DNA of 64,000 nucleotides, taken from Daejeonella sp. (lineage in GTDB: Bacteria > Bacteroidota > Bacteroidia > Sphingobacteriales > Sphingobacteriaceae). Numbering within the stretch: position 1 is the first letter of the stretch; each line of letters opens with the position of its first letter. The translations under genes and the position numbers were made by a program. Positions 1 through 64,000 of this stretch are shown in pieces. The notes under the pieces were generated by a model. The model worked only from the letters and a program-made list of their open reading frames with translations, was not told the origin of the DNA and ran no database searches. The stretch is from contig NZ_JAUYSS010000068.1 in the NCBI RefSeq assembly GCF_030695525.1, forward strand, positions 1 through 64,000, read 5' to 3'.

Positions 1-91
1 AGCTAAAGCTGGAGCCTATTGAACGATCGTACGAGTGCGGTGTCTTACACTGTACAATAGCGGTTTACTGTTGTACTTAAAAATCAATTTT

Positions 92-225
92 GGTAATCGC
101 TGGAAACTCTACGGACAGTAAGGAACAATCCGTAGAGACGCTGCGCTTAACTCTACGGACAGTAAGGTAATCGCTGGAAACTCTACGGACAGTAAGGACG
201 CTGCGCTTAACTCGGACAGTAAGCA
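92..225. repeat. Short patchy direct repeats (GGTAATCGCTGGAAACTCTACGGACAGTAAGGA x2; GACGCTGCGCTTAACTC... x2)
   Basis: 33-nt copies at 92-124 and 166-198; the GACGCTGCGCTTAACTC unit occurs near 137 and 198. Confidence 0.85.
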
Positions 226-306
226 TGCGCCCGCATTCAGGACTTAAGAAGCACAATCAGAAAATCACTCAATCTAAAATAGGCCGGCAATTCCAGATCA
301 AACTCT

Positions 307-1425
307 TTAAAAGAGTTTCCGCATAGTGGCATGCTTTTTACCAAGTGTAGCACCGGTAGCTTCATGAAGGGAGAGCATTTTATCATTAAAATCACCCACC
401 CAGGATAATTCCAGTTCCACATACTGATTCATCGGAATCACATATTCTTTCAGTTTGATGAATAAGGCCGATTCCAGTCCGTGTTTCTGATACGCTTTCT
501 TCGTACCCATCACCACTGCCCGCATCCGGTTTACCCCTTTCCAGCGATAATAAACGAATTTTAATTTTTCGATCAAACCGAGCTTGCCATTAAAGCTTTT
601 GATCATTTGATTGGCATCCGGAAGAATCACTATAACTGATGCCGGTTCATTATTGATATAGGCAAACCAGATCAGCTTCTCGTCCATCACCGTTTTCATT
701 TTATTGAAACTTTCCAAAATACCTTTGGTTTGAAGCGGAACAAAGTTTTCAAAATCCTGCCAGGCATCATTGTATATTTCAGCAAAATCCTTTGCAAAAT
801 CTTCCAGTTTCTTTATTTCAAGATGTTTGAAGGTATAACCCGGTTTATTGGCCACCCATTCGGCAATCTTTGTAAAGCGCTCCGGAAATGGTTTCATCAC
901 CTGCAGGTGATTGGTAATCTGCTCATAAAGGGTTTGGAAACCATAGGCTTCGAAGAGATTTTTATAATAGGGATGATGGTAATTCATTCCATAAGAAGGG
1001 GTGGTATAACCTTCGATCAGGAGTCCCCAGAAACTGTCATTTTCGCCAAAATTGATTGGGCCATCCATGGCCTTCATGCCCTTTTTTGTCAGCCATTTTT
1101 CGGCGGTGCTGAACAGCAGGGTGGCTGCTTCTGCATCATTGATACATTCAAAAAAGCCAATTCCTCCGGTAGGCTGTTCGGGTTGATAAGCCTTCTTCTC
1201 ATTGACAAAGGCGGCTATTCTTCCTATCAGTTTTCCCTGATCTGATTTCAATACCCATCGGGTACAAACACCATAATTATGCAGGTCGTTCTTTGCAGGA
1301 TCAAAAACAGCTTCAATATCTTTATCGAGCGGGCATACCCAGTAGGGATCATTCCTGTAAATTTCGCGCGCCACATCCAAAAATTCGCGGGCTGTATTCT
1401 TATCTTTAACTTCTGTTAAAACCAT
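307..1425 (-). CDS. GNAT-like acyltransferase family protein (hypothetical)
   Basis: Long ORF; the likely start is the internal Met (MVLTEVKDKNTAREFLDVAREIY...). The fold assignment is tentative. Confidence 0.6.
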   Translation of the reverse strand: MVLTEVKDKNTAREFLDVAREIYRNDPYWVCPLDKDIEAVFDPAKNDLHNYGVCTRWVLKSDQGKLIGRIAAFVNEKKAYQPEQPTGGIGFFECINDAEAATLLFSTAEKWLTKKGMKAMDGPINFGENDSFWGLLIEGYTTPSYGMNYHHPYYKNLFEAYGFQTLYEQITNHLQVMKPFPERFTKIAEWVANKPGYTFKHLEIKKLEDFAKDFAEIYNDAWQDFENFVPLQTKGILESFNKMKTVMDEKLIWFAYINNEPASVIVILPDANQMIKSFNGKLGLIEKLKFVYYRWKGVNRMRAVVMGTKKAYQKHGLESALFIKLKEYVIPMNQYVELELSWVGDFNDKMLSLHEATGATLGKKHATMRKLF

Positions 1426-1494
1426 TGGGTAAAGGGGATAAAATAAAAAAAGCATTCAGAGAACTGAATGCCTGAATATTAGGGCTGTAACTCC

Positions 1495-1689
1495 TTAAAA
1501 ATCATCTTCATCATCATCGTCGTCGAAAACATCAAATGCCGGAAGATCATCGTCTATCGGTAGATCAAATTCATCTTCATCATCAAGAATGGGACGAACC
1601 GGTACAATCGGATCAGACAGATGGGTCTTTTTCTTATCGGGACTTTTCTTTGGTCCCCCGCTTTTGGTTACTTTCTTTGGCGACTTCAT
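1495..1689 (-). CDS. Small protein with basic N-terminus and highly acidic Asp/Glu-rich C-terminus
   Basis: 64-aa ORF ending DDDLPAFDVFDDDDDEDDF. Confidence 0.6.
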   Translation of the reverse strand: MKSPKKVTKSGGPKKSPDKKKTHLSDPIVPVRPILDDEDEFDLPIDDDLPAFDVFDDDDDEDDF

Positions 1690-1793
1690 TGGTGCAAATT
1701 ACACGTTTTAAGTTTTAATATTATGTTCTTATAAATTTAACAAGATTTTGAAATTCCAAACCTCTTTTTTAATTTTTATTTCTGAGGCCATTT

Positions 1794-2360
1794 TTACTCA
1801 GTCTGATCCCCGATTACATTGCTTTCCGGAACCAGGTCAGTAAGCTGAGGCAGATCCTTGGTTGAATTAATTCCAAAATAATCCATAAAAAGGCCACTGG
1901 TAGCATAAAGCAGTGGTTTTCCAACCGTTTCCGACTTCCCTGCGATACTGATCAGCTCTTTTTCAAGCAATTTTTGTACGGTATAATCACAATTTACCCC
2001 CCTGATCTGCTCGATCTCCAGCTTGGTAACCGGCTGTTTATACGCGATGATCGAGAGCGTTTCTAATGCCGCCTGACTCAGTTTCTTCCTCGAACGCTGA
2101 ATCTGCAGCTGATTGATCACCGGATAAAACTCCTTCCGGGTCAGAAACTGAAAACCTCCATTCAATTGAACCAGCTCTATTGCCAGATTCAAATCCAGGT
2201 ATTTCTGCCTGATCTTTTCTATCAATTCCTCAATTGCTTTCAGCGAGAATTGCTCCTCACTCAACTCTGCCAAAACCTGCTGTATTTCCTCTGCAGAAAT
2301 ACTCTTTTCGGAAGCAAAAATCAGGGCTTCGATGAAAGGTTCAGGCGCTGTAAAACTCAT
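1794..2360 (-). CDS. scpB: SMC-Scp complex subunit ScpB
   Basis: ScpB-like: EALIFASEKSISAEEIQQVL...LSQAALETLSIIAYKQPVTKLEIEQIRGVNCDYTVQKLLEKELI. The start is probably MSFTAPEP. Confidence 0.92.
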   Translation of the reverse strand: MSFTAPEPFIEALIFASEKSISAEEIQQVLAELSEEQFSLKAIEELIEKIRQKYLDLNLAIELVQLNGGFQFLTRKEFYPVINQLQIQRSRKKLSQAALETLSIIAYKQPVTKLEIEQIRGVNCDYTVQKLLEKELISIAGKSETVGKPLLYATSGLFMDYFGINSTKDLPQLTDLVPESNVIGDQTE

Positions 2361-2530
2361 GGACAAACATAACATATTGCCATCCAAACGAAAAAAAAAT
2401 CTTCAAAAAAATGTTGTTTTTCTTATTGAGAGCCTGCTTTTTTCAAATTCTCAAAAATAATTCAAAACCGATCCAATCCGGGCCTCGTAGGTCAAAGCAA
2501 TCAACAGAACATTTTAATTTACTCTACCAC

Positions 2531-3244
2531 ATGGAAAATTTAAGACAAAAAGATGAGCAAATTATTCTGCAGGAGCAGGATATTTTATCGGCACCGCTAC
2601 AGCGCCGGTCCTTCCTTCGCTATGCAGGTGCCGGAGCTGCCGGGATCGCCTTACTCGCAGCAGGTTGTAAAAAAGACGGAATGATGATCGATGATTCTGC
2701 CGGGGTAAACCTGGGAAGCGGCGATGTTGGCATTCTGAATTATGCCTATGCTTTGGAACAACTGGAAGCCGCATTCTACATCAAAGTGGCCTCCTCATTC
2801 TATTCGGGGATTACCGAAGCCGAAAGATCTTTGCTTTCGGATATCAGGGATCATGAGATCGCTCACCGCGAATTTTTCAAGAATGCCTTGGGCTCCAATG
2901 CGATTCCCGGTTTGGAAGTAGATTTCTCCATGATCAATTTCAGCAGCCGCGATAGTGTGCTGGCAACTGCCAAAGCTTTTGAAGACCTGGGTGTTTCAGC
3001 CTATAACGGAGCAGGGGTTTTGATCAAAGACGCAAACTACCTGACCCTAGCCGGTAAGATCGTTTCTGTGGAAGCCCGTCATGCGGCATTGATCCGCGAT
3101 TTGATCAGTAATGGAACTTTTGCCAATGCTGAAGTGATTGACAACAACGGACTCGATAAATCCCGCTTGCCAATGGAAGTGCTGGGTATTGCCGCACCTT
3201 TCATCAAAACAAAAATCAACGCAAACGATCTACCTAAATCTTAA
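2531..3244 (+). CDS. Exported ferritin-like domain protein (twin-Arg plus lipobox N-terminus)
   Basis: N-terminus QRRSFLRYAGAGAAGIALLAAGCKK; ferritin-like motifs LEQLEAAFY, DHEIAHREFF, SVEARHAALI. The ORF track start (2411) is probably too early. Confidence 0.8.
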   Translation: MENLRQKDEQIILQEQDILSAPLQRRSFLRYAGAGAAGIALLAAGCKKDGMMIDDSAGVNLGSGDVGILNYAYALEQLEAAFYIKVASSFYSGITEAERSLLSDIRDHEIAHREFFKNALGSNAIPGLEVDFSMINFSSRDSVLATAKAFEDLGVSAYNGAGVLIKDANYLTLAGKIVSVEARHAALIRDLISNGTFANAEVIDNNGLDKSRLPMEVLGIAAPFIKTKINANDLPKS

Positions 3245-3255
3245 TCCCAACAGCT

Positions 3256-4092
3256 ATGAATATCCTGAACATATTAGAAGAAATTGAAAAAACAGATGCC
3301 GAAGTATATGAGCGCATCAGTCCGAGAAGAAAAGCCATGGCCCAATTTTACGGCTTTGGAAAGAAAGTAGCCCTGGCATCTATTCCATTGGCACTCGGTA
3401 CCATGTTTAAAAAGGCCTATGCGCAAACTGCGAGTACAGAAGTTGAAGCCGTATTGCAGTTTGCCCTGACCCTGGAATACCTGGAAGCTGAATTTTATAC
3501 CAAAGGAGTTGCCGCCACCGGACTCGTTCCTGCAGGAGCAGCATTGGGAGCCATTACTACAATCCGTGATCATGAAAACCAGCATGTGGCTTTCCTGAAA
3601 ACAGCACTGATGTCTCTGGGTAAAACACCCGTTTCAAAGCCGACCTTTGATTTCTCGGCAGGAAACGGATCAAATACAGGCCCATTTGCAAATGTATTTT
3701 CAAATTACGATACCTTCCTTGCCGTAGCGCAGACCTTTGAGGATACCGGCGTGCGGGCCTATAAAGGACAAGCTCCGGCATTAATAGGCAGCGGAGGCGT
3801 TTTGACCGCCGCATTGAATATCCATTCGGTAGAAGCCAGGCATGCAGCACATATCCGGCAGATGCGCAAGGCACGCGGGGCGAATGTAAAACCCTGGATT
3901 ACCGGACAGGATACAGGCATTGGCGCAATCGTGCAGGCATCCTATGCCGGCGAAGAACTGGAAAGCCAGGCCGGAATAAAAATTACCGGTATCAACGGGC
4001 AGATGATTTCTGTCGCTGCAGCCACCGAAGCATTTGATGAACCATTGACCAAGGCGCAGATCCTGGCCATTGTTGATCCCTTTATCGTTTAG
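3256..4092 (+). CDS. Exported ferritin-like domain protein, paralogue of the upstream gene
   Basis: LEYLEAEFY, DHENQHVAFLK, SVEARHAAHIRQ; RRKAM...AYAQ signal-like N-terminus. Confidence 0.8.
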   Translation: MNILNILEEIEKTDAEVYERISPRRKAMAQFYGFGKKVALASIPLALGTMFKKAYAQTASTEVEAVLQFALTLEYLEAEFYTKGVAATGLVPAGAALGAITTIRDHENQHVAFLKTALMSLGKTPVSKPTFDFSAGNGSNTGPFANVFSNYDTFLAVAQTFEDTGVRAYKGQAPALIGSGGVLTAALNIHSVEARHAAHIRQMRKARGANVKPWITGQDTGIGAIVQASYAGEELESQAGIKITGINGQMISVAAATEAFDEPLTKAQILAIVDPFIV

Positions 4093-4113
4093 TGTTTGTT
4101 TTAGGTTTGTTGG

Positions 4114-4143
4114 AAAAGAGAGTCGGGGGGCTCTCTTTTTTTG
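4114..4143. terminator. Intrinsic terminator hairpin
   Basis: AAAAGAGAG-loop-CTCTCTTTT followed by a T run, between convergent genes. Confidence 0.75.
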
Positions 4144-5967
4144 TTATATGGGAATGCTGATGTTGACTTCGGTGCCGGATTCGCCGGTTTGGGTTTGGGT
4201 GATGTGGATGGAAGTTTTGTTGATTTTGTTGAGGAGATGGACGCGTTCGTGGATTAGTTCAAGGCCACGGCTTGTATGCTGACCATGTGTTCTGTTATTA
4301 ATTGAATTGGAAATTCCTATGCCATTGTCAGTAATTTTGATAAAAAGAAGATTGTCATTGCATGAAAAATCAATTTGGATAAAGCCACCTTCTTCCTTTG
4401 GTAACAAACCGTGCCAAACTGCATTTTCAATGAATGGCTGTATTAACATAGATGGAATTATTATTTCTTCAGTCTCAATTTTCTTGTCAATATTAATTGA
4501 ATATTTCATTTTCTCGGCAAATCTGATTTTCTCTAAAGAAAGGTAAAGGCTTAAATATTGAATTTCTTCAAATAGGGTCAAGGTGCTTTTTAAACATATT
4601 TCAAGATGTTTTCTCATTAATCGGGCAAAACCTGTAAGAATCTGATTTGCAGATTTTGATTCATTTATGCCAATAAAATATTGGATGGTGTTAATTACGT
4701 TAAAAACAAAATGGGGATTCATCATAGCCTGCAGGGCTTTTTGCTCAAGAGTGACTATGGTATTCTGAAATTTTATTTCTCTTTTTCGTTTCTTTTTTTG
4801 AGATAAAATATAAATTATTATCACAATTAAGGTAGCCAATAAAACAATTGTGATGATAGTGGTGATCAACCACCAATATTGCGTTTCTTTATATTTTTGT
4901 TTGGCTATAATGAGTTCATTTTTTTGTATTTTTTGTAATTGGAGGTAGTGTGAAGATGTTTTGCCGATATTATCTGAAAGGTTTTTAGAAAGTTGAATGC
5001 TATCATGATGTTGTACTTCTTTTAAGTATTTTAAAGCGATTGGGTAATTTTTTCTTTTTTCTTCAAGTTCATATCTTTTAAACAGATAGTAATAGACAGA
5101 ACTATTATCACCCATTTTTCTGGCAAAATTTATTCCTTCATTTATTGCAACTTCAGCTTTTTTATATTCATTCTGCTCTAAATAAATGGAAGCCAAGGTT
5201 AAATTCGAACCGACAATTACTTTATATAAATTATGCTTCCTGGCTTGACTAATTGCTTCAAATAATCTGTTTATCGCGGTTTCAAAATCTTTTAATTTGT
5301 AAAAGATCACACCTGAGTTTTGGAGGGATGTAATGTAATTAATGGTGTCTTTTGATTTTGAGAAAATCTCTTCACTAATTTTAAGATATTTAAGTGAATT
5401 GTTATAGTCTCCCTGTGATCTTAAAATGCTTGCAATATTTAGATGAGTGCCTGCTGTAAATTCATCAATGTTTAATTTCTTAGATATTGAAAGTGATTTT
5501 TTATAATAAAAGAGGGCTTTATTATAATTTATTTCCTTATAGAGATTGCCAAAATTATTATAGACCCTAGCTTCGTTTTTACGATCATTATTTATTTTGA
5601 AATATTTTAGCGCTTCTATATAGCATTTTACAGCCTGTTCGGTGTCACTTAAATAATAAAATCCTACACCTTTAATTCTATTTGCTTCAGCTATCCCAGA
5701 GAAATAATTAATTTTTTTTGCAAAAAACAGTGCACTGTCAGCAAGCACAACTGTTCTATAGGGATTCGTAAGTCTAGTGTTAAATGCAGCGTTATTTATT
5801 TTGTTTATATCCAAAGTGTCAATTAAATCAGGCTCTAAATTTGAAGCCAAAGAAAAATACTCTTGCAGAATCGTACGATAACTTTCTCTCAGCATTTTTG
5901 GTAAAATATTTATTGCTGTTAGAAGTAAAATGATAAAAGAGGCTTGCAGGATTAGCTTTTTTTTCAA
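4144..5967 (-). CDS. TPR-containing LytS/YehU-type sensor histidine kinase (His_kinase family)
   Basis: TPR-like N-terminal half, a TM segment, QALQAMMNPHFVFNVINTIQYFI, GIGISNS...RGLELIHERVHLLN. Confidence 0.88.
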   Translation of the reverse strand: MKKKLILQASFIILLLTAINILPKMLRESYRTILQEYFSLASNLEPDLIDTLDINKINNAAFNTRLTNPYRTVVLADSALFFAKKINYFSGIAEANRIKGVGFYYLSDTEQAVKCYIEALKYFKINNDRKNEARVYNNFGNLYKEINYNKALFYYKKSLSISKKLNIDEFTAGTHLNIASILRSQGDYNNSLKYLKISEEIFSKSKDTINYITSLQNSGVIFYKLKDFETAINRLFEAISQARKHNLYKVIVGSNLTLASIYLEQNEYKKAEVAINEGINFARKMGDNSSVYYYLFKRYELEEKRKNYPIALKYLKEVQHHDSIQLSKNLSDNIGKTSSHYLQLQKIQKNELIIAKQKYKETQYWWLITTIITIVLLATLIVIIIYILSQKKKRKREIKFQNTIVTLEQKALQAMMNPHFVFNVINTIQYFIGINESKSANQILTGFARLMRKHLEICLKSTLTLFEEIQYLSLYLSLEKIRFAEKMKYSINIDKKIETEEIIIPSMLIQPFIENAVWHGLLPKEEGGFIQIDFSCNDNLLFIKITDNGIGISNSINNRTHGQHTSRGLELIHERVHLLNKINKTSIHITQTQTGESGTEVNISIPI

Positions 5968-6060
5968 TTCTGATTTTAATATTGAAATTAAATAGTATTG
6001 AGGAGAGCCTAGATTATAAAGATGATTTAATATAAAATTTTATTTTAAATTTTACAAATA

Positions 6061-6098
6061 AAAAGCGGCGAAACGCCCCAATCGTTTCAACCGCTTTT
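6061..6098. terminator. Terminator-like hairpin downstream of the LytTR regulator gene
   Basis: AAAAGCGGCGAAACG...CGTTTCAACCGCTTTT. Confidence 0.6.
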
Positions 6099-6290
6099 GA
6101 TAAAACTAATGTGTGCTAATTCACCTTGAATTTTTTATCTTTCCTAGAAAATAAGATCAAACACTATAGTTTATCTTAATTTCTAAGGTATATAATTTAG
6201 GTTTGTGTTTGTTGATTAATGTATAAGCGGTATGAATTTGTAAATAAACGGTAGTGACTATTAATTTATGAACCAGATTTGCTCAAAGAT

Positions 6291-7076
6291 TTATTCATTG
6301 TTATAAAAAAGCTTAGCGGTTTCTAAAAAAGCTGACACTCTTCTTCTCGATACAGTATGTTCTGAAGAGTCAGACATACAGACTATTAGTCCATTCTTGT
6401 TAGAATAATTTTTAAGATGTTTAAGATTTATGATTGTTGATTTATGTATCCTGCTAAAACCACTGTTAACAAGTATTTCTTCATATTCTTTTAGGTGCTT
6501 CGAAACAACCACCCGGCCTTGATTTTCAAGATTGAATATAGAGTAATTACTATCCGCCTCAACATATATAATGCTATTTACATTCAGGATATGAAATCCA
6601 TTTAAATGAGGCAGGTTTAATTTGGTAATTTTCTGGATCTCATTGAGATTCTCTTCCAGGCTAGTAAATTGTATGGATTGGTTAGACAAAACATGTTTTT
6701 CAATATGGTTTTGGCCTCTCAAAACAATCGCTTTTTCAATCGCTTCTCGTAACTCCTCGATGTCTATAGGCTTCAATAAATAATCAACGGCACTTGCCTT
6801 TAAAGCTCTTAAAGCATATTGGTTATACGCTGTTGTGAAAATTACAGATCCAGAAATTTTATTTAAATCTGGTAATAAACTGAATCCGTCTTCATTTGGC
6901 ATTGCTATATCAAGAAATACAAGATCTATTTCATTTGATTTCAACATTTTACGGGCTTCTTGTACTGATTTAGCTATTCCTCTAATCTTGACTTTAGGGC
7001 AATAGCCATCAATCATAAAGAAAAGAGATTTGCAGGAATACTCTTCATCATCTACAATTATTGCGTTTAATTGCAT
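6291..7076 (-). CDS. LytTR-family response regulator
   Basis: Receiver (IIVDDEEYS...DLVFLDIAMPNEDG...TTAYNQYALRALKASAVDYLLKPI) plus LytTR DNA-binding domain; adjacent to the His_kinase gene. Confidence 0.92.
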   Translation of the reverse strand: MQLNAIIVDDEEYSCKSLFFMIDGYCPKVKIRGIAKSVQEARKMLKSNEIDLVFLDIAMPNEDGFSLLPDLNKISGSVIFTTAYNQYALRALKASAVDYLLKPIDIEELREAIEKAIVLRGQNHIEKHVLSNQSIQFTSLEENLNEIQKITKLNLPHLNGFHILNVNSIIYVEADSNYSIFNLENQGRVVVSKHLKEYEEILVNSGFSRIHKSTIINLKHLKNYSNKNGLIVCMSDSSEHTVSRRRVSAFLETAKLFYNNE

Positions 7077-7167
7077 AATAATAGCTATATGTAATTTTTA
7101 CACTAAATTACAGGTATTTGCAGTAAAGAAATGGCTAAAATGAGTAAACGGTATAAATAAATGAGTA

Positions 7168-8298
7168 TCAATACCCAATCACCTGCTGTTCAGTCATTTC
7201 CGGTAAATCCCTGAACTCGTATTGCTGTGTTCTGAGCTGAGGTTCAAAACCTGCTTCGCGTATCGAATCCTGTATGCCCTGGGAGGTAAAGCGGTGGGGG
7301 GCACCGGCGGCAGAAACCACATTTTCTTCAATCATAATCGAACCAAAATCATTCGCTCCGGCATGGAGGCAGATCTGGGCAACTTGTTTTCCTACGGTTA
7401 ACCAGCTGGCCTGGATATTTTTAACATTGGGCAGCATGATGCGGCTTAAAGCGATCGTACGGATGTATTCATCTGCGGTAACCTGGTTCGTAATCCCTCT
7501 TACTTTACGCAAAAGCGTACCATCATCCTGGAAAGGCCATGGAATAAAGGCGATGAATCCTTTTGCATCTGCCGGCTTTTCGGTCTGTACTTCACGCAGC
7601 CAGACCAGGTGCTCAAAACGCTCTTCAAGGGTTTCTACATGCCCGAACATCATCGTTGCCGAAGTGGTTAATCCCAATTGATGTGCCGCACGCATCACGT
7701 CCAGCCATTCCTGTCCCCCGCATTTACCTTTGGAGATCAGCCGGCGCACGCGGTCGTTCAGGATTTCTGCTCCGGCGCCGGGCAATGAATCCAAACCGGC
7801 TGCCATTAAGGCTTTTAATACTTCGGTATGGCTCATGCCTTCAAGTTTGGCGATATGGGCAATCTCGGGCGGACCGAGGGAATGTAATTTTAAGGTAGGA
7901 TATAATTCCTTTAATTGTTTGAACAGATCAACATAGAAAGCCAAACCCAGATCGGGATGATGCCCGCCCTGTAAGAGCAATTGCTCGCCGCCATAACGGA
8001 AGGTTTCTTCGATCTTTACTTTATAGGTTTCAATATCAGTGATATAGCTTTCATCATGTCCCGGCCGGCGGAAGAAATTGCAGAATTTGCAATTGGCAAT
8101 GCACACATTGGTGGTATTCACATTGCGGTCGATGATCCAGGTTACTTTGTTATGAGGGACCTGCTTTTTTCGTAGCTCATTGGCAGTGTACATCAGTTCG
8201 GATGTCGCCGCTTGTTTGAACAGGAATAATCCTTCTTCGGCAGAAAGAAATTCAAAATTCAGAGCCCGGGTAAGCAGATCGGAGGTTTGCATGTACAA
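7168..8298 (-). CDS. mqnC: Cyclic dehypoxanthinyl futalosine synthase (radical SAM), menaquinone biosynthesis
   Basis: CIANCKFCNFFRRPGHDESYI radical SAM CxxxCxxC; GGEQLLLQGGHHPDLGL; SLPGAGAEILNDRVR. Confidence 0.88.
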   Translation of the reverse strand: MYMQTSDLLTRALNFEFLSAEEGLFLFKQAATSELMYTANELRKKQVPHNKVTWIIDRNVNTTNVCIANCKFCNFFRRPGHDESYITDIETYKVKIEETFRYGGEQLLLQGGHHPDLGLAFYVDLFKQLKELYPTLKLHSLGPPEIAHIAKLEGMSHTEVLKALMAAGLDSLPGAGAEILNDRVRRLISKGKCGGQEWLDVMRAAHQLGLTTSATMMFGHVETLEERFEHLVWLREVQTEKPADAKGFIAFIPWPFQDDGTLLRKVRGITNQVTADEYIRTIALSRIMLPNVKNIQASWLTVGKQVAQICLHAGANDFGSIMIEENVVSAAGAPHRFTSQGIQDSIREAGFEPQLRTQQYEFRDLPEMTEQQVIGY

Positions 8299-8307
8299 AG
8301 ATAGGGA

Positions 8308-8480
8308 GAATTAGCAAATTAGTTAATTAGCAAATTAGCAAATTGGGGAATTTGACAATTGGTAAATGATTAATGGGGGGAATTAGCAAATGAGGTAATT
8401 AGCAACCCGATAGCTATCGGGTTAGCAAATGAGCAACCCGATAGCTATCTGGTATGGGAATTTGACAATTTGTAAATGAT
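8308..8480. repeat. Quasi-periodic AATTAGCAAATTAG tract with two embedded palindromes
   Basis: Direct reading: attagcaaattagttaattagcaaattagcaaattgg... Confidence 0.85.
8404..8423. repeat. Perfect 20-nt palindrome AACCCGATAGCTATCGGGTT
   Basis: Exact; near copy at 8435-8453, and the 18-nt core recurs at 9283-9300. Confidence 0.95.
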
Positions 8481-8670
8481 TCCTCGGTTATCACATCCAT
8501 TTCTAAGCCAAAATTTTGCTTCCGGACAGAAATTTAAAACCTATAATTGTCCCTACCGGCAGCCCGTTTTCAGCTACATTCTTACCTGCTTCTTACCTGC
8601 TTCGGGAAGACTTATTACCTGGTTCTGGATAAGTATAAATTAAACATGAATTAAAGACGAATGAAACACG

Positions 8671-8733
8671 GACTAAACGCGTATTTTTCTGTGTTTTGTC
8701 CGCGTTTAGTCCGCGTTTAGTCCCTGTTTAGTC
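8671..8733. repeat. 11-nt tandem repeat (GTCCGCGTTTA x3) plus inverted arm GACTAAACGCG
   Basis: Copies at 8698-8708, 8709-8719 and 8720-8730; inverted arm at 8671-8681. Confidence 0.9.
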
Positions 8734-9014
8734 TTAATTTATATGCAACCAGTCTTAGCCCTGTTTCACAGGAATTACGGGCTTGCCTTTGAGTGATTTT
8801 TGGGCAGCTTTGAGGCTCTTTTTTAAGCTTCTTTTTGAATCAGAATCTTAACTGGCATTTTATTCGAAAAATTTGCCGGAAAAACAAAGTCGCATTTTTT
8901 TCCACAGACAATTAAAACCTGAACCCATCTGTTAATAAGTCCTTTAAAACCTTGATAAATATTTTTTTGTTGGGAATGAAGAATAATTATATTTACTGAC
9001 CTAAGCTATGAAAA

Positions 9015-9266
9015 ATGACCTACAAAGAACAGTATCTGTACCTAAAGCAGAAAACAGCTGATTCCTACAACCTGTGGATTAAAGCTCAAAATCAATTGGC
9101 AAGCGATGAAGATGGCTTTTTGAATGAACAATTATGGGATAATCTTGAATTCAGTGCTTCCGACTTACAAAAATCTCAGAATGAGTTTAATAAGTTCTGC
9201 AGCATCATCCGGAAAGGTAAATTCAGTGCGCATGATATTTTGGGTGAGGAGCAGGCATGCGCTTAA
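9015..9266 (+). CDS. Hypothetical protein (83 aa)
   Basis: Intact ORF with plausible composition; no family recognised. Confidence 0.5.
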   Translation: MTYKEQYLYLKQKTADSYNLWIKAQNQLASDEDGFLNEQLWDNLEFSASDLQKSQNEFNKFCSIIRKGKFSAHDILGEEQACA

Positions 9267-9282
9267 TCAATTGATAGTTGAC

Positions 9283-9300
9283 ACCCGATAGCTATCGGGT
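9283..9300. repeat. Palindrome ACCCGATAGCTATCGGGT embedded in a TTGACAGTTGACA tract
   Basis: Exact palindrome with ...tagttgac and tgacagttgaca flanks. Confidence 0.95.
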
Positions 9301-9509
9301 TGACAGTTGACAATGGAATAGTACTAATTATTAAATGACCGGGTAATAGTTTTTATTCAGGCCAGGATAACATTATTTTCATTGAAAAAGGATTAGTCTT
9401 GATTCTTTATTCCTGGTTCTTGAATCAGTTCTTTGTTGACAGTTGACAGCATTGAGTGGTCATTTTCTAATTTGCTCATTTGCTAATTTTCTAATTATCT
9501 CATTCGCGT

Positions 9510-10241
9510 ATGATTTACCGAAGGACTTATCTCCTGATTTTACTTCTGTTCCTCATCAATAGCTCCGCGATTGCCCAAACGGCAAAGTTTAGCTGGGTAG
9601 GCGATATATGCAGCAGTATAGGCACCTATAAATTGTCGGATTATACAGCGTCTCAGATTCAGGACAGCTATCGTATTGCCATGACGCAGGATTTTAGATT
9701 AAATACTGGTAGCATACCTCCTTTTAGTCTGGAGGAACTGAACCGCGAAAGTGTAGCCGATCTTGACAGGGAGTATGAACAGAAATTGGCTGAACTAAAT
9801 AAGCTGGATCTAATTAAATCAAGCTTTTGGCAGGATCTGAAAGTAAGTAATATTGATTATATGAAGCAATATTATCAATTGAAGAGAGCTACCATGCTGG
9901 CCTATACAGATCCTTCGGCTTTGAATGAAATTGCAAAGACTGATCCGGTATTACTCAAATATGCTCAGGCTTTAAATTCGGGCGGAGAACAATTAATTAA
10001 TGCCTGGAGGGAGGTCAACGAAGTGAATCGATTGAAAAATGGCAATCCCGGAAGGTTAAAACAAAGGTTTGATCAGCAAAATGCTTCAGCTGAGAGATAT
10101 ACGTATGCCACAATAGAAGTATTAGCTTTTGGCTGGTGGAACCATGCCATCAGATCGTTCAGGTATCCCGATACTTCCCAGGCCCAGCAGAATTTTATAA
10201 AGTTATTTAAAACTGTAAAAAGTTTTGATTGCAGCCACTAG
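9510..10241 (+). CDS. Secreted hypothetical protein
   Basis: Signal peptide LLILLLFLINSSAIAQ; no recognised domain. Confidence 0.65.
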   Translation: MIYRRTYLLILLLFLINSSAIAQTAKFSWVGDICSSIGTYKLSDYTASQIQDSYRIAMTQDFRLNTGSIPPFSLEELNRESVADLDREYEQKLAELNKLDLIKSSFWQDLKVSNIDYMKQYYQLKRATMLAYTDPSALNEIAKTDPVLLKYAQALNSGGEQLINAWREVNEVNRLKNGNPGRLKQRFDQQNASAERYTYATIEVLAFGWWNHAIRSFRYPDTSQAQQNFIKLFKTVKSFDCSH

Positions 10242-10246
10242 TGTAG

Positions 10247-10310
10247 GGAGAAGGGTTGAAGACTGAGGTATGAGGTATGAAGTCTGAGGTCTGAAGACTG
10301 ATGTCTCTCC
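10247..10310. repeat. Quasi-periodic tract GACTGAGGTATGAGGTATGAAGTCTGAGGTCTGAAGACTGA
   Basis: Direct reading; a related tract on the other strand lies at ~21288-21312. Confidence 0.85.
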
Positions 10311-10441
10311 ATGCTCCTTAAAAATAAATACATAATCTAAGTACGTTCATTTTTTAAAGAAAATATGGAATTTTATCCGTAAAGTGCTACCCCAAACCGT
10401 ATGGATAGGTTATTCAGTAACAGAAATAGAGGATAATTTAA

Positions 10442-10648
10442 ATGGAAGTTGTTTTACAATCAATAATCACATGCCCCAACTGCGGACACAAAAAAGAAGA
10501 AATGATGCCGACAGATGCTTGCCAGTATTTTTATGAATGTGAAAAATGCAAGAGCGTTTTAAGACCACAACCAGGCGACTGTTGTGTTTATTGCAGTTAT
10601 GGAAGTGTAAAATGTCCGCCAATCCAACAAGACAAAAAATGTTGCTAG
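10442..10648 (+). CDS. GDCCVxC-motif small Cys-rich protein
   Basis: TCPNCGHKKEEMMPTDACQYFYECEKCKSVLRPQPGDCCVYCSYGSVKCPP. Confidence 0.8.
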   Translation: MEVVLQSIITCPNCGHKKEEMMPTDACQYFYECEKCKSVLRPQPGDCCVYCSYGSVKCPPIQQDKKCC

Positions 10649-10800
10649 CGAAAGGCATGTGTTCATTCCCGGATTTGACAAATAGACAAATCAATTCATT
10701 GACAAATTCGATCTCATTTGCTCATTTTCCAATTTGCTAATTAGCTAACTCCTCTCCATATTTTTCCCTAAATTCGCCTCCCTAAAGCTTTCGCTCCCTT

Positions 10801-12036
10801 ATGGTTTCTTTCGAACGTTTCACGCTTGCCAATGGCCTTAAAGTATTGGTCCATGAAGACCCTACAACCCCAATGGCTGTTGTTAATATATTGTATGATG
10901 TGGGTGCCCGCGACGAGCATCCGGACCAAACCGGTTTTGCGCATTTATTTGAGCATCTGATGTTTGGTGGCTCAGTAAATATTCCATCCTATGATGAACC
11001 CCTGCAGCGGGTAGGAGGTGAGAATAATGCCTTTACCAGTAATGATATTACGAATTATTACATCACCCTGCCCTCTGTAAATCTGGAAACGGCTTTCTGG
11101 CTCGAAAGCGACAGGATGCTGAGTCTTGCATTTTCAGAAAAAAGCCTGGAAGTGCAGCGGAATGTGGTTTGCGAGGAGTTCAAACAGCGTTATCTTAATC
11201 AGCCTTATGGCGATGTCTGGCTGAAACTGCGGCCAATGGCTTATAAGCAACACCCTTATCAGTGGGCTACTATCGGCAAATCCCTGGATCATATCGAAAA
11301 TGCGAATATTGAAGATGTAAAGGCCTTTTTTGCCCGTCATTATAATCCTTCGAATGCGATTATGGTTGTTGGAGGGGATGTAAAACTTGAGGAAGTCAAA
11401 CGCCTGTCTGAAAAATGGTTCGGAAATATCCCGGCAGGGGAGAAGCTTGCGCGTTTATTACCTATTGAAGATGACCAGGCCGAAGAACGTAAAGAAACTG
11501 TACAAGCTAATGTGCCCCTGAATGCGATTTATAAGGTGTTTCACATGCCATCCCGGACTGAAGCCGGCTATTATGCCGCCGATCTGATTTCGGATATTTT
11601 ATCCAGAGGCAATTCATCCCGCCTGTTCCGTAATCTGCTAAAAGAACAGAAATTATTTAGTGAGATTAATGCTTACCTCACGGGTAGTCTGGATGCCGGA
11701 TTGTTTGTGGTTGAAGGGAAACCTTTGCCGGGAATCAGTATGGAAACCGCCGAAGCGGCAATCTGGAAGGAACTGGAAAAAATCAGTACCGAGCTTGTCC
11801 CTGAAGCCGAACTGACCAAGGTGAAGAACAAAATGGAATCGACTATGGTATTCTCGGAAATGAGTCTACTGGATAAAGCGATGAATCTGGCTTATTTCGA
11901 ATTGCTGGGAGATGCGGATCTGCTTAATTCAGAGACCCAAAAATATCTGGATATTAGTGCTGAAGAGATCAGGACACAGGCTGCACATATCTTCCGTAAG
12001 GAAAATTCATCTACTCTCTACTATTTAGCAAAATAA
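10801..12036 (+). CDS. M16 family zinc peptidase, catalytic type (HxxEH)
   Basis: GFAHLFEHLMFGGS plus downstream Glu (ESDRML...VVCEEFKQR). Confidence 0.93.
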   Translation: MVSFERFTLANGLKVLVHEDPTTPMAVVNILYDVGARDEHPDQTGFAHLFEHLMFGGSVNIPSYDEPLQRVGGENNAFTSNDITNYYITLPSVNLETAFWLESDRMLSLAFSEKSLEVQRNVVCEEFKQRYLNQPYGDVWLKLRPMAYKQHPYQWATIGKSLDHIENANIEDVKAFFARHYNPSNAIMVVGGDVKLEEVKRLSEKWFGNIPAGEKLARLLPIEDDQAEERKETVQANVPLNAIYKVFHMPSRTEAGYYAADLISDILSRGNSSRLFRNLLKEQKLFSEINAYLTGSLDAGLFVVEGKPLPGISMETAEAAIWKELEKISTELVPEAELTKVKNKMESTMVFSEMSLLDKAMNLAYFELLGDADLLNSETQKYLDISAEEIRTQAAHIFRKENSSTLYYLAK

Positions 12037-12037
12037 C

Positions 12038-13312
12038 ATGATCGACAGAGCACAAGCGCCGGCATTCGGACAGGTTGAAAATATAGAACTGATCAGGGCA
12101 AACCCTCTGGTTTTAGACAATGGATTAAAGATCTTCAGTATTGATGGCGGGGAACAGGATCTGGTTCGCATTGAGTTTATCTTTGCAAATATCGCCTACG
12201 ATTCCAAAAAGCCCCTGCAGGCTTTTGCCTGCAATACCATGCTCAATGATGGGACCAGCGAGCTGAGTTCCACTGAAATTGCCGACAGGGTAGATTATTA
12301 TGGTTCATTCCTTCAGACTGAATACAACAATGACCATTCAACCGTTACCCTTTACACTTTAAACAAGCATTTAGCGAATACTTTGCCTATTGTGAAGGCG
12401 ATCATTTCAGATTCAGTTTTTCCGCAGGTGGAGCTGGATACTTTGGTTAGAAACCAGAAGCAGAAATTGAGTGTAAATCTGGAAAAGAATGACTTTGTGA
12501 GTCGCAAGACCTTTAATCATGTTCTTTTCGGAGATACCTTATACGGCTATGATATTAAAGCCTCTGATTATGATCAATTAGACCGGGAGCAGTTAGTTTC
12601 CTATTTTAAAGCTGCTTACCAGCCAAAGAATTGTACAGTGATTGTTTCAGGCAAAGTGAAGGATGACAGTATCAAACTGCTGGACGAGCTGTTTGGAAAG
12701 GACTGGAATAGTTCATTTGATGTAAAGGAAAATAATTTTGAATTTCAGGCCACTTCCGGGAAGGAGCATTATGTTGAGAAAGCCGATGCTTTGCAATCTG
12801 CGATTCGTATCGGACAGATCTCCATTAACCGTACCCATGCTGATTTCCCGGGTTTGCAGGTTGTCAATACGATTTTGGGTGGCTATTTCGGTTCGAGGTT
12901 GATGGCTAATATCCGTGAAGATAAAGGCTTTACCTATGGCATTGGCTCGGCCCTGGTTTCCTTAAAAAACACCGGTTATTTCTTTATTGCGTCAGAAGTG
13001 GGGGCAGATGTATGCTCAGCGGCGATGACTGAAATTGAAAAGGAAATGGCTATTTTAAAGAAGGAGCCCGTAACTGAAGCAGAATTATCACTGGTCAGGA
13101 ATTACATGCTGGGTTCCATGCTGGGTAGTCTTGAAAACGCACTTTCCCATGCCGATAAGTTTAAAAACATCTATTTTTCAGGTCTTGATTATGATTATTA
13201 TCAGAAATATATTCAAACGGTGAGGAATATCAGTCCGGAGGAAGTACTTAATCTTGCGAACAAATATTTGAATTTTGACAATTTCCAGAAGGTGATTGTT
13301 GGGAAAAAATAA
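12038..13312 (+). CDS. M16 family peptidase-like protein lacking HxxEH (partner subunit)
   Basis: REDKGFTYGIGSALVSL; no HxxEH motif; one base after the upstream M16 stop codon. Confidence 0.9.
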   Translation: MIDRAQAPAFGQVENIELIRANPLVLDNGLKIFSIDGGEQDLVRIEFIFANIAYDSKKPLQAFACNTMLNDGTSELSSTEIADRVDYYGSFLQTEYNNDHSTVTLYTLNKHLANTLPIVKAIISDSVFPQVELDTLVRNQKQKLSVNLEKNDFVSRKTFNHVLFGDTLYGYDIKASDYDQLDREQLVSYFKAAYQPKNCTVIVSGKVKDDSIKLLDELFGKDWNSSFDVKENNFEFQATSGKEHYVEKADALQSAIRIGQISINRTHADFPGLQVVNTILGGYFGSRLMANIREDKGFTYGIGSALVSLKNTGYFFIASEVGADVCSAAMTEIEKEMAILKKEPVTEAELSLVRNYMLGSMLGSLENALSHADKFKNIYFSGLDYDYYQKYIQTVRNISPEEVLNLANKYLNFDNFQKVIVGKK

Positions 13313-13318
13313 GTTCAT

Positions 13319-13342
13319 CTGGTCGGTGACAACACCGACCAG
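13319..13342. repeat. Perfect 10-bp hairpin CTGGTCGGTG-ACAA-CACCGACCAG
   Basis: Exact inverted repeat between the M16 stop and the 3' remnant. Confidence 0.9.
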
Positions 13343-13349
13343 AGGGAAT

Positions 13350-13400
13350 AAATACCTTAATTTTGATGGTTTGCAACGGGTTATTGTGGGGAAAAAATAA
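13350..13400 (+). pseudogene. Duplicated 3' remnant of an M16 peptidase gene (KYLNFDGLQRVIVGKK*)
   Basis: Aligns without gaps to 13262-13312 (KYLNFDNFQKVIVGKK*). Confidence 0.85.
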
Positions 13401-13440
13401 GTGCATTTGGATAAACGAGTCTGAAGACTCTTATTCATTT

Positions 13441-13479
13441 AACAATCCGTAGAGACGCTGCGCTTAACTCTACAGATTG
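13441..13479. repeat. Dispersed palindromic element AACAATCCGTAGAGACGCTGCGCTTAACTCTAC...
   Basis: 33-nt exact match to 124-156, about 13.3 kb away; arms AATCCGTAGAG / CTCTACAGATT. Confidence 0.9.
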
Positions 13480-13500
13480 GAAATTGAAATTAATTGCATA

Positions 13501-13534
13501 AAAAAAGGCTGCCTTTTGCGGGGCAGCCTTTTTT
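13501..13534. terminator. Bidirectional intrinsic terminator
   Basis: AAAAAAGGCTGCC ... GGCAGCCTTTTTT perfect inverted repeat. Confidence 0.85.
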
Positions 13535-13551
13535 ATTCCTTTTATTTTGGC

Positions 13552-14535
13552 CTAGTTGCCAAATGTTGTGTCAACGTGGTGAGCGTTAATCCAGGTTGAA
13601 ATCCTGCCAGCAGCAGCTTTAGCCGCAGCATTGCCAGTAGGTAAATTAGTTGCTGATAATTTAGTCAGTGATGCAAGGTAGCTATCAACAATCGCAACAT
13701 CAGCCCATACAGTGGCAGAAGGTTTTACAAGGCCTAATCCAGCACTTAATTTTATAGCAGCAGCCTGGGTAAATGCAGCTTTGGAATCAGCTAAACCTTT
13801 TTTGTTTGAAGCATTCCAAATTGCTTTTCCTTCCAGTTGAGTATAAACCTTATTTCCCAAAGTGATAGTACCATTTCCAGGCCAAATGGTTTGTGGCTTA
13901 GCAAACCAGAATCCCTGTGAATAAGAATATCCTTCTTCCAGTTCAACGATTTCGCATCCAAGTCCGGTGAACGTAAAAGCACCACAACCTGTAATTTTAC
14001 CTGATTTGTAATAGCCTGTTACGTCAGCAGTTCCCACATTTTTAGATATGGTGATTGAATAGTAAACTTTAGATGTCGCATCTGGTGTTCCTTGTTCAAA
14101 TTTGAAAACCGGGACTGTAATATTACATCCACCGAGGTTTTCGTTTGATAAAGATGGATCAGCAGCCCATTTCACCGCAACAGTTGACATATTATTTAAA
14201 TCTGCTCCTTCTGAAGCGCTAACAACATCATCAATTGTTATGCAAGAACCCAAATCCATTGCCCAATGACTAAGATTCTGTGAACCTGTATTGTTTTGCA
14301 TTGACCAGGTATAAGTCCATGTACCATTTCCGTTAGCGATTTTTCCTTCAAATACATTGGTATAAGCAGTTCCTTGATTAGTGGTTGTCAGTGGGTCTGT
14401 TGTTGCCAATTGTACGTCCTTTGAACTAAACGTCTCAGCAGAGCTAAGCTCGTCTTTCGAGCAAGATGTTGATAATGTGATGATGGCAGCGAAGGCCAGT
14501 AATGAGGTAAATTTTAGATTCATTTTAAGTGTCAT
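13552..14535 (-). CDS. Secreted lipoprotein of unknown function
   Basis: Signal/lipobox FAAIITLSTSCSKDE; C-terminal YSYSQGFWFAKPQTIWPGNGTITLGNKVYTQLEG module. Confidence 0.7.
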   Translation of the reverse strand: MTLKMNLKFTSLLAFAAIITLSTSCSKDELSSAETFSSKDVQLATTDPLTTTNQGTAYTNVFEGKIANGNGTWTYTWSMQNNTGSQNLSHWAMDLGSCITIDDVVSASEGADLNNMSTVAVKWAADPSLSNENLGGCNITVPVFKFEQGTPDATSKVYYSITISKNVGTADVTGYYKSGKITGCGAFTFTGLGCEIVELEEGYSYSQGFWFAKPQTIWPGNGTITLGNKVYTQLEGKAIWNASNKKGLADSKAAFTQAAAIKLSAGLGLVKPSATVWADVAIVDSYLASLTKLSATNLPTGNAAAKAAAGRISTWINAHHVDTTFGN

Positions 14536-14803
14536 AATTAGTTAATTTATTTTCTTTGGACGATAGGTTCAATTTGGATGCCAATGGCCAAAACGGGATT
14601 AGATGATAAGGAATCGCGTTTGTTTATTTTTATGTGAGGGTTTTTATTCCCATAAATGTTTATGTGGGGAATTTTTTGCCCAAATTGTTTGAATAAATTC
14701 TATATCAATTACCCAAATTGATTTTCTAATTCAAGAGCATATGTGGAAGCTCATTGCTATTGTATCGATTTTCAATATTAAGTTCCTTATTAACTATCAC
14801 TAT

Positions 14804-14830
14804 TTCCCTCCTGCGTCGGGATGACATCCT
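14804..14830 (-). repeat. Dispersed repeat (reverse complement of AGGATGTCATCCCGACGCAGGAGGGAA)
   Basis: Same core as 16445-16477 and 19803-19835. Confidence 0.9.
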
Positions 14831-14880
14831 GCTCTGTAAAACGCACCATTGTCAACTATCAATTGTCAATTGTCAATTAA

Positions 14881-16395
<1,515 letters not shown>

Positions 16396-16477
16396 AAATT
16401 GAGAATTGAGAGTGGAGAATTGAGAGTGGAGGTGATGTCAATGCAGGATGTCATTCCGACGCAGGAGGGAACTTAGC
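16396..16477. repeat. Composite intergenic module: GAGAATTGAGAGTGGAG tract plus AGGATGTCATTCCGACGCAGGAGGGAACTTAGC
   Basis: Same composite lies downstream of the GAPDH gene (19757-19835). Confidence 0.88.
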
Positions 16478-16534
16478 CAAGTTGGACAATTTTTTATTAT
16501 TATACCCTGGTAATTTTAATCTGAAATCAAAATA

Positions 16535-16590
16535 GAGTATTGAGTACAAATTCCCCTGTACTCACTACTCACTACTCATACTCAATACTA
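16535..16590. repeat. Inverted repeat AGTATTGAGTA ... TACTCAATACT flanking CTCACTACTCACTACTC
   Basis: Exact arms at 16536-16546 and 16579-16589. Confidence 0.85.
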
Positions 16591-16591
16591 A

Positions 16592-17176
16592 ATGAAAGCT
16601 ATTTCCGTCTTCTGTGGTTCCAATTTTGATGGTAATCCTGTCTTATTAAAAGCCATAAATGATCTGGCCGATGTGATGGTTGAAAAAGAAATTTCCCTGG
16701 TCTTTGGTGGCGGCCGGGTAGGCGTGATGGGTCTGATTGCTGATGCGGTTCTAAAGCGTGGAGGAATAGCAATTGGGGTGATTCCTCGGTTTTTGATGAA
16801 TAAGGAAGTGGGCCATAACGGGCTAACTGAATTGATCATCACTGAAAATATGCATCAGCGTAAGCAAAAAATGGCAGACCTTTCTGATGGAGTGATTACA
16901 CTTCCCGGTGGTTTTGGAACCATGGAAGAGTTTTTCGAAGTTTTGACCTGGTTGCAGCTTGGAATCCATGGAAATCCGATCGGTTTGCTCAATGTGGATG
17001 GGTTTTATAACCCCTTATTGCTGCAAATTGACCTCATGGTGGAGAAAAAATTCCTCAAGCCTTTAAATCGTGAGCTGGTGCTTTCAGATCATGATCCAAA
17101 ATCCCTGATCAAACGCATGGAAGATTTTGATACACAACCTGATGATGTTTGGTTCAGGGACAGAAATTTAACCTGA
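16592..17176 (+). CDS. LOG/TIGR00730 family Rossmann-fold protein
   Basis: SVFCGSN...LVFGGGRVGVMGLIAD...MHQRKQKMADLSDGVITLPGGFGTMEEFFE. Confidence 0.93.
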   Translation: MKAISVFCGSNFDGNPVLLKAINDLADVMVEKEISLVFGGGRVGVMGLIADAVLKRGGIAIGVIPRFLMNKEVGHNGLTELIITENMHQRKQKMADLSDGVITLPGGFGTMEEFFEVLTWLQLGIHGNPIGLLNVDGFYNPLLLQIDLMVEKKFLKPLNRELVLSDHDPKSLIKRMEDFDTQPDDVWFRDRNLT

Positions 17177-17370
17177 GCTATACTTTCCTGTATTTTTTCG
17201 AGTTTATATTACAGGAAAGGCGAAGAAATGGAATGATTTTTGTAGTAATAAAATCATCAAATTATTTTCGTTAATTCCTTAAAAATCAGCTAAATTTTGA
17301 TTATAATTAATGATTTGCTGGCAGATTTTAATTAAATTTGCACACTTTTAAAAGGAGTATTTATTCATAA

Positions 17371-18231
17371 ATGAGACAACTCAAGATAACCCAATCCATT
17401 ACCAACCGTGAATCACAGTCCCTGGACAAGTATTTACACGAAATAGGTAAAGTAGACTTAATAACCGCAGAAGAAGAGGTAATATTAGCACAAAAGATCA
17501 GAGAGGGCGATCAGGCTGCTCTTGAACGTTTGACAAAAACCAATTTACGTTTCGTTGTTTCTGTAGCCAAACAATATCAGAACCAAGGCCTGACTTTGGG
17601 GGATTTGATCAATGAAGGAAATCTTGGTTTGATCAAAGCTGCCAAACGTTTTGATGAAACCAAAGGATTTAAATTCATTTCCTATGCGGTATGGTGGATT
17701 CGTCAATCCATCTTACAGGCAATTGCCGAGCAATCCAGAATCGTTCGTTTACCTTTAAACCAGGTAGGGTCTTTGAGTAAAATCAGTAAAGCATTCTCGA
17801 GATTAGAGCAGGAATTTGAGCGTGAGCCATCACCTGAAGAATTAGCAGATAACCTGGAAACAACCGTTGAAAAGATCTCTGATACTTTGAGTAATTCAGG
17901 TCGCCATGTTTCTATGGACGCACCATTTGTTCAGGGAGAAGAAAACACCTTATTGGATGTACTTGAGAACAGTGATCCGAATACAGACAGTAATCTGATC
18001 AATGAATCTTTATCTGAAGAGATCAAACGTTCATTATCAACCTTAACTGAACGTGAGCGTGAAATTATTGTGCTTTTCTTCGGACTCAGCACGAACCATC
18101 CCTTATCACTGGAAGAAATTGGCGAGAAATTCAATCTGACCCGCGAACGTGTGAGACAGATTAAAGACAAAGCTTTACAGCGTCTGCGTCATACCTCCAG
18201 AAGTAAAATATTAAAATCATATCTGGGATAA
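17371..18231 (+). CDS. rpoD: RNA polymerase sigma-70 factor (primary RpoD/SigA type)
   Basis: [72 protein letters not shown]. Confidence 0.92.
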
Positions 18232-18254
18232 AAATTCCTTGAAAATGTAAATGA

Positions 18255-18286
18255 AAAGATTGGGTCTATGATCCGATCTTTTTTAT
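18255..18286 (+). terminator. Intrinsic terminator downstream of the sigma factor gene
   Basis: AAAGATTGGGTC-TAT-GATCCGATCTTT (12 bp including 2 G-U) plus T-rich tail. Confidence 0.75.
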
Positions 18287-18311
18287 TTTTGAAGCAAATT
18301 ATTTTATTAAA

Positions 18312-19757
18312 ATGTTAAATATCTACGAGAACGAGTTCAACAATTGGATTGACAAAGAGAAAAAAGCGATAGAATTGATTAATGTGGTAGGCAAGCTTTG
18401 GTTTGACCGTTCAATAGAACTCCTGCTTTTCCGGAAACCTCTGTTTGACATTGGGAGCAGTGAAATTCTTGCACATCACCAGTATGCACGTAAAATTGTC
18501 AATAAGAATATTTCAATTTATGAAAGCCTTGCAATTGCTCAGGCCATTGCTAATTCCAATCTGGCGCCTTCCCGTATTGATATTGGTCGATTAGCTGCCG
18601 AATGGATTGATGCAGATGGTAAATATTCTAATATTGAAGATTTTGTAATTAAAAAACTGGTACACCATATCGGGAAAGACAAAATAAAAATGCAGTCGAG
18701 GGATGTGGTTCTTTATGGTTTTGGCCGTATAGGCAGAATAGCTGCAAGGGAATTAGTAATGCAGGCCGGTAAAGGAGAACAGTTGCGACTCAGGGCCATC
18801 GTTACCCGTTCTTACAGTGATGAAGACCTGATCAAACGGGCTGATTTATTGAGAAATGATTCGGTTCACGGTCCTTTTTTGGGGACTATCACAGAGGATT
18901 TTGAAAAAAAGGCTTTGGTGATTAATGGTCAGCTTATTTTTATGATTGCGGCTAAAGATCCTGCTGAGGTAGATTATACAAGATATGGCATCAGTAATGC
19001 GCTTTTGATTGATAATACCGGGGTATTACGAGACAGGGAAGGACTCGGACAACATCTTGCATCAAAAGGGATAGAACGGGTACTTTTAACAGCTCCCGGC
19101 AAAGGAGATGTTCCGAATATTGTTTTCGGAGTAAATCAAAACGATTTTAAAAAAGAGGAGACTATTTTTTCTGCCGCTTCATGTACTACCAATGCAATAG
19201 TGCCGGTATTGAAGATTATTCAGGATGCCTTTGGGATTGAAAAGGGGCATATTGAAACGGTTCACAGTTATACCAATGACCAGAACCTGCTGGATAATTA
19301 TCATAAGAAATACCGAAGGGGACGTTCAGCAGCTTTGAATATGGTGATAACTGAGACAGGGGCAGACAAAGCAGTATCGAAAGTCTTCCCGGCTTTGGAA
19401 GGTAAGTTAACAGGAAATGCGGTACGGGTTCCAACTCCCGATGTATCACTGGCAATTCTTAACCTAACCCTGAATACTGAGGTTACGAAATCTGATATTG
19501 AAAAGGTTTTGAAAGAGGCTTCCCTTTTTGGTGATATGGTTGAACAGATTGAATATTCGATCTCCAATGAACTGGTATCGAGTGATGTGATAGGAAATAG
19601 TCATGCTTCTATTGTAGATGGGCCGGCAACTATCTTATCAAAAGATGGCAGATCAGCAGTAATCTATGTATGGTATGATAATGAATATGGCTATACCAGG
19701 CAGGTGGTGAGATTGGCAAAATCGCTGGCGGGGGTGATTAGGTTGACGTATTATTAA
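18312..19757 (+). CDS. Glyceraldehyde-3-phosphate dehydrogenase with N-terminal extension
   Basis: YGFGRIGRIAARE, FSAASCTTNAIVPVLKII, HSYTNDQNLLD, WYDNEYGYTRQVV. Confidence 0.93.
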   Translation: MLNIYENEFNNWIDKEKKAIELINVVGKLWFDRSIELLLFRKPLFDIGSSEILAHHQYARKIVNKNISIYESLAIAQAIANSNLAPSRIDIGRLAAEWIDADGKYSNIEDFVIKKLVHHIGKDKIKMQSRDVVLYGFGRIGRIAARELVMQAGKGEQLRLRAIVTRSYSDEDLIKRADLLRNDSVHGPFLGTITEDFEKKALVINGQLIFMIAAKDPAEVDYTRYGISNALLIDNTGVLRDREGLGQHLASKGIERVLLTAPGKGDVPNIVFGVNQNDFKKEETIFSAASCTTNAIVPVLKIIQDAFGIEKGHIETVHSYTNDQNLLDNYHKKYRRGRSAALNMVITETGADKAVSKVFPALEGKLTGNAVRVPTPDVSLAILNLTLNTEVTKSDIEKVLKEASLFGDMVEQIEYSISNELVSSDVIGNSHASIVDGPATILSKDGRSAVIYVWYDNEYGYTRQVVRLAKSLAGVIRLTYY

Positions 19758-19835
19758 TTGAGAGTTGAGAATGGAGAGTTGAGAATGAGGTGTTTACGGA
19801 GAAGGATGTCATCCCGACGCAGGAGGGAACTTAGC
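19757..19835. repeat. Composite intergenic module (GAGAGTTGAGAATGGAG tract plus AGGATGTCATCCCGACGCAGGAGGGAACTTAGC)
   Basis: Second copy of the module at 16396-16477. Confidence 0.88.
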
Positions 19836-19909
19836 TAATTAGTTGACAATTGAAAATAGAGAGTTGGAATGTATTCCAACTCTAATAATTATAAATAAAC
19901 ATTAATACA

Positions 19910-20701
19910 ATGCTTACTATTCCAATTTACCAGGTTGATGCGTTCAGTGATAAGTTGTTTGGAGGAAATCCGGCAGCTATCTGTCCGCTTAAGGAATGGC
20001 TGCCTGCACCTCAGATGCAGAAAATTGCAGCAGAAAATAATTTGGCAGAAACCGCATTCTTCATTCCTCAGGGAAAGGATTTTGAGTTACGATGGTTTAC
20101 ACCCGAGTCGGAAGTGGATCTCTGTGGTCATGCAACACTTGCCACGGCCCATGTTTTGTTCACCTTATTGAATTATGAGGGTGATACGGTTCATTTCCAT
20201 ACCCTGAAGGCCGGTACCCTTACGGTTAGCCGTAAGGATGATCTTTATACCCTCGACTTCCCTTCGCGTGCTCCAAAGAACTGTGATGTCCCTGCGGGCT
20301 TGATTGAGGCCCTGGGAGGCAGAAAGCCTGTGGAGGTTTTACGTTCAAGGGATTATTTCATCGTTTATGAAACTGAAGCCGATGTTTTGGCCTTAGAACC
20401 AAATTTTGCTGCTTTAAGCCGCATAGAATCCTTAGGTTTTGTGGTAACCGCTCCCGGAGAAAACTCTGATTTTGTTTCCCGGTTTTTCGCCCCTTCTGCA
20501 GGTATTGATGAAGACCCCGTTACCGGATCTTCGCACTGTAACCTGATCCCATACTGGGCAGATCGATTAGGAAAATTTAAACTTCATGCCTACCAGGTAT
20601 CCGCTCGACGAGGTGAGTTATGGTGCGAGCATAAAGGGGATAGGGTATTGATGTCGGGGAAAGCGGTTACTTATTTGAAGGGAGAAATATTTTTAAGCTG
20701 A
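19910..20701 (+). CDS. PhzF family isomerase-like protein
   Basis: YQVDAFSDKLFGGNPAAICPL, NNLAETAFF, LCGHATLATAHVLF, DEDPVTGSSHCNLIPYW. Confidence 0.93.
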   Translation: MLTIPIYQVDAFSDKLFGGNPAAICPLKEWLPAPQMQKIAAENNLAETAFFIPQGKDFELRWFTPESEVDLCGHATLATAHVLFTLLNYEGDTVHFHTLKAGTLTVSRKDDLYTLDFPSRAPKNCDVPAGLIEALGGRKPVEVLRSRDYFIVYETEADVLALEPNFAALSRIESLGFVVTAPGENSDFVSRFFAPSAGIDEDPVTGSSHCNLIPYWADRLGKFKLHAYQVSARRGELWCEHKGDRVLMSGKAVTYLKGEIFLS

Positions 20702-20751
20702 AAGCTTAAAGCCGAAAGCAAAAAGCTTAAAGCTAGGGGCAATAACCATTC

Positions 20752-21120
20752 ATGAAAGTTAATAATCTTAGATCGACTAGCTATTTAACCATCCATAAAT
20801 TGGATGAACGGAGTTTTATAGCATGGACACCCAACTATTTAGGACTCTTTGTACCTAAATTAATTTATGAGTTTGATACTGATGGACAGAATTTAAAAAT
20901 CAGAACTATAGGTTTTCTAAAAGTGTTATTTTTAAATTGGTTAATTTATTGTGGAATGATTTCGCTAGTTGTTTATTTTTTGGATAATAGCATTGAACAA
21001 CTAATCTCGGCCTACCCTTTTTTCCTAGGAATATTTGTATTCCTGATTTTACTGAATTACATAGTTATATTTTCCACACGTTGGAAAGTCGAACAACAAT
21101 TTAATAATAACAGCCATTAA
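20752..21120 (+). CDS. Hypothetical membrane protein
   Basis: Two predicted hydrophobic segments; no family recognised. Confidence 0.5.
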   Translation: MKVNNLRSTSYLTIHKLDERSFIAWTPNYLGLFVPKLIYEFDTDGQNLKIRTIGFLKVLFLNWLIYCGMISLVVYFLDNSIEQLISAYPFFLGIFVFLILLNYIVIFSTRWKVEQQFNNNSH

Positions 21121-21318
21121 CAGAGGCTTGTTTCAATTGCTGCTAAAGTGGTTTATGAAAATTCAGTTCTTTCTATTGCATTTAGTGCTAGCTTGCGGTC
21201 GAAATACAATTAATTCAGCGCCTGCAACAAGCCAGAAAAACGTGGTCAGCAGAAAGATTAAGAATTAATTTCAAATGAAGCTGTCATCCTCAGACCTCAG
21301 ACATCAGACAACTATTTT

Positions 21319-22026
21319 TTAGAAATTCGGTTTCAAAACATATTTCTCATAGAACCTGAAAATATGTTCTGTAGCTTCTTCGGCAGTATCCACCAAACGG
21401 TATAGATTCAGGTCATCTTCGTTGATATTATGCTCCTGCTCCAGCATATGGGTTTTTACCCAATCCATCAATCCTGACCAGTAATCAACACCGACCAATA
21501 CGATTGGAAAGCGCGCAACTTTTCCGGTTTGTATGAGGGTTAGTGCTTCGAACATCTCGTCCATAGTTCCAAATCCACCCGGAAGAATAATGAATCCCTG
21601 TGAGTATTTCATAAACATCACTTTACGCACGAAGAAATAATCAAAGTCGAGGGTTTTATCACGGTCGATGTATTTATTATGGAATTGTTCGAAAGGGAGG
21701 TCAATATTTAACCCGACCGATTTACCTCCGGCCTCAAAGGCACCTTTATTGGCAGCTTCCATAATACCGGGGCCGCCACCTGATATTACTCCGTATCCCC
21801 GTTCCGTCAGCATCCTGGCACAGTCTTCGGCCAGTTTAAAATATTTATTTTCGTGTGATGTTCTCGCAGAACCAAAAATAGAAACACAGGGTCCGATTTT
21901 GGCCAGTTTTTCAAAACCATCCACAAATTCGGCCATAATTTTAAAGATCTGCCAGGAATCTGTGACTTTAATTTCCTGCCAGTTTTTATTTTCAAATGCA
22001 TGTCTTATTTTATCGTCATTACTCAT
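21319..22026 (-). CDS. LOG/TIGR00730 family Rossmann-fold protein (second copy)
   Basis: VSIFGSARTSHENKYF...GVISGGGPGIMEAANKGAF...LPGGFGTMDEMFE. Confidence 0.92.
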   Translation of the reverse strand: MSNDDKIRHAFENKNWQEIKVTDSWQIFKIMAEFVDGFEKLAKIGPCVSIFGSARTSHENKYFKLAEDCARMLTERGYGVISGGGPGIMEAANKGAFEAGGKSVGLNIDLPFEQFHNKYIDRDKTLDFDYFFVRKVMFMKYSQGFIILPGGFGTMDEMFEALTLIQTGKVARFPIVLVGVDYWSGLMDWVKTHMLEQEHNINEDDLNLYRLVDTAEEATEHIFRFYEKYVLKPNF

Positions 22027-22044
22027 ATTGGATTCAGAATGGGG

Positions 22045-23553
22045 TTAAAATTGAGTTTTGCTGGTAGCGGGTTTACTGATTAGTAATAAACCAATAAAGG
22101 TGATCAAGCCATTTACCACGATGAGTTCATTATCAAAAATATAGCCACCCATTAGCGTTTTTGAATTTGCATTCAGAAATAAGCAAATTGCAGGGGATAA
22201 CAAACAAATGAAAGGCACAAGTTTGTCCTTAACACCCCTGTTTTTCATAAATAAACCGAAACCATAAAGTCCCAGTAATGGACCATAGGTATATGACGCT
22301 ACTGTGAATATCGCACTTACAACAGCCGCATTATTTACAATATTGAACAATATGATAACTGTGAACATCAGCAGGGAAAGACCAATATGAACCATATGTC
22401 TGGTTCGGATTGCTGCAGGAGAGTTTAAATCTTCCCTTTTTGAGAATCCCAGGAAATCTACACAAAAGGAAGTGGTTAGAGCAGTTAATGCCGAATCGGT
22501 AGTAGCAAAAGTAGCCGCGGTTAACCCGAGCATGAAAACCACAGCCGGAACCATTGATAAATGGTTGAAAGCAATTTCAGGGAAAAGAAAATCGGTTCTT
22601 GGTTTACCTGTAACATGGTCGAGCGGAAGTTCAATTCCATTTTTGCTTGCATAAACATAGAGTAATGCACCTACACTAAGGAAGAATATATTAACAATCA
22701 CAAAAACAGTGGTGAAAGTGAACATGTTTTTCTGGGCTTCTCTGATATTATTGCAGCTCAAATTCTTCTGCATCATATCCTGATCCAGGCCTACCATCGC
22801 TATCGTTACAAAAATACCTCCCAGCAATTGTTTGCTGACATGGAACTTACTGGTCATAAAATCTTCATAAAAGAACACTTTCGAATAACCACTATGTTTG
22901 ATGGTTTCGAAGGCCTCAATTAAATTCAGATCGAGGCTGTCGCAGATAAAAAATATGGTGAGTATGACCGATGAAACCAAAAACAAGGTTTGAAGGATGT
23001 CGGTTATGATTATGGTTTTTAAGCCACCTTTAAAAGTGTAGGACCAGATTAAGGTGAGTGCTATAAGCACTGTGGCCCAGAATGGCAGACCATAAGAATC
23101 GAAAATAAAGCGTTGTAATACGATAACCACGAGGTATAAACGGAAGGAAGAACCAACTGTACGGCTCAAAAGAAAGATACTGGCAGCAGTTTTATAGCTG
23201 TATATACCTAAACGCTCTTCAATATAGGTGTAAATCGAAGTCAGGTTCATACGGTAGTATAGTGGAAGCAGTACAGTAGCGATGATGATGAATCCTATGG
23301 CATTACCTAAAACGAATTGAAAATATTTAAACTCATTTCCTGCGGGATTACCAACTTCGCCCGGGACTGAGATAAAGGTTACCCCTGATAAAGCAGTCCC
23401 AATCATACCAAAAGCTACCAGATACCATTTTGAATTCCGGTTTGCGGTAAAAAAGGTTGAATTGTCGGAAGACTTTTTGGATGTGAAGTAGGAGATGCCT
23501 ATTAACATCAAAAAATATCCAATCAGAAAACTAAGTAAAATTCCCGGAGTCAT
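22045..23553 (-). CDS. Sodium:solute symporter (SSS family)
   Basis: Many TM segments; GTALSGVTFISVPGEVG, FATTDSALTALTTSFCVDF. Confidence 0.88.
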   Translation of the reverse strand: MTPGILLSFLIGYFLMLIGISYFTSKKSSDNSTFFTANRNSKWYLVAFGMIGTALSGVTFISVPGEVGNPAGNEFKYFQFVLGNAIGFIIIATVLLPLYYRMNLTSIYTYIEERLGIYSYKTAASIFLLSRTVGSSFRLYLVVIVLQRFIFDSYGLPFWATVLIALTLIWSYTFKGGLKTIIITDILQTLFLVSSVILTIFFICDSLDLNLIEAFETIKHSGYSKVFFYEDFMTSKFHVSKQLLGGIFVTIAMVGLDQDMMQKNLSCNNIREAQKNMFTFTTVFVIVNIFFLSVGALLYVYASKNGIELPLDHVTGKPRTDFLFPEIAFNHLSMVPAVVFMLGLTAATFATTDSALTALTTSFCVDFLGFSKREDLNSPAAIRTRHMVHIGLSLLMFTVIILFNIVNNAAVVSAIFTVASYTYGPLLGLYGFGLFMKNRGVKDKLVPFICLLSPAICLFLNANSKTLMGGYIFDNELIVVNGLITFIGLLLISKPATSKTQF

Positions 23554-23633
23554 ATGGTTTTTAAAATTGATAATCTGCGCAAATTAATAATTAAGTTCTG
23601 AATATTCTCTTTACTGGTATTACTAAACGTTAT

Positions 23634-23809
23634 GGGATTGCTTTGTCGTGCTGCCCTTCCGGTCAGGCGGGCCTCCAAAGACAGTTGGATTGTTTCATCG
23701 TGCTTGTCCGCCCGGTCGTCTTTTGTCATTGCGAGTGTAGCGAAGCAATTTCCTTACTACTATTACTGAATGTCATGAGATTGCTTCGTCGTACCTCCTC
23801 GCAATGGCA
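23634..23809. repeat. Dispersed inverted-repeat element (GTCATTGCGAG..GAAGCAAT / ATTGCTTCG..CTCGCAATG) with degenerate partial copies
   Basis: Arms at ~23725-23750 and ~23776-23809; degenerate copies at 23634-23716. Confidence 0.8.
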
Positions 23810-23878
23810 GTCAGAGTAAGCCAGTATTTTCTAATAAACCCATGCAAAAAAGACTAAGTTTAACTATAAATTTGCAGA

Positions 23879-24496
23879 ATGAATTTTTCTTCAAAGCTGC
23901 TCGAAAATGCAGTCAATGAATTTTCAAGTTTACCGGGCATAGGTCAGAAAACGGCCCTGCGTTTAGTTTTGCACCTGCTGAACCAGCCTCAGTCGGAGGT
24001 TGAGAAGTTCGGTAATTCACTTTTGATTTTAAAGCGTGACATCCGGTATTGTATTGAATGTCATAATATTTCTGATCATGAGCTTTGTCAGATCTGCAAT
24101 GCTGTAAAACGTGATAAGTCGCTGATTTGCGTGGTAGAAGATACCCGTGATGTGATGGCAATCGAAAATACCGGTCAGTACCAGGGTGGATATCATGTGA
24201 TGGGCGGCTTAATATCTCCGATGGATGGTATCGGGCCTTCGGATTTGAATATCGAAAGCCTTGTAAAACGGGTTCAGGCCGGAGGAATTAAAGAGGTGAT
24301 TCTGGCTCTAAGCGCAACAATGGAAGGTGATACAACAATTTTTTACCTGTATAAGAAACTTAAAGATTTGGGTGTTTCAATCAGTACGATAGCACGAGGA
24401 ATCGCATTTGGAGGTGAGCTTGAGTATGTGGATGAAATTACTCTGGGAAGGTCCATAGCCACCCGGGTACCCTACGAGAACTCATTAGCCAGATGA
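23879..24496 (+). CDS. recR: Recombination mediator protein RecR
   Basis: [21 protein letters not shown]4 zinc finger [16 protein letters not shown], Toprim. Confidence 0.96.
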
Positions 24497-24518
24497 ATCT
24501 GATTAATAATATAAAAAA

Positions 24519-25334
24519 ATGAACCTTAAAAATAAAACGGTAATTATTACAGGTGCTTCGTCCGGAATAGGCAGGTCATGTGCCGAGGAGTTTGCAAAAA
24601 AAGGTTCAAACCTTGTGTTAGGGGCACGTCAGTATGTTGCTCTATGTGAAATAGCGCAGGATCTGGAGGCAAAGTATGGAATTAAAGCAGTTGCTGTTCG
24701 CTGTGATGTATCAAAAGAAGCAGATTGTCAGGATTTGATTAACCAGGCAATGGCGACATTTAATCGTATTGATGTTCTGGTTAACAATGCCGGAATCTCA
24801 ATGCGTGCCTTGTTTACAGACCTTGATCTGCAGGTATTGCGTAACCTGATGGATGTCAATTTTTGGGGTGCGGTGTATTGCACAAAATATGCGATTCCTG
24901 AATTGCTAAAACATCAGGGTTCCGTTGTAGGGGTTTCTTCAATAGCAGGTTATCGCGGCTTACCCGGCAGAACTGGATATTCTGCTTCTAAATTTGCATT
25001 GAATGGCTTTCTGGAGGCATTACGGGTAGAAAATCTTAAAACCGGATTGCATGTGATGATCGCCTCTCCGGGATTCACCTCTTCAAATATCCGCAAGGTT
25101 GCTTTGGTTAAAGATGGTACCGCTCAGGGCGAAACCAGTATGGATGAAGATAAAATGATGAGTTCGGGAGAGGTAGCCCAAATCATAGTCAGAGGAATAG
25201 AACAGCGAAAACGCTCATTGATCATGACGGCCCAGGGGAAACTTACTGTATTATTGAATAAAATCCTACCGGCCTGGTTAGACGGACTCGTATACAATCA
25301 TTTTACGAAAGAAAAGGATCCCCTTATTAGATGA
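24519..25334 (+). CDS. Short-chain dehydrogenase/reductase
   Basis: VIITGASSGIGRSCAEEFA, NNAGIS, YSASKFALNGFLEALR. Confidence 0.93.
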   Translation: MNLKNKTVIITGASSGIGRSCAEEFAKKGSNLVLGARQYVALCEIAQDLEAKYGIKAVAVRCDVSKEADCQDLINQAMATFNRIDVLVNNAGISMRALFTDLDLQVLRNLMDVNFWGAVYCTKYAIPELLKHQGSVVGVSSIAGYRGLPGRTGYSASKFALNGFLEALRVENLKTGLHVMIASPGFTSSNIRKVALVKDGTAQGETSMDEDKMMSSGEVAQIIVRGIEQRKRSLIMTAQGKLTVLLNKILPAWLDGLVYNHFTKEKDPLIR

Positions 25335-26170
25335 AGCTGAAGTATTTTCTGTTAATTTTAATCCTGGCGTCTGTTTTGGAGCTTTCTGCGAAAGTTTTGA
25401 TTAGCAAGGATATTCCTTACCGTGAAAATTCAACGGATATCCGAAATCGTCTGGATGTTTATTATCCTGAAAATACCCAGAAGTCAAAAGACGTGTTGGT
25501 TTTTATCCATGGAGGCTCCTGGAACAGTGGAAAAAAAGAGATCTATTGGTGGTTGGGTAAAAATATGGCCAGGAAAAATGTCGTATCAGTGATTATTAAT
25601 TATAGCCTGAGTCCGGAATCTCAATATGAAAACATGGCTTTAGATTGTGCTTTGGCAATAAAATGGGTTAAGGATAGTATTGCCCGATTTGGGGGGCGAT
25701 CAGACCGGATCTTTGTTATGGGGCATTCGGCCGGTGGGCATCTGGCAGCATTGATCAATAATGACCCAAGGTTTTTTGAAAGTACAGGGATTCCTAATCC
25801 AATAAAAGGAGTAATTCTGAATGATAGTTTCGGTTTAGATATGTATGAATATTTGACAGTTGCCGAGCCGGATGAACATACAGAGGATTTCCTGAATGCA
25901 TTTTCCAGGGATCAGGAAACATGGAAAACAGCTTCACCGATGTATTATCTCCAAAATGTAATGAAGCCATTTCTGGTTTTTGTCGGAGAGCGGACCTATC
26001 CGGCAATAAAACTACAATCTAAGCGCCTTTATGACGAACTTCTCAAAGCCAATAAGACCATTGAGATGAAATACATAGAAAGAAAAAGGCACAAGGGAAT
26101 GATCATTCAAATGATTTCCCGGAAAAATCAGATGTATGATCTAATTCTGGAATTTATGGCTAAAGCTTAA
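25331..26170 (+). CDS. Alpha/beta hydrolase (esterase/lipase-like)
   Basis: FIHGGSWNSGKKE, GHSAGGHLAALI; ATGA overlap with the upstream SDR. Confidence 0.88.
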   Translation: MKLKYFLLILILASVLELSAKVLISKDIPYRENSTDIRNRLDVYYPENTQKSKDVLVFIHGGSWNSGKKEIYWWLGKNMARKNVVSVIINYSLSPESQYENMALDCALAIKWVKDSIARFGGRSDRIFVMGHSAGGHLAALINNDPRFFESTGIPNPIKGVILNDSFGLDMYEYLTVAEPDEHTEDFLNAFSRDQETWKTASPMYYLQNVMKPFLVFVGERTYPAIKLQSKRLYDELLKANKTIEMKYIERKRHKGMIIQMISRKNQMYDLILEFMAKA

Positions 26171-26203
26171 AAATTTCAGTGGGCAACAGTAGCCAATAGA
26201 TTA

Positions 26204-27490
26204 CTAAATCTTCCTCTGTATTTTTCTGATCGCTGATTCAATTGATTTTTCAGGTTCAATAATATTATATTCTCCCCAGAATTCAGGATCAGCGAAGTTG
26301 GATACCTTGTCCATCATGATCACGTTTTGCCTTAATTTCTGAGTTGCTTTTTGTGGTTCGTTTGTTTTCTTTCTCCAATCGGTTACAGCCATCTCGACTG
26401 ATGTTTCATAGGTTGTATTAAACAGTCTTTTGTCCCAGTTAACCCTGAAAGTGATATCACCGCGTGAATAACTAAACAGCCATTTTCCGTTTTGCTCGCG
26501 ATAATTGATCTGGTAGCTGGCTTCAATAGGGTATACTTCGGCTCCCGCGGGTTTCTTTTGGGTAAACATCAAGGCTGCGGCTTTTCTGTCTTCAACATTG
26601 AGGTTGAATGTAGCGCTTATAATAGCCATACTTTCAGTATCTATAAATAACTTGCCATAATAAAGTGGTGCAGTAATCGCGGGCTTTTGCTTGAAGGCCA
26701 GCACATATACCTTTCTTTCATCAATCTGGGTATTATTCTCCATAGAGAAATCATAAACTTTCAATGCGTCATCAGTAAAAATCAAGCCCGGATATTTCAT
26801 AATATCGAGGAACATTGTGGTATAGGGTCCACCCTGTAATTTGAAGGTCAGGGTGTCAAGTCTGGTATAGTCTGTATTTTTACGCCCTTTGAAAAGTTCA
26901 ATAAAATCATCAACATTACTCATGTAAGGCTGCTTTTGGATCTCTACTACTGATTCTGAAAGTGATAAATATGTTCTTCGCTTTCTGATCGTCTCGCGGT
27001 AAAATCCAGTCATCAGATTCTGGTCACTACTGTAATTCTGCTCTATTCTGCTTATTGCCTGATTAAAAAGTTTTTCAGCATCGTTTGTAGAAATAATAAT
27101 CTCGCTTAAGGCAATGTTGAAGGCTTCAAGAAGGATCTCGTTATTTTCCGGCTTTAAATCTTTAATACTAATCACCTTATTTTTATATCCCAGAAAGGAA
27201 ATCATTAGATCGGCATTGGCGTTTTCCCTGGGTACTTTTAAAGAAAACTCACCTTCACTATTGCTTACCCCGGCAATGTTTGTTCCAAGGACTGATAATG
27301 TGGCAAAAGCAAGTTCTTTTTTACTTTTACTATCCAAAATGATTCCCTTAAATTGGGTAAAACTGCTGGTATCACTTTGACCGAATGCTGTTGTTGAAGT
27401 AAAAATATTCAGGGAAAATATGGCAATGATCAATAAAAGTGTTGAGCCTGTCAGTAATCCTTTAATGTTTAGGTGTCCCGGGTTTTTCAT
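26204..27490 (-). CDS. Carboxypeptidase-like regulatory-domain protein, exported
   Basis: FKGIILDSKSKKELAFATLSVLGTNIAGVSNSEGEFSLKVP; N-terminal signal. Confidence 0.8.
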   Translation of the reverse strand: MKNPGHLNIKGLLTGSTLLLIIAIFSLNIFTSTTAFGQSDTSSFTQFKGIILDSKSKKELAFATLSVLGTNIAGVSNSEGEFSLKVPRENANADLMISFLGYKNKVISIKDLKPENNEILLEAFNIALSEIIISTNDAEKLFNQAISRIEQNYSSDQNLMTGFYRETIRKRRTYLSLSESVVEIQKQPYMSNVDDFIELFKGRKNTDYTRLDTLTFKLQGGPYTTMFLDIMKYPGLIFTDDALKVYDFSMENNTQIDERKVYVLAFKQKPAITAPLYYGKLFIDTESMAIISATFNLNVEDRKAAALMFTQKKPAGAEVYPIEASYQINYREQNGKWLFSYSRGDITFRVNWDKRLFNTTYETSVEMAVTDWRKKTNEPQKATQKLRQNVIMMDKVSNFADPEFWGEYNIIEPEKSIESAIRKIQRKI

Positions 27491-27953
27491 GGCAAATGTT
27501 TGAAAAATTGTTTTTAAATAATTGGTTATACAAATTTAAGCATGGAAACCGGTTTTGATAGATGATATATATCACATATTTCCTGGTCTTGGAATTTCTG
27601 ATTGAAGGTGTTCAGACAAAATTGGGATTATTTTAGAATTTAAATATTAATATCTTGATTATCAATATTTTGCAAATTTAAATTGGAGCACTATTTAATA
27701 TTGAGCTTCGGGAGTAAAATAATATATGACAGAAAATAAACGCACCTGACTGAAAATGTTACATAAAGCCTTGATAACCTGAGTGCTAATGGGTAAAGAA
27801 GAGCTTAAGATTCCGTTTATAGTGCCCTGGTTTTTGTTAAGAATCATAAGTCATGGAATTTGAAATATTATTTCAGGCTTTACTTTGCAGTGATTTTTCT
27901 GAGCCGGATAATTTCTAATTTTAGCGCATTGTCTAATGTAAATTCTAAGAAAC

Positions 27954-28256
27954 ATGTTAAATACTCCCATAGGTCGTTTCCGATTCATTGCTTTTGTAGA
28001 AGGTTGTTCTTTTCTGCTCATTGGGCTTACGATGATCCTAAAGTACCGCTATGATATGCCCGAACCTAATTATGTCGTGGGAATGGTGCATGGCCTGCTT
28101 TTTATTCTTTATGTTTTATTGCTGCTTCAGGTGACTTACATTTACAAATGGTCGTTTTGGATGCTGACCCGTGGTTTTATTGCATCTTTAATCCCATTTG
28201 GGACATTCTATGCTGATAAGAAGTGGTTTTCAAAGCAAGATTCGCAAATCTTATGA
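27954..28256 (+). CDS. DUF3817 family membrane protein
   Basis: GRFRFIAFVEGCSFLLIG...VGMVHGLLFILYV...GTFYADKKW. Confidence 0.85.
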   Translation: MLNTPIGRFRFIAFVEGCSFLLIGLTMILKYRYDMPEPNYVVGMVHGLLFILYVLLLLQVTYIYKWSFWMLTRGFIASLIPFGTFYADKKWFSKQDSQIL

Positions 28257-28327
28257 TTCAGCTGACCTTGTTCAATGTGTTGTTATTCGCAGGAGGATTA
28301 AATGTGGGCCTTCTGATCCGGCTATAA
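28253..28327 (+). CDS. Candidate hydrophobic microprotein (24 aa) coupled to DUF3817
   Basis: ATGA overlap; MIQLTLFNVLLFAGGLNVGLLIRL*; not in the ORF track because of length. Confidence 0.3.
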   Translation: MIQLTLFNVLLFAGGLNVGLLIRL

Positions 28328-28344
28328 ATTTATTCACGATTTAA

Positions 28345-29394
28345 ATGGAGAAGAGCTTATTTAAGAACCATCGCCCGGTAGCCATCTGGTTATATATTGG
28401 TGTTGGCATGATCATGATACAGGTTTTGATTGGCGGGCTAACCCGACTAACCGGTTCAGGATTATCCATAACAGAATGGCAGCCGATCTTAGGCGCATTC
28501 CCTCCAATGAATGAGCAGGCCTGGCAGGAAGCCTTTGATAGATACAAGCAGATTGCACAGTTTAAACATCTGAACAGTCATTTCAGTCTCAGTGATTTTA
28601 AGCTGATTTATTTCTGGGAATGGTTTCACCGCGATTGGGCAAGGCTGATGGGCCTGGTTTTCTTTTTTCCTTTCATATATTTTCTGATTAAGAAAAAGAT
28701 TGACCGTAGTATGGTTAATCCGATGATTATTTTATTCCTTTTGGGTGGATTGCAGGGGGCTATAGGCTGGATTATGGTTCAAAGCGGCCTAAATGCCGAG
28801 AATCTGTATGTAAGCCATATTCGTCTTGCTGTTCATTTTATTTCGGCCCTGGCCTTATTAGCCTATACGCTTTGGTTCGCAATGAAAGTCAGTATTTCCT
28901 CAGATCAGATTTTACATGTTCCTAATCTGAAAAAGCTGAATATCTGGCTGCTGGTACTAATTACGCTTCAGTTGATTTACGGGGCATTCATGGCAGGCTT
29001 ACATGCTGCTTTTGCTGCGGTTACCTGGCCTGATATGAACGGGCAATGGATTCCGGATGGGATGCTGATGCAGGGAGGCTTTTGGGATGATATTACACAT
29101 AACCTTATAACTGTACATTTTATCCACCGTGCACTCGCTTATCTCATCTGTATACCGGTTATTATCTGGACGATAAAGACTAAGAATCTTCCTGTAAACA
29201 GCCTGCTCCGCAAATTCCGCTTACTTCCCTTAGTATTATTATTGGTTCAGATTCTTTTAGGGATACTGACAGTCATTAATACCAGAGGGGAAATACCTTT
29301 GATCTATGCGATTCTGCATCAGTTTGTGGGGATGTTGTTCCTGCTTGCGTTTGTTGGGACCTTGTTTTTGAGTGGGGGGAGGCAGGGGAAATAG
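28345..29394 (+). CDS. ctaA: Heme A synthase family protein (COX15/CtaA)
   Basis: LIGGLTRLTGSGLSITEWQPILGAFPPMNEQAWQEAFDRYKQ; WEWFHRDWARLMG. Confidence 0.93.
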   Translation: MEKSLFKNHRPVAIWLYIGVGMIMIQVLIGGLTRLTGSGLSITEWQPILGAFPPMNEQAWQEAFDRYKQIAQFKHLNSHFSLSDFKLIYFWEWFHRDWARLMGLVFFFPFIYFLIKKKIDRSMVNPMIILFLLGGLQGAIGWIMVQSGLNAENLYVSHIRLAVHFISALALLAYTLWFAMKVSISSDQILHVPNLKKLNIWLLVLITLQLIYGAFMAGLHAAFAAVTWPDMNGQWIPDGMLMQGGFWDDITHNLITVHFIHRALAYLICIPVIIWTIKTKNLPVNSLLRKFRLLPLVLLLVQILLGILTVINTRGEIPLIYAILHQFVGMLFLLAFVGTLFLSGGRQGK

Positions 29395-29634
29395 GGATTT
29401 CCTGGTCTTAATTCTTGCTTAAAAACACTAACTCAAGTCCTCCCTGGATTTTGGTATCTGTTATTTTGTATTTAAAATTATTTTGCTCTTTGTTTTTGTA
29501 AACGGGTATATTCGTTTAAAAGCGGATAGGGGTGGGTCATTACCACAATAACTGAGTTATAGGCGATGCTAACGAAATCTTTCTCTTAATTAAATCTTTC
29601 CACCATTTGCATAAAGTTACCTAAATAGCTAACT

Positions 29635-29991
29635 TTGATTGTGCAAGAAAAATTCATTAGAGACATATTCTATTATCAGAATTATTATCTGGAATTCTTT
29701 GAGAAACTAAAGCCGGAAGTTAAGAAGAAATTTAACTGGACTTTACAGCTCATTGCAACAATTGATAGAGTTCCGGAGAAATATTTCAAATATATGACAG
29801 GCTCTACTGGGATCTTTGAGATCAGAGTGGAAGTGGGTTCAGATATTTACAGGGTTTTTAGCTTTTTTGACAAGGGCCAACTAATCATACTTTTAAACGG
29901 CTTCCAAAAGAAATCTCAGAAAACTCCAACGACTGAACTTGAACTTGCAGAAAAACTTAAAAAACAATACTTCGATGAAAAAGATAAATAA
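29635..29991 (+). CDS. Type II TA toxin, RelE/HigB (phage Gp49-like)
   Basis: RDIFYYQNYYLEFFEKLKPEVKKKFNW...GSTGIFEIRVEVGSDIYRVFSFFDKGQLIILLNGFQKKSQKTP. The start may be TTG 29635 or GTG 29641. Confidence 0.85.
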   Translation: MIVQEKFIRDIFYYQNYYLEFFEKLKPEVKKKFNWTLQLIATIDRVPEKYFKYMTGSTGIFEIRVEVGSDIYRVFSFFDKGQLIILLNGFQKKSQKTPTTELELAEKLKKQYFDEKDK

Positions 29992-30280
29992 AAATCTCAC
30001 CTCTTTTGCTGAGCATCTTGATCTGCAATATGGAAAACAAGGAACCCAAAACAGGGAAAAATACGAAGAAGGCTTTGAGACCTTTAAACTCGGAGTAATG
30101 ATTCAGGAACTTAGAAAAGAAAAAGGGTTAACTCAGGAACAACTTGCCGAAAAATGTGGCACTACAAAGACCTACATTTCCAGGATCGAGAATGATGCCA
30201 GCGATATCCGGCTCTCAACCTTAATGAGAATAATTCGCGAAGGCTTAGGCGGACATTTGAAACTAAGCGTAGATCTATAA
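29975..30280 (+). CDS. HigA/XRE-type antitoxin
   Basis: HTH LGVMIQELRKEKGLTQEQLAEKCGTTKTYISRIENDASDIRLSTLMRI; overlaps the toxin ORF. Confidence 0.88.
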   Translation: MKKINKNLTSFAEHLDLQYGKQGTQNREKYEEGFETFKLGVMIQELRKEKGLTQEQLAEKCGTTKTYISRIENDASDIRLSTLMRIIREGLGGHLKLSVDL

Positions 30281-30286
30281 TCTCTG

Positions 30287-30424
30287 GCACCGCCTATAAC
30301 AACGGGTTAAAGTCATGCCTCCTCCAGTGCTAACCAAACTGTTCTGCTATTTATTACTTTAATGCTATACGAAAGATTATGCTGTTAACCCGGCACAACT
30401 TTAACCCGCCAAACGTTATGTGCT
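30287..30424. repeat. attC-like imperfect inverted repeat 1
   Basis: GGGTTAAAGTCATGCC (30304-30319) pairs with GGCACAACTTTAACCC (30392-30407), 14/16; outer ATAAC (30296-30300) ... GTTAT (30415-30419). Confidence 0.7.
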
Positions 30425-30446
30425 ATGCAGTGGAATACCCTAAAAT

Positions 30447-31022
30447 ATGACAAACAATTCAAAAACATTATTATACAAAACAATAACCGACTTGACTGAA
30501 ATTTCAGCTTCAAGCCTTGACAAGCTATTTGAAATTGCTAATAAACGACAATTAACAAAAGGAGAAACTATTTTAAAGGAAGGACAAATTTGTAAAAATA
30601 TCATGTTCGTTGAAAAAGGATATGTAAGAACTTTTATTGACAAAGACGGTACAGAAATAAATACGGACTTTACCTTTGAAGGCAATTTTACGACCAACTT
30701 AAAAAGTTTACGTTCTGCTTCTTCGGCTGACAATTCAATACAAGCAGGAGAAATTACAACCCTTTACGAATTTGACAAAGACAAACTTTTAGAACTTTAC
30801 AATGTATCGGCAGAAATAGAATCATTTGGCAGAAAACTTTTAGAGCAACTTTTAATAGCCCAAGAAGAACACACCAACTTGTTTAAAATTTATTCCCCAA
30901 CAGAACGCTATCAATATTTACAGACGAGCAAACCTGAGATATTGCAACGAATAAGTCTTTCACAACTTTCATCTTATTTGGGTATTGCAAGGGAAACATT
31001 AAGCAGAATTAGAAAAAAATAA
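30447..31022 (+). CDS. Crp/Fnr family transcriptional regulator
   Basis: cNMP-binding fold (GQICKNIMFVEKGYVRTF...) plus C-terminal HTH ISLSQLSSYLGIARETLSRIRKK. Confidence 0.9.
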   Translation: MTNNSKTLLYKTITDLTEISASSLDKLFEIANKRQLTKGETILKEGQICKNIMFVEKGYVRTFIDKDGTEINTDFTFEGNFTTNLKSLRSASSADNSIQAGEITTLYEFDKDKLLELYNVSAEIESFGRKLLEQLLIAQEEHTNLFKIYSPTERYQYLQTSKPEILQRISLSQLSSYLGIARETLSRIRKK

Positions 31023-31108
31023 AAGTATAGAAAGTTTTTGTGACGATTATCACAGGTAAAAGCGATTACAACGAATAACCTTTGCAATTCATTTTAAAAG
31101 CGAAAAAG

Positions 31109-31537
31109 ATGAATTCAAAAAACAAATCAATCGTAACAAATTTCATTGAAGAAATTTGGAATCAAAACGAATTTGAAAAAATTGATAATTACATTTCTGC
31201 CGACTTTATTGACCATTCGTTACCGCCTACTCTGCCAGCAGACAAAGACGGTATGAAACTTTGGATTATCGGAACAGGCAAATCTTTTGAGCATAAAACC
31301 ATTATTGACGACATTGTTTGCGAAGAAGATAAGGTTATGCTGAAAATAAGAATGCAACTTAAACACATTGGCGTTTGGAGAGATATTGAACCGACTCATT
31401 TTGAAATATCAACGGTTGGTTATAGGTATTACAAACTTGCTGACGGGAAAATTGTAGAACATTGGTCTTTGCTAGACGGCAACTCAATTGAAAACCAACT
31501 TAAAAAAGCCAAACACGGTTGTAAAATACAGGAATAA
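31109..31537 (+). CDS. SnoaL-like / ester cyclase family protein
   Basis: NFIEEIWNQNEFEKIDNYISADFIDHSLPP...DGKIVEHWSLLDG. The start is probably MNSKNK, downstream of the track start 31082. Confidence 0.85.
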   Translation: MNSKNKSIVTNFIEEIWNQNEFEKIDNYISADFIDHSLPPTLPADKDGMKLWIIGTGKSFEHKTIIDDIVCEEDKVMLKIRMQLKHIGVWRDIEPTHFEISTVGYRYYKLADGKIVEHWSLLDGNSIENQLKKAKHGCKIQE

Positions 31538-31548
31538 GCGGACAAAAT

Positions 31549-31690
31549 GCACAGCACAGCGGTTTGGCGTAATGGGGGCGGAGGTTCTTCGTATGAAAAT
31601 TTGTGCTAAATTTGAACTGTGTGCTTCGGAGAAACTTTTGTGGTGAAATGCCCCCCACTGCACCAAGCCGCAAACCGTTGGCGGTAACGC
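31549..31690. repeat. attC-like imperfect inverted repeat 2
   Basis: CGGTTTG (31560-31566) / CAAACCG (31671-31677); GGGGGC (31574-31579) / GCCCCC (31650-31655). Confidence 0.6.
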
Positions 31691-31824
31691 GACCCAAACT
31701 CAGGTAATCAAAAAATCATAAATAAATGATTGATGATTTGAACTCATAAAGATAATACGACGAAAAATTATCGAAGTAACGAAAGTGAAAAACATTAATT
31801 AAAACCCGTAGTGAAATATACTAA

Positions 31825-32268
31825 ATGAAATTATCCGAGTATGTAAAAAAAAGAAATGGAGTTCCAATTGGACATTCAAGTTCACTTCAAAATAATTTGC
31901 AAAGGTCGCTTGGAGCCAAAAACTTTTCGGCATTTTGGAATTTCTGGAACCCGATTTTCGGTTATTATTTAGGTACAAAAATATTTAAACCTTTGAAAAG
32001 GGAACTTCCTGCTGGGTTTGCCGTTGTTTTGACATTCGTTTTTTGCGGATTAGTTCACGATTTAGTTACGACTTTAATAAGAGGAAAACTTTCGTTATTT
32101 TTTTCTGTCTGGTTTCTTTTAATGGGAACAGCGGTTACGGTTTCGAAATTTTTAAACTATGACCTATCGAATAAGAAGTGGATTTTCAGAGCTTTAATGA
32201 ACTTAACAATAATAGGTGTATGTTTATTTCTGACAAATTATCTAAACACAATATGGAAGTATTATTAA
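31825..32268 (+). CDS. Small membrane protein, possible MBOAT-like acyltransferase fragment
   Basis: NFWNPIFGYYLG...LPAGFAVVLTFVFCGLVHDLV; family assignment tentative. Confidence 0.5.
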   Translation: MKLSEYVKKRNGVPIGHSSSLQNNLQRSLGAKNFSAFWNFWNPIFGYYLGTKIFKPLKRELPAGFAVVLTFVFCGLVHDLVTTLIRGKLSLFFSVWFLLMGTAVTVSKFLNYDLSNKKWIFRALMNLTIIGVCLFLTNYLNTIWKYY

Positions 32269-32330
32269 AATTAGCGAAGAACCAAATTTGACAAAAGACG
32301 AACAATAAGGTATAAAAACAATATGTACTA

Positions 32331-32462
32331 CCCTTAACATGGTATTGGCAATAGTGGGCTGACAGTTATGAGCCCAACATTTATAATTCTATTGCGCATT
32401 TGTACAAATGATGAACTGTTGTTTTTCAAATGCCCACCATCTTTAATATGTAAAACGTTATG
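32331..32462. repeat. attC-like imperfect inverted repeat 3
   Basis: ATAGTGGGCT (32351-32360) / TGCCCACCAT (32431-32440); further GACAGTT / AACTGTT; ends TTAAC ... CGTTATG. Confidence 0.55.
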
Positions 32463-32474
32463 AAAAATCCTTAA

Positions 32475-32755
32475 ATGACATCAGTATTAACAAATCATTC
32501 TTCATTCTGTTTTGTTCATAACAAGCACAGTTTTTGGTCAAAGCGATCAGGAATATTGGGATGATTGAAAGCGAAGTATTATTTAAAATAGGGTAGGAAG
32601 AAACATGGATGCCAGTTCAGCCACAAATTCTGGAAGTACTAAAAAAAGAAGTCAAAAAGGGAAATAGAGTGACTCTGTACTGTCTTCATTTCAATGAGCA
32701 TAACAGTAAGAATATATTATATAACACTTTTTTAATTTCAGAATTTTACAAATAG
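32475..32755 (+). pseudogene. Decayed gene for an exported protein (frameshift plus internal stop)
   Basis: Signal-like ILHSVLFITSTVFGQSDQEYWD in one frame; IGMIESEVLFKIG*EETWMPVQPQILEVLKKEVKKGNRVTLYCLHFNEHNSKNILYNTFLISEFYK* in another. Confidence 0.6.
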
Positions 32756-32881
32756 CTGATGCTAACAGGCCTTTGACAAAAAGGCGGAGCGGGAAAGATA
32801 TAAATAGTGACATACCTGAAGCGGCAATACTATGGGCTTGAGGCGCAAAATTAATATGACAAAACCAGACTGACACACTAT

Positions 32882-33298
32882 ATGATTAGAAGGATAACCG
32901 TACTTTTTGTCAGTTGTATAACCTTTGCAAGCTACTTTCTTCTTTGCTGTAACAATAAACCGGAACAAAAAATTATAAGAAAACCGATTGATTATATAAG
33001 ACCAATTCCAGGTGTCAACGATAGCATACCGACCGAACTTGCTGAAAAGGGTAAAGTACTGATTGCTTATTCAGATTGTTATACTTGTCATAAAATTAAT
33101 GAAAGATCTGTAGGTCCGGCTTTTAATGATATTGCAAAAAGGTACCCTGTAAAAAAAGTTTATATTGAAATGCTTGCTCAAAAAGTAATTATGGGTGGAA
33201 GCAGAAGCTGGGGCTATCCGGTTATGACCCCGCATCCTAAACTTTCATTGGAAGAAGCAAAAATTATGGTTAGTTATATTTTATCGTTAAAAAAATAG
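32882..33298 (+). CDS. c-type cytochrome, lipoprotein-like
   Basis: DCYTCHK heme motif; VGPAFNDIAKRY; C-terminal VSYILSLKK. Confidence 0.88.
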   Translation: MIRRITVLFVSCITFASYFLLCCNNKPEQKIIRKPIDYIRPIPGVNDSIPTELAEKGKVLIAYSDCYTCHKINERSVGPAFNDIAKRYPVKKVYIEMLAQKVIMGGSRSWGYPVMTPHPKLSLEEAKIMVSYILSLKK

Positions 33299-33301
33299 TG
33301 C

Positions 33302-33415
33302 GGCAATAAATTTTCCGCTTATAGGCCAGGATTTGTTAAACATTAACATGGCTGGTTCTAATTTTATTAGCTTAGTACGATGCGAAAGCGGATTGCAATT
33401 TGCCCGTATCAATTT
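33302..33415. repeat. Long imperfect inverted repeat
   Basis: GGCAATAAATTTTCCGCTT ... AAGCGGATTGCAATTTGCC. Confidence 0.5.
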
Positions 33416-33477
33416 ATGCCTGAAATATCATTAATAGTTAGCCTGAAGGGTTCCAAAAACGGTTAAAGATTTAGAAA

Positions 33478-33921
33478 ATGAAGCAGTTTTTTAAAGAACT
33501 ATTTGAATATAGTCATCATTTCAATCAGAAATTGGGGGATGTATATGAGGGGAATCCTGATCAGATTTCTGAAAAAGCACTGAAACTCTATAATCATATT
33601 TTAAACGCACATCAAATTTGGAATAACAGAATTATAGCAAAAGAAACACCATTTGGAGTTTGGGAAATGCATCCTCTTGAAGACTTAAAAGTGATTGATA
33701 AGAGAAACTTTGAAGCAACTTTATTGATTCTCGAAAGATTTGACCCGAGAAATAGCATCAGCTATACAAACACAAAGAGACAAACATTTCAGAATAGCAT
33801 CCGGGATACCTTGTTTCACATTATAAATCATTCAAGCTATCACAGGGGACAAATTGCAACAGAATTTAAAAAGCATGGGCTTGAACCTTTGCGGACGGAC
33901 TACATTTTATACAAACGATAA
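33478..33921 (+). CDS. DinB family protein
   Basis: ILNAHQIWNNRI...DTLFHIINHSSYHRGQIATEFKKHGLEPLRTDYILY. Confidence 0.9.
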   Translation: MKQFFKELFEYSHHFNQKLGDVYEGNPDQISEKALKLYNHILNAHQIWNNRIIAKETPFGVWEMHPLEDLKVIDKRNFEATLLILERFDPRNSISYTNTKRQTFQNSIRDTLFHIINHSSYHRGQIATEFKKHGLEPLRTDYILYKR

Positions 33922-34249
33922 AATGTAGAATTATACTAGTAAAAGTAAATAGGAGTGTTAATCCCTGAATTACAGGGAAGCTTATAAATGCATTTAAATC
34001 CATAAAAAAGAAGGAATAAATTACTGATAATATCTTTCTCAAAGATAAATTACAAACCTGAAAAAGCTTGCTTTCTTATGCCGGCAAATCGCTTTTATAC
34101 AATTGGCAGTGGTTTGATTATCTAAAATTTAACTGGGGTCTTAGGTGAATTGACCATAGCTGAATAAATAACGGATATATTCGTGTAAATTGGATTAATA
34201 AGTGACGTGTTGCCTAATTTATTTGTGTGCTTTACATTAAATTGAGATT

Positions 34250-35569
34250 ATGAAAAAACTTTACTTTATTAGAAAGATTTTCCATTTTTTTAGTTTAGAA
34301 TCTGAACTGGAAAATCAGGATTCTGTATATGAAGAAATAAAAAAAGGAATAATTTTCAAGGGTACAAATCTTTGGATATTGATTTTTGCAATTATTGTAG
34401 CTTCTGTTGGTCTCAATATGAACTCCACAGCAGTAATAATTGGAGCTATGCTCATATCACCCTTAATGGGTCCTATTAATGGAATGGGTTATAGTATTGC
34501 AACCTATGATTTTGACCTGTTTAGAAAATCGATTAAAAACTTTTCATTCGCAATATTAGTCAGTCTTATCGCCTCCACTGCCTATTTTGCATTAAGCCCC
34601 GTCTCAACAGCACATTCTGAGTTATTGGCCAGAACAAGTCCGACGATATATGATGTTTTGATTGCATTATTTGGCGGTTTAGCCGGTATCGTAGCAATAA
34701 GCAGTAAACAAAAGGGGAATGTAATTCCTGGTGTTGCCATTGCAACAGCGCTTATGCCTCCTTTGTGTACTGCAGGTTACGGACTTGCAACAGGGCAGTT
34801 TAATTTTTTCTTTGGGGCGCTTTATTTATTTACAATTAATACCATATTTATTGCCATTGCATCGGTTTGGATTTCACAATTATTAAAATTTCCGATTAGA
34901 AGTATTGTTGAGGAAGGTAAAAAGAAGAAAATCAACAGAACAATAACTCTGGTAATTACCATTGTTCTTTTACCCAGTATATTTTTCGGATACAAGCTTG
35001 TAAAACAGGAAGAGTTTTCACAAAAAGCCCAGAAATATGTTTCCAATGTTTCGCTTTTCGAAGGGAACTACCTCTTAAAACATAATATAGACATCAAAAA
35101 AAGTAAGATTACTTTAGTGTATGGAGGTTCTGCACTTTCAGAAAAACAGAAAAAGGCGATAATTCAAAAATCAAATGATTTTAATTTTAAAGATGCTGTA
35201 ATTCAAATAGAACAGGGATTAACTTTTAGCAATTTGGATGATAGTAATCTTGAATTATATAAACTTAAAGAGCAAATTGTAAATTTAAATACTACCATAA
35301 ATAAAAAAAATGTAGAGATAGAGAGTTTCTTAAATCAACAAAAGTTTGGTCAAATTCTTTTAAATGAAATAAAAACTATTTATCCACAGATCCAGGGTTG
35401 CAGCTATTCTGAGTCTCTGGTTTTTCATGATTCATCTTCAGTTCCCTTAAAATCATCAGTTATTATTTTATCAGTTAAATCAAACATCCGTGCTTCTGAT
35501 AAAATAAAAATTAAGAATTGGTTTAGTCAACGGTTAAAAAGTGAGGAAGTAAAAATTTTTTATGAATAG
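34250..35569 (+). CDS. DUF389 family membrane protein
   Basis: ASVGLNMNSTAVIIGAMLISPLMGPINGMGYS; GVAIATALMPPLCTAGYGLATG. Confidence 0.92.
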   Translation: MKKLYFIRKIFHFFSLESELENQDSVYEEIKKGIIFKGTNLWILIFAIIVASVGLNMNSTAVIIGAMLISPLMGPINGMGYSIATYDFDLFRKSIKNFSFAILVSLIASTAYFALSPVSTAHSELLARTSPTIYDVLIALFGGLAGIVAISSKQKGNVIPGVAIATALMPPLCTAGYGLATGQFNFFFGALYLFTINTIFIAIASVWISQLLKFPIRSIVEEGKKKKINRTITLVITIVLLPSIFFGYKLVKQEEFSQKAQKYVSNVSLFEGNYLLKHNIDIKKSKITLVYGGSALSEKQKKAIIQKSNDFNFKDAVIQIEQGLTFSNLDDSNLELYKLKEQIVNLNTTINKKNVEIESFLNQQKFGQILLNEIKTIYPQIQGCSYSESLVFHDSSSVPLKSSVIILSVKSNIRASDKIKIKNWFSQRLKSEEVKIFYE

Positions 35570-35784
35570 GCACAGTGCAAAACACGAAATATAAAGCACC
35601 CCGGGTTCAATAATTAGCAAGTATGTCCTTTTCATTTTGAATTTTTCTTAAGGATTATTACAGTCTGAATTCGAAAACCCAAACCATTGATATTTTAGGG
35701 TCTGAGTGCCAAATAATACCCCAGTTTGCCTGGTTTCGAGCGTTTTAAGCAATACTGCAAGCTGTCATAAAAACAACAAACTGA

Positions 35785-36174
35785 ATGATTGAAATAATTG
35801 CCAGATGGACAACAATACTTTTTGGATTATTTTTTATTAGTGCCGGCCTTTTGATGCTTTTTAAACCTCAAAAAGCCAGAGTTATTTTAAGAAAAGCAGG
35901 AAGCACAAATTTTATTAATTATGCCGAAATTACCATTAGACTGATACCGGCCATCGGCCTGATTTTGTCGGCTGAGTACTCTAAATTCCCGGATATATTT
36001 AAAATAGCAGGTTGGTTTATGCTTTGTACATCTTTAGTTTTATATTTCGTGCCAAGACATCTGCACCATAATTTTTCTTTGAAAGCGGCTGATATTTTAA
36101 AGCCCTTATACTTTCAATTGATTTCGCCAATTTCTCTTCTAATTGGTATTCTGTTGATTTATTCCATAATTTAA
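35785..36174 (+). CDS. Hypothetical membrane protein
   Basis: Several hydrophobic segments. Confidence 0.6.
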   Translation: MIEIIARWTTILFGLFFISAGLLMLFKPQKARVILRKAGSTNFINYAEITIRLIPAIGLILSAEYSKFPDIFKIAGWFMLCTSLVLYFVPRHLHHNFSLKAADILKPLYFQLISPISLLIGILLIYSII

Positions 36175-36268
36175 AGCTGAAAACTCAATTTATTACGAAT
36201 TCAGACAGCTAGAAACCTGAAGCACGAAAACTGAAAGAAATTTTAATGCAATTGAAAACCAGGTTAAT

Positions 36269-37156
36269 TTAATGCAATGGCCTTTGTTTGATGATCCCCC
36301 CTTTAGTTTCAGTGATCGCACTCATAACAATAAAAGCCTTGTGATCAATCAGTTCAATTTCTTCTTTTAATTTGGAGACTTCCAGTCGGGTGACAACAGT
36401 AAAGATGATATCAATACTTTTGTTTTTAAATTGAGAATGTTCAAGTCCTCTTTCTCCTTTGTAAATCGTTACACCACGCCCTAGTTTTTGGGTTATTGCT
36501 TCACGTATCTGGGCACTTTTGGATGAAATTATAGTTACCCCAGTGTACTCTTCAATTCCCTGAATAATAAAATCAACCGTCTTGGAAGCCGAGAGATAAG
36601 TCAGAATGGAATATAAAGCTGTTTCTACGTCTAAAATAAAAGCGGCTGCAATGAATATTACAACATTGATTAACAAAATGATATCCCCCATACTCAAAAA
36701 ACTTCTTCTGTTTATATAAACAGCAAGGATCTCAGTTCCATCAATAACACATCCGCCTCTGATTGCAAGACCAATCCCTGATCCCAGAAAGAAGCCACCG
36801 AATATGGATATCAATAATTTATCATCAGTAATTGTTGGAAAATCAATAAAAAAAATAACTGCAGATAGAGATAAAATGGCAATACTTGTTTTGATTGCAA
36901 AACTTTTGCTGATTTGTTTTGCACCCATCAAAATAAATGGGGCATTAAATACGATGATCCAAACAGAAACAGGAATTCCGGTCAGTTGATAAGTTAAAAG
37001 GGAAATGCCGGTAATTCCACCATCAATAAAGTGATTAGGAAGCAGAAAACCTTTTAAGCCGAATGATGCAAGCCCGACTCCCAATAAAATTAGAACAGCT
37101 CTACCGAGATAGATTTTAAACTGCAATAATCTTCTCGATCTTCTGGTTGCTTTCAT
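36269..37156 (-). CDS. YitT family membrane protein (DUF161/DUF2179)
   Basis: GLKGFLLPNHFIDGGITGISLL; C-terminal DUF2179-like GRGVTIYKGERG...TVVTRLEVSKLKEEI. Confidence 0.9.
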   Translation of the reverse strand: MKATRRSRRLLQFKIYLGRAVLILLGVGLASFGLKGFLLPNHFIDGGITGISLLTYQLTGIPVSVWIIVFNAPFILMGAKQISKSFAIKTSIAILSLSAVIFFIDFPTITDDKLLISIFGGFFLGSGIGLAIRGGCVIDGTEILAVYINRRSFLSMGDIILLINVVIFIAAAFILDVETALYSILTYLSASKTVDFIIQGIEEYTGVTIISSKSAQIREAITQKLGRGVTIYKGERGLEHSQFKNKSIDIIFTVVTRLEVSKLKEEIELIDHKAFIVMSAITETKGGIIKQRPLH

Positions 37157-37211
37157 GTCGTTAAAAATACTTCAAAGTTTTGGTGCTATGGAAATTTTAT
37201 TCATCTTTGTT

Positions 37212-37292
37212 ATGAAGATGAGCAAGAATACAATATATACAATCTGGTGGTGGCAAATGGAAGAACATTTGGCAATCAGCAGAGGTATGTAA
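37212..37292 (+). CDS. trpL: Candidate trp leader peptide MKMSKNTIYTIWWWQMEEHLAISRGM*
   Basis: 26-codon ORF with three consecutive Trp codons at 37245-37253, upstream of a terminator and trpD; too short for the ORF track. Alternative start at 37218. Confidence 0.8.
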   Translation: MKMSKNTIYTIWWWQMEEHLAISRGM

Positions 37293-37346
37293 TTTTCGAT
37301 ATAAGGAATTATTTATTAAGGGTTGCCATAAGGCAACCCTTTTTTT
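37254..37346 (+). promoter_or_regulatory. Candidate trp attenuator (1:2, 2:3 and 3:4 helices)
   Basis: CAAATG(37254-59)/CATTTG(37266-71); GGCAATC(37271-77)/GGTTGCC(37321-27); terminator AAGGGTTGCC/GGCAACCCTT. Confidence 0.75.
37318..37346 (+). terminator. Perfect 10-bp intrinsic terminator (attenuator)
   Basis: AAGGGTTGCC-ATAA-GGCAACCCTT followed by TTTTT. Confidence 0.93.
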
Positions 37347-37431
37347 ATGAAATTCGGTTGGATTTATGAAAATTTGAAATAAGAATATTAAAATTGAATG
37401 CTTAAAACGATTCGGATTACTTAATACATTT

Positions 37432-38418
37432 ATGAAGAAGATACTTAACCACCTTTTTGAACACAAAACATTCAGTCGTGAAGAGTCGAAGGAAATACTC
37501 ACGAATATTACACTCGGGAAGTATAATGCCTCTCAAATGGCTGCATTTATGGCTGCCTATTGTATGCGTAGCATTACAGTTGAAGAACTTGAAGGCTTTA
37601 GGGATGGGATGCTTGAACTATGCCTTAAAACGGATCTGAGCGAGTATGAGCTTATTGATCTTTGTGGTACAGGTGGTGATGGAAAGGATACGTTCAATAT
37701 TTCTACCCTGGCTTCATTTGTGGTTGCGGGAGCTGGTTATAAGGTATCAAAGCATGGAAATTATGGGGTATCTTCCGGCTGTGGCTCTTCCAATGTGATG
37801 GAATACCTGGGCTATAAATTCAGAAATGATATTGATCACCTGAAAAAGAGTCTGGATGAAGCCGGAATTTGCTTTTTACATGCTCCGCTATTTCATGCTG
37901 CCATGAAAACGGTTGCGCCAATCCGTAAAGAACTGGGTGTGAAGACCTTCTTTAATATGCTTGGACCATTAGTAAATCCTTCGCGGCCAAAATATCAGAT
38001 GGTTGGAGTATTTAGCCTTGAACTTGCCCGTTTATATGCCTATCTCTATCAGAAATCCAAAATTGGCTATACTATCGTTCATGCTTTGGAAGGTTATGAT
38101 GAAATTTCATTGACCTGTGATTTCAAGACTTTTTCTCCCTCAGGCGAACATATTCATTCGATATCCGATTTGGGCTTTGAGAAAATTGATCCCTCGAAAA
38201 TAGGAGGGGGAAGTACTGTTCAGGAATCAGCTGAAATTTTTAAAGCTGTGCTTGATAGAGAAGGAAGTATTGAGCAAAACAGTGTTGTTCTCTGCAATGC
38301 AGCGGTAGCTATCCGGACAATAAAGCCTGATAAATCCTTTTCCGATTGTTATTATGAGGCTGAAGAGTCCCTGAATAGTGGAATGGCTTTGAGGAGTTTT
38401 AATCGATTATTGTCATGA
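37432..38418 (+). CDS. trpD: Anthranilate phosphoribosyltransferase
   Basis: DLCGTGGDGKDTFNISTLASFVVAGAGYKVSKHGNYGVSSGCGSSNVME. Confidence 0.96.
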   Translation: MKKILNHLFEHKTFSREESKEILTNITLGKYNASQMAAFMAAYCMRSITVEELEGFRDGMLELCLKTDLSEYELIDLCGTGGDGKDTFNISTLASFVVAGAGYKVSKHGNYGVSSGCGSSNVMEYLGYKFRNDIDHLKKSLDEAGICFLHAPLFHAAMKTVAPIRKELGVKTFFNMLGPLVNPSRPKYQMVGVFSLELARLYAYLYQKSKIGYTIVHALEGYDEISLTCDFKTFSPSGEHIHSISDLGFEKIDPSKIGGGSTVQESAEIFKAVLDREGSIEQNSVVLCNAAVAIRTIKPDKSFSDCYYEAEESLNSGMALRSFNRLLS

Positions 38419-39071
38419 AAATTAAGGTTTGCGGAATGAGGGATCCACAAAATATACTCAGTCTTGCTGAAATGAAGCCTGATTATATGGGTTTGATTTT
38501 TTATCCCAAATCAAAGCGTTATATCCCAAATCCGGATAAAGCTATCCTTGCTTCATTACCCGCTTCAATTAATTTAACCGGGGTTTTTGTGAATGAACTG
38601 GAGAATGAGATTGTTGAGAAGGCGATGAATTTTGGTTTAGGCGCAGTGCAGCTTCATGGAGAAGAGTCGCCAGAATATTGCCGGAGTTTGAGAACAAAGC
38701 TAAATAAAAGCAATCCTGATAAGCATATTGAGTTAATCAAGGCTTTTGGAATTTATCCCGGATTCGATTTTAAGGCTCTTGAAAATTATAATGATGTAGT
38801 GGATTACTTTTTATTTGACACCAAAACTTCAGAGCATGGCGGATCAGGTATTGCATTTGATTGGACTATTCTGGATCATTATCAGGGAGAAAAGCTGTTT
38901 TTTTTAAGTGGTGGCTTAAGTCCTGAAAATATCCATGGCTTATTAAATATAGCAATAAACAAAATCTATGCCCTCGATTTGAATAGCAGGTTTGAAATAG
39001 TGCCGGGTTTAAAGAATATAGAAAGCTTAAGATCAGCCTTTCAATTGATCAGGGCAAACAAAATATCCTGA
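38415..39071 (+). CDS. trpF: Phosphoribosylanthranilate isomerase
   Basis: KVCGMRDPQNILSLAEMKPDYMGLIFYPKSKRYI; overlaps trpD. Confidence 0.95.
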   Translation: MKIKVCGMRDPQNILSLAEMKPDYMGLIFYPKSKRYIPNPDKAILASLPASINLTGVFVNELENEIVEKAMNFGLGAVQLHGEESPEYCRSLRTKLNKSNPDKHIELIKAFGIYPGFDFKALENYNDVVDYFLFDTKTSEHGGSGIAFDWTILDHYQGEKLFFLSGGLSPENIHGLLNIAINKIYALDLNSRFEIVPGLKNIESLRSAFQLIRANKIS

Positions 39072-39090
39072 AAAGGAATAATTATAGCAT

Positions 39091-40299
39091 ATGAACAGAG
39101 AATTTATTAAGAGTTCGGTAAAATGGGGTGTAAATAATGAAGGTTACTTTGGTGACTTTGGTGGAGCATATATCCCCGAAATGCTTTACCCGAATGTAGA
39201 AGAGCTTCGTAAGCGTTATCTTGACATCATCTATGAGCCTGGCTTTCAGGATGAATTCCAGATGCTTCTGAGGGATTACGTTGGCAGGCCTTCGCCATTA
39301 TTCCATGCTGAACGATTATCTGCAAAGTATGGAACTACCCTCTATTTGAAAAGGGAGGATTTAAATCATACCGGGGCACATAAGATCAATAATACGATCG
39401 GACAAATTCTATTGGCTGAAAGACTCGGCAAAAAGAGAATCATTGCCGAAACCGGAGCCGGTCAGCACGGTGTTGCGACCGCTACAGTATGCGCTTTGAA
39501 GGGTCTGGAATGTGTGGTTTATATGGGGGAAGTTGATATCGCCCGTCAAGCACCTAATGTAGCCCGAATGAAGATGATGGGTGCAAAGGTTGTACCTGCA
39601 ACTTCTGGCAGTAAAACCCTGAAGGATGCAACGAATGAAGCCATGCGCGACTGGATTAATAACCCGGTAGATACTCACTATATCATCGGATCAGTTGTTG
39701 GTCCGCACCCTTATCCCGACATGGTTTCCCGTTTTCAATCCATTATCTCTGAAGAGACTAAAATTCAGCTTAAGGAGCGAACAGGATCTGAAAATCCGGA
39801 TATTGTAATGGCTTGTGTAGGTGGTGGCAGCAATGCGATGGGGATGTTCTATCATTTTCTGGATGATGAGGACGTCAGACTGATTGCCGTGGAAGCGGCG
39901 GGCCTGGGAGTAAATAGTGGTGAATCTGCTGCAACAACTGCATTAGGCAAAGAGGGAGTATTACATGGTAGCCGTTCGCTATTGATGCAGACAGAAGACG
40001 GGCAGGTTGTTGAACCTTATTCAATTTCGGCCGGGCTTGACTATCCGGGTATTGGTCCGCAGCATGCCCATTTATTTAAAGAAAACCGTGGGGAATATGT
40101 TAGCGTAACCGATGAAGAGGCGATGATTGCAGGCAGACTATGTGCTGAGCTTGAAGGAATCATTCCGGCGATTGAGAGTGCACATGCACTGGCACATTTA
40201 GAAAAGATGGTTTTTACCGGAAAAGAATCTGTTGTAATCTGCCTTTCAGGCCGCGGAGATAAGGATCTGGATACTTACATGAAATACTTTAATTTATAA
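39091..40299 (+). CDS. trpB: Tryptophan synthase beta subunit
   Basis: [44 protein letters not shown]. Confidence 0.97.
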
Positions 40300-40353
40300 T
40301 TAGAAATTACCTGATGGCTTGCCGGATGATAAGTCCGGAATTACTATACAATT

Positions 40354-41130
40354 TTGCTCATGAACAGACTTAATAGATTATTTCAAAATAAAAAGGAACC
40401 GCTTTTATCAATTTACTTTACTGCCGGATATCCCCATTTGGATAGTACCCTGGATATTGCCGAAGCGGTAGAAAAAGCAGGTGCTGATTTTATTGAAATT
40501 GGATTTCCTTATTCAGATCCATTGGCTGATGGCCCTGTCATTCAGAACAGCTCCCATATGGCCCTTCAGAATGGAATGAATCTAAAAGTTCTTTTTCAGC
40601 AGCTTAAAGATTTGCGTAAGCGTATATCCATTCCGGTTTTATTAATGGGTTATGTTAATCCGTTGCTGCAATATGGTGTCAAGAATTTTTGTGATTCATG
40701 TGCCGCGGTAGGGGTGGATGGAGTTATTGTACCAGATCTTCCGATGTATGAATATGAAAACCTGTACAAGGATAATTTTATTCAAAACAATCTGAGCAAT
40801 ATATTTCTGGTTACTCCCCAGACTTCAGAAGAGCGCATCCGGAAGATCGATGAACTCAGTAATGGATTCATTTACCTGCTGTCTTCATCTTCAACTACCG
40901 GTAAAAACCTGACTGTTTCAAATGAAGCAGATGCATACTTTTCCCGTATCCGGGGTATGCAGCTTAAAAATCCCACAATGATAGGATTTGGTATTTCTGA
41001 CATTAAGAGTTTTAATAAAGCTGCAGAATATACCCGTGGTGCAATTGTCGGAAGCGCTTTTGTGAAATTTCTGGATACAGAAAATGCGCTGGAAAGAATT
41101 CCTGAATTTATCAGATCGATCCGGCCTTAG
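40354..41130 (+). CDS. trpA: Tryptophan synthase alpha subunit
   Basis: IEIGFPYSDPLADGPVIQNSS; VIVPDLPMYE; GFGISDIKSF. Confidence 0.96.
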   Translation: MLMNRLNRLFQNKKEPLLSIYFTAGYPHLDSTLDIAEAVEKAGADFIEIGFPYSDPLADGPVIQNSSHMALQNGMNLKVLFQQLKDLRKRISIPVLLMGYVNPLLQYGVKNFCDSCAAVGVDGVIVPDLPMYEYENLYKDNFIQNNLSNIFLVTPQTSEERIRKIDELSNGFIYLLSSSSTTGKNLTVSNEADAYFSRIRGMQLKNPTMIGFGISDIKSFNKAAEYTRGAIVGSAFVKFLDTENALERIPEFIRSIRP

Positions 41131-41142
41131 GCTGGTTTTTTT
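41121..41142 (+). terminator. Intrinsic terminator overlapping the trpA stop codon
   Basis: CCGGCC-TTA-GGCTGG-TTTTTTT. Confidence 0.8.
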
Positions 41143-41370
41143 GCTTCCCCAGGATAGGGTGTTTCTGTTTTTTTTAATATCGTAAAACAATGTTTCAAAT
41201 ATGTTGATTCATCCAATTCATTAGCTGATTATCAGAGTTTTAATAGCTATATTTTAAAATTCAAGGCTATAGCAAAATCAACATTTTCTTGTTTGATTTG
41301 AATGTTCAGTTCTGTACATTGTATTGTCAAAATTTTCGGCATATAGACATTTATAATTAAAATTCATGTC

Positions 41371-42654
41371 ATGGAATTACTGATAACCACAATATTCATT
41401 ATTGGGTACGCTGCGATCGCATTTGAGCACCCTCTCGGGACTAACAAAACAGCAAGCGCTTTACTTACCGGGGTACTTTGCTGGGTTGTTTATATCATGA
41501 GCGGAACAGATACCGGGCTCGTTTCGGCTGAACTTTATGAGCATTTGGGGCAAATTTCGGGGATATTGTTCTTTTTGCTCGGGGCCATGGCCATTGTCGA
41601 ATTAATCGATGCCCATGACGGATTTGATGTAATAACCTCAAAAATTAAAACTTCTGATCAGCTCAAGCTATTATGGATCATAAGCATCATTACTTTTTTC
41701 CTGTCAGCGGTTTTGGATAACCTGACCACAACCATCGTGATGGTTTCATTACTAAGAAAGTTGATCAGCGAAAAAAAGACCAGAATGTTCTTTGTAAGTA
41801 TGGTTGTGCTTGCAGCCAATGCAGGTGGGGCATGGTCGCCTATTGGGGATGTTACCACTACCATGTTGTGGATTGGAGGGCAAATTACCTCCGGTAATAT
41901 CATACTCCACTTAATCATACCAAGTCTGGTTTGTTTATTCGTTCCTCTGTTAGTACTTTCTTTTTCAATGAAGGGAAATGTAAGTAAGCCGGATATTGTT
42001 GAAAGTAACCATACTGAGAAGACCACAGCCTTTGAAAGAAAATTTGTTTTGGCATTAGGAATCGGAGCATTGATATTTGTTCCATTCTTTAAAACCATTA
42101 CCCACCTTCCACCATTTATGGGAATGTTATTCGGTCTGGCAATACTCTGGATCGTGACTGAATTTATTCATAAGAATAAAAATGATGCGGATAAGGATGC
42201 TTACTCAGTCATTCAGGCCCTCAGAAAAGCGGATATGCCCAGTGTTCTTTTTTTTCTTGGAATTTTAGTAGCTATTTCTGCCCTGGAGTCCACTCATCAG
42301 TTGCGTGACCTGGCTCAGTGGATGGATGCAAAGATAGGTAACCTGGATGTAATTGTGATTTCTATCGGTCTCTTGTCATCTATTGTAGATAACGTTCCAT
42401 TAGTTGCTGCCGGTATGGGAATGTATGATATGGTGACTTATCCAACCAATCATTATTTCTGGTCTTTTCTAGCCTATTGTGCAGGAGTAGGGGGTAGCTG
42501 TCTGATCATTGGTTCTGCTGCAGGTGTGGCAGCAATGGGTATGGAAAGAATAGATTTTCTTTGGTATTTTAAGAATGTTTCCTGGCTGGCTTTAATAGGT
42601 TATCTAGCCGGAGCGGGTATATTTATGCTGCAGCATTATCTTTTAAACTTTTAA
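41371..42654 (+). CDS. nhaD: NhaD-type Na+/H+ antiporter
   Basis: FEHPLGTNKTASALLTGVLCW; LDNLTTTIVMVSLLRKL; NAGGAWSPIGDVTTTMLWI; VDNVPLVAAGMGMY. Confidence 0.93.
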   Translation: MELLITTIFIIGYAAIAFEHPLGTNKTASALLTGVLCWVVYIMSGTDTGLVSAELYEHLGQISGILFFLLGAMAIVELIDAHDGFDVITSKIKTSDQLKLLWIISIITFFLSAVLDNLTTTIVMVSLLRKLISEKKTRMFFVSMVVLAANAGGAWSPIGDVTTTMLWIGGQITSGNIILHLIIPSLVCLFVPLLVLSFSMKGNVSKPDIVESNHTEKTTAFERKFVLALGIGALIFVPFFKTITHLPPFMGMLFGLAILWIVTEFIHKNKNDADKDAYSVIQALRKADMPSVLFFLGILVAISALESTHQLRDLAQWMDAKIGNLDVIVISIGLLSSIVDNVPLVAAGMGMYDMVTYPTNHYFWSFLAYCAGVGGSCLIIGSAAGVAAMGMERIDFLWYFKNVSWLALIGYLAGAGIFMLQHYLLNF

Positions 42655-42685
42655 GTTCGGCTTTGAATAATTAATAGATTTAAGC

Positions 42686-42871
42686 ATGAAGGTCATTTTG
42701 CTATCCATTGTTCTATTAGCCCTGGCATTTGCAGGCATCGCTATAAAAATTTTAGTGAAAAAGAATGGTAAATTCTCTGGTACCTGCAGCAGTAATAACC
42801 CCTTATTACAAACTGAGGATGGGTCATGCAGTATTTGTGGTGCAAGCCGGGAAGAAAAGTGTAAATCTTAA
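42686..42871 (+). CDS. Small membrane-anchored Cys-rich protein, possible NqrM-like Na+-NQR maturation factor
   Basis: One TM plus GTCSSNNPLLQTEDGSCSICGASREEKC; sits between nhaD and apbE-nqr. Confidence 0.55.
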   Translation: MKVILLSIVLLALAFAGIAIKILVKKNGKFSGTCSSNNPLLQTEDGSCSICGASREEKCKS

Positions 42872-43878
42872 TGAACCAGTTTTATCCTGTTTTTCAGACT
42901 TTCGGAGGTATAGGTTTTCCAGGAATTATTCTCATCGTAAATGAAAAATACTTCCAGGTTCAGGTCTTTATTTTCTTCCAGAAATTGTTTTGACTGCTCT
43001 AAACCCATCACCATAAAAGCAGTTGCATAGGCATCTGCAGTCATAGCATCATCTGCCAGTACGCTTGCACTCAAAATATTTTGCCTCGCGGGAAATCCTG
43101 TACGCGGATCAAGAATGTGAGCGTATTTTTTTCCATCTTCTTCATAAAACTTTCTGTAATTACCTGAAGTGCATAAAGCTCTGTTATCCAGTTCAATGAT
43201 CGCTTCAAGTTTTCGTTCGGAGGATGTATTTTGAAGCGGTTGTTCTATTCCCACTTTCCAGTATTCAGTATTTTTTTTGCCTTTCGCAATAAGTTCACCT
43301 CCCAACTCTACCAGGTAATTTTCGATGCCTTTCTTTTCAAGGAATGAAGCTAGTACATCTACCGAATAGCCCTGTGCAATTGCATTGAAATCGAGTTGCA
43401 CCTCATTCTGTTCTTTTACAAGTTTATTCCCTTCAAGCCTAAGTTTTTTATAATCCACATATTGAAGTATGCTATCAATCTGGTTGCTGTCTATTAATGC
43501 TTTTTTACTAAAACCAAATCCCCAGGCTTTTAACAGAGGCCCGACAGTAACATCAAAAAGTCCTCCGGTTCTTTCTGATATTTCCATTGATTTATTAAAT
43601 ACATCAATAAAATAGGGATCAACCCGAATGTCAGGTTCATTATTATTGATCCTGGAAATTATTGAAACCGGAATATAGGTAGAGAGCGAGAAGTCAATAT
43701 CCTTTAAAATGGAATCTATTGCCTGTTTATGATTAAGCCCGTCTTCAGATAAATAGGAGATATGCCATGTAGTACCCTGAGCTTCTCCATCAATTGTAAT
43801 TAGCTTATTTTCTTTTGATTGGCAAGCTGAAAGAAGCAGAACGCCGATAAAAATGGGTAAGAAAAATCTTATCATCAA
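42868..43878 (-). CDS. apbE: FAD:protein FMN transferase (ApbE)
   Basis: ISTYIPVSIISRINNN, DFNAIAQGYSVDVLA, HILDPRTGFPA, ADAYATAFMVMG. Confidence 0.95.
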   Translation of the reverse strand: MMIRFFLPIFIGVLLLSACQSKENKLITIDGEAQGTTWHISYLSEDGLNHKQAIDSILKDIDFSLSTYIPVSIISRINNNEPDIRVDPYFIDVFNKSMEISERTGGLFDVTVGPLLKAWGFGFSKKALIDSNQIDSILQYVDYKKLRLEGNKLVKEQNEVQLDFNAIAQGYSVDVLASFLEKKGIENYLVELGGELIAKGKKNTEYWKVGIEQPLQNTSSERKLEAIIELDNRALCTSGNYRKFYEEDGKKYAHILDPRTGFPARQNILSASVLADDAMTADAYATAFMVMGLEQSKQFLEENKDLNLEVFFIYDENNSWKTYTSESLKNRIKLVH

Positions 43879-43880
43879 TT

Positions 43881-45152
43881 TTAACCTCCAAAATCATCAA
43901 AGGCAATGTTTTCTGGGGGTACACCCAAGTCATCCAGCATCTTAAATACGGCGGCATTCATCATTGGCGGGCCGCAGATATAATATTCAAGTTCTTCGGG
44001 CTCAGGATGGTTTTTGAGATAATTTTCATAGAGCACATTATGAATAAATCCGGTATAACCTGTCCAATTGTCTTCTGCCAGAGGTTCTGATAAGGCAATG
44101 TTGTATTGAAAATTAGAAAATTCTTTTTCTATCGCCCTGAAATGTTCAGTATAAAAGACTTCTCTGGACGATCGACCTCCATACCAGAAACTTACTTTCC
44201 TGTCCCTTTCTTTCATGGTATGGAAGATGTGAAACAAATGAGAACGAAGAGGAGCCATACCAGCACCTCCACCGATATATATCATTTCTTTTTTTGTAGG
44301 CTTAATATGGAAATCTCCAAAAGGACCTGCAATGGTTATTTTATCACCGGGTTTACGTGAAAATACATAGGATGAGCATATTCCAGGGTTTACATCCATG
44401 AACTTTCCGGCTTGCCTGTCGAAAGGAGGGGTGGCGAGCCTGATATTAAGCATGATAATATTTCCTTCGGCAGGATGATTAGCCATCGAATAAGCACGAA
44501 ATATGGGTTCCGGGTTTTTCATTTGCAGATCCCAGATCTTGAATTTATCGTAATCGTCCTGAAAACGTTTGTCAATTTTATAGAGATCACTTTTAAAATC
44601 AATTTCACAGGCAGGTACATCAATTTGTATATAACATCCTGACTGGAAGTTTAGAAATTCACCTTCGGGTAATTTGACTACTAATTCTTTAATGTAGGTT
44701 GCGACATTATCATTTGATACTACTTCGCATTCCCATTTTTTAATACCAAAGACTTCATCTGGAATTTTAATTTCCATATCCTGTTTCACTTTTACCTGAC
44801 AGCCTAATCGCCAGTTGTCCTGTTGCTGCTTTCTTGTGAAATAGGGAGTTTCGGTGCTTAATATGGTTCCACCGCCCGATAATACCTGACACTTGCACAT
44901 TGCGCAGGTTCCACCACCTCCACAGGCTGAAGGCAGGAAAATCTTCTTATTGGCTAAGGTTGTAAGCAGGCTGGATCCGGCTTCTGTTTCCATGTCTTCT
45001 TCTCCGTTTATGGTGATTTTAACAAGTCCTGAAGGCATTAGCTTTGCTTTGGCTAGCAGGATGATATAAACCAGTAATATATTGAAGAGTAAGAAGATAA
45101 CGATACTGGAAATGATCGTTGTGGTTTCGGGACTAATAATCATCAGGTTCAT
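43881..45152 (-). CDS. nqrF: Na+-translocating NADH:quinone reductase subunit F
   Basis: 2Fe-2[25 protein letters not shown] domains. Confidence 0.97.
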
Positions 45153-45157
45153 CGTAA

Positions 45158-45772
45158 TTACAATTTAATTCCCATAAAACTCATAAATGCAATGGCCATA
45201 AGTCCCGTGATGATGAAAGTGATGCCTAAACCTCTCAAAGGGTCGGGAATATTTGAGTAACGAACTTTTTCCCTGATCGCCGATAAGGCAACAATTGCGA
45301 GGAACCATCCCACCCCGGAACCAAATGCGAATACAGTCGCTTCGCCCAAAGTGGCATATTCTCTTTCCTGCATGAACAAAGCTCCACCTAAAATTGAACA
45401 GTTTACGGCAATAAGCGGAAGAAATATTCCCAGTGAGGCATACAGTGCCGGTGCAAATTTTTCTACCACCATCTCAACTAACTGAACAATGGAAGCGATT
45501 GTGGCTATGAACATAATAAAACTAAGAAAACTTAGGTCAATGCTGCCAAAGTCTGTGGATAACCATGTTAAAGCACCAGCTTTTAGAATATATTTCTCCA
45601 ATAAGTAACAAATTGGAACAGCAACAGATAGAACGAATATAACGGCCATTCCGAGACCTACAGCGCTTTTTACTGTTTTTGAAATCGCAAGATAGGAACA
45701 CATGCCCAGAAAATAGGCAAAAATCATGTTCTCTATAAAAACAGCTTTAATAAACAGGTTTACATGCTCCAT
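45158..45772 (-). CDS. nqrE: Na+-NQR subunit E
   Basis: NqrE/RnfA-like; [38 protein letters not shown]. Confidence 0.96.
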
Positions 45773-45780
45773 GAGATCAT

Positions 45781-46461
45781 TTATTTAGCCTCAATTAATT
45801 TTTTATTTCTACTTCTCTGAATCCAGATAATAATTCCAACGACAATCATTGCCATTGGGGGCATGATGACGAGTCCGTTGTTAAAATAGCCCATTTCATA
45901 AGCTGATTCGGGAATTATTCTAAAACCCATAAGTTCACCTGAGCCAAATAATTCCCGAATCATAGATACAATTACGAGAATTACCCCATAACCAATCCCA
46001 TTGCCAATACCATCAATAAATGATGGCCAGGGTTTATTTGCCATGGCAAAGGCTTCCAGTCTGCCCATGACTATGCAATTGGTTATGATTAGTCCGACAA
46101 ATACCGACAATTGCTTGCTGACATCATAAACAAAGGCTTTCAAAAACTGATCAACCAAAATTACCATTGCCGCAACCACGGTTAATTGAACAATGATTCT
46201 AATTCTGTTAGGAATAATATTTCTTATAATCGAAATGATCAGACTTGAAAATGCGGTTACAACAACTACAGCAAGAGCCATGACAATGGATGGCTGCATT
46301 TTTACCGTAACTGCCAGAGCTGAACATATTCCTAATACCTGTACGGTTATAGGATTGCTGTCATTCAAGGGGTCATAAAGAAGCCTTTTATTTTTGGGTG
46401 AAAATAAGGGCTCTTTCTTGCCTTTCTCTTTTTCGGGCGCTGTACTAATTTCATTGCTCAT
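45781..46461 (-). CDS. nqrD: Na+-NQR subunit D
   Basis: FVGLIITNCIVMGRLEAFAMANKPWPSFIDGIGNGIGY. Confidence 0.96.
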   Translation of the reverse strand: MSNEISTAPEKEKGKKEPLFSPKNKRLLYDPLNDSNPITVQVLGICSALAVTVKMQPSIVMALAVVVVTAFSSLIISIIRNIIPNRIRIIVQLTVVAAMVILVDQFLKAFVYDVSKQLSVFVGLIITNCIVMGRLEAFAMANKPWPSFIDGIGNGIGYGVILVIVSMIRELFGSGELMGFRIIPESAYEMGYFNNGLVIMPPMAMIVVGIIIWIQRSRNKKLIEAK

Positions 46462-46479
46462 GGGTATCTTATTAGGTCT

Positions 46480-47208
46480 TTAATCTAATGGCTTCATACT
46501 TATCTTTTTGAAATAAGGAATATAATTATTCAGGGTTCTTTGTAGCATTTCAGACACCCCATCGCTGGTTATAGTTGCTCCTGAAACAGCATCAACTCCA
46601 TGTGGGTTTGTTGAACCCGAACTTCCCTTAACTACTTTGACAGAAACAAACTTTCCTTCATCGTCCAGGATTTTTTTTCCTTTGAATTTCTCCTGGAACT
46701 TTTCAGTATCAATTTCAGCACCAAGGCCCGGGGTTTCACTTTTATGACCGAAACTTACGCCATAAACAGTATTCATATCCTCTTCAAGGGCGATAAATCC
46801 CCATATTGGTCCCCATAATCCTTTGCCTCTAACCGGAATGATATAGTAAGTATTATTTTCTTTCTCACAAACAAACAATGGGAAGAGTTCTTTGTCCTTA
46901 TTGCCGGTTTTTTCTTTATCCAATTCTTTTTTCAGATCAATATCAAAGGCGGGTATCCCTCCGTCTACAGGTTCACCCTTGCTATCCAAAACAACCTGTT
47001 TGGTGATATATTTTGAGAAATTTTTCTCAGCCTCCTCAGAAGAACCATTTATTCCGACGCTGCTTAAAATGTTCTCCATTTTTTCAATCCTGGCATTCCG
47101 TGCCTGATAGGGTCCAAGAGCAATGGCTGCTACAGACAACATGATAGCAACGACTACCACCATAGCAGATGAAAATAGAAATGTGGCTTTATTGCTGTCC
47201 TTATGCAT
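46480..47208 (-). CDS. nqrC: Na+-NQR subunit C
   Basis: FMN-binding motif VDAVSGATITSDGV; GFIALEEDMNTVYGVSFGHKSETPGLGAEI. Confidence 0.96.
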   Translation of the reverse strand: MHKDSNKATFLFSSAMVVVVAIMLSVAAIALGPYQARNARIEKMENILSSVGINGSSEEAEKNFSKYITKQVVLDSKGEPVDGGIPAFDIDLKKELDKEKTGNKDKELFPLFVCEKENNTYYIIPVRGKGLWGPIWGFIALEEDMNTVYGVSFGHKSETPGLGAEIDTEKFQEKFKGKKILDDEGKFVSVKVVKGSSGSTNPHGVDAVSGATITSDGVSEMLQRTLNNYIPYFKKISMKPLD

Positions 47209-48376
47209 TTTGCTTTAAATTGGATCTTTTTAACCTTCTCTTAATATTTGCAGCTACCACATAGTGATCGATAAGTGGTGCCATAACATTCATAAATAGT
47301 ATAGCTAACATCATCCCTTCGGGGTATGCAGGATTAAATACCCTGAACAGGATAGCAAATAATCCAATCAGGAAACCATAAATGTATTTACCAGTATTAG
47401 TTTGAGCTCCGCTAACCGGATCAGTAGCCATAAAAATAGCCCCAAACGCGAAGCCTCCGAGAACCAGGTGATGAACCGGACTAATCTGCATGAGCGTGTT
47501 AAGCCCGAATAAATTAAAAATCAGTGCCATTATATATCCACCTGCAAATACAGACAACATGATTCTCCAGCTCCCTATACCTGTATATAATAGAATGGCT
47601 GCACCAATCAGGCATGCCAGAGCAGATGTTTCGCCAATAGAGCCCGGTATGATTCCGATGAAAGATTCCCAAACCCCGGGAATTTTGTCTGCTAATCCGG
47701 CAGCGGCATCGCCCAGTGGGGTAGCACCGCTATAAGCATCAACTACCTGTTTCCCTTCTTCTGAGCTGATATTTATCCAGACTTCATTCCCGGAAATTTT
47801 AGTTGGGTAGGCAAAAAACAGGAATGCACGGGCGGTTAAAGCCGGGTTTAAGATATTCATGCCCGTACCTCCAAAGACTTCCTTTCCGATAATTACTGCA
47901 AAAACTGTCGAAACTGCAACCATCCACAAAGGGACATCAACAGGCATAACCAGGGGGATAAGCATTCCGGAAACCAAAAAGCCTTCGTTAATGGTATGCT
48001 TACGGATAATTGCAAAAATAAACTCTACCGCCAGGCCTGAGATATAGGAAACAACTACTATGGGTAGTACTTTGATTGCTCCAAATATGAAATTATCGAA
48101 TATCGGGGTGTCTGAAATACCAAATGCCAGGTGGTGTTGGTATCCTACATTCCACATGCCGAAGAGGAGGCAGGGTATCAAGGAAAGAATCACAAGCACC
48201 ATGGTCCGCTTCAGATCAATTGCATCGCGAACATGTGCTCCTTTTGGAGCAGTTGTATGATCCGGAACAAAAAGGAAGGTCTCAAATGCGTTGAAAGCCG
48301 GGTAGAATTTTTCAAGTTTTCCGCCTTTTTCGAAATCGGGCTTTAGCTTATCCAATAATTTTCTAAGTAGCATCAA
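47201..48376 (-). CDS. nqrB: Na+-NQR subunit B
   Basis: GGTGMNILNPALTARAFLFFAYP; VDAYSGATPLG; PVHHLVLGGFAFGAIFMATDPVSGAQTNTGKYIYG. Confidence 0.96.
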   Translation of the reverse strand: MMLLRKLLDKLKPDFEKGGKLEKFYPAFNAFETFLFVPDHTTAPKGAHVRDAIDLKRTMVLVILSLIPCLLFGMWNVGYQHHLAFGISDTPIFDNFIFGAIKVLPIVVVSYISGLAVEFIFAIIRKHTINEGFLVSGMLIPLVMPVDVPLWMVAVSTVFAVIIGKEVFGGTGMNILNPALTARAFLFFAYPTKISGNEVWINISSEEGKQVVDAYSGATPLGDAAAGLADKIPGVWESFIGIIPGSIGETSALACLIGAAILLYTGIGSWRIMLSVFAGGYIMALIFNLFGLNTLMQISPVHHLVLGGFAFGAIFMATDPVSGAQTNTGKYIYGFLIGLFAILFRVFNPAYPEGMMLAILFMNVMAPLIDHYVVAANIKRRLKRSNLKQNA

Positions 48377-48535
48377 GTTAAAATGTTTTAGGATAATCTT
48401 TGGCTTCCTGCCTGAATTATCGGATTCAAACTTATTTCTTATGTACTATTAGGTATCTTATAATTAAGCTTCGGAACGTATATTTTTGATCTGGTTTTTC
48501 TATTAGGGTTCTTTCTCTTTTAGAATTCTTAATGA

Positions 48536-49894
48536 TTAGTTCATTTCTTTTTGGATAATGTCAATTCCACGTTTGATTATTTCCTGAGATTTAATTTTTG
48601 AAGTACAAACAAACTCACAAAGCGCAAAATCTTCTTCCACTACCTCATAAATGCCAAGCTGCTCCATCATTTCAATATCTTCAATTAAGATTGATTTTAA
48701 GAGTTGAACAGGGTAAATATCCATAGGGAATACCTTTTCATATTGACCGGTGACTACGAAAGGGCGTTCTTCGCCGTGCAGGTTCGTATTTAAGGTGTAT
48801 TTCTTGTTTGAATTAAGCCATGAAAAAAAGGTGCGCGACATACTGAACTTATCAAGACCCGGTGCTAACCAGCCCATAAACTCAGATTCGTGACCCTCAG
48901 GGATAACAGTGATTTGGGAATCATAATAACCCAGGAATCCATCTTCCTTGATTTGGCTGCCTGATAAAACATTTCCACTGATGACCCTGTTTTCACCTGC
49001 TTTTAGTCCGCCATCATTTAGCATGCTTTTTACTGAACACCCAATAACAGTTTTATAGTATTTAGGATTTGAAACCTGTGAGCCGGTTAAGGCAATAATC
49101 CTTGTAGCATCGTATTTTCCTTCTGAAAACAATTTTCCAATGATCAGAACATCCTGCGGGTTTACATACCATACCACTTCGCCCTTATTGACAGGATCAA
49201 TATGATGTATCTGGACACCTACATTTCCGGCAGGGTGTGGCCCTGAAAATTTATTGATAACCACACCTTTCGCATTACTGAAAGTGGATACTGAAGATTT
49301 TGATCCATCAATATTTAAATGAACCTTCCCATTTGTTAATTTGATGAGGGCGTTCAATCCTGTTTGAAAGTTTTCATTATTTTTTCCCTGCATGATAAAA
49401 TCAATGTCAGGTGCCAGCGGATTAGTGTCAAATGCCGAAATAAAAATCGATTTTGGTGTTTCTGAAGGTTTTGCTATAATTCCAAACGGACGTTGGCGTA
49501 TCAGTGGCCATAAGCCATTAACTAATAATGATTGAATAATCTCATCCCTGCCTAATTCATCAGGATTAGTCTTATCCAATTCAAGATAGTTGATTTTTTT
49601 GTCGGCCAGTATTTTTATCTCCAGTATTTTACGTTTTTCAGCCCGTATTACTTCGATGATCTCTCCACTAACAGGTGAACAAAATTTTATGGATTCATTG
49701 TTTTTGTCAAAAAATAGAATGCTTCCAGCTAAAACTTCATCTCCGGCTTTAACTAAAATTTTAGGGTTTATTCCGGGAAAATCTGAGGGTTTTATTGCAA
49801 ATACTTCTGGTAAGGGTAGATCAGAAAGTAATTTATTAGCTTCTCCGGTAAGCTGGATATTTAAGCCGTTTTTAATTTTAATACATCCCGACAT
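48536..49894 (-). CDS. nqrA: Na+-NQR subunit A
   Basis: IKIKNGLNIQLTGEA...; cluster context nqrABCDEF. Confidence 0.94.
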   Translation of the reverse strand: MSGCIKIKNGLNIQLTGEANKLLSDLPLPEVFAIKPSDFPGINPKILVKAGDEVLAGSILFFDKNNESIKFCSPVSGEIIEVIRAEKRKILEIKILADKKINYLELDKTNPDELGRDEIIQSLLVNGLWPLIRQRPFGIIAKPSETPKSIFISAFDTNPLAPDIDFIMQGKNNENFQTGLNALIKLTNGKVHLNIDGSKSSVSTFSNAKGVVINKFSGPHPAGNVGVQIHHIDPVNKGEVVWYVNPQDVLIIGKLFSEGKYDATRIIALTGSQVSNPKYYKTVIGCSVKSMLNDGGLKAGENRVISGNVLSGSQIKEDGFLGYYDSQITVIPEGHESEFMGWLAPGLDKFSMSRTFFSWLNSNKKYTLNTNLHGEERPFVVTGQYEKVFPMDIYPVQLLKSILIEDIEMMEQLGIYEVVEEDFALCEFVCTSKIKSQEIIKRGIDIIQKEMN

Positions 49895-50245
49895 ACAGTA
49901 AAATTTAATTCAAGCAATTTTGGAAATGAATCTTAGTGGACTCCTGATATGATGCTGAGCTTACCGAATCGTATAAAAAAAATTGGGGATCTGTCAATTT
50001 TTAGTCATTTTGCAATATACATTATATTTAATAATTAAAAAATTTCTGTGTCCTAAAAATATTATTACAAAAAATTATTGCTATTTTTAATCAAGTGCAA
50101 ATAGCATAGTTATAATTATTTATAAAATCGCCCTAACTGACATCACGAGTCCCGAATAATCTTAAGAGCTAACCCAAAAGAGCGATTAAATTGAGTTTAG
50201 AATATTACCTTTTTACAGGATATTTCATTCAAAAAAACAATTTAT

Positions 50246-50677
50246 ATGGGAGCAGTCAGCAAAATTTTAGAACGGAAAGGAACATTAATCTTTTCTATTA
50301 CGCCGGATACAAGTGTATTTCGAGCACTTGAAATTATGGTCGAGAAAAATGTAAGTGCCCTTCTGGTAACCGAAGCCGATAAACTGATGGGTATATTTTC
50401 TGAGAAGGATTACGCTCGTAAAGTAATTCTAAAAGGTAAAGCATCAAAACATACAAAAATCAGGGAGATTATGTCTCAGGAACTTACTGTCGTAGCGCCC
50501 GAAAACTCTATTGATCATTGTATGCAATTAATGACCAATAAATTCATACGGCATTTACCAGTTGTCTCAAACGAGAAGTTAATCGGTATTATTTCAATTG
50601 GGGATGTGGTAAAACATATCATTGAAGAACAAAAATTCATTATTGAAAACATGGAACAATATATTGCTGGTCAATAG
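50246..50677 (+). CDS. CBS domain protein
   Basis: Two CBS repeats (SALLVTEADKLMGIFSEKDYARKV; RHLPVVSNEKLIGIISIGDVVKHII). Confidence 0.9.
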   Translation: MGAVSKILERKGTLIFSITPDTSVFRALEIMVEKNVSALLVTEADKLMGIFSEKDYARKVILKGKASKHTKIREIMSQELTVVAPENSIDHCMQLMTNKFIRHLPVVSNEKLIGIISIGDVVKHIIEEQKFIIENMEQYIAGQ

Positions 50678-50685
50678 CTTTCTCA

Positions 50686-51948
50686 CTAAGGTAGGCTGAT
50701 AGCATTTTGGTCCAGATTTTTTATTTCTGCATGTATTCTATGTCTTTTATTTGTTAATCTTGCTTTTCTCAATCGTTTCGCTCTCTTTTTGTTTAGTGAA
50801 TAGAGGAAAACGAATCCGGATACACCAGCAAGAATAGATGCCACTAATACTGAAAATTTAGCTTCAACATTATAGATTGGATTGCTGAAGGAAAGCAGGG
50901 CAATGAAAATTGACATGGTAAATCCAATACCCGCAAGTAATCCTAAACCGAAAACATGTTTCCAGCTTGCTCTTGATGGTAAAGAGGCGATACCTGATTT
51001 AACGGCCAACCAGGAAAACAGGGTTACCCCGAGTGGTTTACCTATGGTTAAACCGAATATGATGCCTAAACCAAGCGGACTGGTAAGTCCATCTAACATT
51101 TTATTTTCGAATTGGATATTCGTGTTTGCTAGTGCAAAAATAGGCATGATCAGAAAATTTACCGGTCTAACGATCAAGTGTTCTAAATGTTCAAGCGGGG
51201 AAGTCCTTTTTACCGGATTGCTTGGAATAGTTAATGCCAGTAAAACTCCTGCAATGGTAGCATGAATGCCTGAATGGTGTATAAAGTACCAAAGAAATAG
51301 GCCGGGGATTATGTAAAAAAACAATCTTTTTACACCCAGATAATTCATGGTTATCAGTAAAGACATAATACCTGCAGAATATAATAACTGCATCAAATGC
51401 AATTCGTTGGTATAGAAAATAGCTATTACAAGTATAGCTCCAAGGTCGTCGACGATAGCTAAAGCAGCCAGAAATACTTTTAATGAGGCCGGTACCCGTT
51501 TACCAAGCAGTGATAATACACCAAGAGCAAAAGCAATATCAGTTGCCATGGGTATACCCCAGCCTGATATGGTTTCGAGGTTATAATTGAAAATAAAATA
51601 GATTCCGGCAGGAATAAACATTCCACCTAATGCAGCAAATATTGGCATTGCAGCCTTTCGGGGAGAAGATAATTCCCCTTCAATGATTTCACGCTTAATT
51701 TCAAGTCCAATTAATAAAAAGAATATAGCCATCAGGCCATCATTTATCCATTGAGATAAAGAATACTCTAACTGAAGGTTGGAACTGCTATATCCAAGTT
51801 TTGTAGAAAGTAGATTTTCAAAACCTTCGCCAAGTGCTGAATTCGCAATAGTTAAAGATACAAGGACAGAAAAGATAAGGATTATACCACCAATTTGTTC
51901 AGAACGAAAAAAGTCACGGAATGGTTTTAAGTTTATTGCTTGAGCCAT
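50686..51948 (-). CDS. nhaA: Na+/H+ antiporter NhaA
   Basis: LEIKREIIEGELSSPRKAAMPIFAALGGM; GIPMATDIAFALGVLSLLGKRVP. Confidence 0.95.
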   Translation of the reverse strand: MAQAINLKPFRDFFRSEQIGGIILIFSVLVSLTIANSALGEGFENLLSTKLGYSSSNLQLEYSLSQWINDGLMAIFFLLIGLEIKREIIEGELSSPRKAAMPIFAALGGMFIPAGIYFIFNYNLETISGWGIPMATDIAFALGVLSLLGKRVPASLKVFLAALAIVDDLGAILVIAIFYTNELHLMQLLYSAGIMSLLITMNYLGVKRLFFYIIPGLFLWYFIHHSGIHATIAGVLLALTIPSNPVKRTSPLEHLEHLIVRPVNFLIMPIFALANTNIQFENKMLDGLTSPLGLGIIFGLTIGKPLGVTLFSWLAVKSGIASLPSRASWKHVFGLGLLAGIGFTMSIFIALLSFSNPIYNVEAKFSVLVASILAGVSGFVFLYSLNKKRAKRLRKARLTNKRHRIHAEIKNLDQNAISLP

Positions 51949-52058
51949 GGCGGCAAAAATAGTAAAAATTTTCAGGGTGTTTGTCTATTTAAGGTAAGAA
52001 AAGGCCAATATAGTGTATTCCAGGCTATTTTATGGAAATTTTATTCCATAAAATTCAA

Positions 52059-52679
52059 TTACAAAAATTGATCCAGATCACCCTTTCCCTGCCTTATAAT
52101 TTCAAATACACCTTCACTGCAATCTACAATCGTAGAAGGCACATTATCGCCATATCCTCCATCAATTACCAGATCAACAATATCTTCATACTTTTCATGG
52201 ATCAGTTCAGGATCTGTTGAATATTCGATAATTTCATCATCATCATGTATGGAAGTAGATATGATTGGATTTCCAAGCAGTTTTACAATGGCTCTGGCTA
52301 TCGTATTGTCAGGGATTCTAATCCCAACAGTCTTTTTATTTGAGCTCAATAATTTGGGTACATTTTTGTTTGCATTGAAAATAAAAGTAAACGGTCCCGG
52401 GAGCGCTTTTTTAATAACCCGGTAGGTCTCGTTATCAATTTGCCTCGTAAAATCTGAGATATGCCTTAGGTCATAGCATATGAATGAGAAATTTGCTTTT
52501 TCAGGTTTAATACCCCTTATTTTACAAATTTTTTCAATGGCTTTCGAATTGCTGATATCACAGCCCATACCGTAAACGGTATCGGTGGGATAAATTATTA
52601 TTCCACCTTTTTTAAGGACGTCGACTACCTGCTGGATCACTTTTTCATTTGGATTTTCAGGGTAGATCTTGATCAACAT
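52059..52679 (-). CDS. YrdC/Sua5-type L-threonylcarbamoyladenylate synthase
   Basis: [64 protein letters not shown]. Confidence 0.92.
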
Positions 52680-52740
52680 GTCTAAAAATACGGATTTTTA
52701 CACATAAACACCCGAATAATGTGTACTCAGTAATATCAGC

Positions 52741-54189
52741 CTAAAACTCTGCATTTTTTGGTGTTCTTGGGAAAGGGATAACATCCCTGATATTCGTCAT
52801 TCCGGTAACGAAAAGTACCAATCGCTCAAAACCTAAGCCGAATCCGGCATGAGGAGCTGTGCCAAAGCGGCGGGTGTCAAGGTACCATGACATTTCCTCT
52901 GCTGGAATATGCATTTCTTCCATTCTCTTTTCAAGCTTGTCAAGACGTTCCTCACGCTGTGAACCACCTATAATCTCTCCAATACCCGGGAACAAGATAT
53001 CCATAGCTCTTACAGTTTTTCTTCCTTCTGTATCTGGTTCATTCAGCCTCATATAAAACGACTTGATATCTGCAGGATAATCAATAAGAATTACCGGCTT
53101 TTTGAAGTGTTTTTCCACCAGAAAACGTTCATGTTCCGACTGCAGGTCTGCACCCCAGCTATCAATCAGGTATTTAAATTGCTTTTTTTGATTAGGCTTG
53201 GAATTTCTTAAGATTTGAATGGCTTCGGTATAAGTGATTCGTTCAAAATTATTTTCAAGGCAGAATTTCAGCTTGGAAAGCAGGTCGAGTTCTGAACGGT
53301 CAGCTTGTGGCTTTTGTTTTTCCTCTTCCAGTAACCTGCTGTTAAGGAACTCCAGTTCATCAGCACAGTGTTCTAATGCATATGAAATCAGATATTTGAG
53401 CAATTCCTCAGCCAGGTCCATGTTATCGTTCAGATCATAGAAAGCCATCTCAGGTTCTATCATCCAGAATTCTGCCAAATGACGTGTAGTATTTGAATTT
53501 TCGGCCCGGAAAGTAGGTCCAAAAGTATAGATATCTCCAAAGGCCATAGCTGCAAGTTCACCTTCCAACTGTCCGGAAACGGTTAGATTGGTAGCTTTTC
53601 CGAAGAAATCTTCCTTATAATTTACTGTTCCGTCTTCATTTCGCGGAATATGATCAGGATCAATCGTTGAAACCCTGAACATTTCACCCGCACCTTCGGC
53701 ATCCGAAGCGGTAATGATTGGTGTGTGCAGGTACAAAAACCCCTTATCATTGAAAAATTTATGTACAGCGTAAGCCAGTGCATGCCGAACTTTGAATACT
53801 GCATTGAAAGTATTGGTCCGGAAACGCAAGTGGGCAATTTCCCTTAAAAATTCAAGACTATGTTTTTTAGGTTGTAAAGGAAACTTCTCAGCGTCACTAT
53901 CACCTAATATTTCGAGGGTATTTACCTTAATTTCAATGCGTTGTCCTTTACCTAATGACTCCACAATTTCACCGGTCAGTGAAACCGCAGCTCCGGTAGT
54001 AAGTCTTTTTAACAGACTATCATCGAAAGAATTAAAATCTACTACTGCCTGTATATTCTTGATGGTTGAGCCGTCATTAATGGCAATGAACTGTTTGTTT
54101 CTGAATGTTTTAACCCAGCCCATTACAGTTGCCTCTTGCCCGAAATCAGTACTGTTTAGTAAATCTTTAATTTTTATCCGCTTAGCCAT
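52741..54189 (-). CDS. asnS: Asparaginyl-tRNA synthetase
   Basis: Class II aa[79 protein letters not shown]. Confidence 0.96.
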
Positions 54190-54267
54190 GTTTTTTCAAT
54201 GAACTGCAAAAATACAAATCGTTCTGTTAACCACAAGTCAATCTAGGATGTGAATAAGGAAGGTTGA

Positions 54268-54693
54268 TTATTTACAGGCAGCAAGGTCTCTTGCAACTTC
54301 GGCCTGATCATATTGCCCCTGTTTGTTTCCGAATGAATTAGTGATGTAGACGATCAGTTGGGCAATATCAATATCAGCCAGATTGTTGTTTCCGGGCATT
54401 TTACCCTGATATACTACATTGTTGATAGTTATCTGTTCAGTTTGGCCATTCCTGATGATACAGGCAAGCTTTTGCTTATTAGCGATCAGGTAAGTGCTGT
54501 CAGTAAGCGGAGGGTATAGTGTGCCTAATCCTTTCCCGTCAGCACCATGACAGTTCTGACAATTCTTTTCATATAGTCCTTTGCCGTTAACAAAATAGCG
54601 CTTGTAGGTAATGCTGTCTTCATTCTGACATGACTGGATCGTTATGACTGGGATGAACAGAAAAAGAAAGATATATATAAACCTATTTCTCAT
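54268..54693 (-). CDS. c-type cytochrome lipoprotein
   Basis: CQNCHGADGKGLGTLYPPLTDS. Confidence 0.9.
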   Translation of the reverse strand: MRNRFIYIFLFLFIPVITIQSCQNEDSITYKRYFVNGKGLYEKNCQNCHGADGKGLGTLYPPLTDSTYLIANKQKLACIIRNGQTEQITINNVVYQGKMPGNNNLADIDIAQLIVYITNSFGNKQGQYDQAEVARDLAACK

Positions 54694-55333
54694 CAGCAGC
54701 TTCTTCCCTGAGAAGTTTATCCATGTCTGCTATCAATTGTTTTACCTGATCTGCTTTTGTTCCGTCGTATGCACCACGTAACTGTTTTTTAGTATCAACC
54801 AGAATAAACCATCCCTGATGTACCAAACCCTGGGGGTCAGAACTATCTTCAAATGCGGAAACTAAATAGTTTTTGGCTGCGATATTGAAGATTGAGTCCC
54901 GGCTTCCGTGAACGAATTCCCATTGATTCCCTTCTACACCAAGTTTGGTAGCATAAGTTTTTAATCGGGAGGGTAAATCGTATTTGATATCAATGGTATG
55001 GGAAAGTAGTTTAACTTTTGGATTGTCTTTGAATTTTTTATAGACATCAAGCATATTCCGGTGCATGATCGGGCATATTGTGTTGCAGGATGTGAAAAAG
55101 AAGTCAGCAACATAAATCTTCCCATCAAAATCCTTATCAGTTATAATTACACTATCCTGATTAAAATAACTGAAAGGTGAAATCGTTTGGTAAATTGTAT
55201 CAACTACGGTTTTGCCATCAACAGTTCTCTCTACCGGCTCACGGTTTCCTAAAATGGGAAGTTTAGTGTCCGACTGATTTGTACAGGATTGAATTACCAG
55301 GATGCTAAGGGCAATATACAAGAGCTTTTTCAT
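54683..55333 (-). CDS. SCO1/SenC family protein
   Basis: FFFTSCNTICPIMHRNM; HQGWFILVDTKKQLRG. Confidence 0.92.
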   Translation of the reverse strand: MKKLLYIALSILVIQSCTNQSDTKLPILGNREPVERTVDGKTVVDTIYQTISPFSYFNQDSVIITDKDFDGKIYVADFFFTSCNTICPIMHRNMLDVYKKFKDNPKVKLLSHTIDIKYDLPSRLKTYATKLGVEGNQWEFVHGSRDSIFNIAAKNYLVSAFEDSSDPQGLVHQGWFILVDTKKQLRGAYDGTKADQVKQLIADMDKLLREEAADEK

Positions 55334-55449
55334 ATTGCAAATATACTTTGTTTAGCGGGTAGAAAGCCCAAAAAAGGAAAATTAGTCCTGAGGTAATCTA
55401 ATAAAATTTAAGAGTATGATTCATTTTTCTTTTGAATTTTTATCTGATT

Positions 55450-57186
55450 TTAGACTGCCAGATCATGCATAATTTGTTCTATTTTTTCATCAAGCTGTTT
55501 GTCCTTAATACCAAATTCCTTAATGTCAGGAAGGGGGGTTTTTACACTGCAATAAAATTTGATCTTTGGTTCTGTGCCGGACGGTCTTGCTGACACAATG
55601 CATCCATCGGCTGTGATGAATTGTAGTACATCAGATTTTGGTAAATCCAGTTTTTTAGTGCTTCCGCTGATCAGATCTGTTTCTTTTCCAAGCTCATAAT
55701 CTTTGAGGCAAACTACTTTTGATCCACCAAGGCTCAAAGGAGTGTTGAACCGGAATCGTTCCATCATGGATTTAATTTCTTCGGCACCTGTTTTACCCTT
55801 TTTAGTGATTGAAACCAGTTTTTCTTTATAAAAGCCATAGGTTTGGTACATTTTAAGCATTGCCTGGTAAAGGCTGCTGCCCTGATCCTTGTAATAAGCA
55901 GCCATTTCTGCGATAAAGGCACAGGAAATAACTGCGTCTTTATCCCTGACAAGTTCACCAACCAGATAACCATAACTTTCCTCACCACCAGCAATGAAGG
56001 TTTTCTTTCCCTGGAGTTCTGTAATCAAAGCTCCGATCCATTTGAAACCGGTGAGAGTTTCATAGAAATTTACGTTTTTCGATTCTGCAATATCTCCGAT
56101 CAGTTTGGTGGTTACTATGGTGGATACAATGTACTCGTTCCCTGTGAGTTTACCCTTTTGCTCCCATGCATTCAATAAATAATTGATTAGCAGACTTCCG
56201 GTTTGATTGCCATTTAATAAAATAAACTCACCATCATCATTCTTTACTGCAATTCCTACACGGTCGGCATCCGGGTCGGTTGCAAGTACCAGATCAGCAT
56301 CAATTTCTACAGCTTTGGAAATTGCCAGAGATAAGGCTTCCTTCTCTTCCGGATTTGGATAAATTACGGTAGGGAAGTTTCCATCCGGTACTGCCTGCTC
56401 TTCAACAATAGTCACAGTTGTAAATCCGAAGCGTTTTAATGCAGCCGGAACCAGGGTTATACCGGTACCATGAATTGGGGAAAAGACGATTTTGAGGTCA
56501 TGTTGCCTTTGAATAGCCTCCGGAGAAACAGAAAGTTCGGTAATCTTTTTTAAATACAATTCGTCGATCTCCTCAGAGATGTACTCAATATTTTTGTCAA
56601 TCCTGCCGAACTTAACTTCATTTATATCGCTTATAGCTGAAACTTCATCCATAACCATTTGATCATCAGGGGATTTGAATTGTCCTCCGTCTGAGCCATA
56701 GGCCTTATATCCATTATATTCTTTTGGGTTATGTGATGCAGTGATCATTACCCCGCTTCGGCATCCAAGGTGTCGGATAGCAAATGAAAGTTCCGGTGTT
56801 GGTCTAAGTTCCCTGAAGAAATAAACATGTATTCCATTAGCTGAGAATACCTCAGCTGTGATTTTTGCGAAAAAATCGGATTTGTTCCTGCTGTCGTGGG
56901 CAATGGTAACACTGATCTTTTCGCCGGGATATTTCTTGAGCAGGTAATTGCATAATCCCTGGGTTGCAGTCCCTATGGTGTACTTATTGATGCGGTTAGA
57001 ACCAGGCCCCATAGTACCTCGAAGCCCTCCGGTTCCAAATTCGAGATCCTTATAGAAAGAATCGCTTAGCTCAGTATACGATCCTGAATTCAGTAGTTCA
57101 GTGATTTCCTTCTTTGTCGCTTCATCATAGCTTCCCGAGAGCCAATTGTTTATCTTATTTAAGACAGAGGGTTCTAACTCATTCAT
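55450..57186 (-). CDS. Phosphosugar mutase (phosphoglucomutase/phosphomannomutase family)
   Basis: GVMITASHNPKEYNGYKAYGSDGGQ; DPDADRVGIAV; GGEESYGYLVG; RPSGTEPKIKFY. Confidence 0.95.
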   Translation of the reverse strand: MNELEPSVLNKINNWLSGSYDEATKKEITELLNSGSYTELSDSFYKDLEFGTGGLRGTMGPGSNRINKYTIGTATQGLCNYLLKKYPGEKISVTIAHDSRNKSDFFAKITAEVFSANGIHVYFFRELRPTPELSFAIRHLGCRSGVMITASHNPKEYNGYKAYGSDGGQFKSPDDQMVMDEVSAISDINEVKFGRIDKNIEYISEEIDELYLKKITELSVSPEAIQRQHDLKIVFSPIHGTGITLVPAALKRFGFTTVTIVEEQAVPDGNFPTVIYPNPEEKEALSLAISKAVEIDADLVLATDPDADRVGIAVKNDDGEFILLNGNQTGSLLINYLLNAWEQKGKLTGNEYIVSTIVTTKLIGDIAESKNVNFYETLTGFKWIGALITELQGKKTFIAGGEESYGYLVGELVRDKDAVISCAFIAEMAAYYKDQGSSLYQAMLKMYQTYGFYKEKLVSITKKGKTGAEEIKSMMERFRFNTPLSLGGSKVVCLKDYELGKETDLISGSTKKLDLPKSDVLQFITADGCIVSARPSGTEPKIKFYCSVKTPLPDIKEFGIKDKQLDEKIEQIMHDLAV

Positions 57187-57443
57187 GGATTTTTTATTTT
57201 AAGGTAAGGCATTAATTCTTCTTTTTATAAGGAATTATTGATGCCAAATTAAATTCTGTTCGATATAAAATAGCATGAGCTTACCATTCTCCAAACTATT
57301 CGTTTATAAGCTCGTGCAATCCCGCACCTGCGGGTATAAAAACAATTATATTCAATGTGAAATATAAGATGCTTTTTCCTAATTTTAGCCTCTCATTGCA
57401 CAAGTATAAAAATCATTTGCTGCAATTTAAAATTCAAGCTTAA

Positions 57444-58751
57444 ATGAAGGTATTAAAGTTCGGAGGAACATCAGTTGGAAGTCCAGATCGGATCAAAAAA
57501 TTATTAGACATTATAAACCCTGAAGAAAGACAGATTGTGGTTCTGTCGGCAGTTTCAGGTACTACAAACAGTTTGCTGGAGATATCACAGGCGTATCTGG
57601 CAGGTGATAAATCGAAAGCTGCAGAACTTACAGCCATACTAAAGGCAAAATATGATTTGTTCATTAAAGAACTTTTTTCTTCGGATGATGGCCTGGAAAA
57701 TGGAAAAAATCTAATTGATTATCATTTCAATCTTATTTCCTCCTTTGCCAATGCGCATTTTACAACTATCGAAGAAAAGATTATTCTGGCTCAGGGCGAA
57801 CTGATATCAACAACCCTGTATCATTTCTATTTGACCGAAATAGGAGTTAAATCAAAATTGCTATCTGCACTAGTTTTTATGAAGATTGATGAGGATAATG
57901 AACCTGTCATTGATTTTATCACAGAACATATTCAGCCTTTACTCGACCCAGAAACTAACCTCTTTATAACTCAGGGTTATATTTGCCGAAATTCATTTGG
58001 TGAGATAGATAATCTGCGCAGGGGAGGAAGTGATTATACAGCTTCTTTGATTGGTGCTGCTATCCGTGCAGAGGAAGTACAGATATGGACAGATATCGAT
58101 GGAATGCATAATAATGATCCACGCATAGTAAAGGGTACCAAACCTATTGCAAGATTATCTTTTGATGAGGCCGCTGAGCTAGCTTATTTCGGAGCGAAGA
58201 TACTGCATCCGCAAAGTGTTTTTCCAGCACAGAAATTTAAAGTTCCGGTTCGATTATTGAACACAATGGAACCTAAAGCCTCCGGAACTTTGATAACCAA
58301 TGACAGTGAGCGCGGTAAAATTAAATCTATAGCAGCCAAAGATGGGATTACGGCGATAAAAATTCAATCCAGCAGAATGCTTCTGGCATATGGATTTTTG
58401 AGACGGGTTTTTGAAATATTTGAGCGTTATAAAACACCAATTGACATGATTACTACTTCAGAAGTGGCCGTTTCAGTTACTATTGATGATATCAGTAATC
58501 TTGCAGAAATTATTAAAGAGCTTAACAATTTCGGAACGGTGGAAATCGATTATAATCAAACAATTGTTTGTGTTGTAGGTGATTTTGGTGCTGATAAACA
58601 TGGCTTTGCGGCCAGGGTTTTAGAGGCCCTTAAGCATATTCCAATCCGTATGATTTCATATGGTGGAAGCCATTTTAATATTTCCCTTTTAATCAAAGAT
58701 GGAGATAAGGTTGAAGCTCTCAGGTCATTACATAATCGTTTATTTGAATAG
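57444..58751 (+). CDS. lysC: Aspartate kinase, monofunctional
   Basis: KVLKFGGTSVGSPDRI; LRRGGSDYTASLIGAAIRAEEVQIWTDIDGM; ACT-like C-terminus. Confidence 0.93.
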   Translation: MKVLKFGGTSVGSPDRIKKLLDIINPEERQIVVLSAVSGTTNSLLEISQAYLAGDKSKAAELTAILKAKYDLFIKELFSSDDGLENGKNLIDYHFNLISSFANAHFTTIEEKIILAQGELISTTLYHFYLTEIGVKSKLLSALVFMKIDEDNEPVIDFITEHIQPLLDPETNLFITQGYICRNSFGEIDNLRRGGSDYTASLIGAAIRAEEVQIWTDIDGMHNNDPRIVKGTKPIARLSFDEAAELAYFGAKILHPQSVFPAQKFKVPVRLLNTMEPKASGTLITNDSERGKIKSIAAKDGITAIKIQSSRMLLAYGFLRRVFEIFERYKTPIDMITTSEVAVSVTIDDISNLAEIIKELNNFGTVEIDYNQTIVCVVGDFGADKHGFAARVLEALKHIPIRMISYGGSHFNISLLIKDGDKVEALRSLHNRLFE

Positions 58752-58788
58752 AATCAGCATTTGCCCCCGGGTAGATTAGAGAATTTAT

Positions 58789-59943
58789 ATGTTTAGTAAG
58801 GATATAGTTGCCCGTTTCCAAAATTTTGAAACACCATTTTATTATTATGATCTGAATGTATTAGATCAGACTTTAACGTCCTGCAAAGCTGCCTCTGAGA
58901 AGTTTGGATTTCATGTACATTATGCACTTAAGGCCAATTTCAATGATCAGGTCTTGAAAGCAATTGAAAAATCGGGTTTTGGGGCCGACTGTGTTAGTGG
59001 AAATGAGGTTAAAAAAGCAATTGAAATAGGCTTTAATCCCGGAAAAGTTGTTTTTGCAGGAGTAGGTAAGTCAGACAGGGAGATCAATGAAGCTTTAATC
59101 AATAATATTTTCTGTTTCAATGTTGAATCAGTTCAGGAACTTGGAGTAATTAATGAACTTGCTGTAAAACTGCGTAAACAGGCCAGAGTGGCCATTCGAA
59201 TCAATCCTAATGTGGATGCCCATACTCATCAGTATATTACTACCGGACTGGAAGAGAATAAGTTTGGTGTGAATCAATGGGAATTGCCTGCCTGCGTTGA
59301 AGAACTTAAAAGATGTTCAAATCTTGAACTGATAGGAATTCATTTTCATGTTGGATCTCAGATTACGAACCTGGATGTGTTTAAAAGCCTTTGTCTGAAA
59401 GTGAATGAGCTTAATACCTGGTTTCTGGAACGTGGTTTCGATCTTAAGGTATTGAATGTTGGCGGAGGACTCGGAGTGGATTATCATCATCCTGATGAGA
59501 ATGCAATCAATGATTTTATAAGTTTTTTTGAAATCTATGATAAATTCCTTGAACGCAGGCCTGGTCAGGAAGTTCATTTTGAACTTGGAAGGGCTCTTGT
59601 GGCGCAGTGCGGAAGCCTGATTAGTCGGATTCTCTATGTAAAAAATGGTTTAAAGAAGAATTTTCTGGTTTTGGATGCCGGGATGACTGAATTGATGCGC
59701 CCCGCTTTATATCAGGCCTATCATAAGATTGAAAATGTCAGTGCAGATTCTGCAAATCCCATTGTTTCGTATGATGTTGTTGGTCCTATTTGTGAAAGTA
59801 CTGACTGCTTCGGTAAAGAAGTTGAATTGCCGGAATCAAAGCGAGGGGATATCATTGCAATTAGGACAGCTGGTGCTTACGGTGAAGTGATGGCTTCAGG
59901 ATATAACCTGAGAGAGCGTGTTAAATCAGTTTATTCATTATAG
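58789..59943 (+). CDS. lysA: Diaminopimelate decarboxylase
   Basis: HYALKANFNDQVLKAIEKSGFGADCVSGNEV; HFHVGSQI; GPICESTDCFGKEVELPESKRGD. Confidence 0.95.
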   Translation: MFSKDIVARFQNFETPFYYYDLNVLDQTLTSCKAASEKFGFHVHYALKANFNDQVLKAIEKSGFGADCVSGNEVKKAIEIGFNPGKVVFAGVGKSDREINEALINNIFCFNVESVQELGVINELAVKLRKQARVAIRINPNVDAHTHQYITTGLEENKFGVNQWELPACVEELKRCSNLELIGIHFHVGSQITNLDVFKSLCLKVNELNTWFLERGFDLKVLNVGGGLGVDYHHPDENAINDFISFFEIYDKFLERRPGQEVHFELGRALVAQCGSLISRILYVKNGLKKNFLVLDAGMTELMRPALYQAYHKIENVSADSANPIVSYDVVGPICESTDCFGKEVELPESKRGDIIAIRTAGAYGEVMASGYNLRERVKSVYSL

Positions 59944-59969
59944 TAGGGTATAATTTATTTTTTGAACAG

Positions 59970-60003
59970 AAAGCCCATATCTTTATAGAAATGGGCTTTT
60001 TAA
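59970..60003. terminator. Intrinsic terminator after lysA
   Basis: AAAGCCCAT...ATGGGCTTTTT. Confidence 0.85.
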
Positions 60004-60063
60004 TTTGTAGCCAGGCCTGATATTAATTTCTGATATTTTAATTTTTATCCAATACATCAAAAA

Positions 60064-61203
60064 ATGAACAAATCATTTTATACAAGTATCGCCTCATTGA
60101 GATCATATTTTCTATTTGTTCTTATGGGATTTACCAGTAGCGGGTTTTTGATGGCGCAGTCAAATGATAATTCAGGAAATATGATGGTTCATCAGATTAA
60201 TGCATCTAAGGATAATCCCCGCAACAGCGAGGGAGATTTTATTGGATTGAAAGACGGCAGGATACTTTTTGTTTATAGCCGCTTCATTGGAGCTTCGGGC
60301 AGCGATCATGCACCAGCACAATTGCTTGGACGTTATTCTGCTGATGAGGGAATCAGCTGGACTAAAGATGATCAGGTTATTGTTGACAAGGAAGGGGATA
60401 TGAATGTGATGTCTGTTTCATTGCTTCGTCTTAAAAATGGAAAGATTGCACTCGTTTACGCCCGAAAGAATTCTTTAAGTGATTGTATACCTCAACTAAG
60501 ACTCTCGGAAGATGAGGGTAAAACATGGACTGATCCAAAAGCTATTATTCAGGATAGAAAAGGATATTTTGTAGTAAATAATGATCGGATTGTGCAGTTA
60601 AAATCAGGTCGTATCCTCGTTCCTGTATCATTACATAAAACTCCTGAAACACCATGGAGGAATAAGGGAACCATTCAATGTTATTACTCTGATGATAATG
60701 GATTGAGCTGGCATGCTGGAGATTCCGTTTTGACACCTGACAGTATTATTACTCAGGAACCAGGTTTGCTTGAGTTGAAAAGAGGGAAACTAATGGTGTA
60801 TATGAGAGCGAGTGGTGGCACGCAATACCAGAGTTTTTCAGAGGATGAAGGATTGACATGGACAATGGCAGAACCTGCAGCAATCCCTTCGCCGATATCA
60901 CCTGCATCGATAAAGAGGATACCAGGTACCGGTGACCTCCTGCTCGTCTAGAATAATAACGGTGCATCCGGCCCGGGATATTTTAAGAGTAAACGAAGTC
61001 CCTTAACTATTGCTATTTCGAAAAATGAGGGGAAATCCTGGCAAAAAATTAAACATATAGAGGAAGATCCCGATGGGATGTTTTGTTATACAGCAATTCA
61101 TTTCACCAAATCACATGTATTGCTTGGGTACGGGGTTGGTTTGGGCCTGCAAAACTCCTATATCAGAAGACTTAGTCTTGATTGGATATACCGTAAGCTT
61201 TAA
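60064..61203 (+). pseudogene. Exported sialidase/BNR-repeat protein interrupted by one in-frame TAG
   Basis: ORF 60064-60951 ends ...GDLLLV*; the same frame continues 84 codons (NNNGASGPGYFKSKRSPLTIAISKNEGKSWQKIKHIEEDPDGMFCYTAIHF...RKL*). Confidence 0.88.
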
Positions 61204-61206
61204 GTC

Positions 61207-62427
61207 CTATTGAAATGCATTCAACCCGGTAATATCCATACCTGTTATCAGTAAATGAATGTCATGAGTGCCTTCATAGGTTACAACCGATTCCAGATTC
61301 ATCATGTGGCGCATCACCGGGTATTCTCCGGTAATTCCCATTCCCCCGAGGATTTGCCTGGCTTCACGGGCAATATTTATTGCTGTTTCAACACTATTTC
61401 TTTTGGCCATAGATATCTGTGCAGGTGTAGCACGTCCTTCATTTTTGAGTACCCCAAGTCGCCAGACCAATAATTGCCCTTTAGTAATCTCTGTGATCAT
61501 TTCAGCAAGTTTCTTTTGTTGAAGCTGAAATCCTCCTATTGGCCGGCCGAATTGCATCCGCTCTTTGGAATAACGCAGGGCAGTATCGTAACAGTCCATA
61601 GCTGCACCTAAAGCGCCCCAGGCTATTCCATAGCGTGCTTGGTTCAAACAACCCAGCGGACCTTTAATTCCGCTAATGTTCGGGAATATATTTTCTTTGG
61701 GTATTTTAACATTATTGAATACCAGTTCTCCGGTAGCTGAAGCTCTCAGGCTCCATTTACCATGGATCTCCGGGGCAGAAAAGCCTTCCATACCTTTTTC
61801 AACGATCAATCCCCTGATTATACCTTGTTCATCTTTAGCCCAAACGACTGCTATGTCGGAATAGGGTGAATTTGAGATCCACATTTTTGACCCGTTTAAA
61901 AGGTAATGATCACCCATATCTTTAATATTGGTGATCATACTTCCCGGATCTGAACCGTGATCCGGCTCTGTTAATCCAAAACATCCCAGAAATTCGCCGG
62001 ATGCCAGTTTAGGCAGAAATTTTGTTTTTTGCTCTTCCGAACCGTAAGCATAAATCGGGTACATAACCAAGGATCCCTGAACTGATGCAGTTGATCGGAT
62101 ACCCGAATCGCCACGCTCAATTTCCTGCATAATGAGGCCGTAAGAAATATAATCTAATCCGGCTCCACCATAATTTACCGGTATAGTAGGTCCAAAAGCG
62201 CCCAGTGAGGCAAGTCCGGGAATCAGATGTCGCGGAAATTCAGCTCTTTGTGCAAAATCTTCAATTATCGGACTTACTTCTTTTTTAACCCAGGTCCTTA
62301 CAGCATCACGTATGAGTTTATGTTCCTCAGTCAAAAGATCATCAACCAGAAAATAATCTGGTGCTTCATAAAGATCTTTTTTAGTTGATCTTTGAATTTC
62401 TCTCGCTTCTTGATCCTGGTTTTGCAT
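61207..62427 (-). CDS. Acyl-CoA dehydrogenase family (glutaryl-CoA dehydrogenase-like)
   Basis: GCFGLTEPDHGSDPGSM; KMWISNSPYSDIAVVWAK; ARQILGGMGITGEYPVMRHMMNLESVVTYEGTHDIHLL. Confidence 0.92.
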   Translation of the reverse strand: MQNQDQEAREIQRSTKKDLYEAPDYFLVDDLLTEEHKLIRDAVRTWVKKEVSPIIEDFAQRAEFPRHLIPGLASLGAFGPTIPVNYGGAGLDYISYGLIMQEIERGDSGIRSTASVQGSLVMYPIYAYGSEEQKTKFLPKLASGEFLGCFGLTEPDHGSDPGSMITNIKDMGDHYLLNGSKMWISNSPYSDIAVVWAKDEQGIIRGLIVEKGMEGFSAPEIHGKWSLRASATGELVFNNVKIPKENIFPNISGIKGPLGCLNQARYGIAWGALGAAMDCYDTALRYSKERMQFGRPIGGFQLQQKKLAEMITEITKGQLLVWRLGVLKNEGRATPAQISMAKRNSVETAINIAREARQILGGMGITGEYPVMRHMMNLESVVTYEGTHDIHLLITGMDITGLNAFQ

Positions 62428-62615
62428 AATATTGGTTTTTTCAAAACTACATAAATCGATTCTTATTTGTATTAAATCAGAAATCTAAGAAGAAGGTTTT
62501 TTTACCGACAGTTTTCCTGCGCTTACCGAATTGTTGCTGTATCCTGCCAGAAAGGTATATGCCGGCTTTGATTGGCGCGGTACATTTGGTCAACAATCAA
62601 ACAAAAAATAAAAAC

Positions 62616-63032
62616 ATGAAAACAATATTCGCACTTAGCACAGTAATTTTAATAACTATTTCTCTGAACAGTAATGCAGGCTTTAAAAGTTCAGATTTTT
62701 CAAATGACGTACCTAAATCGATGGTTTCTGTTGCTCCTTTTGTATGGGGTAGCCCCGAGGATCAGGCTCCTGAAGGCTTGAGATATGTTAAAGCAAGGTT
62801 TGCAAAAGTTCCTCTGGCACCATTTATTTTGGGAACTCCGGTTGATATCATTGATTCTGTAAAATCAATTGAAGGATTAAAGAATCTGAATGTTCCTGTG
62901 GCACCATTTGTATGGGGAAATCCAGATCAAAGCGCTCCTGCATCATTGAAAAATATTAAAGCTGAGAATTCGAATGTGCCAGTTGCACCGTTCGTTTTGG
63001 GAAATCCTGAAGAAGCAGCACCCGAAATCTGA
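62616..63032 (+). CDS. Exported protein made of 28-aa tandem repeats (V-P-V-A-P-F-V-x-G-x-P)
   Basis: Signal peptide MKTIFALSTVILITISLNSNAG; three full 28-aa units and one partial unit from 62724. Confidence 0.75.
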   Translation: MKTIFALSTVILITISLNSNAGFKSSDFSNDVPKSMVSVAPFVWGSPEDQAPEGLRYVKARFAKVPLAPFILGTPVDIIDSVKSIEGLKNLNVPVAPFVWGNPDQSAPASLKNIKAENSNVPVAPFVLGNPEEAAPEI

Positions 63033-63072
63033 ATGCTTAAGAATAGAATATAATTATTATTTCCTCTGTTTT

Positions 63073-63103
63073 AATGGAGAATATCTGTAGGATATTCTCC
63101 ATT
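63073..63103. terminator. Hairpin between convergent genes
   Basis: AATGGAGAATATC-TGTAG-GATATTCTCCATT perfect 13-bp stem. Confidence 0.75.
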
Positions 63104-63140
63104 ATTTATTTCTAAGAAGCCTGTCAAATTAGTTTTTAGG

Positions 63141-63557
63141 TTATTCTTTAACTGTTTTTCGTCCAAGTAGCCACCCAATAACTGCTCCAGATACACCACC
63201 CAAAAGTGCCATACATAATGCATCTACAAAAGACAATGAAAAGGGTATTAAATTGTATTGGCCAAAGAAAACAAAGTTTGATCCAAGTGCAAACAGAAAG
63301 AATAAGGATGCGCCATGAACTGCACCCTGGGTTCCCGATTCAATTTTCCCGATACTCAGAAAATAAGCCAGTAGAATTCCCCAAATAATATTACCCAGTC
63401 CAACAGCCCAAATCTCCATGGGTTCTTTTATAAGCCCAGGGTAGGAATTTATGCTGGCACCAAAATAATCCATCAAAAGTATTCCATAGATCAGAAATCC
63501 TGTCAGGAATACCATAATTCCTCCTGCAATACCGATTAAAAATGTTTTTGAGTTCAT
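63141..63557 (-). CDS. Hypothetical membrane protein
   Basis: Four hydrophobic segments; glycine-rich TM motifs. Confidence 0.65.
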   Translation of the reverse strand: MNSKTFLIGIAGGIMVFLTGFLIYGILLMDYFGASINSYPGLIKEPMEIWAVGLGNIIWGILLAYFLSIGKIESGTQGAVHGASLFFLFALGSNFVFFGQYNLIPFSLSFVDALCMALLGGVSGAVIGWLLGRKTVKE

Positions 63558-63736
63558 GATGTGGCTTGGTTTAAGGTTTTATAAAGAAATTTACTTTTAA
63601 AGTTTGAATTCTCCAAAATTTTATTTCATTAAAACATCCCTAATATGCTGTTTTTCAGCTATATGTATTTTTTGCCATGATCCTTTCAGTTTGAATTTTA
63701 TAAAACCATCTCAACAATAGTTTATATCTTTAGGGA

Positions 63737-63922
63737 ATGATATGGATTTTGGTTAAAGATGAGTTGCCTGAACAGGCAGTAGATGTATTGCTATTTGATG
63801 GCGGACAGATTTACTTTGGTTATTACAGTGAGATTTATAATAAGTTTATTGTCGCCGAAGACAAGGTTTCGATAGGGGATTTTACCCATTGGATGAACCT
63901 GCCCGAATTTCCTGAAACCTGA
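63737..63922 (+). CDS. DUF551-like small protein
   Basis: MIWILVKDELPEQAVDVLLFDGGQIYFGYY...THWMNLPEFPE. Confidence 0.7.
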   Translation: MIWILVKDELPEQAVDVLLFDGGQIYFGYYSEIYNKFIVAEDKVSIGDFTHWMNLPEFPET

Positions 63923-64000
63923 TTATTTATGTTGCCTTAACTGGGTATTTATTGCCGGGACAAAGCTCTATCGGCTTGTCGGTCTTAGTTGTTGTTTCAT

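Follow-up and report, generated by a model that had tools for sequence, protein, structure and literature searches.

What controls the trpD-trpF-trpB-trpA operon in this bacterium, whose 4.2-Mb draft genome belongs to the Sphingobacteriaceae (Bacteroidota)? In the window, the whole 64,000-nt stretch of DNA analysed here, the operon lies across a 275-nt intergenic gap from a divergent gene for a YitT-type membrane protein (36269-37156, minus strand). The original prediction, made from the letters of the window, had read in this gap a Trp-Trp-Trp leader peptide followed by a perfect 10-bp hairpin and a T run, and had proposed a ribosome-mediated attenuator of trpDFBA. The quoted leader and hairpin were confirmed letter for letter at their coordinates. 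The hairpin (37318-37341) with its T run is the sole terminator-like site in 37000-37500, against 0.3 expected from shuffled sequence, and the 135-nt leader folds with z = -6.9 relative to shuffled versions. The comparative and folding analyses below indicate that the region is very probably a ribosome-mediated transcription attenuator (features in Table 1). Within the operon, the listed trpA ORF begins with TTG at 40354 (window 40354-40362), and the in-frame ATG at 40360 is the likelier start.

Table 1 Features of the trpDFBA upstream region and operon (window coordinates)
Feature	Position	Strand	Evidence
TTTG, probable -33 element	37179..37182	+	exactly 19 bp before -7; Bacteroidota consensus TTTG / TAnnTTTG
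CATCTTTG, probable -7 element; predicted +1 near 37214	37202..37209	+	consensus fit
Leader peptide ORF MSKNTIYTIWWWQMEEHLAISRGM, 24 aa, first Trp at codon 10	37218..37292	+	relatives; covariance-model match
Three Trp codons TGGTGGTGG, proposed stall site	37245..37253	+	at least 2 Trp codons in 124/125 distinct leaders
Segments 1 and 2, long interrupted hairpin	37234..37291	+	folding; apical stem covaries in relatives
Segment 2, TGGCAATC, antiterminator 5′ half	37270..37277	+	pairs with 37321-37328 (GGTTGCCA, one G-U)
Segment 3, AAGGGTTGCC, antiterminator 3′ partner and terminator 5′ arm	37318..37327	+
Intrinsic terminator 3:4 and T run	37318..37346	+	site scan, covariation
trpD-trpF-trpB-trpA operon, proposed regulated	37432..41130	+	ORFs; Pfam identities for all four

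The leader is conserved upstream of trpD

The original prediction had looked to close relatives for the Trp run and the terminator, and both precede nearly every leading trpD gene, in about 140 Sphingobacteriaceae loci. We examined 150 regions upstream of trpD, a number that includes some loci retrieved twice, from separate collections. A script detected, in 139 regions, a short ORF with an early Trp run downstream of an NA..TTTG motif; many of these leaders come from close relatives, and counts should be taken from a dereplicated set (n = 40). At three further loci (L047, L097 and L139) the leader is present without the motif, as a covariance model (R1, below) confirms for L047 and L097. One locus is interrupted at a contig end (L106), and at two of the 150 (L037 and L146) the leader was not found. 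It is also absent where trpD lies behind trpG within a longer operon (L145, L149-L151), and L148 likewise lacks it; the loci with an internal trpD and no leader include those of Algoriphagus and Salinimicrobium (L148-L151). In five Pedobacter loci (L062, L063, L101, L103 and L105) trpD lies a few hundred nucleotides farther from the attenuator, separated from it by repeat-like sequence with many inverted repeats (TTCGTGTCTTCACGAACC...).

The most conserved feature of the leaders is the Trp-rich ORF with its fixed position of the first Trp. This residue falls at codons 8-12 across the leaders, and at codon 10 in 106/139. Of the 125 distinct leaders, 107 carry three Trp codons and 17 carry two; L017 alone has just one. 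Residues beyond the Trp run differ among genera. In some leaders (L017, L007, L009, L019, L021 and L044) the middle codon of the run is not Trp; the variants read WCW, WRW, WLW and once LCW, and the third Trp is retained.

A search pattern of the form TTTG-ATG-TGGTGG gave 171 matches in the window's own genome and was dropped as too loose. R1 was built from 32 leaders, none from the window's genus. It matches the window at 37218-37347 (92.4 bits, E 3.5e-18) and, searched against the whole genome, returns the window leader as its best match (E 2.3e-16). Counting this genome, 19/20 genomes of the genus are matched at E <= 1.7e-10. A bidirectional terminator-like hairpin elsewhere in the window (13476-13548) gives a weak R1 match (26 bits) through the terminator part only, and is probably an ordinary intergenic terminator.

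Start codon and promoter

The leader ORF ends at TAA 37290-37292 and has its Trp codons in frame. Its start had been placed at ATG 37212; it is almost certainly ATG 37218 instead, on comparative and positional grounds, because this puts the first Trp at codon 10, where most leaders have it, because the closest relative (L003) has no ATG at 37212, because the independent covariance model aligns from 37218, and because 37212 lies upstream of the predicted +1. ATG 37212, neither conserved nor downstream of that +1, was therefore rejected. The promoter-like motif follows the -33/-7 arrangement of Bacteroidota promoters (PMC7366714). In Flavobacterium johnsoniae the final G of the -7 element sits at -5 (PMC6847099), and the same spacing therefore puts the window +1 at 37214, which is downstream of 37212 and leaves 4 nt ahead of the ATG at 37218.

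The leader gene has no Shine-Dalgarno sequence and, as predicted from the -7 motif, almost no 5′ UTR. In the 139 measured leaders the NA..TTTG motif stands 5-19 nt ahead of the leader ATG, which, taking the motif-to-ATG distance minus 4, predicts 5′ UTRs of 1-15 nt over the family and of <10 nt in 117/139. In published transcript maps, only 3.7% of 5′ UTRs in Bacteroides thetaiotaomicron are shorter than 10 nt (PMC7366714), and leaders no longer than 10 nt account for 13% in F. johnsoniae (PMC6847099); a Flavobacterium psychrophilum study puts leaderless mRNAs at 5.5% (PMC9723704). Loci that score above the cut-off of the Rfam family RF01692 (L178-L185) mostly have a predicted 5′ UTR of 14-19 nt ahead of the Trp leader (about 0 in L184), longer than the few nucleotides typical of Sphingobacteriaceae.

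Three mutually exclusive helices

The trp leader of Escherichia coli has tandem Trp codons near codon 10 and chooses among alternative helices 1:2, 2:3 and 3:4. In the window, helix 1:2 had been proposed as CAAATG with CATTTG. This pairing covaries in relatives, but it is only the tip of a longer, interrupted hairpin that holds the Trp codons within its 5′ strand and is closed by a basal stem. The basal stem pairs 37234-37240 with 37285-37291; above it, 37243-37246 pair with 37280-37283, 37248-37252 with 37273 and 37275-37278, and, at the tip, 37254-37259 with 37266-37271. The basal stem joins bases just 5′ of the Trp codons to bases 3′ of segment 2. Folding produced the same long interrupted hairpin in the window and in the 39 other dereplicated leaders, the basal stem being found in 40/40 leaders versus 36% of shuffles, and the energy of the hairpin is low relative to shuffles (z -5.5 for the window; mean z -2.6 for the 40 leaders). 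RNAalifold, run on the family alignment, recovered the terminator alone and not the 1:2 hairpin, because the hairpin occurs in two registers; we therefore used a register-matched set. In its 28 distinct hairpins the tip is 84% paired with 17 double changes, a covariation score beyond that of 500/500 shuffles and of every slid version.

The assignment of helix 3:4 to the terminator held without amendment: it is 97.1% paired, with 18 double changes and covariation above 500/500 shuffles. The proposed 2:3 antiterminator stood as a conserved pairing. In the window it has an energy of -12.3 kcal/mol (p = 0.01 versus shuffles); over the 40 leaders the mean z is -2.3, with 28 below p 0.05. Its register is specific, with 85.7% of cells paired over 34 leaders versus 20-53% when the segments are slid. 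Covariation in 2:3, sought in the same 34 leaders, was absent, the helix being conserved only. The alignment of trpD upstream regions that the original prediction had called for thus bore out the Trp codons and the covariation of 1:2 and 3:4, but not covariation of 2:3. This is to be expected, since segments 2 and 3 each pair with two partners; conservation without covariation is nevertheless weaker proof, and 2:3 is the weakest link in the predicted structure.

Computed folding switches with a stalled ribosome

We folded each of the 40 leaders as a truncated transcript that stops where the loop behind segment 3 ends, with segment 4 absent. A stalled ribosome was represented by masking the leader as far as 14 nt beyond the point where its first Trp codon begins. 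Free of the ribosome, 35/40 leaders formed 1:2 without 2:3; with the ribosome stalled on the Trp codons, 2:3 formed in 40/40. In controls that shuffled the sequence separating the Trp codons from segment 3, these outcomes fell to 41% and 30%, respectively, and the full switch occurred in 11%. In computed folding, then, the antiterminator excludes both 1:2 and the terminator and is released by a ribosome at the Trp codons. The complete terminator folds with greater stability than 2:3, and does so with the leader masked as well, so that the decision must be kinetic, with 2:3 forming first. In E. coli, too, the antiterminator must form first and the decision is kinetic.

As judged from sequence, the region thus has what ribosome-mediated attenuation of trpDFBA requires: an ORF with Trp codons conserved in about 140 loci and presumably translated, an intrinsic terminator before the operon, a promoter-like motif, conserved 2:3 and covarying 1:2 and 3:4. 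From these elements we infer the transcription start, translation, stalling and response to Trp. Transcription would begin about 4 nt short of the leader AUG, and translation would proceed through MSKNTIYTI-WWW. With ample charged tRNA-Trp, the ribosome would clear the Trp codons, reach the stop at 37290 and leave; 1:2 would then fold, segment 3 would be free for segment 4, and RNA polymerase would halt at about 37346. If charged tRNA-Trp runs short, the ribosome would stall on the Trp codons and block 1:2, allowing segment 2 to capture segment 3 as it emerges; with no terminator formed, trpDFBA would be transcribed.

A translated leader and a terminator could also serve other kinds of control, such as TnaC-like arrest by free Trp, or a peptide acting in trans as in Sinorhizobium. 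The W-x-W order, preserved in several leaders despite a changed middle codon, fits such a role for the peptide, and Sinorhizobium meliloti does possess a trp leader peptide that acts in trans (PMC7298713). The residues outside the Trp run, however, vary between genera, unlike those of an arrest peptide, and the Trp codons lie exactly where a stalled ribosome breaks 1:2, in a geometry that fits release of the antiterminator; we regard control of this kind as improbable. A sensor of protein or small-molecule type (a TRAP-like protein, a T-box or a riboswitch) would account for a structured leader with a terminator at its end and would make the ORF incidental. It is the Trp-rich ORF, however, that is most conserved, and a scan of the window against Rfam riboswitches, T-boxes and known leaders gave nothing above cut-off, which leaves a sensor very improbable.

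Instead, the hairpin might terminate constitutively, or mark where an upstream or antisense transcript ends, and the Trp run beside it might be coincidental. The neighbouring gene upstream runs divergently, and a terminator between the two could act on transcripts other than that of trpDFBA. The chance of this is close to nil: the whole module recurs in about 140 loci, covaries and is absent at internal trpD genes, and coincidence is refuted by this conservation. Ribosome-mediated attenuation accordingly remains the preferred reading in what follows.

Relation to known trp leaders

A comparative attenuator study by Vitreschak et al. (2004, FEMS Microbiol Lett) reportedly mentions Bacteroidetes/Chlorobi. 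The original prediction had doubted how far attenuation through Trp codons was documented in Bacteroidota; it had in fact already been predicted there. Bacteroid-trp was listed in 2010 by Weinberg as a cis-regulatory RNA of Bacteroidetes (PMC2864571), and Rfam names it 'Bacteroidete tryptophan peptide leader RNA' (RF01692). It has been found before the trp operon of F. psychrophilum and noted as similar to the E. coli leader (PMC6414381), and another study of that species infers leader-peptide attenuation of amino-acid operons from transcript maps (PMC9723704).

The window leader and RF01692 members are alike in lying before trp genes of Bacteroidota and in combining an ORF with Trp codons and a terminator. 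RF01692 matches mostly precede trpE-containing operons, however, whereas the window leader precedes trpDFBA, apart from trpE. RF01692 (threshold 49 bits) gave no window match at E <= 10 and none in the genome at E <= 0.1. Its scores rise among related trpD leaders: 29.0 bits, at the right place, for the best congener (L212), 38-41 for Pedobacter and Mucilaginibacter, and 51.6, above threshold, for the Sphingobacterium leader L137, which is among those used to build R1. Conversely, each of the eight class-level loci that pass the RF01692 cut-off is found by R1, with scores of 32.6-64.5 bits. At the level of sequence this shows the window leader to be a homologue of RF01692 members, with no formal RF01692 match: one lineage, with the window at its divergent end.

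The enterobacterial leader (RF00513 Trp_leader), which gave no match in the window, shares the logic of 1:2, 2:3 and 3:4 alternatives; the window leader differs in its sequences, its phylum, its lack of a Shine-Dalgarno sequence and its predicted near-absence of a 5′ UTR. In the alphaproteobacterium S. meliloti, the leaderless trp attenuator transcript rnTrpL begins at the ATG of trpL (PMC7298713), whereas the start in the window is only predicted and relatives would have a leader of 1-15 nt. The F. psychrophilum attenuators belong to the same phylum and mechanism class but to a different family, and the passages that describe them do not treat a trpD-first operon (PMC9723704).

A second leader before trpE

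In the same genome trpE lies on contig C67, apart from the window's contig C52, and is preceded by a leader, MNIKQNTTNWWCTLGKGTGHRYFEQF, and a GC-rich terminator. This leader (MNIKQNTTNWWC...; C67 about 109383-109516; L157:1272-1405; L217) occurs genus-wide. R1 matches it weakly (27.8 bits, E 0.025), and it had no Rfam match above cut-off, scoring 18.7 against a threshold of 41 bits for RF00513. Its ORF, Trp codons and terminator are clear, and the predicted 5′ UTR is 2 nt, here and in nearly all genus members. A pairing around its Trp codons, CAAAATAC with GTATTTTG, is retained in many members. Folding placed the antiterminator in both states in many members, and a switch was not demonstrated for this leader. 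The trp regulon thus appears to be split, with separate candidate Trp attenuators before trpE and trpDFBA.

Discussion

The mechanism proposed for trpDFBA is a textbook one, not new in kind, and relatives in Bacteroidota have been catalogued since 2010. What appears new is a divergent, unannotated member of this lineage, a split regulon and leader genes that are predicted to be nearly leaderless; the last two may be of specialist interest. Existing RNA-family models mostly miss the Sphingobacteriaceae trpD leaders. The roughly 140 leaders (40 after dereplication) form a natural set for the study of attenuation without a Shine-Dalgarno sequence and with almost no 5′ UTR.

We give about even chances to a broader proposal, that the genus, and probably the wider Sphingobacteriaceae, has two independent Trp attenuators, both nearly leaderless and without Shine-Dalgarno sequences, in which attenuation is coupled to initiation at the 5′ end. 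If true, this coupling would operate in a phylum in which only about 4-13% of genes have 5′ UTRs this short. For trpD-first operons, ribosome-mediated attenuation is likely to be the standard control across one family of Bacteroidota.
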